Shown: positions 1-64,000 of the stretch, one piece after another
Position numbering within the stretch: the stretch's first letter is position 1
Layout of the letters: the number at the start of each line of letters is the position of its first letter
Assembly (NCBI GenBank): GCA_038087015.1
Contig: JASBNA010000020.1
Span: 558,001 to 622,000 of the forward strand
Reading direction: 5' to 3'
DNA: 64,000 nt
DNA from: Cerrena zonata
Lineage: Eukaryota > Basidiomycota > Agaricomycetes > Polyporales > Cerrenaceae
Translations under genes and position numbers: made by a program
Notes under the pieces: generated by a model
Told to the model about the DNA's origin: nothing
Database searches by the model: none
What the model saw: the letters and a program-made list of their open reading frames with translations, nothing else

Positions 1-477
1 CATATTCATTAATATAGCTGGAAGTATGCTACGCGCACGTTGAGTTTTTGGTCGAGGTCGCTATGCAACCATCCACGTTCCTGGACGGAGCGGAATAATG
101 CCCTATTCCGTGAGCAGATATGTGCCAATATAGTAGCCTGCCGTCGATGCCTTTACAAACTTCGTTGTTGGAAGACCAATGGTCTCCAGTGTAACTTGGG
201 CGCTGCAGGCGCTATATTGATCTGCCAATCAAAAGTCTGTGCTTTGCATCCGTTTCATCTACGACTTTGACCCCCGACTGTGCACGAGATAGACGTGCAC
301 AGCGCTGGTTCTAGACAGAACGAGTACAGGTCGGGGATTCACATGTTACCATTGCAACCTCGTAACAGACCGGAACTTGGTAGTGCCTACGGACCCTTGA
401 CGGGTCATAAATAGCTGAGAGCTATGACTTGTTCAAGCTCACTGTAACAAACCTCCTCCATCCTCACACTCACAAAA
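1..477 (+). promoter_or_regulatory. upstream region of the malic enzyme gene
   Basis: No gene is supported here. A TATA-like ATAAATA lies at 407-413, about 65 bases before the ATG at 478, and is followed by a C-rich stretch with CTCC and CACTCAC runs like a fungal 5' leader. The short open frame at 40-270 has no recognisable content. Confidence 0.4.
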
Positions 478-2631
478 ATGACGATAGTATTGACCCCTTA
501 CTGGTCCAATGGCGTCCAAAAACTCAAAATGGCCCCTACCCGTAAGTTATCATTTAGTTTCAGGCATTGCTTAGTGGCCTCACGAGACTTCATAGCCCCA
601 CCTAAACCTGCTCATGGCTTAACACCTCCTGCTCTTGACGACGACATTCACAAACTTAGATGCATCGCCCAACTCCGTTCCAAAGACAAAGCCATCGAAA
701 AATACATCTACCTTACTCAACTAAAGGATGCGGATCACAACATGTTTTACAAACTCTGTTTGGAGAATATGGCGGTATGTTTCTCAAATAATGCTGGTCG
801 CTTCAGTGACTTACCATCTCTGTGAGACTAGGAAATAACCCCTTTGATCTATACACCTACTGTCGGCGACGCATGCATCCAATTCTCACACAACTATCGT
901 CGACCGGAAGGATTGGTACGAACTTAGATATCCTTTCTGGGAAATGACGTATTCTGATCCGACAGGTCTTGGCAGTTCATTTCATTGAAGGATAAGGGGA
1001 GAATTGGCCAAGTTCTTCGAAACTGGCCACGCCAAGACGAAGCGAGGATTGCCGTTGTCACTGATGGTATGCTCCAAGCGCTTGTTGATATTCATAATCT
1101 TCATTATCCTAATAATTCTATTCCTCAGGATCTCGTATTCTCGGACTTGGCGACCTGGGTGTAAATGGAATGCCTATCTCGATTGGGAAGTTGTCGTTGT
1201 ATGTTGCAGGTGCTGGGTAAGTGAACTCATGGAACGTTGAGTTGTCATGTACTGACATGTAGTTCAGAATTCGACCGAGTTCCACTGTTCCTATTTGTCT
1301 GGATCTCGGAACAGATAACAAGAAATTCCTAGAAGACCCTCTCTACCTCGGACTCAGGCAGCCCCGAGTGCCCATGGAGATTATGACCGAATTCATGGAG
1401 GAGTTCATGGTAGAGATGTCCCGTGTATTCCCCAAGTTATTGATCCAATTTGAGGATTTTTCGACGGACAAGGTCCGTTTCCTACGAGACATACATTATT
1501 TTTACCCTGATGTTGATTGATCTATTTCTTCAGGCATTTGCGTACCTCGACGCCTTCCGGGAACGATACCCTGTGTTTAATGATGACATTCAAGGCACTG
1601 GTGCTGTCGTCCTTTCCGGCTTCCTCAACGCTGCCAAGCTATCATCTGCAGCTTCTGGTCGCCCCCTGTCCGACCACCGAATCCTTTTCCTGGGTGCTGG
1701 ATCTGCCGGTGTTGGTGTCGCCACTCAATTGATGAGCTTCTTCCGTCTTCAAGGCATGTCAGAGCAGGAAGCAAGGGAACGAATTTATCTCGTTGATTCG
1801 CAAGGTCTTGTATACGACAATCGTGGTCCTATGGCTGAGCACAAGAAACGTAAGTCAGCTCACCACTGTATGATATATACAATCTCATATTCATTGATTC
1901 GGCATCCAGTATTCTCTCGCAAAGACTATAGTGGTCCTCCCATGAAAGACCTTGTTCAGATTATTGAAACTGTTCAGCCAACGGCTTTGCTTGGCCTGTC
2001 CACGATCAAGGTACGCTGCGGTCATCATCCTAATGACCATTCCACTTTACTGAAATACTTATTTTACAGAGTGCCTTTAACCAACCAGTCATTGAAACCA
2101 TGTCAGCATTAAACCCACGCCCCATCATATTCCCTCTTTCCAACCCCGTCCGCCTTTCTGAATGCGAATTCGATGAAGCAATCCAATGGTCAGGAGGCAG
2201 AGTAATCTTTGCGTCCGGTTCACCATTCCCTGAACAAGATTATAACGGGAAGAGGCTTTACCCTGGCCAAGGAAACAACATGTATGTTTTCCCTGGTCTC
2301 GGGTTGGGTGCAATCCTCTCTCGCGCTTCTTCCGTGACGGACAGCATGGTAGAGGCTGCTTCTCTCGGTTTGGCAAATTCTCTTAATGATGAGGAACGTG
2401 CTCTTGACATGGTCTACCCTCGCATCGAGCGTATTCGAGAGATTAGCTCTGACATCGCGCTGAGCGTCATTCGTGCTGCTCAGAAAGCAGTAAGTCACTT
2501 CTTTCCAAGAAATACTTCTCGAATGATACTAATTTCCTACTCTATAGGGTGTCGATCGCCACAATGACCTCAGGTCGATGAACGATGTAGCTCTTGTTGA
2601 TTTTATTAAGAGCAGGATGTGGAACCCTTAA
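478..2631 (+). CDS. malic enzyme (oxidative decarboxylating)
   Basis: Converts malate to pyruvate and CO2 with reduction of NAD(P). Exons inferred from reading frame and splice signals: 478-541, 596-774, 832-915, 976-1066, 1129-1216, 1268-1472, 1534-1849, 1910-2010, 2070-2489, 2548-2631, about 543 residues, near the family length. Visible family blocks are YTPTVGDAC and YRRPEG (substrate side), [24 protein letters not shown] followed by [10 protein letters not shown] (metal and malate binding), the dinucleotide fold [16 protein letters not shown], and the C-terminal SGSPFPE/PGQGNN region. The first intron (542-595) has a perfect GTAAGT donor; without it the frame stays open and the protein is 18 residues longer. 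The basic N-terminus could be a weak mitochondrial presequence. NAD versus NADP preference cannot be read with certainty. Confidence 0.93.
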
Positions 2632-3143
2632 ACACCTCTTCGTATCTTTCTTCGCTTGAAATCTTTCGCTATCTCGATGTTCTTGTTTTTTCGTTACTCA
2701 TTATGCCTGATCCGAAAATCAGCTAGACTTCTTGTGTCCACTCTATCTTCAGGGATCATGTCGAATGTAGTTCAATTCGTAATGTGTATTAATAGCCAGA
2801 AAGAAAGCCAAAACAGGAAGTTCATCCCCAACCACTGAGACACCGTTCTTTCATATGCTTGAAAGACCGAGAAAGGCCTTGACTTATTTAGACATCCCAT
2901 AGAAGCTTCGGGTAAGCAAAACTAAATACAATACGTCATAGTCTCGGTCCAAATAGACGAAGCGTACCGTAAATTGTTATTACAAGGGAGAAACAGAGAT
3001 AAATGAGTCCGTAGTGACAAAGTCTACTTTAATGTTCATACAGAAAAACAATATAGCACGCATCCAGAGCGTGACGAACTACTGCTACAGTGATGATCAT
3101 GGTGGCACCTACTCGGAAGAAGTTAGGATAACTGATTATCTAG
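2632..3143. other. convergent intergenic region
   Basis: Lies between the 3' ends of the malic enzyme gene and the minus-strand membrane protein gene. It probably holds both 3' untranslated regions. No conserved coding frame is seen. Confidence 0.5.
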
Positions 3144-4348
3144 TTAAATCCAGTCCCTCGGTGTTTTCGGCAGCTTCGGTGATACTGGGACGCCACTAGT
3201 ATGGCGGGAACTCTGACCGGAGGAGATGGAACTCGTTGGTCGGTCACGCCCATGAATTTTGAGCGGGTATGGGAAAGAGTAGTGACGATCGAAGTCCGAG
3301 AATGTCCTGATGACTGGCTCACTTGGCAACGGCTTCTCAACATCCGGGATGGGTGGGGCGATAGTATGGTCGTCCCGTGGACACGTTGTACTTGTACCGA
3401 GATTGCTTGGATTATGACGCATAATTGACTCGGACGATGTGAATAGCGTTTCTATCTATGCGTGAGCCAAAACCGAGCAAAATTATTCGTGGACTCACGT
3501 CGGGACAGCCACTCACGTAGTGGACTCGTTGCGAAAGCAGACCTCGTCCGTCGTTTACGAATCGAGCAAAGGACAAATACAAATGCGATCAACAACATGA
3601 CCAATAATGCACCTAAGATGCTTCCAACGATGATTGCAGTCTTTCTGGGCCATAATGCAGCCTCTTCACCATCAGGTTTTGCACCATTCGAGTCAGCAAC
3701 AGAAGCTGTGGCAATTGGCGGGGTACCGTTTCCACAGAAGAATAGGTAGTCAAGCGTGTACGGACTTTTATTGCTGGTCACTGTGATCGTAAGATTATGT
3801 GCCCCCTGTGTGAGTTGACGGGACTGGAAGAACTGCTGGTTGGGAATATCGTGTGTGGAAAATGGAAGTGAAAATGCGGCAGGTTCGCCTGCGTCAATAG
3901 AATATGTTGCCGCCGCCGGGGGAACAGTGGTGTTGCTTTGATGAACGATACCAATAACGATGATACTGGTGCCTGATGGCATACATTAGATAGATATGGA
4001 TGATCCAGAAGACCACAAACCACTGAAAGCAACGGACATCTGTGAGCCGGCCTCGGTGGTCGTGTGAGTGGTGGTTCTCAGCCCAGTCGGATCGTCGGCT
4101 TCCAAAGTCCAGGATCCATTGTAGTGCAGTCGTCCGTCATTCTCGTTGACGAACAGACAATCTCTTGGAGGAAAGAATTTGGCTTGATTGGTGTTGGTGT
4201 TGGTGTTGCCGCCCGAACCATTAACACTCCCGTTCCCAGAGGTGTTTTTGTTATTATTGTTGTTACTATTACCGTTGTTCTTCCCCTGCGAATTGGAGTC
4301 CTTATCGCTTTCCGAGTTCGAGTTTTTCGTATCGTCAGAGTCAAGCAC
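3144..4348 (-). CDS. single-pass plasma-membrane protein of an agaricomycete family (N-terminus unresolved)
   Basis: Exons on the minus strand: 4348 (or further upstream) to 4021, 3972 to 3517, 3451 to 3144, with introns 3973-4020 and 3452-3516. The outer part has an Asn/Gly/Ser-rich low-complexity start, then YNGSW and a beta-rich block with SVAFSGTSIIVIG, repeated NxT glycosylation sequons and a G-x-HNLTI segment. One transmembrane helix follows (TAIIVGSILGALLVMLLIAF) with a basic stop-transfer CSIRKRR. The Ser/Pro-rich cytoplasmic tail sits in the last exon. This order (GSW, GTSI, ligand-like beta domain, one helix, disordered tail) is a widespread uncharacterised mushroom family. No signal peptide was found at 4348. 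A candidate first exon starts with an ATG at 4493 but cannot be spliced convincingly. Function unknown, perhaps a surface sensor. Confidence 0.7.
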
Positions 4349-4493
4349 CTGTTTTCTGTCACCAGAAGACTGCTTGCCTGACCGACCACCACTGTCATCT
4401 CGTCGGACTATGAATGGAAGAGGCTCTGTCGGCAGCTGGAGTCATGGAAGGTGTAGGCGACTCACTGTGACGAAACATCCTTTGTGATGCCAT

Positions 4494-5495
4494 CCTGGGC
4501 AGCATTCAACCTGAAGCAACTTGAAGTGAAATCAAAAGCCCAGAGACCAGCCTATACCATGAAGGGAACTATTGCCGTAAACGTCAAGCATAGATCGGTC
4601 AGAAACTTACCTCGAGCTGCCGGTCCAATTTGAACTTAAGTGCGTTCAACGCGAAGAAAAGGAGATAGATGACCATCCAAACCCGAGAGTCCTTTACCTA
4701 GAGTCCTTATAACGACCGTCGTACTCGCAGCCGGAATATCTTCAAGGGGATGAGATTCTTCCGCGTGTTTCGTTCACGTCCCAACAGTCAGGGCCAGGAA
4801 GTAACTTACAAATCTAGGCATCCGGACGCGAAGTCAGGGTGCGCTACCCCAAAACTACCCCAGATGGTGCCGTGTTTAATTCTAGCACCACGAGACGCAG
4901 AAGCAAAACTATAGCAACGGCATGGTGGAAAACATCTCACCTTTACATCCGAGTCCCAATAGCCTCCGAGCCCGATAGTGCGTCAGCCGAGGTCTGGCGT
5001 TTGCATGTTTAACTTACTGCACTACCGACATATTATCAGTTTAACCATTTGTAGCCCCCAGAGTCTAAGAATATCGTCGCAGAGAAACGCTACAGCATCT
5101 AGCTATAGAGATATCTTGGTTCTAACAGTCACCATCGTAACTGAGAACCCATATCTTCTCTCAGCTTTCAGCATTATCCGTGGCATCTGTCATGTGCTGG
5201 CAGATATCGTTCCGGTCAGCGGGTTTCTACGAAACGTTGAATACCACTTACGGACGCTTTCCATGCATTATAATCAAAACCAAATCCTCGGTCAATTATT
5301 ACAGCAACGATGATCATGACGGTTATGTTCAACAGACACGAGCGATGGTCATGTCATTTTGCCACAGTTCACTATTCGCCACATTGATATGGTTTAAGAT
5401 AAAGTTCAAGATAGGATCTGATATATATATACTGAGGATCTCTATGGAAATATGCACAGTATAATAGAGCACGACTAGGTTTAACGGTACACCAT
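4494..5495. other. intergenic region
   Basis: About 1 kb between the head of the minus-strand membrane protein gene and the 3' end of the ABC transporter gene. It should include the promoter of the former and the 3' UTR of the latter. Short open frames here look non-coding. Confidence 0.4.
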
Positions 5496-8400
5496 CTATG
5501 CTCCTGCAAGCTTTTTGAGCATGGCAAGCTCATTCTTTCCTGTCGCCTTACACAAGGCGTAGAATTTTGACGAAGTATCTTGCAATAACTTCGCGGGTTT
5601 ATCGAACTCAACGATCTTTCCTTGATCAAGAAGCATTATCTAGGCGAACGACGCATTCGTTAGCCACTATTCTGATGAATTAAAGATATGAAGACGTACT
5701 CGATCATAGTCAATAATGGTTCGTAGACGATGGGCAATTGTCAGAATTGTACTCTCGGCGAAGCCCCTGTTTTATAGAAATGAGAATTGAAGTAAAATCC
5801 ATAGGAGCTAGCCACCTACTGTCGTATTGTCTTGCCAATTAGTTCATCTGTCGCATAATCGACGCTAGGGACTTGGTTCAATATACTTGTAACCTCCTGG
5901 GAGTGAACTGCATCTTACCTAGCCGTAGCCTACATGAAACTCCATTTAGCAACTGAGTCGTATTACAGAAAAGAAATGATGACATACCTCGTCCATCACA
6001 ATGACCTTCGTACGCTTAAGAATGGCTCGAGCCATACACAAAAGTTGTTTTTCACTATATGAATATGAGTAAGGTTGCATTGCACTTGTAAATTATTGCA
6101 TAACATACCCCGTAGAAAAGTTCTCGCCGCCCTCGGAAACCGATGAGTCGAGGTTGCGGAAAACGCTGGCATTCACTGTGCTTTCGTCCTCCGCTTCAGC
6201 ATCTCCAGATGGTATCAGGTGCACTCGTCTTAACGCTTCGTACTGAATCGCTGATCAGCACAATCCATTTGACGAGACGACGCGCCAACTTACGATAGCG
6301 GCATCTTCGTACTCGCCGAAAACATCTAAAGTAGAACGTAATGTTCCACTCAAAATCGTAGGATCCTCTGTGCATTGTTAAGAAAGGCGCAGAAATGTAT
6401 ACTAAACGGACGTACGAGGTATGATGGTCAATTTGCTTCGGAGGTCAGTCAGTCCGATCTTGGTAATGTCGACGTCATCGATTAAGATGCGACCTTCAGA
6501 TGGTTCCACGAATCGGAAGAAGGATAGGGCAAGAGTCGACTTTCCGGATCCCGTACGACCCAAAATGCCCACCTTTTCACCTGGCTTGACTTCGAAATTG
6601 AGGCCATGGAGGACTGGAGGAAGCTCGGGCTACAAGATCGAGTAAAGGTGGATTAATATTAACCAACAAGTAAGCAAGAAAGATCACGTACCGCATAGCG
6701 TATCACCAGATCCTCGACCTTCACTTCACCGTTGGCAGGCCATTCAGAGGAAGGGCGAGGTTCAATAAACTCAGCTGGCTCTCGCTTGATTTCTGAGAAT
6801 TCCTTGACCCGCTCGATTGCAACCTAATGTCGACAGAGTAAGTAGACTCTTTAGGTCCGGGTGGGAAACTGCGTACCATAGATTGTTCGAGGCCAACGAA
6901 GCGACGGACAAGGAACAACAACTGTCAAAAGCCGTCAGTGAGTGATTTAAGGAAGCTTTTGCAAGACTTACGTCAAAGGTAATAGTGGAAGCAAAGGTCA
7001 AAGCAAATCCAGCAGTGGATGAACTGATTGAAGGCGTGAGTACTATGACGAAACCGGCCATACCAACTACTACTGCCGACAACAGATTGAAACGAGCGGA
7101 AAGCCATCGGTTGACTACCAGTTATCGTGAGTGTATGGACAATATACTGTATGGGATCGTGCTCACCTCCCCACATCCAATAGTATGGGTTGCAGTTCTA
7201 TTTCCATATACGATAAGTATGAATGTCATTCATAGTATCGAAGAAACTCACAGTGTCTACGCAACGCAACATATCACGCAAATACTTGGATGAAGCACCA
7301 AACGCACGGACGACGGTGACACCTGCGATGGTTTCGCCATAGATGGAATAGAGCGGCGAACGAGTAACGGAATCTTTGACGGGGATATTATTCAACGTAT
7401 GATTTATGAAGATGCCAAATAACTCACCTAGTCTTCGCATATCACGCGAAGTCTGACCGTAAATCTTACTAACTATTTGGGGTCACTTTGCAGAACAGAA
7501 GGCAGGAATATGCGTCAACATACCGTTGTAGTAGACAGTACCTAGAAGACCGGCGGCCAAAATGAAAGGAAGACCACCAACAGTGCTCACTGTTATGGTG
7601 CTAGTCATTGCTGATAGACCAAAGATGACACTGCGACCAAAGTTATCGGGAAGATTACTGTCAATTCCTACAATGCGAAACGATATCAGAGACCAGGTTT
7701 AGAACATGATGGCAATGAGAATACCTTCGAAGTCCTTTCCGAATCTGTTCAAGAGACGTCCACGAGATATGGTATCGTGGAAACGAATATTCGCAAATAG
7801 GACACCCTCAAGAAGACCTGGATTATATGTTAATCACAGCATTTAACGGAAAATATGAAATCATACGTTGGTGTAAAACCTTTGATGCATGTAGCCCTCC
7901 AAAGTCTGCATAAAGTGCTATTAGTAAAATTCTTGCACGCAAATTCATCCGCCGAACTTACAAATAACGAAGAATCGCAGAGTTGTCAACACCAGACCTT
8001 AACATATATATCAGCACAAATGGACACTCGCAGGGGGCAGGAACATCGCACCTAACATGTTGATCTGTTCCGGTTGTCAGCACACCTCCATGAAACGAAC
8101 AGATAATAAACGTACCGCAGCATAGATACTAATATAGAAGAGAGGGCTGTGTGTGTTGGACTCGTTGATTGCGGCACCGGACCAAATTCTAAGGCTGATG
8201 AGAATATGCACGAGATATAACTCACATTTAGACTCACCTCAACCAACCATTCTCGAAAACCGGGCTCAAAGCGGCAAGTGCCAAGCTAAGAGCAAACGTT
8301 GTCCAATATAGAGCACCACCGCAAGCTTTGATATACGTCAACCAGATATCTTTGGAAATACGACCGACGGCTCGCTTCTCTTCTTCGATGAGTTTCCTCG

Positions 8401-11400
8401 GGGCCTTCTTCTCTACCTTATCCTCGAGCTCGGGCGCGGGGGCTGTAGTTGAACTAGTCTCGGAGCTTTCACCACTGGCCTTCGATTCTGGGGTTGCATC
8501 AGTGATATCTTCGATGGCAGGTGCTTCGTCCTTATCATCCGTGGGTTCATTGGTAGATTGACTGAGGGATTTGAGAACATCGGAGGACATGAATGTCTCA
8601 CGGCTTCCCTGGAATTGAACACGACCGTTGTCAAGTGCAACAACATAGTTTGCTCCAGGAGCACAAAGCTGGACATGGTGAGAAACAAGGATAATGGTTC
8701 GGCCACGCATAAGATCGCCCTTGAGGCATTCATGATAAAGGTGGTGTGCAGTATGAGCATCGACTGGGAGTTTTATCAGTCACAAGGAGAAAATAAAATG
8801 ACGAGAAGTTAGGTTACAGACCTGCAGAAAGAACATCATCCAAAAAGAGAATCGAAGCACGAGAATAGACAGCGCGTGCAAGAGAAACTGTTTGAATGCT
8901 TGTCAGCAGGTGATCGAAATTCGCCGAGTACTAATTCAGACAAACCTCGCGCCTTCTGTCCACCCGACAAATTGACCTACGACCATAGGTTAACACAAAA
9001 TCGTGAGAAAAATAGGACAGGACATACTCCGCGTTCGCCGATTTCAGACATATCACCGTCCTCGAGGATCTGGAGATCGCTGAGTAAAGCGCATACCTCC
9101 AAAGTCTTCTGATAACGTTGTTCATTGTAGGGAAGGTCGAAGAGAATATTGTCTGCGGATCAATCGGTCAATCATTGTCGGGGCTCCGTTGTAGCCTCGT
9201 AGGGGATTCATAAGTGATTCATACCTCTGATGGAAGCATTGCGAAGCCACGCGGTCTAAGGAAGCATGGGATTAAGCATTGCAGTTTCCCAAACGGTGGA
9301 AAGACAAACCTGGGGAACATAAGCACACACGCCTTCCACGATCCATTCTTCTTCGAGGATTTGGGTACCAATAAAGCTAGCAATAATATCAGGCGGTGAC
9401 CGAGGGCATAAGATCTGACCCGTTAAAATATCCGCCTCTCCCAAGAGTGCTATCATATTATAAGAATTGGAAAAAATCTTTTTAGAAGGACTGAACACTC
9501 ACCGAGCAATAGAAGAGTCTTTCCACTGCCAAGCTTTCCGCAAATCAATGACAACTCTCCACGAGGGAAATCGAGACTGAGATCTATCAAGACAAACTTG
9601 TTCCTGGGTGTAGAGGCTGCCGTTGACGGGGTAGAGCCGTTTCCACGGGCACGATCCTGAGGCCAAGTGACAGTCGCCGATTGCAGACTGATAGGATGGG
9701 ACTGTCCGTCAAGAGGAGGTACGGGTTTTACTTCGGCACCATTAAGATACTTTTCAATTCGACGCAACGACACCATAGACTGAAGCATGCCGATTAGAGT
9801 CTCCGGAAGGGCATTCAAAGCGAATTTCATCTCGTTGAAGACTGTGGGATAAAACTTAGAGAGAACGGGAGTATTATAAGCATCCCGTAGCAAACTTACT
9901 GGTAATCTACATACGAAATCAGTATCGGCCATTTCAGTCACAGTTTGGAGACTTACTGATGTGAACGCAACAGCCGGTGTGAGGACTTGTTGTCTAATGA
10001 TAACAAAATGGTAGAACGCTACTAGAGTGACCATGATCGGTGAACTGTTCCAGATTGCATTCCATAGGACCTGAAGGTGTAATTTAAGATTAACGTCAGG
10101 GTATAACATCGTGTCTGAGCTGACGTACTTCGATCATATAGTTCAGCTTTTGATACTTGAGTTCACGTTCACGAACTTTGAGCACGCGGGATTCGAAACT
10201 ACGCTCCCAAGCCATGAACTACAACCGTGATAAATTATGATTAGTCGTGTGGGAAGGGAGCAATAGAAAAGGAGTTTACTTTGAGCATTCGGATGCCTCC
10301 CAGAACCTCATTCATAAGGGCCACACGCTCATCCCTAGCCTTCATAAGGTTATCCTGGGCACCGACAACGACTTTACCAGCCAAATGATTCAGAGGCATG
10401 AACAAGCAAGTCACGGCCAGACCGTAGAAGCAAGAAACTCCAAGAAGATTATACAAGAAAAAGGTTCCAACCGCAATCTCAACAGGAGAATCTGTAATTG
10501 GTTTAGTCAAATCTTCATAATGAAAATGAAACTGTATTAGACATACCGAAAAGAGTGAAGATGTGCCATGAGAAATCGCTGACACGGTCAACGTCTGTGG
10601 TCATAAGTGTCATAACCTGGGCTTTGCTAGAGAAGTCGTCTTCGTCGTCTTTCTTTTTGTCAGCGTCAGAATCCCCCTTGGCAGTTTCGTTGTTGGAAGA
10701 GCTAGACGATGCAACATCCTTGCGAATCAGAGTTTTTGCGAACAGGATCGAGTTGAGTTGAACACGGAGGCGAACTTGAAGTGTTGTCGTCGATACGGAC
10801 CACAACTGACCAGTTACTAATGGTGATGTAAGCAAACATCCAAATCGTGGTCAGAGTGAACTTACCCATGTAACAAACAGCATTAGTGAAGAAGAGACCA
10901 GCACAATAGAACCATCCCCAGCTTCGGTCCCGTCTCTCGGGGTCTCGCTGAACGTAGTCCACGATCCTGTTCAAGAACAACATGGGTGTGTAGAATAACA
11001 CAGCCGCGGTGGTGGCCAAAACGACAATCGTCAGGAAGGGAACAATGTTCACCCTCAGTAGCCTGTAAGCAATATTCCATCCACTACCAGGCTTAGGACC
11101 CCAAGATCCGATGCGGAGTTTCCATCGACGCATAGCTACTCGCATGGTAGCGTAGATGGTGGTGGCTCGCATGTCGGCAGGAACGATAGGCAAGTCGCCA
11201 ATTTCCAGACTTTCGGAAGTATGTCCGAGCATGACGACTTTAGTGGTATAGCTGAACAACAGAATGTCCCAGAGGGATGCGCCAGTAACTCCAGACACAT
11301 TGTCTTCGTACTTCGACGTGACGGCCATCAAAGTTTTATCAGAATAAATTCTGTCCGAAGGATAATGGAGCGCAGGACCGGTGGGCATAGTGAACGCGAT

Positions 11401-12122
11401 GACACAAGTGATCACGTAGAGGACTACAGTGATGTGCCAAAGAATCAAAGGCACACCAAGTGATTCGTTTGCCAAATCTAGACGGAAGAGGCTTGTAATC
11501 GGGCCAGAGTTGGAAGGCAAGATGGCGGTTGTCCCAAGTAGGGCAGATGCGAGCACTGTCAATCCACACATGTGGAAGACCATTCGTGTGTGCACCGAGT
11601 ATTCCTTGTTGACAGTGCATGCAGACACGACGACTAGGTAGAGCGAGAAAAGGAGGTGCATGATCTGGATGCCGAGTTGGAGACCATCCTGTTCAGCAAC
11701 TGCCCACCCTAGCGAGACAGCTTGTAGCGCAAAGATGATGGCGAACAATCCTGTGAGCACTATTTTCCTCAAACGCATCTGCAAGCCATGAGAAGTGTAA
11801 TTGAGCAAGAGATAAGTGGCGTACTTACTTTTGACCAGAATTGTTCTTCGTTTATAGGTTCACCATCCACCAAATCTTCTGGTTTCGTGACGTCGAAAGG
11901 ATCCTGAAGAGGTTGTCCATTCTCATCCTCTGTCACGAATGCTGGCAGCTGAATTTTCCCGTCGTCTTGTTTTGTAGCTAGAAACCCTAATCCGCTGCAC
12001 ACCGCGCTTGTAGAAAGCGCGATAGCGACTTGCAGCTGGTACAAAGGCATATTCGGGATCCCACTTTGCACGATTCTGCCAACAGCTGAACCTCTATATG
12101 TAACAAACGTGGACGGGCGCAA
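5496..12122 (-). CDS. ABC transporter, ABCC/MRP (YCF1-like) subfamily
   Basis: Full-length ATP-driven exporter of the multidrug-resistance-associated type, probably vacuolar or plasma membrane, moving conjugates or drugs. Minus-strand order: an N-terminal TMD0 of about five helices (roughly 12.1-11.3 kb), TMD1 (11.2-9.9 kb), NBD1 with Walker A GKLGSGKT near 9.53 kb, signature NLSGGQKAR near 8.96 kb and Walker B ILFLDD near 8.86 kb, an acidic linker with a Ser/Glu-rich run (8.6-8.4 kb), TMD2 (8.3-6.9 kb), NBD2 with Walker [10 protein letters not shown] near 6.55 kb, signature NFSTGEKQ near 6.1 kb and VIVMDE. Stop at 5496-5498 after LKKLAGA. The D in place of the catalytic E in NBD1 is normal for ABCC. 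The gene holds more than 20 short introns. The reading frame at 12122 lacks an ATG, so a short first exon must lie upstream, probably within 12.14-12.39 kb. Confidence 0.9.
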
Positions 12123-12389
12123 TGAAGATGACTCGCTCCTGTCAATTAATGTACAGAGTCAAAACGGCCACGGCGGCCCCGAAGCACCACACGGTCTTTC
12201 GTAAATAGAACGATCGGATATAAATTCGGATCACCAAAGATAAGTAGCATACACGGCGCGCAGGACGCTGTCTGACCGGGGGACAGACGGAGTACCGATT
12301 TGATCAAAGAGTGGGGATTTTCATCCTGCTCTGTCGGTCTGTCAGAAATAATAATAAATTTACAATATGTTACATAACCAGACTTCAAG

Positions 12390-14274
12390 TCTGTATATTG
12401 ATAAGATTTGATACCATATTTTCAATTAGTAACCCAATTTTCCTATTGTACAGACTCAAAGAGGGATACTGAATCGGTTCCCAAGACAGATTACACAATT
12501 GAATGGGAAAAAACAATCTGTCCGCTGCAAAGATTTGGAATTTGCAAAGAACTTTATCCTGCGGAAAGATTGTAATATTAATTCTGTCTAATACAAGTCC
12601 AGGGACCGCGAGAAGGGTGGTGGTTATTCAGAGTTCCATCTACCCAGAGTAGACAGATAACAACTCTCAGAGCTGGGATAAGAGATACTAATACTATCAT
12701 TAGAAAAAAACCGTAAACGGCCATATATTATCATCAAGTCATTACTGCAATGTGATTGGTCGCTGGTAAAGTCACGTACGATTATGATGACTTTGGTCAC
12801 GCGAAAATGCGATAAGATTGTGTATTTCCTGATCACTCGTGTATATCTGTGATCAATGTCATATTATCGAAATTGTCAGCATGTCGATAAGTGAAAGTAC
12901 TTAGGGCTCAACTATTTCCAAATTCATGGCTATGGGTATATTACATTGTCTCGGCCATCCGACCGGAGTCTTTTCGACATGATGACAGGCGGTGGCGGGG
13001 AGGCAACTGATGGACGCTTTCATGGAGTCAGCAAGTCTACGAAGCTCAGCATCATTCCATGCATTAGTTGTTTACCGCGCACTCTGAAAATTGGAGATGT
13101 CGGGAATGATGAAGATCTCAATAGACGAACACTCGGCTGACACAAAACCGAGATGTAGTTCCGTGTTGTGCATGAGCACACTTGAGCGTATAGTGGGGGT
13201 TCGCATCATTTAAGAAGTACCGGAAGGGGAGGGAACGATGTTTATGAGCTCTGTGATGTGTATTTATACAGGGTGAAAGCTGGTGATTATGACAGACAGA
13301 GAGATAATAGCAAATAGAGGAGACGTCAAGTGAAGACTAATTGGGCAAATATTAGTTCTTAGCATGCTTGGAAAGCTGACAGACAGGGAATACAGACAGT
13401 AATTGAAGTACGTCAAGAAAAAGTAATGTAGGATGCAGCATAAGATGCGAAGCTGTTATTCAAGCATGCGCATGTGTACGTATATGTTCAACAATATCCA
13501 ACGACATAGTAAAACGAAGTCAGATCACAAATCATCCGAGTCCCATACTAATTCCCGTCAATTGATGTCTGGAGGCTGGGCATTGAACATCCTGCAAGAT
13601 TTATGGCTGCTCCAGAGGTGTGGAGGACTCGGGGTTTATTGCCAGCGGGACATCCAGAGAGAAAAGGAAAGCGACTGTCTCCAGAGAGGGACAGTTATTA
13701 AGGTAAAGAAGTTGCGAGAAGAGCGGTACCTTCATTCTTCGCATACCAACGAACAGGAGTAACGAGCTGCGGTATCCTCATGAAGGAAGTCGATGGCGCA
13801 TTTATCCAGCTCGAACGGTATTGTATATAGAATCACATACTGTAAGGGATTCAAGTGATTAGGGACAGTGTACCTCTGTACAGCTGTATAAGTACTGGTC
13901 GACGTCGTTTCGTGATAATAAGCCAAATATCGCTCATCATCCGTCTTGGTTTAGACCTCCTGCTTGAATATCCGAGTGAGTGTACTTATGGAAGGTGAAG
14001 GAACTGCTGTATAGCGAATGCTACCAATTTCTAGAGCTGACTCGAGCCTGAAGAATCATCTTGAGACCGCATAGGCCTGCATACAATCAACCTTGAGCCT
14101 CAAGGCCTGTAGCCTTTGTCAAAGATCAGGCTCAAGATGCAGTCTGATGCACAGCTTCAATAAACGGGAACAGACGCTCGCACACCTACTACATCGTGTA
14201 GTGTGCAGTTTCACCACAACCACGACCATCTTTCTATTTACACTCTATTCGACAGATTACTTTTGTTATCACGG
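12390..14274. other. long intergenic region between divergent genes
   Basis: About 1.9 kb between the divergently transcribed ABC transporter and the ubiquitin-like gene, so both promoters are expected here. Open frames such as 13433-13762 show no domain or splice pattern. Nothing else was recognised. Confidence 0.4.
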
Positions 14275-15393
14275 ATGGCTGAACAAGCCGAAGCTGCCTT
14301 CGTGAAGAACTTTACGAATAACCTTTCCGCTCAGCCCGTAACGTACCCAGATGACTTCCAACCTCCACCCGAGAGTTATTTGAAGAAAGTTCCTGTCCTT
14401 CCAGTGCGTACACATAACTTAAGACGTATTATGAGGAGCTAACTCAGTAGGATGTAGGTTGATCTCCCGGAGCCTCCGAAACGAGAACATGCGGAGACAT
14501 CTGCTGCAGGTACGTACATCATTCCCGTCCTAGTCCACTGATTTACTGATTAAACATCCTGCTATTGAAGGCGCCGTGAAACTCACATTCAAATCATTGA
14601 AGCCCGCTCAGTCATATACACTTTCCGTATCCCTGGCCGATACCATAGCCGTAATCAAATCTCAACTCGCAAATGAGGCAGGAGCGCCTCCTGCGGACGT
14701 CCAGCGTCTGCTCTTGAAAGGCAAAGCCTTGGCTGATGCGAAACTGCTGAAGGAGTACGATGTCAAGGATGGAGACACGTTGAACCTGATGGTCAAGCCT
14801 GGCTATCAGTGGGATCCAAGCAAGGTGTCGTCGGGTGCCACTACTGAAACCCCACCGACTCCAGTGGGGTCTACGGCCCAAGAACTCAAACCAATTACAT
14901 TGCTTCCGGAACCAACAAGGCCCACCAGAGGTCACGGACGTATACCCTCAGTTGTGCTATCACCGTCTCCATCTCTGACCGCATTGCCTGACGAAAAGGT
15001 CGTCGATATACCCCTCGTATTGGACACCTCCAACATTCCATCATCCCCCACGGGCGGCCCCGAGTCGACCTACCACACCGAGATTTCCCAGCCGGAATTC
15101 TGGGAGCGACTGTATGGGTTCTTGAGGTACGTCATTTATGTATTCGTTTCTTGGGCCCATCTTGGGATCTCTGCTTCCGCCCCTTTCGTCTTTATCTCTG
15201 TGATGGAACTGATTAATGTTTCATCTTGGCTGTGCCTGGCTCGTTTGGGTTTTATAGTTCCGAATTCTCTGTGCAGAGCGATGCCGTGACGGCTTGGGAA
15301 GACTTCTTCTGCTCAAGTAAGGGGACGTTATCTGTCAGTGAAATTGCGAAGATTCGAGACAAAGTCGGAGTCACCGGCATGGCGGGTACCTAG
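14275..15393 (+). CDS. Get5/Mdy2-like ubiquitin-like protein
   Basis: Predicted subunit of the Get4-Get5 adaptor that hands tail-anchored membrane proteins to the GET pathway in the cytosol. Exons 14275-14403, 14458-14509, 14571-15126, 15258-15393 give about 290 residues. Residues 1-45 (FVKNFTNNLSAQPVTYPDDF then VPVLP) resemble the Get4-binding segment of fungal Get5. A ubiquitin-like fold follows at about 60-135 (VKLTFKSLKPAQSYTLSV, DVQRLLLKGKAL, DGDTLNLMV). After a Pro/Ser-rich linker, a C-terminal helical region ends in TLSVSEIAKIRDKVGVTGMA. The UBL is strong evidence; the Get5 assignment rests on the N-terminal match and layout. The alternative is another UBL protein of unknown role. Confidence 0.75.
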
Positions 15394-17570
15394 GGCAGTC
15401 TTAGATTTGGATGGGCATAAGGACAGGTTTGTGATCCGTGGATTTGCTTTGGGGTCTTGGTGCAACGGTTGGAATGCAGCATGATTTCATAGTGATAACA
15501 TTTCGTGTACGGTTATGTACACAGTTGCAATGATCGCTTTGAAATAGCTTGCTAAATTCCTAACTCAAGATAACGGTGTTCTCAGGGCTGAAGTTACTGA
15601 TAGTGTCTTGCATAAGTTGATATGTAATAAGTAGGTGCCATGGTCTAACCTTTTTACAGCCTCTGCTAGTGCCTTGGACACTATGCAGTGTTTATTGCAT
15701 GCCATCATACGCGAACATCCATCTCTTAGTGAGTGATCTATGTCTATCAGTCGTAATAGGGTGTTTTTATTTTCCACGCAGGCCCGTACGGCGTAGAGAT
15801 ACTGCATAGTTCTCCCAGTGGGACGGATACAATACGTTATAAAAGTCCAATCCATTTCGGGACCGGTGCTACGAGTTGGGCCTGTCGTAAGTATTCTTAA
15901 CACGTTGTTTGCGCTGAGGCGAACCTTGAAAGTCTCACAACCAATTGCATCTAAGGTTGTCTATCTGAATACCTATGGTGGCTGGATCTCTGGAATCTAC
16001 AACAGTATTTCATTCTCTCCTTCACATGACTGTAGTATCACTCACCCTGCCGACAAGATAGAGACTGATGAGACTGATGGACGTTGCGTACGACACCACG
16101 AAGTGGGTCCGTTTCGCGAATAGAACTGCCGACTCAAAAGGCGAGAATCCTCAAGGAACATCCAAACAATATTATCAGGACAGTGTATTTCTAAAAGACC
16201 GTTTACGATGAAACTCAGATTCACGAATGACGTTTGCAGTGACCTACGCAATGGGCATCATCGTACGCGGTAGCCTTTTAAGCACTATTTTCGTTTCCGG
16301 TGAGCCCGATAGCTTGCAGCCACGACAGATGCGGATGGTATCGCCGCTACTACTCCCATCGAGCCCGGACATCGAGGTCAGTGATTACATATAAAATATG
16401 ACGATAGGTGCTTTTACATATTGATGCCTAAATCCCATTTAGAATTGCTATCGAACATATGAAACTGCGCTGGCTTTCAGATCGCTCGCTAGTTTGCAAT
16501 TGAACACTACATTCTGCTGGTGGGGGTGGCGCACACGCTCACCCTACTCCGAATGTATCGGGTGTGAGATGGCATGACAGATGTCCGCGATGTGGTTGGC
16601 TGGTCTGGCCTAGGAACGTCTCGAATTCGATGCCACTTTCTTGCTGCTTCATGACAGTTTATGACTCTTTTTTTCGAGAAGAAAACTTGTTTTGTAGATC
16701 GGTTCCAGAATCTTTCGGCCGTTCTACACACCATAACCTATGTTCCTGACGAATTGCTTGAAATTTGTCGAGCGCTTCATCCACGTGGAAGCCCTAAAAA
16801 TGAACATACCATAGGCAAACGCTTGTTGTTGAAGACTGCACGCTTCTCAACAGTTCTCAGCCTGGGATTCATGTGTACTCATGCATTAAACCTATGTATA
16901 CTCACGCGGTGTATGTGCTCCAGCTTCGCGACTCGAGCCACATGAATCGCGAATCAGGCACGGAAGAGGCAACCAGTACTCCTGTGAATGACAGGCCCCG
17001 CGCGCGGTAGAGAAGCACCATGTGCACGCCAACCGGTCTTTCCTCATAAAGCTTTAAGGCGATGCACCTCCACATGCTTATCTTTTTGTGTTCGGACTTG
17101 TAGGGAGGCCGCGACGGACTTGTCGAGGGTGTAGGAGGTGCTGGAGAGGCTTAGGTTGTGTAGAGTTGGACCCAAGGTGGAACAGATTCCACTTGACATT
17201 CTCGTACGTACTCACGGTGGCTTCTTTCAGGGCCGAGGGAGGACGTGTGAGATAAGAGGATTGCTGGAATGAGGTTTGGAAGCACACGATACATGACGGA
17301 GTATGCAGTTGGTGATGGACCTGTCGATGAATTGGCGACTGGATTGAAATAGGTAAAGTGCCTTGGCAGGCGACCATAGCCGTCAGATACCATGTGCACC
17401 CACACAATCTATGTATAATGCAGTTGCCGGAGCAAGGACGGGCAAGACGGCGCTGGGTTCTGTGGAAACGGAAAGTCCAGAGTATAAAGACCGACTTCCC
17501 GCCTTTTGACAGAACCCTGAGTTTGCTCCCACTCTCTTTCGTCCTTCCATCTCCCTCGCCCTCCATAACC
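15394..17570. other. intergenic region with no convincing gene
   Basis: About 2.2 kb. Around 15655-15900 two exon-like plus-strand blocks can be read (ALDTMQCLLHAIIREHPSL, then GPYGVEILHSSPSGTD). They faintly recall an acyltransferase N-terminus, but no continuation is present, so this may be a gene relic. The rest shows nothing beyond the promoter of the downstream transporter. Confidence 0.35.
17483..17488 (+). promoter_or_regulatory. TATA box of the OPT transporter gene
   Basis: TATAAA within AGTATAAAGACC, 83 bases before the start codon at 17571. A pyrimidine-rich run (CTCCCACTCTCTTTCG...) follows at 17522-17565, as is common just upstream of highly expressed fungal genes. Confidence 0.6.
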
Positions 17571-20510
17571 ATGTCTGCACCAGTGCACGACAGCGAGGTT
17601 GCGCCTGAGCTTAGGCACAATGACTCTAAAAGCTCGAGTTCATATCGAGATGAGAAGCAATCCGTCGATCACGAGCACGGAGAGGAGCTCTTTGACGACG
17701 AAACCGTTGTTAACGATGCGTCAGTAACACGCCTTGCTCCCCGCAAGCTGACCTTCAATTGAATTTCTCTTCTACTAGCTCGAAACCGTTCCCCATTGAC
17801 CCCGACGAAGAGGAGGAGACCCATCAGCTCACCCTTCGGTAAGGAGCCATTTGATAGTTCCCATTTATTCGATCAGGCCTTATCGCGGTTATTTGACAGT
17901 GCCATCATTGTTGGATGTGCTTTAGGCGCAGTAGGTAAGCCTGAGAACAACATCTTTCGGGAGCTTTGGATCCTAAGACATTTCCATCTAGTTGGCGCTT
18001 CTAACATTTATCTTGGTCTCAAGACTGGTTTCACGTTCGGTCCTCAAGTAAGTCCGTGTCATTCCAGAAAAATAGCTAAGATTACTGACGTTACTTGTGC
18101 AGTTGTTTGGTGTGCGTACTACCGTTTCCGCAGTGGTTGTCAAACCTAAATGAAATTAACGCGCAAACCCCACACAGGCTATTTTTGGATTCGCGATAAT
18201 CAAACCACTTTCGAAGGCACTCCCTGAATCTGGATTACTCGGAAAACTCTTCGGTGGTCCCTTTGGACCCAAGGAGAATTGTACGGTTCAATCCGCCGCT
18301 ACTGGTAAGTCTACTTCCTTATGATACGCTTCCGTGATTTCGGCCCTAAACTGACAATTGTCGTATGTCAGCGGCGGGCGGTATTGGTATTCTGTTCGTT
18401 TCTGCTGTTCCAGCAATGTACCGTCTTAACCTCTTGTCCGAACTTCCCAAGCAAGACATTGGCAGGCTCATAGCCTTGACATTCACCGCGTCCTTCTTCG
18501 GTGTTTTCTTCGTCATCCCCCTCAGGAGATACTATATCGTTAACCAGAAACTCACCTTCCCCACTCCCGCCGCTACTGCATTCACTATCCGTGCCCTTCA
18601 TAATGGCAGGACTGGTGCTATTGCTGCTCGCAAGAAATCACTTGCCCTCCTCTGGTCATTCATCGCTGTCTTCTTCTACAAGGTCCTAACTGGCTATGCT
18701 CCCGGTCTGGTGAGTGTTTGGATCAGCCTACGAGCTTGTGTGCAAAATGTGTCTAAACAACAAACCGTAGATTTACGACTGGCACATTGGCTGGACCCTT
18801 TACCGACTCGGTTTCACCAGCATCATATCCCTCGATAACTACGGTTGGTGGATCGAATGTGAGTTGCTTCCCCACTCTGTCAAGTTTGTAACTAAAATTC
18901 CCTGGACTAGTCACTCCTGCTTTCTTCGGTGCTGGTATGCTTTCTGGTTTGAACGCATCGTGGAGTTTCATGGGTGGTGCCGTCCTTGCCTGGGGTATCA
19001 TTGCTCCCTCAATCGTTAAGAATGGTCTCGCCTTCGGTATATCTGTTTCCGATGAATTCCCTTTGGTTTCCTACCAAGGTCTCTCTTTCACGGATACCAG
19101 CAAGTATATTACCGCACCGTCTCCTCGTTACTGGTTGCTCTGGCCTGGTGTCCTCATGATGTTGGTGTACTCGGTAAGTATTTTCATGCAACTTTGAAGA
19201 ATAACTATCTTAATCATTTTTTTCAGTTTGCTGAGCTCTTCATGACCACTCTTCCTTCGCTTATGAGTGAGTAGTATGCATAATATTCTTTTTAACACTT
19301 GGAATTTATAACCCTCCCCAGAGGTCCGCCCTTCCAAGTTGAACTGGAACCCCATGACCTGGTTTAGACCTAATGCCGAGGGAGAAGAAGACGAGGATAT
19401 CACTCCTCTCGAGGACCGTGTTCCCAATTCATGGTGGATGTCTGGTCTTGCGGCCAGTGTCGTTATGTGTGTCGCCATCCTCGCCAAAATGTTCCACATG
19501 AACGTCGGAGAGGCCATCCTCTCCTTGATCCTAGGTTTCATATTCTCCTTCATCGGTGTCCAGTCTTCTGGTACCACTGATGTCAACCCTGTCAGTACCG
19601 TCGCTAAGGCTTCTCAGCTTATCTTCGGTGGTATTTCCAAGGGTGCGGGTCTTGCCGCTGGTCCCGCTCAGGTAGTGAACTTGACTGCCGGTGTGGTTTC
19701 TGCTGGTTCCGCCGCCCAAGCCACCGATATGACTGGTGACTTGAAGACCGGTTACCTCCTCCGTGCTAAACCAAAGAACCAGTTCATCGCTCAGCTTTGC
19801 GGATCCCTTGTTGCGATCTTCCTTAACGTCGGATTATTCATCCTCTTCACCACCGCTTCCCCCTGTATCATCGACCCTCCCGCAAGTGGAGAATGTACCT
19901 ACGGTGCACCTTCCGTCAGTGCCTGGGCCGCTGTTGCTCTTGCCGTCACTGCCCCCAAGCTGCGTAAGTTTCATCACTTCCCGCTGTTCACTTCTGGAAA
20001 AAAAACTGACATGGATAAAAACGTAGCCATCCCCCCATCCTCTGGATACACAGCTATTGCCATCAGTATCTTTGCAGCAATCTCTGTCGTCGTCAAGGTA
20101 CGCCAGTTCATACCGCGTATCAACCTGATATACTAACATCGATGCCTGTAGCATCTTTGGATCCCCAAGAAGTACTGGCAGTACGTTCCCAACTGGAATG
20201 CTGTTGGTCTTGCCTTCGTCGTACCTCAGACCTTCTACCCCATTGCCATGGCCGCCGGCGCGACATTCAACTACTTCTGGTTGAAGCGTAACCCCAAGAG
20301 CTTCGACATGTACATGTTCGCTGTTTCTGCCGGCATGCTTGCTGGAGAAGGTCTCGGTGGTGTTTTCCAAGCTTTGTTGGCTGTTGCCAAAGTTGATGGT
20401 TCCCGTACGTATTCTTTTCAATTTGGTTCAAACACACGCGACTAACTATCATCCTTTACATAGTTTTCGGTACCGTCATTGGATGTCCAGGATTGGAATG
20501 GTGCGGTTAA
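17571..20510 (+). CDS. OPT-family oligopeptide/metal-chelate transporter
   Basis: Polytopic membrane importer of the oligopeptide transporter superfamily, closer in style to the YSL-like branch. Exons inferred: 17571-17719, 17779-17838, 17900-17934, 17992-18047, 18103-18111, 18178-18304, 18372-18709, 18771-18858, 18911-19173, 19227-19266, 19322-19973, 20027-20097, 20152-20404, 20464-20510. An acidic cytosolic N-terminus leads into AIIVGCALGAVVGASNIYLG and GLKTGFTFGPQ, then repeated long hydrophobic helices, the loop GIQSSGTTDVNP-like (VQSSGTTDVNPVST), DLKTGYLLRAKPKNQF, and VVPQTFYPIAMAAGA near the end. Exon 5 is only 9 nt (Leu-Phe-Gly). The donor of intron 1 (GTCAGT) is the least certain junction. 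Substrate cannot be deduced. Confidence 0.92.
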
Positions 20511-20737
20511 TGTGGTTAATGTGTATGCACACTAGGTGCAATGTGTAATGTCGTCAACGAATGTATTGAATGACGATCATGGTCATTAGGATAGCCCTGT
20601 ATTGTAATGTCTCTCTACCCCCTCTACTTGTAATTGATATACATTCCCACTCTCGCTCTAAAGCGTCACCAGACAGTCCTGCCGTTCGACGCGACGATAA
20701 TTGATGAAGGGAGCCAGCTTTATTTTCTGAACGAGGT

Positions 20738-21141
20738 TCATTGCGGCCTGCAGCGCCTAACGTGTTAGCAATTACCCCTCCGTTGCATCAATGTGGAGGT
20801 ACTTACAAGGCTGCTTGACCTTTCTCGTCTATTCTTTGATCGGGAATATTCCCGTTCGGTGTCCAAACGACATCATTGCGATCACGAGCAGGAAAGAATT
20901 CAGGTACGCCTTCTTCAACGTTACTGCCTCCCTCCAGAGCGACCTCAATGGAGTGTGCGGACAGGTTTCGAGCCATCCACCTCAACCATCTCAAACCCAA
21001 CCAAAGTCCGCCCATGAACGCTACGGTCGGCATCAAGATCATGATGATGAGGTTTTGAGGTGTGAAGTAGTTGACGATTGTTAGCATTGCAGTTGAAGCA
21101 GTGTGAGTTTGGGAGGCAGTGACCGTGCTGTTGGATGCCAT
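20738..21141 (-). CDS. small single-pass membrane protein, unknown function
   Basis: Minus-strand exons 21141-20807 and 20756-20738 (intron 20757-20806, donor GTAAGT) encode about 117 residues. A short Ser/Thr-rich N-terminus precedes one hydrophobic helix (LIIMILMPTVAFMGGLWLG), then WLRWMARNLSAHSIEVALEGG and a polar tail with EGVPEFFPARDRNDVVW. It is tail-to-tail with the OPT gene, about 230 bases away. Without the last intron the frame ends at 20803. No family recognised. The consistent codon use and clean splice signals favour a real gene. Confidence 0.55.
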
Positions 21142-24100
21142 ATCGATGGTACAAGGTAAAGAGGGATTAGGGAGCGTAAAGCAGGGATAAAATAAACCTG
21201 TCAGAAAGCGAGGTCAGAGGTCGCAGGGCTGGACTTTATAATAGAATTCTTACGACTTCATTTATTGACAGCGCTCCGCCACCAATATTACTCTAGTCGT
21301 CGGCTTCCAGGAACTATGAAATGAATCGCTTGCAGGACTCACGGCATCCCTTCCAGCTTACCCCCAATCTCATCTCCTCCAATATGGAAAGAGAATTGCC
21401 AAGCGAATTGTTGGGCTCGTACCCGAGACAACAGGCTACTAGAAATGAGCCGCTACGGGCTTATGGCCGATATTTGCCCGTTCGGTCAATCTAGAGCTAC
21501 TCCAGAGACGCAGCTTGGGCTCAAGTACCACCTTCTGTGACTTCTCGAATATGTCGATTTCAAAATGAAAACCTGAAGGTTCGTCCCACCGAAACATCGC
21601 TCTGCTTTGAATGCGTACGAAAGTGGAACATAATATTGAACGTTGAACCTTAACTGACAGATGACAGACATCAGTTCAAGCACTAGAAACAAACGAGACA
21701 TCCATAGAAGTTCTCTGGAAGCACAGCAAGGCTGCCACGTCCAATCACCGATTCGCACGATAGTTCGCTTACCAGCTTCATTGACGGTTTATACCAATGG
21801 CCGGGAAGGACGTTGAGAGGGTATGAAAAAAAATACTGATTGCAACCAGTTTGATTGCCTGGCGGAATCCCTATAGGAAAAGTGAATAGGATTCTGTGAA
21901 ACGATAAAAAATTGTTGCTATATATCGCACCTGTACCTCACGATCGGATGAAGCTGAGAAGAGCTTGAAGGTGAGTAAACACGTACGACTAAGTGCGGTC
22001 CGAGAATGCTTTTGATTCATGTTACTTCTAGTGTCTGTTTGTTGACGTGAAACTGTGGGCTGGAGAAGCATGAGAACTCTCTTGACGTCGAACGGAAATG
22101 ATTCGGTGAAGACAGCCAATTGAACTTGTACGACTCCGACAAGTTTCATTCCTAACTTGCTAGTGAGCGGTATCAGCTAATGACTGTCATTTGTACTGGT
22201 GTCCAACGTGTAGGTAAGGCAATCTACAGAGTGCGAAGGGTTCGCACGAGCTGAGCACCTCTCATAGTGATATCCCCTATTTTGCGCATCAGGAAACCTT
22301 CCGTATTCAAACAACATAGATAAGGTTGGAACTCGAGGTTTAAGCCCATTAACGAGATGAAGAGCGACAAGTGGTCTCCCTAAGAGCTCTCCGAATATTG
22401 GACAAGCCAAGGCCGGTTAGACTCGTTGATTTGTCCAAGCCCACTGAAAGCCCGCTGGTCGAATATCTTCCTCTTCATGCTAGGTTATATCCTCACCACC
22501 TGATCTTCCTATACCATCTCTTGCTACCCTGCACTCTTGTTTCTAACTCCCGAGCCAACCGATATGTCTCTCGCAACCTTGCTCACTTCGATCTCTCCTT
22601 ATCAAACTCCTACCGCCCGTAGTTTGTATAGCTGGGTAGTCTCGCCACGAAGCTATGAAACATGACTCGCTCTCGAGCCCCCTTCACCATTTACGCCTAC
22701 AGTGGTTATCCCTGACCAGCCTCAGCTCACGAAGAGTCTAGCGATCTCTTCAGCATTATGACCACCGTACTCCCAAGACAAATACCCGAGCATACAACAG
22801 GAGGACCTCAAAGAGAACCATTTGGGAAGGTCGAGACTCCTTGTCTTCGATTTATGTTTCAATTTGTATGTCCTCAATTTCCCAACGAGACGTATCAATA
22901 CTACGCCTACTGTACATCGTGACAGTTGCTTTCACTTCTCTGGTTTTAGGTGAGGCTATCGCTATTTGTTGTATGTTTTCATCTGATCTGATTTGACCTC
23001 TCTCCTTCGCATCGTTACTGTAGCCCGTGCAAGACATCCGGATTTTCGGACAACTTCGTGTATCAAGCAAGACTCTGTTCAGAAGACTGAGAGTTCTGAT
23101 ATATGTAACGGTCATGGAGCCGTAAATCCCATATTTTCTTAACACAATAGAACTGCCTCTTTTGTAAAAAATGACGAAGGCCTCCCTGACCCTTTATATG
23201 CTTCATGTTCAAGTCGGTGCTGTTGGTGATCGCTTTTATACATAGACAACGACACTCACGAAGGGGTTGAATCCGAACATATCATCGGAGCCGAAGTGTA
23301 ACTGGATCATTTCTCTTTCCCGACGAGTCTACAGCTCCATTGCTATGACAATGTTTCGGTCTAACGCGTTTGAACAGGTCGCAACTTACTCCTTTTGCTC
23401 ATCAAGCTCCTCGCGAATACTAAGCCACATCATTGTGATGGAGTAAGTGATATATTCATTCTCTCGATGTCAGAAATTCATCGAAAATTCCTTTACCTTT
23501 ACTTCGCAACTAATATTCTCGTTCTATCTGTCGTGAAAATGGCATTGACCTGCCATATGTATTCTGTACACTTCCTCGGAAGCTCCAGAATGCTGTGATC
23601 ATGCACGTCGAACGCGAGTGGGAATGATCAATAGGTAGGTTACGTATGCAGGAAACCATCGTGCGTCAAACAACAAGCGTTAGTGTCTACGTTCTCCGTC
23701 TATCGGAACCCAATCGACAGGTGGATTTATAATATAATGATTTCTCTACAGTTACCTTACATCAATTCGTTTTTAGGAATATATTCTTCTACACGACTAC
23801 CTCGTGGAGCGACATACGATCTCACTACGCAACGCAAGTTATCTTGTCATCCATGGACAAGCTGTTTAAGTTTAACACGGTAAGAGAATAAACCTACCAT
23901 CGATGAAGCTTATAGGACTCTATCTTTAGTTTCCATTACAAATTCATGGTCAGGTAATTCTCCGACCTTCCCACAACGGTGTATGTTTGCTATGTCGAAT
24001 GAAAAATATCTTACACAACAATCGAACAGAGTTACCTCCGAGCCGTGCGTCACTGAGGCACATTTGATCGGCAAGTGCACCATGGCCTAATCTGGCCGCG

Positions 24101-24421
24101 ACATAGAGAGCACAATACTGATCCGGAACCATTGCCATCGGTACGAAAACACCTACTGCCGCCTGGCAATTGCAAAACGTACAAAGGTGAACGGTATAAA
24201 TACCTATCTCTTTGGACAGTGAATCCTCAGTCCCCTTACTCATTCCATTTCATTGTTAATAGTTGGTGCTGGTTGGTGAGTATAGAGCTATTACTGACCC
24301 ATAAAATAGTTGTCTGACCTATTCTAGCCAACTGTTCTTACGCTAACGACTAGAAGTTCCCTCGTTTACATCTGCTCTTCTCACGACCTTACGAATACTC
24401 CACGTCCAAACACTGCTCATC
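21142..24421. other. 3.3-kb intergenic region with exon-like scraps
   Basis: No complete gene could be assembled. Short plus-strand pieces look coding: MSLATLLTSISPYQTPTARS at 22564, and a frame from an ATG near 22757 running to a GTATGT donor at 22866. They do not join into a known protein and stops lie between them, so they may be relics. The last 400 bases carry the promoter of the repeat-peptide gene; a C-rich leader immediately precedes its ATG. Confidence 0.35.
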
Positions 24422-25486
24422 ATGCGTTTCTCTGCCGTCATTGCTCTCGTCATTGCTGTTGTTTCATCGACCCCTTCAATCGCCTTTACTACATCGTAAG
24501 CCATCCAAAACCTACCACTGACCAACTATGGCTGATTATTCGATCATCTCAGAGGCCTTCATATTGGAATTCCCGAGAGCAATCCGGACTTTAAACCCTA
24601 CCCTCTATCTCTCGAAGCACGTGAACAGTTGCTTGGAGAGGCTCTCGCTCGTCGGAATCAAGACTTGTGAGTGTTGTCATGCAACTGATACCATAATATT
24701 CTTAAGCTAATACTATGTTCAGAACCTTGAAGAAGGTTTCTAGTAAGCCAGTCCCGCCCAGACTTGTGAAGTTGCCTCGGAGATATAGCTCGGTTATTGC
24801 TCGCGATGAACTCGACGCCCGCACCTGGGCTGTGGATCCTAAGACGTATTTCCTGACTTTCAAAGAGACTCGAGACGACGAGTAATTATTGCATCTTCAA
24901 TCATATACTAAAGCTTTCTGACAACTAGTTCAATTTTAGATTAGCCAAGCGAATTATCGGTTCGGAAATTACGCCCGCATTGTCCAAATGGATGGCTCAA
25001 CATCCTAACATCAAATGGGCTCGGGACGACGAGTAAATCTCAATTTCTTAATCATATTCTAAAACTTATTAACGTTTATCTCAATATTAGGTTAGCCAAG
25101 CGAATTATCGGTTCGGAGATTACGCCTGCATTGTCTAAATGGATGGCTCAACACCCTAACATCAAATTTGCTCGAGATGACGAGTGATTATGAGTTTCCC
25201 GATCATATCCCAAAGTTTATTGACATTCATTTCAATTCTAGATTGGCCAAGCGAATTATCGGTTCGGAAATTACGCCCGCATTATCCAGATGGATGGCTC
25301 AACACCCTAACATCCAATTCGCTCGAGATGACGAGTAATTATGAATTTCCCAATCATATCCCAAAGTTTATTGACATTAATTTCAATTCTAGACTGGCCA
25401 AGCGAATTATCGGCTCGGAGATTACGCCTGCATTGTCTAAGTGGATGACTCAACATCCCAATATCATGTGGGCCCGGGAGTATTAG
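24422..25486 (+). CDS. secreted multi-copy peptide precursor with four tandem repeat exons and kexin sites
   Basis: Seven exons: 24422-24495, 24553-24666, 24723-24881, 24940-25032, 25091-25183, 25242-25334, 25393-25486. All introns are phase 2 and 56-58 nt. Exon 1 is a classic signal peptide (MRFSAVIALVIAVVSSTPSI then AFTT). Exons 2-3 form a pro-region with dibasic ALARR and LPRR sites. Exons 4-7 each encode one 31-residue unit opening LAKR, followed by IIGSEITPALSKWM and ending near ARDDE. Lys-Arg fits the fungal kexin Kex2, which would release about four near-identical peptides. The variable positions lie near the unit's C-terminus (NIKWARDDE, NIKFARDDE, NIQFARDDE, NIMWAREY). Nucleotide changes between units are mostly synonymous, implying selection on the peptide. 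No domain or known precursor family was recognised. Alternatives are a pheromone-like, defence or RiPP precursor, or a structural repeat protein. Function unknown. Confidence 0.8.
24940..25486 (+). repeat. four-unit exon-intron tandem repeat, exact 151-nt period
   Basis: Repeat exons start at 24940, 25091, 25242 and 25393, i.e. steps of exactly 151 nt (93-nt exon plus 58-nt intron). Introns within and just before the array (24882-24939, 25033-25090, 25184-25241, 25335-25392) are all 58 nt. Units 1 and 3 share the codon choices GAA/CCC/TCC, while units 2 and 4 share GAG/CCT/TCT; introns 3 and 4 are the most alike. Confidence 0.93.
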
Positions 25487-26496
25487 TATAGCTCAAGTAA
25501 GTATCTGAATCTTGTGTTATTACTTGGTACTGACTGTCGTGACCCGTCTCAGATATGGATCACAGGAAAGGTCGTAGGAGGTAAAGTATGATGATATCAA
25601 CGGCAGGAGCGGTTACACGGCAGATTGCAGGAATGACAAGCAAAAGGCACTGGGTTAGGAGAAACTATACCTGTATGGCCCTGAATTACTGGATTCGTCG
25701 GCTCTTGCGAGTACTATTATGTATCTAGCCACATAGTCTTGGTGTGGAATTTATTCTTGAGTTTTGGGGCTGAAATGGATGGCAGTGTAGTTCCAATAAC
25801 CCGGAGGCATTAGCCATATTTGGAACACATGTTACATATTTGGTAACATGTGGTTTCTGACGTCATCTGGCTGATGAGAGAGAGAGAGAGAGGTGTGTAT
25901 GTTCTGTCTATCTACTCGATCTACTACAGGACGTGTATTCTATTTCGATCGATAAGACAAACAAGGAAAATTATCTAGACAATAACTAATCTACTGTGTA
26001 TCCCCGGCTGAGTAAGTACGTGTCTCTCATGCTACTTGAGCAGACTCTGTGTGATGAGTGTATGTATGCCAGTGTGTTGACCAGGGTCGCATTAAAAACT
26101 CATGTCCCGTGAAACCCTTTTTCGGGAAAACCAGTCCATATGAGAAAAGCTGCCCTATAGTCTTATGTTGATCGGGAGATAAACGGGTACGAGTCGGATT
26201 TGTATTCGTAACACGTTTATTGCGATCAGCTATGTAACAATCACTAGGTGTAGCGTCATTCAACATGCAGAAAAAGCATGTCAGCAGCGTCTATATAAAT
26301 TTCCCTCTTCATCTATGATATAGAAAACCCGACCTCAGCTGGTATCTGAGTGGAACACAAGACCCCGGGAGACTTGATACCGAGCGAAGTTAGCTGTGGC
26401 TGGTGGGACACCCCCAGAGTATCGTTGTGCTCTTGGGAAGCATCGTGCGTATACTCATATTGGCTGTGTATGGTCGAATCTGACACATAATCGAAG
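25487..26496. other. intergenic region with a GA microsatellite
   Basis: Contains the 3' flank of the repeat-peptide gene, a (GA)n run at about 25876-25892, and the promoter of the F-box gene. No coding frame is supported. Confidence 0.5.
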
Positions 26497-27677
26497 ATGG
26501 CATCAATTCTTAAGCTTCCACCGGAGCTTGACGACGTCATTATGAGCTTCCTAGTTGGCAATCAAGCTTCCTTACGGGCATGTGCTCTGACCTGCAAAGC
26601 GTGGGTGATAGCGAGCAGAAAGGTGCTGTACTGCGACATCAAGCTCGAGACAGAGAGCCAGTTCGATGCTTTCAAGCGTACCGTTTTATCGCGACCGCAT
26701 GTGGGGAAACGTGTACGTGTTTTACGCATTGATCGAAGCCGTCGTAAGTACAAAGACCAAAATCCATGGATCAATAACAAGTTGCTGTGCATTCTACGGC
26801 TTCTCAAGGGGGTCCGAACCTTCGAGCTCATCAATGTGAACGAACAATGGGGCCTTGTATCAATGCACCTTCTGTCAGTGTTCTGCAAAGCCGTTACCAA
26901 GCTTTCCGTCATCTCGTGCGGGATGTCTTCCGTCGAGTTGTTTTACCTCATCAGCGCCTTCAGCTCCTTAAATGACCTCGTCATCAAGGACTGGGTCGAT
27001 CTTCCACGTCCCTGGGTATTTGATGTCACTTGGAATTGGAATCATACCGTGGCTCCAGCTCTACGCATAACAAAATTGACACTCCAGACCAGTGACTGTC
27101 TCCTTGAGGAGTTCTTTGGCTTGGTTCTTATGACAGGTGCGAGGACAGCGCTCCGAGATGTCGCAGTCGCAATCGACAAACAAAGCCTTGCTGCCTATGC
27201 GTTATTCCTAAGCGGGTTTGGCTCTCAACTGGAGCACCTGGAGCTGAGATTTAGGCAGAATTATGGTGACAACCCTCGACATGCTGCCGGTATGTGTGCC
27301 GATGTTATCGCCTTTCAACGACAACTAACGGTACCCTAGATATTGTTACACGCATGAATCTCGCTGTCAATACGGGTCTGAAATCGCTCACATTTCGATC
27401 TGCCGCACAGCAAGTAGTCTTTGGACTTCTTTCCCAGATCGCTGCTCCGCATCTCGAAAGGATAACCTTCCGAACTCGAATTAACTCCTTGCAGGACATC
27501 AGAGACATCCGACCAGACTTCATATTGTTTCTGCCGCATCTGAAGAGCGTTCGTGAAGTGAGGGTTCTTTACACTGGCAGATATACACATGCAGAGGTAT
27601 CTGAACGATTTGAAGATACTTTTGGAGAAATCGTGAGTGGAGGAATGATACTTCTCGAACGTGATTATGAGGCCTAG
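26497..27677 (+). CDS. F-box protein
   Basis: Two exons, 26497-27289 and 27340-27677 (50-nt intron). The N-terminus LKLPPELDDVIMSFLVG, then LRACALTCKAWVIASRKVLY, is a typical basidiomycete F-box, which docks to Skp1 in SCF ubiquitin ligases. The remaining ~330 residues have regularly spaced leucines (for example KLSVISCGMSSVELFYLI and HLERITFRT) like the degenerate leucine-rich substrate-binding region of these large lineage-expanded families. The substrate cannot be told. The start follows a clean upstream region. Confidence 0.85.
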
Positions 27678-28501
27678 GATTATAGATTGTTGATCATGGA
27701 TTAGTAATATATAGTACGGAAGCTTTGAAGACGATGAGACTACACTAATATTAATATTTTTGTGTTGTTCCGAATGTTTAATGACAGTCCTACAGTCAAG
27801 TGGATGACGGTAAGCCTACGAGATTGAGGAAAACATTAAACGTGGAATGTCCGGACATCTTACCCACACCCACAAGTGAAGAAACAGGACTGACCCGAAC
27901 CGCACTGACATGAGTGAATTATGATCCTTTTGTTTGGCATCTAGTTCGCGCCCCCATCCCATTTTTTTTTGGATACACCGTACGCCTACCTGCTAGACCT
28001 ATTTTGCAATACCTATACCCGGTGCTTAGAACCATATAATATTTATCCCACCGTATTCATGCCTTCCCATTATCTTTTTCATTGAGTCATCGTGAGAAGA
28101 CCTGGCCCTGTGGTGTGCTAAATATTCGGTTACGATGTGAAGAGAGTTACTGGGATTTAGTTGGAGGAGACGTTCTCCATGAAGATATGCATAGTAGAGC
28201 AATACTGATTTTGGTGCGATCGAGGTGATACATCAACATTGGAGATCACAACCACTACTATTGTACATTGATACGATCGAGCTAGGAGCCAGTTTACTAA
28301 TTCTTTTCTGGTTTTATCGACGTTCATAAAGAAATAGAGCTACGCGAGAGAAGAGCGGACTATTGATTTGTGGGGGTTGTACGACGGGGCTCATTGCACA
28401 AAATGGAAGTACCATTAAAGCTAAAATATCTGTGAGTAAGCCATCGATAGGACGTGCGTTCAACTTACCGACTATTAGAGCAACCATTTCCAGCTTCCAA
28501 C
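27678..28501. other. intergenic, edge of a tandem segmental duplication
   Basis: No gene. From about 28250 the sequence matches 30420 onward (shared core GAGCCAG...TTCTTTTCTGGTTTTA), marking the left end of the duplicated segment described separately. Confidence 0.6.
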
Positions 28502-29036
28502 TTAGTAGGTATTGGTAGCGGTCAGGGAGCAGTTCAATGTCTTCCCATCCTCACTCAAATTGGTGTTGACGATGATCTGTCTCGATAGAATATCATGAGA
28601 TCAATGTGAAATCGATAGGAAGAGAAGTATTGACCTGATATGTATAAACCACGTTGCCCCGGACAAAAGAGCCCTTAACGTTTTGGGTGCCAGTTTCTTC
28701 TGCCTTCTGGACAAGCTGGTCATCGATAGTGAGGCTCTTGGCTGCTGTTATGATGCGAGCAGTCCCAAGATTGAAGAAGATAACCAGTTGGTTCTGGTCA
28801 TCGAGCAGAAGATAGCTGGCTATGCCTCGGACCTTAGCAGGGGTGACCGTGGCCTGGTAGATGCCCCCATTGTTGGGTGTCGGAGCGGTTTGGTTCGGAA
28901 CATTAGAGGGCTGGGTAATGACCTTGCCAGCGGTCAAGAATGTCTTGTCGTTGGAAGGGATGAGAGTAAACTCTTCACTTGGAGTAGCCGTCTTGCCTAG
29001 CTCGTTCTTGATGGTCAAAGTGACTATGGTGGCCAT
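28502..29036 (-). CDS. small beta-rich protein, duplicated paralogue A
   Basis: Minus-strand exons 29036-28635 and 28576-28502 (58-nt intron) give 158 residues starting MATIVTLTIKNELGKTATPS. No signal peptide, no membrane helix, and a rhythm of short beta-strand-like segments (FTLIPSNDKTFLTAG, NGGIYQATVTPAKVRGIASY, NQLVIFFNLG, VVYTYQ then IIVNTNLSEDG). Ends TATNTY. About 60-65% alike by eye with the gene at 30616-31254. No family recognised; size and fold rhythm recall small cytosolic mushroom lectin-like or defence proteins, but no diagnostic motif supports that. If the intron is ignored, the frame ends 12 codons into it. Confidence 0.7.
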
Positions 29037-29505
29037 AATGTCTGAAGATCTGAAGAGACATCATCAATAAGGTAGCTGCGGACGACAACTTAGATGGTGC
29101 GCACCTGAGATACGAGTTGAACACTAGTGCAAAGGAGGAGATCAGTTGGAGAGTAAAGCTGCATTTGCCGTCGTTTTATCTTGTTTTGCGTCTCGGTCAG
29201 ACGGAGGCTCAAAAAAATGGCAGCTACGGAGACCGAGGTTGGAGATGTGAACGAAGAACAATTGAGCCTTATCGAGCCGTGAAGATACAACAGTGCAATA
29301 GTAGGTCAGCAGGTCGGTAGGTAAGACTTCCTACTGGTGTCCCGTGGTCAAACCTGGTCGTACAGACCATCGTTGGAAGTAAGTTCTGTCACAAACATTC
29401 CGAAGACATGGATCCATAGCACCTGTAGTAGTAGAACAAACTTGATCCCTTTTCGAAGAGCCTCTTCAACAAAAGTAATAGTAATCAGAAGGGACCCTCA
29501 AAAGA

Positions 29506-29911
29506 TCAGTCAAAAGGAATACTCGGCGGAGGTAATCGTCCAAAACACCCTTTACTTTGTTGAACCTTATGCAACTTGACCTTGTCAGAGCGACCTGGAA
29601 GCTTTCGGAGGGTCAGTTGTTCGAGGGTGCCTCCTGCAGTATTCCGAGTCATTACTAGAGCGACATCGGCGATTTCAATGGCCGTCAGGAACTGTGGGCT
29701 ATCCTGTCATCAGTAGACAGCTAGCATTTTGTCATATGCACTCATGATGAGTAAATTTTGACACCTTTCATAGAGTATACATACTAGAATGTCACGGTAT
29801 CAATACCTTCACTATAGTATGGGCACCAGCGGGAAAAATGGTATTTCCTGCTTTCACTTGATGAATGGAAGTAGCAAAATCTCCGAGTTCCAGACTTCCA
29901 GTGAGATTACC
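29506..29911 (-). pseudogene. two-exon fragment of an unidentified gene, copy 1
   Basis: Two minus-strand blocks, about 29911-29807 and 29703-29506, join through GT...AG signals. They read GNLTGSLELGDFATSIHQV, AGAHTIVK, then DSPQFLTAIEIADVALVMTR and a basic tail ending PPPSIPFD. Upstream the frame is broken, although a block TTYATGGDWDGAF near 30160 may be an earlier exon. A diverged second copy lies at 31697-32110. It looks like the C-terminal part of a longer protein; a glycoside hydrolase tail is only a guess. Confidence 0.4.
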
Positions 29912-30615
29912 TTACTGCATAGTAGTACATCACAGCCCGATTTGGGACTGGTAGTTGAACTTGGCGCAGCAGAATATCAAGAAGGTGGTAATGGCTTCTC
30001 GAACATCAGCAGTTCCCTCGGTTCCTCACAGTCGGGCCGCGGCTCCGCTAGGTTAGCAAGCCTCCCCCTGTCCATGCTTCTCATGTTTCTTGACCGTATT
30101 CGGCAACCCCCCCCTCAAGGTCGTATTTCATCGAAATGCACCATCCCAATCGCCGCCGGTAGCATACGTGGTTGAAACAGGCGTACCTGTTTTGAGACAA
30201 CTCATGATTTTTCTCCTCTTTGACGGTAAATATTCATCCACATGAGGCATCATCAAACGGCCCCCGCTTAACGCAACTCACTTCCGCTACAGATATAAGT
30301 TTATCTCAATTGCTCACGGTTTCGTCCGTGAGAATATTGGACATGGTGGCTTACAGTCTCCATCCGCATAGAAACATATGATATTTGGTGAGACTAGGTG
30401 AGTACTGTGTCGGACAGGTACCAATACTATTGCACATTGATACAATCGAGCTGGGAGCCAGTATACTATTCTTTTCTGGTTTTACCGACATTCGTAAAGG
30501 AATAGAGTTACGCGAGAGACGAGTGGACTGTTGATTTCTGTATCACCAAACACTAGCCTGAGGATGTGATTCATACGACGGGGTTCATTGTATCAAATGG
30601 GTAGACCTGTTGAAG

Positions 30616-31254
30616 CTATGCTATCCGTGGGTTAGGTTATCCTGTCATCAGCAATGTGTAGGTCTTCAACTTACCTCCAATTAAAGCTTCCGACTCCGAT
30701 TCAAGGCCTTGTATGTACATAGTATACGTATTGGTGGCCGTCAGGAAGCACATTGTTACCTTCCCGTCCGTACTCGTAGTAGTGTTGACGATTATCTATC
30801 TCAGTACAATCTGATGAGATCAATTTGAGTTCGATGGAAGAAAAATATTGACCTGAAATGTATAAACCTCATTGTTCTGGACAAAAGACCCGCTGACCCT
30901 ATTGCTGCCATTGTCTTCTGCCTTCTGAACGAGCTGGTCGTCGAGCTGAAGATTCTTGGATATTATCAAGAGGCGACAATTCCCATAAGTGAAGAAGATA
31001 ACCAGCTGATTCTGGTCATCGGGCAGAAGATAGTTGGCTATGCCTCGAACCCTAGGAGGGTTGGACGTGGCCTGGTAGATGCCCCCATTGTTGGGCTTCG
31101 AGGCGGTTTGGTTTGGAACACTAGAGGGCTCGGTAACGACCTGGCCAGCGACCAAATACGCCTTGTCTTTGTGAGGCGTCAAAGTGAATAATTCATCGGG
31201 TTGGCCCATCTTGCCCAGCTGGTTGTCGATGGTCAAAGTGACTGTGCTAGTCAT
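30616..31254 (-). CDS. small beta-rich protein, duplicated paralogue B
   Basis: Minus-strand exons 31254-30853, 30795-30675 and 30620-30616 (introns 30796-30852 and 30621-30674) encode about 175 residues, opening MTSTVTLTIDNQLGKMGQPD. The first exon is exactly as long (402 nt) as in paralogue A. The last part continues past the point where A stops, adding about 17 residues (TMYIQGLESESEALIG). The start is the ATG at 31254, matching the start of A. Same lack of signal peptide and helices. Function unknown; paralogy with A is clear. Confidence 0.68.
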
Positions 31255-31696
31255 GGTATCTGAAGACACGCCATTAATAGGGTAGATATTAAGGATAACT
31301 TGTATGGCACAAACCTGAGGTACGAGTTGGACTTAGCTCTAAGCGGGTAAGTACATCAATTGCTGCTGTTCGATGTCCTTTTACCTCGTTTTGTGTCTCG
31401 GTCAGGTGAAGGGGAAGATGTGATAGATATTGAGACAGAGACTTACGCAATAATTAGCGATGCGAATGAAGAGCGATGATAAGGTGACTGGAACGAACTT
31501 CTTCTTCGAAGGCCCTCTCCACAACAGTAACTTAATAAAAAATACAGAGGAGAGAAGAGACCTCAAACCATCAGTCAAAAGGTATGCTCGGCGGAGGTAA
31601 TCGTCCAGGATATCCCTTAACTTATCCGAGTCAAACCTTCTCCATCTTGAACTTATCAGAGCGACCTGGAAGCTTTCAGAGGGTCAGTGGCCTCAA

Positions 31697-32110
31697 TTAT
31701 TCGAGGGTGCCTTCTGCAGTATTCCAAGTCATTACCAGAGCGACATCGGCGGTTTCAATGGCCGTCAGGAACTGTGGGCTATCCTGTCATCAGTAGACAG
31801 CGAGCATTTTGTCATATGCACTCACGGTGAGTAAAATTTGACACCTTTCATAGAGCATACATACTAGAATGTCACGGTATCAATACCTTCACTATAGTAT
31901 GGGCACCAGCAGGAGAAACGGTATCTTGCCGCTTTCACTAGATGAATGGAAGTAGCAGAACTGTCGCAGATGAATATTGAGTAACGGCATCACGCGTTTG
32001 TGCTCAGCTCAGTGTGCCTTGACCGTATTCGGCAAAGACCCTCCTCCAGGTCATATCCCATTGAAATGCACCATCCCGACCACCGCCGGTAGTATACGTG
32101 TTGTCGCAGC
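31697..32110 (-). pseudogene. decayed second copy of the unidentified gene fragment
   Basis: Aligns with 29506-29911 and its upstream block. The readable pieces are NTYTTGGGRDGAFQWDMTW (near 32090), AGAHTIVK, and DSPQFLTAIETADVALVMTW, which now ends early at a TAA (31697-31699). Between the first two blocks the frame is shifted relative to copy 1. Both changes mark it as non-functional. Confidence 0.5.
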
Positions 32111-32137
32111 CAGGGTTGTCGTACCACGATAGACATT

Positions 32138-33872
32138 TTATATTTGCTGTTCCACCTCCTGTCCTCTCTCCTCTTGTAGTAGATACAAGTCCACAGCAAG
32201 GGGATTACTCGTCATCATGAGTGTCTCGGCCTTTCCTTGATGTTCGTCGGTGTCGTCAGTAGAAGAGCGTTGATTATCCCAACCCAGAGAGAGATTTAGG
32301 GTACCGTCACATCGTGTACCGTGATCCAAGGGTGCTCCCAAGTTACCCACGATGTCAAGCCGCGACGCGAACTCTGGGTCGGAAAATGTGGTTATGCGAA
32401 CCGTTGTAGGAGTAACTCCGTTCGTTGGCGAAGCGGAGACGAAGACGGATCGTAGGTTGAGCATGAAACGGGAAATGAGTATGGTGGTGAGCTATGGGAT
32501 ATGTTAATTCCACTTTTGATATTACCAGTCTTCACTTACGACATCGATGAAGAGCGGTAATGGATTGAGAAGCTGGAAGATGGGACTCAGTGTCTAGCTT
32601 GGAGAATACTTCATGGAAAACCCTACCAGATCAAATTGTAAGGTGATAAAGAAGACGGTATGAAGAAGCAAAAGTACGCTGCCCAATTATTGAGCATCAA
32701 CAATAGTCTTTTATACCCCTTGTTCTTACCAAAAGTATATCGTACCTGACATACATCGGTTAATGAGAAATAATGAGAAATAAGGGATGACTTACCATCA
32801 CGAATGAGGAGTGTAGTCACGACGGTTTTCATGTTCAGACGCGATGCAAGCCGCTTTGTATCCACTGTTTTGACTAGAGTGAGTGCGATCACGAGAATGT
32901 CAGAGGCAATTGAAGCGGCGTGTGTGACCATCGACACTAAAAACCCATTAGCATACTGTGTCAAGTCTTGGAATAGCATCGAAAGATTTACATCTGGTGA
33001 TGTATGTTTAGATCACTATATGACGAAGCGGGGCTAAAACTTACCTAGCAAATTGAGCATCTGAAAGCGAGAAGGTCTCAGCACATCCGACAAACGGTGC
33101 GGGCCAAGCAGCAGGTTTTGAGAGAGCGTAATGATACTTCACGGTAAATTTAGACAGTGTGAGGGACAGTATTCAGCAATATAAGGCTCACCATATTCGT
33201 CACGGGGACTAGTAAAGCTACAGAAAGCACGATCGACGCGGGTCGCCAATTTGCTCCCCAAATTGCGTAAATTCGACCTGCAGAGAAGACTGTCCACAGT
33301 GTTAATGAGTGTCGTTAAGGGTGTAAATAAATATTGTGTTGACCTGATACACCAACGTATACAAGGATGACCATGATTTCTTCCATTATAGTAGGGGCAG
33401 CGCAGCTACGTAAAGCAATAGGTCATTGCGTACATCTGCTTTCTTAGGTGTACATACGTCTATGAAGGTGTGAGTGTCACGGTTCTTCGCGATCGACAAA
33501 ACTTGACTTACTTTATCGTCCTGACCTGGCCATGAGAATGTGACCAGGACAAGTAATATTTTACTGAAAAGGGTAGAATATCGCAGTAGCAAGAAGATGA
33601 TACTGGCGCCTGTCAGTTTTCTTTGCCATATATGTTGGACTTCCAGGGGAAGTGTGAGGAGTTGATCATATAATAAGAGTGCTACACGACCATTGATTTG
33701 TGAGGTTCGGAGTCAAGGATAGTCGATAGCTTGGGTGTCCGTACCGAAAGTTGCAACTACGCAGTAACTTTCAATAACACTGATGATGTCGAAAATCAAT
33801 TTGATGATATTGCTTCCATATACTAGGTACTCACGATTGTTGGATGGATGCAGCACCGTTTGAGTTAGACAT
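32138..33872 (-). CDS. DUF6533-domain multi-pass membrane protein
   Basis: Start ATG at 33872-33870; first exons 33872-33835, 33767-33745 and 33681-33512, then several more short exons to a stop at 32138-32140. The N-terminal DUF6533 block is clear: YCVVATF, ALLLYDQLLTLPLEVQHIW and LTGASIIFLLLRYSTL. Later exons show RIYAIWGANWRPASIVLSV, a GC-containing extracellular loop (PFVGCAETFSLSDAQF), a helix with VIALTLVKTVDTKRLA and LLIRDG, and the usual ending ILISRFMLNLRSVF followed by a polar cytosolic tail. This seven-helix-like family is greatly expanded in mushrooms; its role is unknown. Confidence 0.82.
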
Positions 33873-35182
33873 ATTAGGGACGGTGTAGCAGGGAAAGAAG
33901 GGAGTCGGATGGGTTACAGGTTCTTTGGTTGCATTATACACATGGTCACAGTGAGATATATAGTATTCGGAAACATCGATAAGTTTATATCGGCAGTACA
34001 GACCAATGCGAGCTTCTTCCCAAAAATCTTTAGAAGAACAGGGTCCCATAGATCGGTATTATCAGTCAAAATAGTGTAGCGACCAACCATGGCTCAACGT
34101 TGAAACTTGTGGTTCTTCAAACGGCTCCGGACACTGTACAATCTGCATCAGCAGGGATCATCATGATTGAGAAAGGATGAAACGGTGATATATGTGGAGA
34201 GTGTATACCATCCTACACAGATTTGTGAAGATGCCATCTTGGTCCGCGATCGTACTCATCAGGAGAGGAGATTTCTCCGACTCAGATAGTTTGTTTGAGT
34301 TTCTGTCACACGGAGAACATTAGAAATAGCACTCGCGCCTGCTACCATTCAACATACGCACCTTATGACGCTATTAGGTCAGATACGCATTTCAAGTCCA
34401 GGTTTGGGAAGGTAGAGAAAGACTGACTCTTGAGTGTATGTGACTGAGTCATAAGCTATTATCTGAGTCGGTGTATGCATCAGCCCGATTCAATTTATTT
34501 CTTGGATTAACCTTGCCTCTGCGGCTGCCTCTAAGTTCGGTATTCAGGCTCCCAAACCCAATGTTATGTATATAACGGTTGCAATTATGGGGATCTTCTG
34601 TTTTACGTTTAATAGAATAATGTACGAACGAGCCAATGAAATATTAGGCGAAACCCGACGATCTGGAATAGGTGAATGGAGAAGCCGAGGTTGTCGAGTA
34701 CCAATACTTATTATTGAGTTTGTTAGAGCGTGGTTCTGCAGCGTCTTGCGCGCCGTTCTGGCAAGCCAATACAATTTGTATAGCACAACAGACCAAGAAC
34801 GCAAGAGTACAAGTCTTGAGCTTGAACGCCCAAAGCGATACAATCACTGGTATTATCATCATCATCTTCGTTGGGAGCTGAAGAGTTTAAGATCAGAGCT
34901 AAAGACCCAGAGAACTGAACAGCCCCTCGGTGACCATGCCTGTATGCTGAATACCGTAAGATAAGTTGCATTGGTATGTGGATAAGAGTAGGTATTCAGA
35001 GAGAGGATGTGGAAAATACTCGGTCGGCTAAGTTGCCTTGTTTGCTCCGAACAAACAAATGAGGCAGAATTTACCGAGAGCCAGCGGTGATTATAACTCT
35101 GTCACTACCTTTAAAGTCGTCCACCAAGCAACTACTTGTCTTCCTCTATTTTCCTTCCCTTTCCTCACGACAAAAACTAATA
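33873..35182. other. divergent intergenic region
   Basis: About 1.3 kb between the DUF6533 gene and the MAM33 gene, so it should hold both promoters. No gene recognised; overlapping open frames near 34.6-35.0 kb on both strands look like chance. Confidence 0.45.
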
Positions 35183-36249
35183 ATGTCTGCTGTCCGTGCT
35201 CTTCGTCAACTCACCGCTTCATCAAGCCGTATTCTGGCTACTCGTGTCGCCACCAGGACTACTCTCCCGGCTTTCCGTTCAATAGCTGTTCCCGCATCAA
35301 GAGCTTTCTCTGTTTCCGCAAGACGTTTCGGAGAAGGTGCTAGTAAGTGCTGAGTTTTGTACTTCTAATCTTAGGTGGGTCAAGGCTGATTGACGTGGCT
35401 GTCTTAGGCGACATCGCTTTGACACAAAAGCTCAGTGAAGAGCTCAAATACGAGAAGGAAACAGGAACTGAAGGCGTTCCTGAGTTTTTGAAGTCATTCA
35501 AAGCTCAAAATGTCTGGGCGGTTCGTACAATTATTGCTCGAGTGGTCATAACCTTTGCTTACGCTGCACATAGATTGAGGATACCGCTGGCAATGATGAA
35601 GTTGTACTCAGCAGGAAGTTTGGCAACGAGACGTACGTTCTTCATCTTTACATCATATTAAATCAGTCTAACGTGTATATGGATAGTATCCGTCTAGTTT
35701 TCTCCATCGCTGATATCCAGCAGGAAGCCGAATTCGAAAATGAAAACGAGGAAGAGGGTGCTGAGGAAACTAACAACTCTTACCCCGTCCGTTGTTCTTT
35801 CTCTATCACAAAGGTAGTTCGCAAATTTCTCAAAATACCTATGTCTAGAACTGACTGTACTTTTTCGTTTCAACTCAGGATTCTGCTCCAGGCGCCCTCA
35901 CCATTGACGCCATTTGTCAAGATGGCTCATTCATCGTCGACAACTTATCTTATTACGCCGACAAGGCTGTTGGTACTGAACTGACTGCTGAAGCTGACTG
36001 GAAACGTCGTGGACTTTACATCGGTCCTCAATTCGATACTCTCGATGTCACTGTACAGGAAGAGTTCGAGAAGTTCATCCAAGAACGTGGAATTAACGAG
36101 AGCTTGGCGCTCTTCATTCCAGAATACGCTGAACACAAGGAACAGAAGGTATATCTCTGTTAATGATAACCGCCATTCTTTATACTAATGACTTGATGCA
36201 GGAGTACATTGGTTGGTTGGCAAACGTTAAGTCGTTTGTTGAGGCCTAA
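35183..36249 (+). CDS. mitochondrial matrix glycoprotein, MAM33/p32 (C1QBP) family
   Basis: Acidic trimeric matrix protein linked in other fungi to mitochondrial ribosome and respiratory complex assembly. Exons 35183-35342, 35408-35520, 35574-35632, 35687-35813, 35879-36148, 36202-36249. The first ~50 residues are a strong mitochondrial presequence (MSAVRALRQLTASSSRI, many Arg and Ser, no acid). The body has ALTQKLSEELKYEKE, VVLSRKFGNET, an acidic loop ENENEEEGAEE, then YIGPQFDTLDVTVQEEFEKF and a closing EYIGWLANVKSFV, all characteristic of the family. Length (about 258 residues) is normal. Confidence 0.92.
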
Positions 36250-37118
36250 ACGTCGCCACTCCTTATGTCCCTTGCGGACCCCGTAAAAGTCGCATAGCGC
36301 GTCCACCCCTACAGTATCCTAACTATTCGTACTACTTATTATGTCTGTACAAGATTTAATGACCACCTTTCAGATGATCCTCGTATTAGCATTTGACCGC
36401 CTAACATCGCTCACAAGTGAACCCCTGAACCTTGTTTGACTTAGAGCCACTCCCGTGCGTATATGAAGATACCATCTTCAATTTTCTTCAAGACTCACAG
36501 CATAGGCCTGTATCCGGAATTCGAAGCTTCGCAGACAATGACAGAACTTGAAGATGGCACAGCCTTAGTGGGCGCTTGATCTTGCCACGACCTTCCGGAA
36601 AGATCCACGCCTCACTGGGGCCTACCAGGGTCCTCGCTTTCTTTCAAGACAACTGCCTTAGTCTTCCGTTTTCAATCATATCTGGCTTGAACCCTATCCT
36701 CATCCTAGAATGTTCGGGTCCCTGTGTATTACAAATGATACGATGGTTGCTCTTGCGTGGACACGTATTCCCCGACGAAACAACAGCCACTGTTCAAGAC
36801 AATTCCTGTAATGTCAATTGAACCGTAGTATTGACCGATTGTCTGCTTCATTGACATACGCGTGGTAACTATTGGCTGCCTTCACAATTATCCGCATGTT
36901 ATTATGATTTGGGTTTGACTCGGGAACACCTGGTTGTCTGTGGCAGGGCCCCCTTTGAAAGGTTTATTAGGCCACACGTTCGCTCTCTCTGATCCCCCAT
37001 CCTTTCTTTCTCTCCTCGTTCCTCATCCACTCGGATTGAAGTTGAACTTGCTCCCTCTCTTGCAACTGATATCCTACGCACTATACTCTACTGCTTATCG
37101 GTATCATCCTCTGTCGAC
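36250..37118. other. intergenic region
   Basis: About 870 bases holding the MAM33 3' UTR and the next promoter. No supported gene or repeat. Confidence 0.45.
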
Positions 37119-37998
37119 ATGTCGAGCCCTATTGTTATCCCAACTAAATCGAGCTCTAACAACAAAGAGAAACGTGGCTTTACTTCCCAGTGGTCTGCGT
37201 CGCGAGCTCGACGAAATGCCAACACGCCTACTCCGTCGACTTCGAGGGCACCTTCTCCCTCCGACTCTGCGTCTTCGGCGACTTTGTATGAGGATGGCGA
37301 TGCCGAGTGGATTAGCGTATCGCCCAAGAAACGTAAGGGTCTTCTTCGGCCTTCATCGTTCTCGAACAAGAGCAGGCCTAGTATGAGCCCGCGCAAGAGT
37401 GTTATCCCTCTCGTTAACAGTAAGTATCTCAGACCTCACCTTCACTTTCAAGGTACAGTCGAGTCTAATGTCTTTTCTTTGTTTAGGACTTGAGGTCGAG
37501 AAACACACTAATGGAGCGAAATTCTTCCCATTCGAGGCGAGATCGCCATTTGTCTACACCATCAGTGACCTCCTACACCTCTCCCAATCTCCGCTGAACA
37601 AGCTTAGCGTACCCCAATTGGGCAGCGTCCGATGCGTGATGAGAGATCTCGATTTCAGGTGGCAGGATCCTAAAGTGAAGGCTTGGAACGAAAAGAAGAA
37701 GTTGGAGAGGCTAGAAGCCAAGAGGACGAACAGTCCTACTTCTTCGAATTCCGACTCTACCAATGTCGATGCCGATGAGTTTGAGGCTCAACCTGAAACT
37801 CCAGCTAAAGATGTGGCGATTACTCCGACTACTCCTACTCAGAAGAAGGATAGTTCTTCTCGTCGACGAAGGACTGGCCGACGTGGTGTCGAAGGCAAGA
37901 AACGGATGCCTTGCATGGCTAATGGACGGAGCTTCAGGGGACAATGGAATTGGCCTGAAGCTCAGGTTTCAGTACCTGAAGGGGCTGTCGATGTCTGA
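37119..37998 (+). CDS. disordered protein with an eIF4E-binding-like motif
   Basis: Two exons, 37119-37419 and 37487-37998, about 270 residues. The N-terminal 100 residues are Ser/Pro/basic and probably disordered, with SP sites (SVSPKKRKG, MSPRKS). The one ordered-looking part is FVYTISDLLHLSQSPLNKL, followed by RDLDFRWQDPKVKAWNEKKK and a disordered acidic then basic tail ending QWNWPEAQVSVPEGAVDV. YTISDLL fits the canonical eIF4E-binding pattern Tyr-x4-Leu-hydrophobic used by 4E-BP, Eap1 and 4E-T-like proteins. This suggests a translation regulator, but the pattern is short and the role is an inference. Confidence 0.7.
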
Positions 37999-38597
37999 AG
38001 AGGGCCGCACCGAAAGTGGTGACGATCGTTGTGTGGTGTATGATATTCGGTGTATGATATGCTTATTGAAAGGACTTTCTCTAGTATCTCAATAATAGAT
38101 GATAGAGACGAGCCCACTGACGAAGAGTTCAGTTGAGGCATTTCTTATTGTTAACACTCCATTCACCTACATTTGGTGTCAGCCTGTCAGGTTACTTGGA
38201 CATGTTCGAGTTGCATAAACAACACCCGGGCGTGCAAACGAATCGACGTTTACATAAGGCTTAGCTCGAATGAGCACCGGCATGAAAAGAGGTTATTACT
38301 GTTAGTGAAACCCCCGAATGCGAACGGGTGACGGGCTAACAGCAATGAGAAAGGGTTCAAGAAGGCGATGATGGGCATACAACACAAGGATCACAGACTA
38401 CGATTTTCATGGCACCCTACAACCAACATTGCTCATGGTCATGCATAAGTCGAGTTGCGTAGTAAACCCTTTTCTTGGAGACCATCATGCTCTACCTCGC
38501 TATCGGGTAGCAATGGGCCGCAAAGGTGTAAGAGACTGGTACGTTCGAGGGCTCTTTCCAGGCTTTATACAGTACACGATTTAACAAGTATTGTGAT
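37999..38597. other. convergent intergenic region
   Basis: About 600 bases between two convergent genes. No coding signal; probably 3' untranslated regions. Confidence 0.45.
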
Positions 38598-40141
38598 TCA
38601 CCATTCCCTTAAGGATCCGTCCAATCCTTTCCAGACTTCATTTCTCCAGGCCGGTTCCTGTCGACACTTGGCGTCTGCCTCTCGTACAAGGGTTTCATTT
38701 ATTTCTATTCCTAGCCCGGGACCTAGGCAATGTACAGGTCAATTTGGACCCTAGGCTCTCTGTATAGACAAAGAGACAGACCTTCCAAAGCGTCGACATA
38801 CCCATCCTTGATGCTGAAAACGGACGAGTCGACTAGATACGTCAGGAGATCTGCACCTTTGTTATAGTGCATCTGTATGTCGCGTATGAGTTATTGTAGA
38901 TCATATCGAGCTAGAAGACGAGCCGATGTCACTTACCTGCCAGCTCATTTCCTGTATTACGACTTGATTGGGCTCAGCAATGGCCAAAGCTCGAGACATA
39001 TACTAGAAACACACTTACAATTTGGTGCAGTGAGATCAACCTGGACGGATGCCGCCAGAGCAATCGGTCCCAGAGGGCAATGAGGGGCCAGAGCAACATC
39101 ATAGGTTTCCGTCAGAGATGCAATTCGATGCAGTTCGCTGATACCTCCACAGTGCGAGATCTAGGTGTTATTGAATTAGTGTAATGTGTAACGTACCAAT
39201 GTGCGATATATCTTACATCTGGTTGAGCAATGTCGATTGCTCGACGTTCGAGATAAGGTCGGAACTCGTATCGAGAGTGCAGACGTTCTCCGAGAGCAAT
39301 GGGTGTAGATACTAGGCGAGACAAATCGGCTATTTCCTCGGGTTGAGTGGGTAACAAGGGTTCTGGAGCCCATATAACTTCAACAGCGAGTATGAACATT
39401 TTAGACAAGCCTTACCCTCGATAAATAATGGATGAAGTGGCTCCAGAGCTTTCGCTAGTTGCTTCGCCATACCCTTATGGACCCTCCCATGGAAATCGAC
39501 ACCAACGTCTAACCCTAGATCTCGGACTTGTTTCACTCTTTCGACGGCACCTTCTAGAAGATGAGGGGAATCAATCCAGTCGAGTTGACCGGTCCCATTC
39601 ATCTTCACAGCAGTGAATCCTTGATCACGGCGAGCAAGAGCACCTTGGACGACGTCTGCTGGTGTATCACCTCCAATCCAGCCATACACCTTGACTTTGT
39701 CTCGAACTTTTCCGCCGAGAAGTTGGTAAATAGGTACACCGAGCCTCTTACCCTTGATATCCCAAAGGGCGATGTCCAGGCCTGACAAGGCGGACTGCCC
39801 GCTACTATTAGCACCACGAATGATGGTATTTCTGGTATGCATACCATCAGAACTGGGCCTCCCCTATAGAACTTGGAGCGATAGGTGTGTTGCCAGATAT
39901 CCTGGATCCTATCTGCATCCCAGCCGACAAACGTGGTCCGGAGAGCTTCCACAGCACCTTCCACGGCCTCGGTATGGCCTTCCAGAGTTGCTTCACCCCA
40001 ACCAACGATGTCGTCCGTGGTTTCTACACGAACGAATAACCATCTGGGAAGGACACGAAAGGACTATAGCATCTAGAGTTGGAGTATATGTCGGTTGATA
40101 TAATTTTAGCATAGACTTACCTCAATGGTCTTTATGCTCAT
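38598..40141 (-). CDS. galactonate dehydratase-like enzyme (mandelate racemase/enolase superfamily)
   Basis: Likely dehydrates D-galactonate or a related sugar acid to a 2-keto-3-deoxy acid. Minus-strand exons start with ATG at 40141 (40141-40121, 40063-39845, 39794-39416, 39362-39217, 39160-39019) and continue through smaller exons to a TGA at 38598-38600. Diagnostic blocks in order: [40 protein letters not shown] (boundary residues partly intronic), [32 protein letters not shown] (metal Asp and catalytic His), [28 protein letters not shown], and the tail [15 protein letters not shown] and LDGSLREW. The pattern matches DgoD-type proteins, common in bacteria and present in many ascomycetes and basidiomycetes. 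Several introns argue against very recent transfer. Exact substrate is not proven. Confidence 0.88.
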
Positions 40142-40435
40142 ACTTGTTGTTGTTCACTATCTAAGAGTGGGAAAAGGAACTGCAGCATTAAAACCTGGAA
40201 AGACTGTCGTTATATATGCCTCATGGTATGGGGTCAGCTGTTCGCAGTCTGGCGGAAGACCGGAAAGCATTGCTGACTCAAAGAATCGATTACTCGTCAT
40301 AAGATTAGTTTACTATGTTCATTGTCGTAAAAGGATTGGGATTTCAGCTCCAAGTTTTGTTGGCATAATGGGAGTTCGGGATAGACATGAAATTGACGCA
40401 GACGCTGGGTCATCACACTTTGTGCCACGACGACG

Positions 40436-41275
40436 ATGTCCTCCTACTCACGACAGCGACGAATACCCTCCTCTTTACCCCTACTAGCCTTATTTCTACT
40501 ACTACAGTCGACATTGACTCTCGCTATCAAGTTTGAACTGCCGTCTTTCCGATTTCCGCCACCAAAATGTATCTGGAATGCAGCACATCCTGGTGCTCTA
40601 GTGATCGTAACAGCAAATGTCGGTCCTGGAGAGAACCAACGTATTGACGTTGAAATCATCGATGCCGGACCGCACAAGAATACGTACTTGAGCAAGAGGG
40701 ACATTCGTGGCGAGACTAGGTTCGCTATTACAGCACACTCGGAAGCGGATGTTGGTGTTTGCTTCAAGAACTACCTGGACGCTAGTACGTCATGCCCATT
40801 AACGTCTTCAATACTTCGAGTCACTCTAATGGATTATAGGTATCACCGGTGCTGGTCGTGTTACAAGAGTTATTGACCTTGATGTGGACATTGGTGCCGA
40901 CGCGGTCGATTACAAGTATGTACTTCCATTATGTCGGGTGTATTGAAGCGTAATTGACACGTGTACAGTGCCATTGCTAACCAGGAATCTCTTTCGGGAT
41001 TGGAGACAGAGATGAGGAAACTCGAAGGCATTGTGAAAGAAATCGTAGATGAGCTGGGTTATCTCAAAACACGAGAGGAACGCTTTCAGGCAACAAACCG
41101 TACGTTCTTGTTCGCTATATACATGACTTGCCTAAATTTCACGAATCCTACAGTGTCAACAAACAGCCGAGTGCAAAAGTTTGCGTGGTTCACCCTCTTC
41201 TCGCTCATTGGACTGGGAGTCTGGCAAATATTCCACTTACGTGCCTTCTTCAAGAGGAAATATCTCATCGATTGA
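40436..41275 (+). CDS. p24 family cargo receptor, Erv25/TMED10-like
   Basis: Type I membrane protein of COPII/COPI vesicles between ER and Golgi. Exons 40436-40794, 40840-40915, 40969-41099, 41154-41275. A signal peptide (LPLLALFLLLQSTLTLA) precedes a GOLD beta domain with IDVEIIDAGPHKNTYLSK and GETRFAITAHSEADVGVCF. A coiled coil follows (SLSGLETEMRKLEGIVKEIV), then TN-SRVQKFAWFTLFSLIGLG as the transmembrane helix. The short tail LRAFFKRKYLID carries the FF and basic residues used for coat binding. About 228 residues, normal for the family. The short tail and FF motif favour the delta (Erv25) branch. Confidence 0.92.
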
Positions 41276-41445
41276 GGACTTTATGTTTGCCTATGGGTAG
41301 CAGGTCGTCGTTTCGTAATACATATTCTATTGTCGCTTTCTTGCTCTGTGTTTAGCTCCCGACCGATATGTGCGTGTGCGAACTAATCAATACGTGATCC
41401 TGGATTTAGCGCTACACTCAGGACACTTGAACTTGAACATCGATC

Positions 41446-42485
41446 ATGTCGACCGAGGCACATTCGTACTGGCACGGTTTCCCCAAAATTCAGCATCTTG
41501 TTATCTTGTAAGCATATCGAATGTCACAAATGTCCAAGACTCACTCTCTATAGTGGCGATTCTTATTCGGATGTTGGCTATCTCCCCAAACCGCACCTTC
41601 GCCCCTCTGATAAACACCCCCTTGGTGTACCATACCCTGGAGTTACCTGGGCAGAAGATGACGCACCGAATTGGGTGGGATATTTGCTTAAGGAATTTAC
41701 CCCAGGGCATGAATTTCTAGTATACGATTATGCTATTGGTGGCCACCGGGTTGATGGCGTCGTGCACCAGATTCAAAACAGGTTCATTCCCGATATTGGG
41801 GATAAACCAGACGGGGCACGGTGGTCGTCGGATGATACACTCTTTGGTAGGACCAACATCGCTTCATATCCCATATTCTTATAGATGATTACTTCCAGTC
41901 ACTTGGATTGGCATTAATGATCTTGCGTACGTCTCTGCAAATTGTTTGTGTCTAAACTAACTCGACTAATGACACTCCAGGTTCACGAAAGACCGAAAAA
42001 CAGTAGACGACTCATTAGGGAAACTATTTGAACAGCAGGCTCGTCTATATGAACTAGGAGCTCGCAACTTCCTCTTCATAGACGTCCCCGCGGTCCACAG
42101 ATCACCAGCAGGTAACTCTGCAGACCGTATTCCGTATTAAATCTGACGTACGGTCTCTACAGTAGCCGAGCGTAGATCTGCTAATGTGCTGGAATTGCTC
42201 GCGTACTGGAACATCCGATTACGCCACTTTGTCACTGAGTTTGCGTCTACTCGATCTGACGTCACCACACTCATCTACTCTTCATTCGCCCTCTTTTCGA
42301 GAATCCTGGATAACCCTGAAGAGTACGGATTCAAGAATACTGATCCTCGCTTGAGGGGAGGCGGGATCTGGCTCGATCATATCCATCCTACAACCAAGAT
42401 GCATCATGAAATTGCCCGAGACATTGCTGCTTTTCTACATACTTATTCTTCTTCTGATAGGACAGGTGATACTTCTGAAGCATAG
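41446..42485 (+). CDS. GDSL-type esterase/lipase (carbohydrate-esterase-16-like)
   Basis: Exons 41446-41507, 41554-41846, 41899-41926, 41981-42111, 42163-42485. SGNH-hydrolase blocks are visible: I, VIFGDSYSDVG (nucleophile Ser, split across intron 1); III, WIGINDLAF (Asn, in a 28-nt exon); V, WLDHIHPTTKMH (Asp and His). This arrangement is typical of fungal CE16-type acetyl esterases acting on plant cell-wall sugars. There is no obvious signal peptide: the start MSTEAHSYWHGFPKIQHLV leads directly into block I, so it may be intracellular, unlike many secreted CE16 enzymes. It lies 170 bases after the p24 gene on the same strand. Confidence 0.87.
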
Positions 42486-43672
42486 AACCCTAAATAACAC
42501 AGATGCTCTGCCTACGATTACTGTTCTTTCGTTATCCCGCCCAATTGTATTTTCCAAATTGGCTGAGCGATCTTTACGATGGCGTGAAGATATAGTATTC
42601 TAAATCAAATGGCATATTTAGCTGTCCTCCTAACGTTTTGGATGTCAATCAAAGCTCGTGACGGTGGCGTAAGCAAGGAAAAGTTCCTCGAGAACACCTT
42701 GTCATGTCTGCAATTGCTTCTCTCATCACATCGTTTCATCATTGATCCCAATGTTCCTTGTAACCTCTGCCCGTCTATCTATCTATTCGTATTATTTCTC
42801 GTTATTTGTTCTCGTTCCCTACAAATCTTGCTCAAGCCTTGCGTTGGTTGAGTATTATATTGCGATTGTTGTTTGTAATATTTCGACACCTCTCACTCTT
42901 GTACAGAATTCTTTCATCGTTTCTCGAAGGTCTTGCCTTATTGAGATTTCATATATCCGAATTCGCACCTTTACTTCCTGTCACTTCGCTTGGTTCTTTC
43001 GCTTTCTATCGAATCAAATAACTTGGTTGAGGAGAATCTCTTAAATACTGTGCTACCTGGGTCTGCAACGCATTCCCCCCTTTCTCCCACCTTCACTCAA
43101 GTTTCATCTCGTGAATTGGTGTTGTATATGATATTCGAGCCCATTCATAGGTATGCTTCTGTCGCGGTATTACTTCCTTTACCATTGTCTTACCGTTCAA
43201 GTCCTATACCTCATCGACCTGCTGCTTCAGCGATGCTGAACATACTTTTCTTGTTGCTGACAAGATTCTTCGAGACCATCCGTTTGACCGTTACATTTGA
43301 TTTGTGGGACAAAAAATATCCCGGATCAGTCGGAGTGAGTATGATGTTGTGCACACACGGGAATCATTCCCGTAAGGTCTAAGGAGATTAATTCTGGGAT
43401 ATTTCGTCTCAAGCAGGCTATGGGCTCTCATAACCTGTCATTGCCGTCAAGACCCTTCAAACCAAATTTCATTGAACTGAAATTTAAAGCCTGTAATGGT
43501 AAGCGTGGTAAAGTAAGCCTGTGCCCAAATGAGGCTATGCACTTTTGTCTCATCCGGTCATAGAACTCCATCCTAACCCATTACCATTTCTATTCAATTA
43601 TCCTAATTTCTTCTTCTTTCTCGCTGGTCGTCAACCTCGAACTCACAATCTCTCACTCTTTCGTGCTCCAAG
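42486..43672. other. intergenic region, T- and C-rich
   Basis: About 1.2 kb. Overlapping open frames at 42609-43382 are hydrophobic because of T-rich composition (for example LALVEYYIAIVV) and do not form a consistent splice model. A piece reading LLLTRFFETIRLTVTFDLWD near 43240-43310 is the only segment with a coding look; no assignment is possible. The end includes the promoter of the Ser-rich gene. Confidence 0.35.
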
Positions 43673-45223
43673 ATGTCTGCCAACGTTGCAAGACACGCGA
43701 ATGCCACTCCTGCACCAACAAGGACAGCATACAGAGAATGGAACGTACGTAAAGATACCTCTTCCCTTCATTTCGACGCGCTGAAAGTGTAATGTCAAGG
43801 CCGTTGGCAAAAGGCAAAGCCTCACCTTGCCAATCCCAACGCCATCTGCGTCCCCAAGTGCCAGTGACTCCTCTGTCCAACCCGATGGCCTGTCGTCGAA
43901 TGCATCGTCGGAATCGAGCTCGGCTCCTCCAAGCAGTGAGCCATCGTCCACTCCCTCAAGCACACCTTCGTACGTCGCGTCGATGTAATACACCAGGTTG
44001 GACTCTATTGACCCTTCTCTTTAGGTCGCAGGAAAGCTCTTCCCAACCACCGTCGTCTCAGCCACCTTCCTCTTCCCCATCCTCGACACCAACGAGCACG
44101 CCTTCATCTACACCCGAATCCAGCTCAAGCAGCTCATCACTCCCACCTTCATCATCGTCTTCCTCCTCCTCGCAGAGTCTGCCTCCCAGCAGCTCTGCAG
44201 AGAGTAGTTCTGCTTCACCACCTCAATCGTTAACATCTGCCCCACCTACACAGAGTAGTGCCAGCTTCTCTAGTGCCCAGACCACAATAACAACGACCTT
44301 TGTTACGGATATCAATGGAGTACAGCAAACGGTGCGTCGTACGTACTCATCCTGAATCACACACTCAATAACATTTGCTATAGATTACCTCTGCCATTCC
44401 CACTACGATTGACTCTGCCCCCTCAAGTTCCGGTGGTTCCTCTCAACAGAGAGCTATCATTGCGGGCAGCGTCATTGGGGGTATTGCCCTCCTAGCCATC
44501 GTTGCATCCCTGATCCTTTTCACCAAACGCAAGAATTACCGCAGGCTCCGTGTCTTTGGCCAGCCACGCTCAAGATCCATGCTCCTTGCTGGAGAAGACT
44601 TTGACGATAGCGACCCGCCTATGACTCAATACCGTGATTACCCTCCGACGCCCACCTCTGGGGGTACCTTGCCGAGCCGTCATACCCCATATAGGGACAA
44701 CCAACAAGTACAATTCCCAATGGCAAGTAGCAGTGCAAACACGTCCCCTCATCTAGCTACCTTGCGGGCTTCAGAAAGTGGATCTATATTCAGGGAGGAT
44801 GTTTGGCCACCTCCCGGCGAGGCTAGTCGGTTTGTTGACCCTATCTTGGCCACCTCTAGTCAGGTCAACCTGGGCGGGATAGTGGAGGACGTGATGGGAG
44901 AACATAACCGCAGGACCCCTTCTCCGCTACCACAGCCCCGACCACCTTCCTACCATCTCCGTAGCGGTTCATTTGGTTCGGATCCGTTCAGAGCTACACC
45001 ATCCCCATCGGTGCATTCGCACCAACCGCGGAATTCCATGATGGATGATAGTGACCCTGCGCTGATAACACCGCCCAAGTTATTTGTGACCAACCCCAAC
45101 TCGACAACGTCTCCCACGTCGCCTTCGCCTACCTCGAAACCGAGAAATTGGCTTGAGCGGTCACCTACGCTGAGGGTTGTCCCAGACGATGGCAGGCGTG
45201 TCTGTCTGATAACCGATTCGTGA
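43673..45223 (+). CDS. Ser-rich single-pass membrane protein, possible wall sensor
   Basis: Exons 43673-43744, 43800-43969, 44025-44331, 44384-45223, about 460 residues. A Ser/Pro-rich ectodomain (tracts such as SSSSSSLPPSSSS, likely heavily O-mannosylated) ends in TTITTTFVTDINGVQQT. One transmembrane helix (AIIAGSVIGGIALLAIVASL) with stop-transfer FTKRKNYRRLR follows, then a ~210-residue cytosolic tail rich in SP/TP sites and proline (PPTPTSGG, PSPLPQPRPPSY). This architecture matches Mid2/Wsc-like stress sensors and the many mushroom proteins of that layout, but no Wsc domain is present. The N-terminus lacks a clear signal peptide; exon 1 is the least certain part. Confidence 0.72.
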
Positions 45224-48200
45224 TTTCCTGCTCTTTCTGTTGCGAGTGATATTGACTGTTGCCCTTTTGTAGGTTTCGGGGTTGCATGCGACGCGTGCTC
45301 GACGATCGAGGGCGGTCGATCTGTCTCGCGATTGCGGTGATAATTTGAGGACTGTTGGTGTCTACTAGGGTATATAGAACAGTAGGGCTCTCTGCTCACT
45401 AGGAACCGCAGGGCGCTGCAGCAGAGGGACACACAGGAGACTTTTTCGTAGGACTTGCCCCGAGATGTATTCATTGATGAAATATATTTATTCTACCAAC
45501 TCTGCACAAAGACAGTAGAAACATGAAATCTGTCTCTACGCGCAAAACAGCAAATTGCATGTTCGACACTCCATCTACAAAGACACCGTTGCTCAACAGA
45601 GAAAGACTGAGATAACCCGAGTAACGAGAAGCCGAGTCGTCCCAAAAATGAGGTTCCCAAGTTCAACCAGAACGACTCGCGAGGGCACGTTCTTGCCGGA
45701 CAGCATATTCACAGAGAAATAAAGACAAAACCAGCATCGCGAGACTGAGCTGGGGTCGAGTCAGCTGGTTCGCAGACAAACCAAGACGAGACCAGGCCTG
45801 AATTCCCAGGAAATGCAAGTTTGGTCGAAACGATCGAGGTCGACAGACATGCGAGATGAGACCAAGTTCGACCAGAAAACGAGACCCTCAAGTTGCAGGA
45901 AAAGTGCTGAGTCATTGGACTCAAGCGGACCTAGAGAAACACAGGACAGAGATGAGAGACTGAGCTGGGGTTGAGTTGGCAACCACGTCGGTTTGTTGTA
46001 TTGGACATAAACTACCCTAAAGCGACCGGGAGGGGAACATATAACGGGAGAAATACCCCGAGAAGACGGATGCGAGACGGCGTTGATAAGATACCCGCAC
46101 AAGACTCGAGCCAGCGGAAACGAGATGAGACCACGGACTCGAGGATATGATCAAGAAGGTTGATCAATGCGACTGAAACCATTCGTCGGCAGACGATCGG
46201 CGAGATCATTAGACATGAAGAGACGAGAGACTGAGCTGGAGTTGAGTAGGCAACTCCAACCACCGAGGACAGAAGACGAGAGTGTCGGGGAACATACGGC
46301 ACACCCGAAGACACGACGGTGGCAATTACAAAAAGGGACCCGAGTCGGCAGAGATACAAAGAGATAAACACCCAGACACTGAGTGAAAACGAGTCCAAGA
46401 CTGAGTTTGAAGGGACACAGACATCGAAACTAAGAGGGGAAGCGCAGCCCTCGATAGAGGAAGACGGGGTAGAGTCAACGAAGGATAGAACAGCTGGCAG
46501 AGTAAGCAAATTGCCGAGTCAACACCGCAAGCAAGAAGTCGCCATACACAGAGATACATGCCGACCTTTCACCAGGCAGCCGAGAATTGAGAGTGGGATG
46601 TTGGGATGAGAGGGAAACCCAATCTTGTGGTGGCATGATTTCAGTCACGGAATACAAGAGCAAGGAGGATGGACGAAATCAGCGAGAGGGAGGAGCACCG
46701 CGATCACAAGATCGAGATTTGAGGGACCGATCATTTTATTGACTGAAGTTGTCCACAGCTTGCAGGGAGGATGATCGAGTGGGGTTGAGTGGTCAAACGC
46801 GCACCATAAATCGCAGGCGAGACGTAATATTCAGGACATCTCGGCTCCGCGAAACGTCATGTCGTAGAATGACAAATGCTAGGTTTTCTGCTGATAGCGA
46901 CTCTGTGTGACAGGGACAGTTGAATCCCGATGCCCCAAGGTGCTAGCCGAAATAGAGCATTATGATCGGGTGTGGTCCACATTGGAGACGAGGGGGATGC
47001 TGGATTGCTGTTTTGCTCTGCCTCGAAAGACAGGTATCAGGTTGTATTTGGTCCCAAGACCAGTATCCACGCAGATGGTTGTGCAGAGCGACATCGAGGG
47101 GGATCTGTCAATGTCGAAGGAAAGACCCTGAGTGGAGGCGGGAGGATACAGAAGTGTCAAGAGACTGAGTTGGCAAAAGGGGAGAGACGATAGAGTAACT
47201 GTTATTGGAGGGTGAGGTGGTGATTGTCTCATTGTGTTGTTTTCGGCTGCGACAAGGCAGAGATGCATCATCGGTGTCGTTGATCAGACCATCAGAGAGG
47301 TGTGAAAGGACCCCAAAGAGCGAAGGATGGGTCTGGACATGGATTCACAATTGAGCCGTGATATGCATGTTGATTGGAAATCGAAGCCCGAATGGGGTGT
47401 GTTTCGGATAATGAGTTGTCATCTTCAAGCAGCTTTGATGCGCGAGTGCAATTGGGGGTGAGTCGGTTCATCGAGACCGTATCTAGGATAAACACTATAA
47501 GAGAAGAAATGTATATAGAGACAAATCGGGATACTCACCAGAAGTGGCAGCACAAGTATATCTACCGACTTGAAAACTAAAAGTGACGGTCACACCAAAT
47601 TTGCCTAAGGGTGCTAGCAGTCGGATGTAATGATGAGTAATGACGAGTAGAAAGGGAAAGGATGACTGACAACTTACGGAAAATATAATATCATTAAGCT
47701 GCAGCTCAGAGACATCACAGGGGCATCGGTGGTTCATTTCCAATACAAATGGAGAGACGACAGGCACACTCGAGTGAGTCATGGGATGTGAAGACTGCTT
47801 GGAGGCGATGAGAGGTGTAATAAGAAGAGTTGCGATCAATATTAAACTTACACTAGGAAAGTAGCAGTTTTTCCCGCCAAAATGCGCGGACAGAAAGGGG
47901 TGGTTGCAATGCGACACGCTCCATGCACTGATACCAGTTTTCTGAAGAACATTCATGGTTCTTTGATGCGCGGAACCCGCGACAAGCTATTAAGAATGTT
48001 AAAAATGAGAATGATAGCAGAAAATAAAAGCAACTCACATCCAACAAGTACTCGTAAGGGTGACGCGAGCACGTCACTACTAGTAGAGACCCATGGTAGT
48101 CTTGGGATCATCAAGGGCGAAAAATTGGGATCCTAGAGTGACTCGGGACTCGGGACTCGGGACAATTGAGAGCCGCCAGTATAGGTGAGTAGTTGTTGTA

Positions 48201-48640
48201 TACAGAGTGTAAGAGTGCTTTGTGGAGGAAGACGAAGAGAGTCGAGGAGGTAAAGGTGATGGTTGAAAGGAACATGAGCCCAAGTTCAAACACGCGCGAA
48301 CTCCCAAGGACAACAGTTGCCTATTTCGGAATGATGCCGGCGTCAGACTCAAATAATTTATTCACTTGGCAGGCGAAGACCGTGACAAGATAACGTCCCT
48401 CCGTACTTGACTTTCCCTCGTTAGACCTCAGGTAATTACGTCTAGGCTTGTTTGTATTGTAATGTATAATTTCATTTGCTTCCAGCTCATTTCGGTAGAT
48501 CTTACTCATGTTTGAGACATGGAATGGACCAGATGGCAGAGCCGATGAATATCATCATTGGCTCTGAGCTCTGATCTGTTCCCTTGAACAGACAAGCACA
48601 GAGTATATTTTTAGAAAAAGGAGTGCTAACTCAAATCCAA
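45224..48640. repeat. purine-rich region with degenerate interspersed repeats
   Basis: Strongly strand-biased (purines on the plus strand). A motif GAGACTGAGCTGGGGTTGAG, often followed by TTGGCAAC, recurs near 45741, 45957, 46229 and, shortened, 47161, with surrounding phrases such as CGAGATGAGACCA also repeated. Minus-strand open frames (for example 46012-46509) arise from this bias and look non-coding. Around 47.5-48.1 kb on the minus strand there are intron-like GT...AG pieces with exon-like blocks (SSHPMTHSSVPVVSPFVLEM), perhaps an unrecognised or broken gene. Confidence 0.45.
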
Positions 48641-49115
48641 CTATGGACTTTCTTCAATAGGATCCTCCGGCAGCTCTCCTCTGACAAAGCGAGGGGACTG
48701 GAAAATTAGCCCAATCTTCTGGTGGGGCTTGAAGGGACACATCTGTCTCCCACGGATCTCATCCTTGTCCGACCGGCCTTTCCTCCTCTTGGCAGGTAAG
48801 TCCAACTTCCTAAAATAGCAAAGGCCCTGCTCTATCGCCACTACCACTGCCCCGAGATCTGACACACCCATAACACTAATACTCCGGAACTCCACTCCTG
48901 CCGGCCACCCGCAGATCTCCACCTTGAATCGTGTCTGGAGACTTCCATGATTGCTCCACGGAATGGGTTGAGTTCCTCCGGTCACGGCCCCTACAGATGA
49001 TTTGTAAGTAATTGATCCCTATGTTGACTGCAAGAAAAAACATACTGAAATTGGCACTGAGCCGTCTACGGATATAGGACCTCAGGGTGTTGCGGTGAGG
49101 GTGATAGTGGACCAT
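48641..49115 (-). CDS. uncharacterised small protein, possibly repeat-associated
   Basis: Minus-strand exons 49115-49046 and 48990-48641 (intron 48991-49045, 55 nt) encode about 139 residues. It begins MVHYHPHRNTLRSYIRRRL, contains GGTQPIPWSNHGSLQTRFKV, a hydrophobic stretch ISVMGVSDLGAVVVAIEQGL, a basic patch LPAKRRKGRSDKDE and the ending FVRGELPEDPIEESP. No known domain was recognised. Its position beside retroelements and repeats suggests it may belong to a dispersed mobile family, which is an inference from context only. Confidence 0.55.
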
Positions 49116-50276
49116 AGAGAACTGTAGAATGGAGTTGGCAGTGGGATGAGAATTGGAGCTGTATATGTGGACTCACTAAGTGAAAGTTCAGATAGCTTTG
49201 TGGAGATGCTCTGTGCTCAACATGAAACCAACTTTTATTTATACTCTCAGAAACAAAAATTCAAGATCTCAACTTGAACATGAATTTCTGAAGCACTGAC
49301 ATCTACTTTCTCAGGGTGATGCTTGGAATCACTCTCGCAATTATACCACTTTTGTTTAGCAGGATATGTGGCCGGTTGTGAGGCAAGCCGCCACTACTGT
49401 CACACTAATGTAGGGAAAATTACGTCTGAGTTGTAGTAAATCAGACATATTTCCAAGTCCAGAGTCTGACCAGTGTGAGACTCTGAATTCTTAGTCTTAT
49501 TCTCATGGTGAGTGATGGACATTTGCTTGAGGCCACAATTGTCAATAGGAGCTGTAATGAGAGTAATATTAGTGTTCACAGATGAGCGAGAGCTAGTAGT
49601 CGTTGAAGTGAGACTGCCAGTGTTTCGACATGTAATCGGAGTATGATGGTCGATCGCAAGATCGATTTAGCGCTAAAGATGCCCCAACTCGATTTTCGGC
49701 AACCATGATGTAATGGTTAAGTCCATTACACGGCCATTCTAGGTACAACATGGAACACTGTAGCACGGTTTCCGGATCTCCGTAGATAGTGACTCCACAT
49801 GAACACCTTCGCTTAAATGTTCGTATAGTTTCCTTTTTTATCCATGGGCACTGTAGATATATTCTTCCTCTCCTCTATCTCTCGTTTTATGTTTGTTTAT
49901 ATTTGCATTGGACTTGGCGTAGCTACGTAGTAAATACCGCGCACCCGCTTACTGTACCCTTGTCGAATCAACGCCCGTGTTGGCATACCCTACGGTCTAC
50001 ATTCCTTGCCTGACTCTCAGCTCCTCGATTCTCTCCTGACTTCTATCTACTTGTAACGCTCCGCTTCTCGTCTTCGGAAGGCCGCTTTGACGTGCCCTTC
50101 ACAGTTTGATTCGACCCAACCTTATTTGGGACTCTAGAACTCACGGTACCGTCCTTCTTTTGATTGCCCTTCTGGGTACCTCCAACTTTTTCGAATTTTT
50201 GCGCAACATTCTACTCGTTTTCCTTGCTTCTTTTTGCTTTCTATTCACGAGTTAGTTACTACTGAACACCTTAAAA
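49116..50276. other. region upstream of the gypsy gag remnant
   Basis: Probably the 5' part of the retroelement whose gag starts at 50277 (leader and perhaps an LTR), but no LTR partner exists in the window to define it. A hairpin TGTAATGG...CCATTACA lies at about 49710-49732. A pyrimidine-rich leader precedes the gag ATG. Confidence 0.35.
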
Positions 50277-51423
50277 ATGTTTTCAGGAACAGATACTGAT
50301 CCCACGGCTGCCTGGGGTGGTGACAACACAACCCATCCCACGCCTGTCACTACTGGGAACGCTCCTGGTGTTCCTCCTCCCATGACTGGCTCATCCTCGG
50401 AACAAGAAAGGCAAGGTGTGCTGTCTGCCATCTTTGCTCTGGGCCATCATGTCGATGGCGTTCGCGCTGTCCAACACCAACTCAGCCAATCTCTCGAGGC
50501 TCTCACCAACCGCATCCTCTCTGCTCCTCCACCAGCACCTCAAACAACTCAACCGGCTCCAGCTTCCCAACCTCCTGTCGCCCAGGACACCTTTACCAAC
50601 CCGTCCTTCCCACGCGGTGCTCCTCGGTTCAAGGAACCATTCGTCTTTAGTGGCTCTGCTGCTGAAGTCGAACCTTGGATCGATGAAGTCTCCAATGCCG
50701 TGCACCTCCAACGTGCGACTCTTACTACCGACTTCGACAAGGCCATCTATATTGCTGGCTACTTGAAGGTTGGCAATCCGAAGTCCTGGTACTATGGGAT
50801 CAAGTCGCGAGAGGATCTTCTTTGGAACTTTGAAGAACTCATCAAGAATTTCCGAGCACACTTCGGCGACTCGAACTTGCAAGCAACAGCTCTCCGCAAG
50901 CTCAAGTCTCTCAAGCAAACCGGACCTTGTGCTGCTTATGCCTCGCGTTCTCGCGAGCACCATGAGCACCTTGATCTTGACGACTTCACCAAGATCAATT
51001 ACTTCTATGAAGGTCTCAAGGATGGTGTCAAGGATCTTCTCCTCACCATTGACCGCTCTGACAATTTTGACACCTTTGTTGATCAATGTGTCTTGCTGGA
51101 CAATCGTCTTCATGAACGAGAACTGGAACGTAAACAGTTCTCGAAAGGTTCGTCTCATCGCTCTCAGGACTCCAAGCCTCGTGCTAGTCCTCCTTCTTTT
51201 GTTTCTCCTGCTCCCTCGACCTCGTCTCAAGTCGTTCCGATGGAGATCGACGCTGTGAAGCGTGGTCCTATCTCGGCTGATGAAAAGGCTCGTCGCAAAC
51301 GCGAAGGCCTTTGCTTCTATTGCGGTCAGGGTAAGCACCGCGTTGAGGACTGTCCAAACATGTCCGAAAAAGCGAAAACCGCTTTCAAAGCCCGCAGGAA
51401 TGCTAACTCAGCTTCCTCGTCGG
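50277..51423 (+). CDS. gag: Ty3/gypsy-type Gag, 3'-truncated (second element)
   Basis: Open frame from ATG 50277. Pro/Gln-rich N-terminus, then a retrotransposon-gag domain (PRFKEPFVFSG, AIYIAGYLKVGNPKSWYYGI, LRKLKSLKQTG, INYFYEGLKDGVKDLLLTI) and a CCHC zinc knuckle CFYCGQGKHRVEDC near 51317-51358. The protein is cut at 51423, where the TGTTAC end of another element's 5' LTR begins; the residues read beyond that point come from LTR sequence. No protease or RT of this element remains in the window. Sequence differs clearly from the Gag at 52415-53863, so it is a separate family. Confidence 0.85.
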
Positions 51424-51766
51424 TGTTACAACGAACGTACACTTTTTCTTTTCTTTTCCTTTTCCTTTTCCTTACTTGTACTTGTGACTCAGTAACCACA
51501 TGGCCCGGTAGCACATGAACGATCACCAGACTAGCTTACCTATCAATTCTCCCACATGACATCATCTGCTCCACGATGATGTCATAACTGACGTCATTAT
51601 GACATCATCCTAGTCTAGACCATTCTATTCTCTCGCGTAGTACAGCCACGGTCCCTAGTATATAAACCCAGTAGCTCTAGCTTGTATTCCTTAACCTGAC
51701 CTAGGCAATCTACCCTTTCTTACCCTGTTTAACTTGCACCTGCGTGAAAGGGCTTCGCCCGTAACA
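51424..51766 (+). repeat. 5' LTR of the gypsy element
   Basis: Starts TGTTACAACGAACG, ends CTTCGCCCGTAACA; the six terminal bases form an inverted repeat. Contains a CT-rich tract (51440-51475), a cluster of ATF/CREB-like sites and a TATATAAA. Confidence 0.93.
51556..51666 (+). promoter_or_regulatory. LTR promoter: four ATF/CREB-like sites plus TATA box
   Basis: ATGACATCAT at 51556-51565, ATGATGTCAT at 51576-51585, TGACGTCA at 51589-51596 and ATGACATCAT at 51599-51608 are four closely packed palindrome-like bZIP sites. A TATATAAA follows at about 51658-51665. The 3' LTR keeps all four (59481-59534), with one changed to a perfect ATGACGTCAT. Confidence 0.7.
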
Positions 51767-51768
51767 AA

Positions 51769-51778
51769 AGGTCAGGTT
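51769..51778 (+). other. primer-binding site, self-priming type
   Basis: AGGTCAGGTT lies two bases after the LTR. It is not a tRNA-type TGG site. It is the exact reverse complement of AACCTGACCT at 51693-51702, close to where transcription should start about 30 bases after the TATA box. This matches the Tf1/sushi mode, in which the mRNA 5' end folds back to prime reverse transcription. Confidence 0.75.
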
Positions 51779-51863
51779 GCTCTTACCATCGCTATCGTCC
51801 CACACGTTAGCGACAGAACTCTGAACCCAGAAACCTCGAAACCTGAACCCTGAAACTCTGTCT

Positions 51864-52193
51864 ATGACATCTCTCCTTGAACTCCTTGTAACACTTCTCT
51901 TCCTTGCCCAAGTTACCCTTGCCTACATCGTATACCGATACTTCCAGCACATCGAAAACATTGTCACTGTTACCTACCAGAACGTCTACGCCATCAGCAC
52001 TGAAATCCGAGAACACCACCACTACTGGGACTACGAACGAGACGAACTTCTCCAGCGAGTAGAAGACCTCCAGAACATTGACCGACAGCTTAACAACTTT
52101 GCCCAACGCCTTCGACAGAACCCAGAACCAACCCGTCCACAAGTCAAGCAAGAACGAAACCCCACCCCAGGACCCTCTCGTCGCCGACACTAA
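51864..52193 (+). CDS. small ORF upstream of gag, membrane helix plus coiled coil
   Basis: 109 residues from an ATG inside the retroelement leader. MTSLLELLVTLLFLAQVTLA then YIVYRYF forms a signal-anchor-like helix. The rest is polar and coiled-coil-like (IREHHHYWDYERDELLQRVE, NIDRQLNNFAQRLRQ) and ends in a basic tail GPSRRRH. It is not a known gag domain. It may be an accessory protein or an upstream ORF that controls gag translation. Confidence 0.55.
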   Translation: MTSLLELLVTLLFLAQVTLAYIVYRYFQHIENIVTVTYQNVYAISTEIREHHHYWDYERDELLQRVEDLQNIDRQLNNFAQRLRQNPEPTRPQVKQERNPTPGPSRRRH

Positions 52194-52204
52194 ATTCCTA
52201 TAAA

Positions 52205-52273
52205 CGTGTTAGTCAGCCCAAAAGGCAAACACGGATAGTTTTACACGCGTTAGCCAGTCGAGAGACAAACGCG
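52205..52273 (+). other. two tandem RNA hairpins with compensatory base changes
   Basis: Hairpin 1: outer stem CGTGTT (52205-52210) with AACACG (52228-52233), inner stem GCC/GGC (52216-52218, 52224-52226). Hairpin 2: outer stem CGCGTT (52246-52251) with AACGCG (52268-52273), inner stem GTC/GAC (52257-52259, 52264-52266) closing a GAGA tetraloop. Both are followed by GATAGTT. Stem differences between the two copies are paired. Confidence 0.65.
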
Positions 52274-52414
52274 GATAGTTCCCAGGAAGTCGATAACGCT
52301 TGGCGATCCCAGGTGCTCGAGTCTTCTTTGGAGAAGTGTCTTCCTCGCAGCACTGAGCAGAAAACCTCAGCTGTCTCGCACAACTGCTTGCAGTTGGGAC
52401 ACTTTTAGTACATA

Positions 52415-53863
52415 GTGGCCAATAGAAATTTTAGCAATCCTCCACACGGGTCTGTCTTTTCCAACGGTCTTTACCGGCTAGACGACCGAACTCTCACCTT
52501 TGAACGTGTCTGGCGATTCGCCGACGGTTCCCAAGAGTCTGTTCCCACAAACAGATTCCACGATCCCAGCCTCACCCACAACGTCTCCGAAACAGTCCCA
52601 CCACCGCGGTCACGAGTTTCAACATCAACTGGACACCGTTTCCTTAACAAGCGACTCATCGAATTCAACAGTCAGAACGGTACCTGGGAATACACTAGTA
52701 ATTCCTCGGGGCAACCTCTCGAAAACCATTACGCCGTTCTTGACAGTGAGTGGGCAGACACAGGAGCACAGGCATCCAGCTCAGGTACTTCCTCCACACC
52801 GACACCACCCATACCCTCGTCGCAACCCAGACCAACAACTCCGCTACCCAGACCACAGACGCCTCCCAGACCAAAGACTCCACCACCACGCAGCCGAACT
52901 CCAGTCCAGAATACCCCAACTCAAAGCATTCCACCGCCGAACCCCCAATCCCAACCCTCTTCATCCATCTCTACCACCCAAACCAATATGTCGACTAACG
53001 CCAAAATCGAACTCAAAACCAAGTTCGATGGGAATGCCAATCGTGTCCGAGAAATCACCAAACACTGCGACTGGAAGTTTGCCCTCGACCCCACAACATT
53101 CGACACCAACTTCAAGAAGTCCATCTACCTCCTGTCATGTTGTGAAGGAGGAACGGCAGGACCCTGGGCAGTCGAATACAGTGACACCCTGGACAAAGCA
53201 AGCACGGCCACAGGAGCCAAGGTGGAAGATGTGTTTGACTGGAACAAAGTCAAGAAAGCATTCATCGACTACTTCTCACCTGTTTCCCAAGTCTCTTCTG
53301 CAATCTCCGCAATGAGAACACTGAAGCAGACGGGAACAGTAAAGGAGTACGTTGCAGCCTTTCGACCACTTCGAGAGCAGTCAAACATCACGGAAGTTGC
53401 AGTTCTCCGAGATTATTTCTTGGATGGGCTCAAAGATGGATTGGCTTACAAGATCATCTCAATTGACCCTGCGACGATCAAGACCTTCGAAGATCTTTAT
53501 GGAGCAGCAGAAAGGTTGGACGAAGTATACCAATCCCGACCCAAGAAGGAGCAACCCTCGAAGACCACTTATCGACCCCCGGTGAGATACCAAAGCCGTG
53601 GAGGGAGATCTTTTGGTCGATTCAAGACAATTCGCCGACTTACCGATAACGAACGAGAGAAGATGATGAAAGAAGGAAGATGTTTCAGGTGCCGACAGGT
53701 AGGGCACATGGCTAGGGAATGTCCTAATGGAGACTCAAACCACTCCCACGTACGACAAGTAGATACCAACACTCCTGCTGACAAAGTCAGAGCCATCATC
53801 AATGGCCTGGACGATGAGGCAAAGAAGGAAGCCATAGAGTCTTTGGAGAACCAGGGTTTTTGA
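52415..53863 (+). CDS. gag: Gag of the gypsy chromovirus
   Basis: Frame open from about 52415 to the TGA at 53861-53863. There is no ATG before the one at about 52988 (MSTNAKIELKTKFDG), so translation either starts there, uses the GTG at 52415, or the upstream part is joined by splicing. The N-terminal 190 residues are disordered and Pro/Thr-rich but open with an ordered FSNGLYRLDDRTLTFERVW block. The capsid-like domain has KKSIYLLSCCEGGTAGPWA, MRTLKQTGTVKEYVAAF and YFLDGLKDGLAYKI. A CCHC zinc knuckle CFRCRQVGHMAREC binds RNA. The frame ends in GGGTTTTTGA, a -1 slip site just before the stop, leading into pol. Confidence 0.88.
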   Translation: MANRNFSNPPHGSVFSNGLYRLDDRTLTFERVWRFADGSQESVPTNRFHDPSLTHNVSETVPPPRSRVSTSTGHRFLNKRLIEFNSQNGTWEYTSNSSGQPLENHYAVLDSEWADTGAQASSSGTSSTPTPPIPSSQPRPTTPLPRPQTPPRPKTPPPRSRTPVQNTPTQSIPPPNPQSQPSSSISTTQTNMSTNAKIELKTKFDGNANRVREITKHCDWKFALDPTTFDTNFKKSIYLLSCCEGGTAGPWAVEYSDTLDKASTATGAKVEDVFDWNKVKKAFIDYFSPVSQVSSAISAMRTLKQTGTVKEYVAAFRPLREQSNITEVAVLRDYFLDGLKDGLAYKIISIDPATIKTFEDLYGAAERLDEVYQSRPKKEQPSKTTYRPPVRYQSRGGRSFGRFKTIRRLTDNEREKMMKEGRCFRCRQVGHMARECPNGDSNHSHVRQVDTNTPADKVRAIINGLDDEAKKEAIESLENQGF

Positions 53864-56800
53864 ACCGGCGAACTGTCTCAACGTCAGTCTCGCTAGGAAT
53901 AACGATCTCGCATGTACTTGTAGCAGAATTAAACGGACAGTCAATGAATATCCCGTTATCTATTATGCAGCGAGCGAAAACCGTTGAACCAAAAGCCCTC
54001 ATTGACAGTGGAGCTGGAGGAGTCTTTATCGATGCCAATTATGTCGCAAAGCATCAACTTCAGACCACAAAACTGCTAACTCCAATACCAGTCTTCAATG
54101 TCGATGGAACCCCTAATGTCAGAGGATATATTACCGAATGCGTATGGGCCAGTACAAAGTTAGGAGACAACAATCACCTAATTAAGTACCTAGTCACCTC
54201 CCTTGGGGACCAAGACGTAATTCTGGGACTCTCATGGCTTCGGCAGTACAATCCGAAGATTGACTGGATCAAAGGAACTGTTGAATTCAGCAAGACAAGG
54301 CTCTATACTCTCACCAGTCGTCTCCGACGAATCTTCCAACTGGAATCGCAACTGCTCCCTAGCTGTGGTCAAGTACGGAAGGTTACATGTGAAACGGTGG
54401 ATGACGATGAAGAAGGAAGGTCCGACATTCCCCCCAAGGAATCTTCGGGGATAATAGAAGAAGTATCCCAGGAGATTGATGAAGCACAGCCTGACTCGGA
54501 ATCCATGGTGGTAGAAGAAGAAGTACCACAGGAGAACGAAGAACAATTTCAGGAACCAACGGTGGAAGAAAGACTAAAGGCATTACAACCTCAAGAACTT
54601 CTTATCTCATACATCCAAGGGGAATCTACTTGTCATGTTTGGATAAAAGAGGACGACCCATTAACCATAGAAACCGAGTCTGAAACACCTCGGCACTACG
54701 GACCACGGATAGGACGCATCACGCGCACCATGCATGGGATGAGATATACCTATGGATGTGATGCTTGGATCCGTGCAAAGGTCAACCCGGCAATGGCAAT
54801 GGCACAGGAAGCTTCCAAGAAGGAGATGGCAAAACCACTCGAAGAAATGATTCCTAAAGACTATCACGAGTTCTTAGACGTCTTTGAGAAAAAGAAAGCG
54901 GAAAGGTTTCCAGAGTCACGTCCTTATGATCATGCCATCAACTTGAAGCCTGACTTCCAGCCAAGGAATTTCAAAATTTACCCGCTATCCCCTCTCGAAC
55001 AAACCAAGCTAGACGAGTTCTTAGATGAAAACCTTCGGAAAGGATATATTCGTCCCTCTCAATCGCCGATGGCAAGTCCCTTCTTTTTCGTAGGAAAAAA
55101 GGATGGTTCATTACGTCCTTGCCAAGACTACCGGTATCTCAATGAAGGAACTATCAAGGATGCGTATCCCTTACCACTAATCAGTGAATTATTGGACAAG
55201 TTGACAGGGGCTACCATCTTTTCAAAATTAGACCTTCGAAGCGGATACAACAATGTCCGCATCAAAGATGGAGATCAATGGAAAGCGGCATTCAAAACCA
55301 ACAGAGGACTATTCGAACCCACGGTCATGTTTTTTGGACTATGTAATTCCCCTGCCACATTCCAACACATGATGAACGACCTGTTTCGAGATATGTTGGA
55401 TGAAGGATGGCTTGTCATTTACATGGATGACATGCTAGTCTTTTCAAAAGACAAGGAAACACACCGACGACGGATTCAACGCATCCTACAAAGGCTACGG
55501 GAGAACGATTTGTTTTTGAAGGCGGAGAAATGTGTCTTTGATGCAACAGAAGTAGAATTTTTAGGCCTTATTGTCAAACCAGGTGAACTGCATATGGACC
55601 CAGTCAAATTGGAAGGAATCCGAACTTGGCCACAACCGGAAACGGTCAAGCAAGTACGATCCTTCCTAGGATTTGGAAACTTCTACCGTAAATTCATTCG
55701 ACATTATGCAGAGCTCGCACGCCCACTGCATGACCTTACCAAGAAGGATGTCACATGGTCATGGACGGAAGAATGCCAGAAAGCATTTGACACGTTGAAA
55801 GCGAAATTTTCCTCGGCACCAGTTCTCAGTATTCCGGATCCCACCAAACCATTTGTATTGGAAACAGATGCCAGCAAATTTGCCACAGGTGCTGTTCTTC
55901 GGCAACGGGACATGAACGGAGATTGGCACCCATGCGGATTCCTATCACAAAGTTTTTCTCCCGCAGAGAAGAACTATGAAATCTATGATAGAGAACTACT
56001 TGGTATCATTCGTGGGCTAACCGCATGGAGGCACTATTTCGAAGGATCTTCACACAAGCTGGTTATTTGCAGTGACCATCAGAACCTCACATACTTCCGC
56101 ATGCCGCAACGGCTAACACCACGACAACGACGATGGCATCTATTCCTATCACGGTTTGACTACATCCTGAAACATGTACCAGGAAGCCAAATGGTTATCT
56201 CAGACACAATGTCCAGAAACCCCCTCTACAACGATGACAGTAGCGAAGACACGTTCCAGGTATTACTTCCAGATGCACTATTTGTACGAAGGGTGGATAC
56301 AACTCTGAAAGAACAAATACTCTCTTCCACAATGATGGATCCTATTGTGCGAGATGCAATAGAAGCCCTGAAGTCAAATGGTACGACCGGAATGAAAGCG
56401 GATCTTCATGACTGGGAAATCGAAGATGGCCTTATCACCTTCAAAGGACGGACATATGTCCCTCAAAATGAAGGTCTTCGCAGGCATATTGTTCACGACC
56501 ACCATGACCTACCTGTTATGGGACACCCAGGCATATTCAAAACGAAGGAGCTGGTTTCTAGGGATTATTGGTGGCCTGGTCTACATTCTTTTGTAACAAA
56601 CTATGTTTTAGGGTGCAGTGTCTGTCAACAGAATAAGGTCAACACTCACCCTACAGTACCACCGATTCATCCAATTCCCACAAAGTCAAATAGACCATTC
56701 GCAGACTGTTCCACCGACTTCATCACAGATCTCCCACTGTCTCATGGATACGATTCTATCATGGTCGTGGTAGACCATGGCCTTTCGAAGGGGGCAATTT

Positions 56801-57561
56801 TCACACCCTGCACAAAGAAGATCGATGCATTAGGAACAGCGGAAGCATTACACCAACACGTGTATAAAAGATTTGGGCTAATGGATTCTCTAATATCGGA
56901 CCGAGGACCCCAATTCGCTTCTCATGCGTTCAAGGAGCTATTACGCATCATTGGAACGAAATCCAAACTTAGCACCGCCTATCACCCGCAAACAGATGGA
57001 GAAACGGAACGGACCAATCAGGAATTGGAAGGATACCTTAGGATCTTCTGTGGCAATAACCCAGAACAATGGTCGACCCTCCTGGCAGATGCCGAGTTTG
57101 TTCATAACAACCGCATCCACGAATCAAGAGGAATGTCACCATTTTACATCATGATGGGATACAACCCCAAATCTATTCCCACCGCATATCCTAAAACAAA
57201 TGTCCCGGCAGTACAAGACCGCATCCAGAACCTCCAGAAGATTTGGGATGAAGCACGAGCAGCACACGAGTTAGCAAGAAGAAAGGTGGCAGACCGGGTA
57301 TCACGAAGATTTACCCCATTCACAAAGGGAACAAAGGTGTGGCTCGAAGGAAAGAATCTCAAGCTCGGATATGAACATCGGAAATTAAAACCGCTAAGGG
57401 AAGGGCCCTTCGAAATCACCGAAGTTCTAGGACCATTGACGTACAAACTAAAACTTCCTTACCATTGGAAGATTCATGACGTCTTCCATGCATCCCTGCT
57501 GACCCCCTACCGTGAGACCGAAGCACATGGACCGAACTTCCTCCTACCTCCTCCGGAGCTA
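53860..57561 (+). CDS. pol: Pol polyprotein (protease, RT, RNase H, integrase), cut before its chromodomain
   Basis: Open in the -1 frame relative to gag. Aspartic protease with ALIDSGAGG (Asp about residue 49), an acidic linker (about residues 180-240), RT with KLDLRSGYNNVRI, GLCNSPATF and the catalytic YIYMDD-type VIYMDDMLVF (near residue 521), RNase H starting LETDASKFATGAVL, integrase zinc finger (HDHHDLPVMGHPG...CSVCQQNK), DDE core (DCSTDF, ISDRGPQF, HPQTDGETERTN) and a GPY-like GPFEITEVLGPLTYKLKLPY. At 57562 a CACTG-ended insertion begins; the residues read from there to the stop at 57651 are encoded by the insertion. The chromodomain continues at 58277. No other stop or shift was seen, so the insertion is the main lesion. 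Confidence 0.93.
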
Positions 57562-58276
57562 CACTGGATCGTAGCCCAAATTTTAGGCTTCATAAAAGTA
57601 AGGTCAAATTTTATAAAAAGTCTCTTACAAAATATGATTTTAAGCATGTAAAAATTGTCAAAAAATGCAGAATTTCAGCAAAATCTGATGAATCATAAAA
57701 TCCTTGACTAATTCAGACTTTTGTATCTAATTTTTAAACTTTAGAAATATTGAATTTTTGTTTATTTTTTGTTGGAGAAAAGTTTACTATGCAAAATTCA
57801 AAATTTTGATGCACTTTTGTTTCTCTAGAAATCATAATATAATTATATATATCAAAATAAAGTGTTATAAATAGAGAGTCTAGAGAGAAGATATAGACTA
57901 CTATTGTTGGTAAATTATAGTCTCTGTCAATTATACTATCTGATAGAGATATTTAAGTATGCAATATCACTGACCTTTTCAAATTAGCAGTTTAAATTTT
58001 ATATCACTTTTGGAGAAACAAAAGTGCATCAAAATTTTGAATTTTGCATAGTAAACTTTTCTCCAACAAAAAATAAACAAAAATTCAATATTTCTAAAGT
58101 TTAAAAATTAGATACAAAAGTCTGAATTAGCCAAGGATTTTATGATTCATCAGATTTTGCTGAAATTCTGCATTTTTTGACAATTTTTACATGCTTAAAA
58201 TCATATTTTGTAAGAGACTTTTTATAAAATTTGACCCTACTTTTATGAAGCCTAAAATTTGGGCTACGATCCAGTG
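57562..58276. mobile_element. CACTG-ended inverted-repeat element (non-autonomous), copy 1
   Basis: 715 bp, AT-rich, no ORF. Ends CACTGGATCGTAGCCC and its reverse complement, with terminal inverted repeats of about 265 bp each. Flanked by CTA at 57559-57561 and CTA at 58277-58279, a 3-bp target duplication. CACTA/G termini plus a 3-bp duplication match the CACTA (CMC) superfamily. Removing the insert and one CTA rejoins the pol frame through the codons Glu-Leu-Ile-Asp. Confidence 0.88.
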
Positions 58277-58465
58277 CTAATCGATGGAGATGATGAATAT
58301 GAAGTAGAAGCCATTCTCTCACACTGCAAGATCGGAGGTCACCTGAAGTACCTGGTCAAGTGGAAAGGATATCCGTCCTCTGAGAACACATTCGAACCAG
58401 AAGGTAATCTCACCAATGCCACCGAAATGCTGGCTGCGTATAAAAGGAGACGGAAACTTAGCTAG
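58277..58465 (+). CDS. chromodomain, C-terminal end of the interrupted Pol
   Basis: [17 protein letters not shown], then [20 protein letters not shown] is a complete chromodomain, which in chromoviruses steers integration to marked chromatin. It lies in frame with Pol once the MITE and one CTA are ignored, and stops at 58463-58465 after AYKRRRKLS. The aromatic cage positions (Tyr in YEVEAI, Trp in VKWKGY, and the NTFEPE segment) are partly kept. Confidence 0.88.
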
Positions 58466-58517
58466 ACACCTCAGCTAAATCCAATCGATCCAAGCTACAC
58501 AGAATCTCCTCTCAAAC

Positions 58518-59302
58518 ATGTCTTCTCCACGTCTCACTACTACTTCCAACGATGCTCAATGCCTCGAAGTCTCTCTTCGTCGAATTCAGGTTTTACGCAA
58601 CCTGGCAGACCACTTCCACAACAGCATCCGCCTCACTCAACGACAAGTCGACCTTGTCAATGCTCGCCTCGAGAACCAGCTTCAGGAAGCTGCGGGCCTC
58701 TACCGCGAATTCACAGTCATCCTCGCTGAACTGGAAGTGAACCTCCTCGCGGTGCGAAGTCGAGGGTCTTTCCACCAATTCTGGTGCTCCCACGAGCACC
58801 ATCATCCCCACCTTCCATTCCCATTCCCATTGAAACTCCTGTCCCTGTCCGTGTGGAACCAGTGGTCACTGTTCCTAACCACCCTGATATTCCTCCAGGT
58901 CGAATGATCAGCCGACCTATCTACCCGAGAGATGACGAACCAGTCGATATCCCTCGTGCCGGCATTTGGGGAATAATTCCCCTCGGAAGAAATGGAAACG
59001 GTTACCATCGATGGGCGTCGCTTCGCCCCTCACCACTGAAGACTGGTTCGAAACCATAGAACTTCCTCCTCACGCCCCTACTCCTCCCCGCTCCACTACT
59101 CCTCCCCAAGTCCTCCATGTTGGACTTCCTGTTATGTGCAACCCTCGCCGACATCGCCCTCGCCCCCGACCACGTCGTAATCGACACTCTTCCTCCTCGT
59201 CCTCCCCCACTACTGATACGTATGTCGATGACAACTATGTGGACCACGACCATCAACAATGTCGGCATGTCCAACATCACCGACGAACCTGTAGATTACT
59301 AA
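58518..59302 (+). pseudogene. decayed third ORF of the gypsy element
   Basis: An ATG at 58518 opens a coiled-coil-like protein (RRIQVLRNLADHFHNSIRLT, RQVDLVNARLENQLQEAAGL). Coding character then moves to another frame at about 58760 (VLPRAPSSPPSIPIPIETPV, SRPIYPRDDEPVDIPRAGIW) and again near 58990 (PPHAPTPPRSTTPPQ). Two frameshifts are implied. A 3' ORF after the chromodomain is not part of the core chromovirus set; origin and function unknown. Confidence 0.5.
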
Positions 59303-59334
59303 GTAGTTACCAATTTCAGGGAAATTGTACCCAT

Positions 59335-59345
59335 GAGAAGGGGGG
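59335..59345 (+). other. polypurine tract
   Basis: GAGAAGGGGGG, three bases before the 3' LTR, is the expected primer site for plus-strand DNA synthesis. Confidence 0.8.
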
Positions 59346-59348
59346 TAA

Positions 59349-59692
59349 TGTTACAATGAACGTACACTTTTTCTTTTCTTTTCCGTTTCCTTTCCCTTAC
59401 TTGTACTTGTGACTCAGTAACCACATGGCCCGGTAGCACATGAACGATCACCAGACTAGCTTACCTATCAGTTCTCCCACATGACGTCATCTGCTCCACA
59501 AGTGATGTCATAACTGACGTCATTATGACATCATCCTAGTCTAGACCATTCTATTCTCTCACGTAGTACAGCACGGTCCCTAGTATATAAACCCAGTAGC
59601 TCTAGCTTGTATTCCTTAACCTGACCTAGGCAATCTACCCTTTCTTACCCCTGTTTAACTTGTACCTGCGTGAAAGGGCTTCGCCCGTAACA
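59349..59692 (+). repeat. 3' LTR of the gypsy element
   Basis: Begins TGTTACAATGAACG, ends CGCCCGTAACA, 344 bp, colinear with 51424-51766 with about ten small differences. Keeps the four bZIP-like sites, TATA box and the AACCTGACCT segment. Its end abuts the copia integrase fragment. Confidence 0.93.
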
Positions 59693-62168
59693 TTGTCAAC
59701 ACGAAGGACCTTGAAGGAGCAACCCTTCTGAGTGACGAAGAAGTTGTGATATTTTTCAAGTGAGGGGAAAGCTTGATTTCGAGGTGAGAAGAAAATAGAG
59801 TTGAGAATAGCGAGAGCCGAGATCGGTGAAGGAAATATAGTAGCGATGTCGGTGAATAGACTGAGTGGTAGCGGGTCCCCCATATGTCGCAGACAACAAT
59901 GTCGCCGACGTCAAGGGTTTTGGAAATGGAAGTGGAAGGGAAAGGTGCTTTGTGGTGCTTTCCAATGATGCACGACTCGCATTCGAAATCGATAGGGCTA
60001 GTGGGTGTCAACTTCAAGTCCAGTAACCATTCCCTTCCGGACGAGTTCCTGGAGTTGGCCCTTATTCAGGTGCACTGGATCGTAGCCCAAATTTTAGGCT
60101 TCATAAAAGTAAGGTCAAATTTTATAAAAAGTCTCTTACAAAATATGATTTTAAGCACCTAAAAATTGTCAAAAAATGCAGAATTTCAGCAAAATTTGAT
60201 GAATCATAAAATTCTTGGCTAATTCAGACTTTTGTATCTAATTTTTAGACTTTAGAAATATTGAATTTTTGTTTATTTTTTTATTGGAGAAAAGTTTACT
60301 ATGTAAAATTCAAAATTTTGATGCACTTTTGTTTCTCCAAAAGTGATATAAAATTTAAACTGCTAATTTGGAAAGATCAGTGATATTGCATACTTAAATA
60401 TCTCTATCAGATAGTATAATTGACAGAGACTATGATTTACCAACAATAGTAGTCTATATCTTCTCTCTAGGCTCTCTATTTATAATACTTTATTTTGATA
60501 TATACAATTATATTATGATTTCTAGGGAAATAAAAGTGTATCAAAATATTGAATTTTGTATAGTAAACTTTTCTCCAATAAAAAATAAACAAAAATTCAA
60601 TATTTCTAAAGTCTAAAAATTGAATATAAAAGTCTGAATTAGCCAAGGATTTTATGATTCATCAAATTTTGCTGAAATTCTGCATTTTTTGACAATTTTT
60701 AGGTGCTTAAAATCATATTTTGTAAGAGACTTTTTATAAAATTTGACCTTACTTTTATGAAGCCTAAAATTCGGGCTATGATCCAGTGGTGCCCTAGAGA
60801 TACATGCCAGTCGTACCAGGTCCGGCTGACACGGACAGAAAAGACTGAACTGGAATAACAGGTATGACATCGAATTCGTACAAGTTATTGTTCTTGACTC
60901 CTTGAGTAATCATCTTGTCACGGTGGTCGTCAATAATCTCGATGATATCATCGTGACCATAGTATGCGAGACCCAGTATCATTGGTGAGGCATCCGAGCG
61001 AAATCAAGTGGTGTGAGATGGAGGGAACATGAAGGACGTCGGTGAGGGTGAAAAGACCAGTGCGATGTCCATCACGGCGGAAGTGAAGCAGGATGGTACC
61101 AACACCAAGGACAGCGGCAGATCCTACACCAGAGATAACACGTCCGGGAGTAGGAGTGTACTCATGAAAGAGAGAGCGATCGGATACGATGTGAGCTTGA
61201 GTACCTGTGTCTCCGATCCACTTCTTTTCACTGTGAGGAGGAAGGTCACTGGCAGGAGTGTAGATGTTTGCCATAAAGGTATAAGACACCTGTTGACCTT
61301 GGTCCGGAGGAGGCCGGCGAGCATTGGAAGATGGAAAACATGAAGAAGGAGGTCGACGACCATTTCCGCAGTTTGGACAAAAGTTTTCCGCGGGAGGGTT
61401 GGAAACCCTGTCACTGAGGCAGACAGTTTCTGTTAAAACCTTGCAATCGGTTTTGGAAACGAGGTGGACCAGGTGGACCAGGTGGACCTTGTAGACCATG
61501 GTTACGACTTCCAATGAACTGCAGGAAAGGAAGTAGTGGATCCGGATCGTGAACGATGTCAGGCATCTTCCTGAAGAAGGCATCCAATGAGGGTGGTACT
61601 GTTGGAGGACATGGTAGAGAGGTCAATGGAAGAGACGAAGGAATCCCAGGACTCAGGTAGAGCAGTGAGGAGGACTAAGTTGAAGTCCCTCTCAGAGATA
61701 GAATCCTGAAGCAAAGTAAGCTTCTCCTTGCAAGTACGGAGGATACGGATGTGTTCCTCGACTTCAGTACCATCCGGGATCGCGTACCGGAAGAATTTGC
61801 GACGTTCCAGGATGATAGCGATTGGACCTTGGATGTCGAAGACAGTCTTCAAAGAAGACCATGCTTGATGAGCAAACTCAGCACCAATGACATAAGTCAT
61901 CATGGACTGAGAAATCCGGGTCCGGATGGCAGTGAGAGCTTTCGCATCCCTAGACTTCCAAGCAGTAATGGCAGCGACATTCGCAGTGAGGTCAGCTGCA
62001 GCCGCAGTCGCATCAAGGGGAATAGGACAAAGAGTAGGTCCCATCCGCATGACCAAAGAGACCAGCTTCGGTAAGGATGTCCTTGATCTGGACACTCCAA
62101 GTCAGATAGTTATCCGGAGACTTTAGGTGTTCGATACGATAGGAAGGGGATGAAGATGTGTCGGTCAT
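59693..62168 (-). pseudogene. copia Gag-Pol remnant (UBN2 gag, protease, integrase start)
   Basis: Starts at ATG 62168 (MTDTSSSPSYRIEHLKSPDN, YLTWSVQIKDILTEAGLFGH), typical of copia Gag. A frameshift near 62050 moves the frame to LDATAAAADLTANVAAITAW, then HQAWSSLKTVFDIQG and EEHIRILRTCKEKLTLLQDS. A CPNCG knuckle relic, protease WIGDTGTQAHIVSDRSLF and LTDVLHVPSISHHLISLG follow. The integrase lead-in DWHVSLGHLNKGQLQEL is split by MITE copy 2, then CESCIIGKHHKAPFP and VCDIWGPAT. It ends at 59693 inside the integrase core. Multiple shifts show it is inactive. Confidence 0.85.
60073..60788. mobile_element. CACTG-ended inverted-repeat element (non-autonomous), copy 2
   Basis: 716 bp, same family as copy 1 but with the unique centre inverted, so it is in the opposite orientation. 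Flanked by GTG at 60070-60072 and GTG at 60789-60791. The insertion splits the LGH codons of the copia integrase; removing it with one GTG rejoins that frame. Confidence 0.88.
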
Positions 62169-62474
62169 GTTGGAATAGTGATGAAGGACTAGACCGTAGA
62201 GAAGGAGTTCGTCGAGGGATAGACCAAAAGGACGATGAGGAAGTATAATGATGAGAACGTTTGGCCAAACGATGAAGACATACTATCGTCAAGAGGGAGA
62301 CGAAAGATCGAGAGGGTGATCACAATGAAGTAAAGACGTCTGCTATAGCGAGCGTAGAGATGGTAGAGTATCAAGATGCTGTAGGCAGTGGCGCGCGAGT
62401 GTAGAAAGTTTTAAGTCGACTACAGAGGAGTTAGTAAGGGAACTTTTATAAACGAGAGGCGGGGGCCCATAACC

Positions 62475-62978
62475 TGTTGTTGTGCACGCAATAGGTAGGG
62501 TATTTAGAGGCAACAAAGACGATAAAAATTGATAAGATAGACTAGACAAAATACATAGCTTTTTATACTAAATCCGGATGGATTTTACGGCCGAAACAAG
62601 TAGCAAATAGGAGGATGCAGAAAGCATAAGAAACACGTCGGAAGGCAGACGGGAAAATAGGAGCAAATGGGAATAAAGCAAACCAGAGAAAATGGGATGA
62701 GAAGATATGAGGAAAGGATTAAGAGAGTCCAAAAGAAAAGGCAGAAGGTATAAGAGGATAAGACGGAAGCAAAACTGAGCACCTTCCTAATCCGGAATGA
62801 TCAGGTCCGGATGAGGTCAGCGCTGGCTGCAGCCGGATCCTCAGTGCGGGCAGATGTACCACGTCCGGATGCGGGTCATGCCCGGATGCACATTGTGTCC
62901 GGATGTGGATCGTATGCGGATGCACTACGATACTGGATGGTGCATGCGTCCGGATGCCTCGGACGGTGTATTACAACA
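62475..62978 (-). repeat. 5' LTR of the copia element (inferred ends)
   Basis: On the minus strand it begins TGTTGTAATACACC and ends GCACAACAACA, with a six-base inverted repeat TGTTGT/ACAACA. It has TATAAAAAG near 62565 and is followed directly by the primer-site-like GGTTATGGGCCC. The ends are inferred because the partner LTR is missing. The upstream half carries repeated TCCGGATG motifs. Confidence 0.6.
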
Positions 62979-64000
62979 CTGATTAGAGAATACAAACAAG
63001 ATGAGTAAGATAAACTGGGTATTTATTATAATCATAATTTCAAAAATATACCAAGTACAGGGGAGGTGATAAAATAAAATATAATATTGCTTACACAATA
63101 AATGAAGTATTAATAACCTAATGAATAAGGTAGTATAATACCCCAGGATATCCAAGTGTAGTGATGTGTTGTTACACCGGTAGAGCTGATGTAACATAGT
63201 CAAAGTCTAAGTCAAAGATGTCGAGTAGGAATAGGGACTGGGTTATCCTAAACCTAAGACAAGAGTTCACTCTAGTCACTTGGTACAGTTCTCTGAGGTT
63301 CGAGTCCGCAGACTCTAGCGAGCCTTGGGCACAGGCGAAGCTGGCCAAGTCAAGCAGGCAGAGGGTCAGGAGTTACAGGGGTAAATCCACGTAGATTCCG
63401 TCTGGGGAATTGGTGAGTTACAGGTGGTCCTTAAATACTACTGGGAATAATGGGAAAGGGGGTCTCGGGGAGAAGGTGATAGAAAGTAGAAGAAGCAACA
63501 GAATGGAAGAGAAGTGGAAAGCTAGAGAACAGAATGGAAGGCAGAGGAAGCACTACCTAAATAAGGGAGTTTAGTGATGGTGAGAACGTAGCTACTGGAT
63601 AAGGGTATACTAGCTAAGTGACCATGTGGAAGGAGGTGAGAGAAAAGGGAAAGGTAGTCTGACGAAGTCTGAAGGGTAAAAGGTGGTGAAGAAAAGGAGT
63701 ATGAGGCGAGTAAGGGTAGGCAGAAAGGGGTCCAGGAGGAAAATGAATTGGGGTCGACCATAGCGTATAACATGTGTTATACTTGATACAATCTCCTAGA
63801 AGGTGCTGCAACATTGGTCAGATTGTTACTATATATAGATGTTTTTGCTTACTTACTACTAATACTAGCACTTATAATACAAAAAATAGGAAATCAAATT
63901 TGAACTGAGTAAAGAGCCCATTATTGGTATTAGTAATATATATAGACAAAGAGGGAATTATTTTGAGTACTCTCACTTTTTTTTGAATTTTCTAACAGTT
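62979..64000. other. AT-rich right flank, no gene recognised
   Basis: A hairpin TGTTACACCGG...TGTAACA lies at about 63170-63197 and could be an LTR or transposon end. Purine-rich sequence at 63450-63750 makes open frames on the minus strand that look non-coding. The last 150 bases are AT-rich. Nothing further is supported. Confidence 0.35.

Follow-up and report, generated by a model that had tools for sequence, protein, structure and literature searches.

What kind of product is encoded by a short tandem array of exons in the genome of Cerrena zonata, a wood-rotting fungus of the Polyporales (Cerrenaceae)? The array is located in a stretch of 64,000 nucleotides, here called the window, which corresponds to positions 558001-622000 of contig C20 in a 55.5-Mb assembly of 171 contigs. 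The gene (24422-25486) consists of seven exons, and its spliced translation yields a precursor of 239 amino acids with a likely signal peptide, a pro-region and four units that start with LAKR and are encoded by one exon each (Table 1). All six introns are GT-AG introns of 56 to 58 nucleotides in phase 2. The initial annotation had thus placed the four-unit array, its exons and its reading frame correctly. It had also assigned a length of 93 nucleotides to all four unit exons, which is true of three of them, while the last is 94 nucleotides long including the stop codon and ends with WAREY. The assumption that the gene was cryptic and missed by ORF calling was wrong because a public gene model exists: the hypothetical protein QCA50_011469, already predicted and deposited, is identical to the spliced translation over 239 of 239 residues. 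An additional intron in the 5' untranslated region is likely, since its borders are common to a paralogue described below.

Table 1. Features of the repeat gene, with positions given in the window.
Feature	Position	Strand	Basis
Probable 5'UTR intron	~24276-24327	+	GT...AG by eye; paralogue borders same; 55-column match, 80% identity over 24227-24280
Exon 1, likely signal peptide MRFSAVIALVIAVVSSTPSIA	24422-24495	+	10-residue Kyte-Doolittle mean peak 3.5; paralogue exon 1 also 74 nt, phase 2
Exon 2, pro-region (EAR, ARR sites)	24553-24666	+	Splicing and translation
Exon 3, pro-region with PRR, IARDELDAR, TRDDE	24723-24881	+	Splicing and translation
Exon 4, unit 1, LAKR-IIGSEITPALSKWMAQHPNIKWAR-DDE	24940-25032	+	Splicing and translation
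Exon 5, unit 2, LAKR-IIGSEITPALSKWMAQHPNIKFAR-DDE	25091-25183	+	Splicing and translation
Exon 6, unit 3, LAKR-IIGSEITPALSRWMAQHPNIQFAR-DDE	25242-25334	+	Splicing and translation
Exon 7, unit 4, LAKR-IIGSEITPALSKWMTQHPNIMWAR-EY-stop	25393-25486	+	Splicing and translation
151-bp tandem array, duplicated unit = exon + intron	24869-25473	+	TRF, 4.0 copies, score 767

We consider it highly probable (roughly 0.88) that the precursor is a Kex2-processed repeat protein (KEP). The criteria given in the available text of PMC6339444 are an N-terminal signal peptide, at least 4 fragments bounded by KR or RR of which at least 3 are similar, and repeats that cover at least 15% of the length. Cutting at KR and RR yields seven fragments, four of them repeats, and the repeats comprise 119 of the 239 residues; hydropathy (Kyte-Doolittle only) and sequence fit a signal peptide. 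The precursor appears to fit the criteria as far as these are testable, with the signal peptide judged by hydropathy only. The proposal of an undescribed multi-copy kexin-processed precursor is therefore upheld in part: the KEP criteria fit and no paper on the gene was found among the literature matches listed, but the gene was already annotated and its class is known.

An intron-bearing kexin gene was identified on contig C3, with a P-domain match and 63% identity to the query over residues 2 to 236, the query having been taken from C24, a probable yeast contig. It was noted that sampled 9-kb stretches of C24, C43, C63 and C67 had GC contents of 34% to 37% and long uninterrupted frames, compared with 46% to 49% GC in samples from C1, C3, C11, C20 and C22, and that the best match of the C24 kexin among solved structures was yeast Kex2. 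The assembly probably contains yeast contigs (C24, C43, C63 and C67).

In the processing that we propose, the signal peptide would bring the precursor into the secretory pathway, and kexin would cut after each LAKR and, within the pro-region, after RR. The acidic spacer DDELAKR would be removed by a further cut that follows the conserved AR closing each core, and the terminal Arg may be trimmed off by a Kex1-type activity. The predicted products are four linear peptides of 23 to 24 residues with the pattern IIGSEITPALS[K/R]WM[A/T]QHPNI[K/Q/M][W/F]A(R). The calculated MH+ values of the four 24-mers with AR at the end are 2747.48, 2708.47, 2736.44 and 2780.44, each lower by 156.10 if the Arg is lost to Kex1. 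According to the available text of PMC9769878, linear KEP peptides have been detected by mass spectrometry in agaricomycetes, and knock-outs of six KEPs in Coprinopsis cinerea gave no apparent phenotype, with a possible role in biotic communication suggested by the authors. The peptides considered here may likewise act in outside signalling or biotic interaction, biotic communication being, by analogy, the likeliest role.

A monobasic AR is, to our knowledge, not a classical Kex2 site, and it is quite possible, if short of probable, that a precursor of this same class is processed by Kex2 and Kex1 only. The acidic tail would then be kept, giving 29-mers of the form IIGSEI...ARDDELA and a 26-mer ending with ...WAREY from the last unit, with calculated MH+ values of 3290.70, 3251.69 and 3279.66 for the 29-mers and 3072.54 for the last. 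LAKR is the sole dibasic site of the array, and the pathway described in the available text of PMC9769878 names KEX2 and KEX1 alone. However, AR is invariant, while the two residues preceding it vary, in an alignment of six unit variants drawn from this gene, from its second copy (contig C119) and from the paralogue, an alignment that excluded unit 2 of the gene and the first of the paralogue units. The other invariant positions were D, ELAKR, I, PAL and H, and the 2 units outside the alignment also end with AR.

Processing by Kex2 and Kex1 only is also opposed by a likely second KEP in the genome. This gene was reached from a C. cinerea KEP peptide and is located on C2 at about 1393.0 kb (frame 1402-1935 of that stretch), where three copies spaced 96 to 99 bases apart match the peptide weakly (E 0.17-0.34 per copy). 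It is likely to be a conserved agaricomycete KEP. All repeats are contained within one open frame of 178 codons, the cores read QDTNTTPAELATKAPxGVIEPY, and the same core follows the acidic spacers SRREVEELERR, KRDVEELEAR and TRRDFEEVDTIAKR, whose ends are LERR, LEAR and IAKR. LEAR thus occupies the place of the dibasic sites in the sister units, and the C2 spacers share with AR-DDELAKR the succession of a basic end, an acidic stretch and a basic end. Together, these 2 observations support AR-DDELAKR as a putative double-cut spacer that would release the linear peptides.

The paralogue, QCA50_011805 on contig C22, has exons of 74, 96, 93, 93, 93, and 223 nucleotides, five introns that are all in phase 2, and a similar 5' leader with an intron. 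Two of the 93-nucleotide units match unit 1, with 14 and 19 of 31 residues identical, and none of 20000 shuffles gave as good a match. The first 93-nucleotide unit retains only the anchors; its core is identical at 2 of 24 residues, 4903 of 20000 shuffles were as good, and the core match is no better than chance. The paralogue thereby contains two clear units followed by a basic tail, compared with a survey threshold of three units. The front of the unit, which had been called invariant, is so within the gene at 24422-25486, whereas only ITPALxKW or INPALxKF, H and AR persist in the paralogue.

No relatives were found outside C. zonata in three protein searches covering 5.8 billion sequences, which returned only QCA50_011469 and QCA50_011805; two of the searches scored about 8000 candidates sharing most words each, so that diverged relatives may be missed. 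Ustilago proteins, such as the Rep1 repellents, were absent from the protein matches listed. Searches of the genome with the unit, the paralogue unit and the 5' leader gave matches only on C20, C119, and C22, the leader search being insensitive since it did not return the known paralogue. Within the reach of these searches, the gene appears to be confined to C. zonata. The initial annotation had named a lack of homologous units in related species as evidence against its reading, and this is partly the case, none having been found in another species within the searches made. Most members of this class are narrowly distributed; according to the available text of PMC7329392, 2560 of 7878 KEPs lacked a homologue.

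We consider it improbable that the protein is instead a secreted HEAT-like helical solenoid of 31-residue repeats that stays whole. A weak phmmer match (E 0.022) was obtained to a designed alphaRep protein, a family in which the repeat length is 31, and the predicted structure contains helices in each unit. Yet the mean pLDDT of this low-confidence model is 36, with no residue at or above 70 (2-row alignment), every unit boundary carries KR, and the paralogue passes into a basic tail after two clear units. A fold of low confidence is, weakly, what would be expected of a precursor. Among domain matches to the precursor, DUF3460 (26 bits versus a cut-off of 25; best stretch 18 residues, none passing alone) and LPD22 (27.5 versus a cut-off of 28.6; best stretch 20 residues) were rejected because the best stretches are short and the scores of the repeat copies add up. 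PF26154 was listed as a precomputed match.

The initial annotation had also pointed to dikaritins (ustiloxin, asperipin, phomopsin), in which a signal peptide is followed by KR-flanked repeats, a plan also described for them in the available text of PMC9769878. The comparison does not hold up, and a modified, cyclised product of this type is very improbable: none of 45 matches to UstYa (PF11807, DUF3328) in the genome was located on C20, C119, or C22 in an exon-wise search of a capped number of candidates, which might overlook a heavily split gene, and the four cores contain no Tyr. Several of the UstYa matches lie near one another on C11 at about 472-537 kb, and others are on C46; these are candidate real dikaritin loci.

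A Pfam scan of 20 of the 53 stop-free stretches of at least 130 codons in the window gave matches to malic enzyme, ubiquitin-like, OPT transporter, MAM33, mandelate racemase-like, p24, and retrotransposon domains, as well as an F-box-like match below its cut-off; markers of peptide-modifying clusters were absent from the matches in these 20 stretches. The upstream OPT oligopeptide transporter (18.3-20.1 kb) was considered as a partner and is a weak candidate because the genome has 75 OPT matches but the paralogue contig C22 carries none of them. An LTR-type retrotransposon with matches to gag, protease, reverse transcriptase, RNase H, and integrase is located at 50256-57648.

The substitution patterns point to a coding array under constraint. 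In all 6 pairwise comparisons of the units (27 codons), pS (0.17-0.64) exceeded pN (0.03-0.10), which suggests purifying selection between units and supports coding. The introns upstream of the units differed at 4 to 20 of 58 sites between unit pairs. Furthermore, the copy on C119 has an intact frame and has kept all six splice-site pairs, with changes at 19 of 720 exon sites and at 16 of 346 other sites (introns and one 3' base), resulting in 9 amino acid differences and a pN/pS of 0.34. The array is therefore more than chance, and the frame-breaking changes that the initial annotation had considered as counter-evidence are not present in the second copy. That the array is degenerating or untranslated would agree with no relatives having been found in other species, but is barely credible given that pN was below pS in 6 of 6 unit pairs and that the C119 copy is intact at this pN/pS. 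Three differences between C20 and C119 fall within the array; 2 of these (F/W and Q/K) are at the variable end of the unit, giving modest support to the notion of a tuned end, whereas the third (A/V) is located elsewhere.

About 28.4 of the 57.4 kb of C119 are collinear with positions 12962-45181 of the window at 95% to 98% identity, indels aside, and the remainder gave no match to the window of at least 100 bp. Two 4-kb probes taken from this remainder gave no hit on C20. Both matched C103, the first along its full length at 100% identity, the second at 95% over 422 bases with a weaker match further on. Near 29 kb on C119, corresponding to position 45181 in the window, the match switches from C20 to C103. 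This weakens the view of C119 as plainly the other haplotype. The contig may derive from that haplotype after a rearrangement, but it may also be a segmental duplicate or result from a misjoin. The argument for coding constraint stands under either origin and is unaffected. It was also noted that C119 has about 0.1 kb where the window has about 4.2 kb (27926-32131). The window segment carries two related small open frames on the minus strand (28596-29060 and 30823-31332), which are 63% identical over 144 residues and have no Pfam match.

Each of exons 4 to 6 is a unit exon in phase 2-2, and duplication, loss, or skipping of one of them would for this reason alter the dose and mix of peptides with the frame unbroken. 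The copy number may have risen through tandem duplication of this frame-neutral cassette of exon plus intron. Retention of an array intron (GA|GTAA or GA|GTGA) gives a stop right after a complete unit; phase-2 GTRA introns behave in this way generally, but here the stop falls on the unit borders. A more far-reaching idea, which we regard as doubtful, is that of an exon-coded peptide cassette in which splicing sets the released end-variants (KW, KF, QF, MW), combined with a double-cut basic-acidic-basic spacer common to a second, otherwise unrelated KEP of C. zonata. One exon per unit is not obligatory for KEPs because the C2 gene holds its units in one open frame, a comparison of gene structures that involves this one gene as a small sample. 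KEPs are numerous and their function is mostly unknown. The present gene offers a test case: its predicted products are exact, its paralogue has diverged, the C119 copy differs at the variable end of the units, and the same genome supplies a one-frame KEP for contrast. It would serve as a tidy test of array growth by exon duplication and of whether Arg-only sites (LEAR, WAR) are cut in agaricomycetes. The remaining interest lies in the modular arrangement of the exons and in the proposed double-cut spacer, which can be tested.

Among known peptide systems, the ascomycete alpha-factor precursors share the multi-copy Kex2 plan. The likeness drawn to them by the initial annotation fails on the Ste13 signature, defined in the available text of PMC6339444 as XA/XP after KR, which is absent, with II following LAKR in all four units. 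The host is, moreover, a basidiomycete, and basidiomycete sexual pheromones are not of the repeated alpha-factor kind according to the same text. None of the 33 STE3 receptor matches in the genome was located on C20, C119, or C22. Basidiomycete mating pheromones carry a C-terminal CaaX box, which is absent from this precursor with its WAREY end. In borosins of the OphMA type, the precursor is fused to a methyltransferase domain; no methyltransferase was present among the 9 Pfam matches of the precursor with E values up to 10. The closest likeness is to the KEPs of Le Marquer 2019 and Umemura 2020, in the likely signal peptide, the at least three near-identical fragments bounded by KR or RR, and the repeats that make up about half of the protein. 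Unlike the surveyed KEPs, the gene has one unit per exon, and no sequence relative was found outside C. zonata. Neither "exon" nor "intron" was found by a word search of the main texts of these 2 studies, as far as available, and no description of KEPs with one exon per repeat was found in the literature searched, which mostly excluded subscription papers. KEP 497993 of C. cinerea (Vogt 2022) and the C2 gene, its likely relative, resemble the present gene in their secreted-type repeats and basic sites, and the C2 gene also in its acidic spacers, whereas the core is unrelated, the C2 cores begin with Gln and the repeats are in one frame. The gene studied here belongs to a class already known in fungi, to which it is a neatly modular addition.
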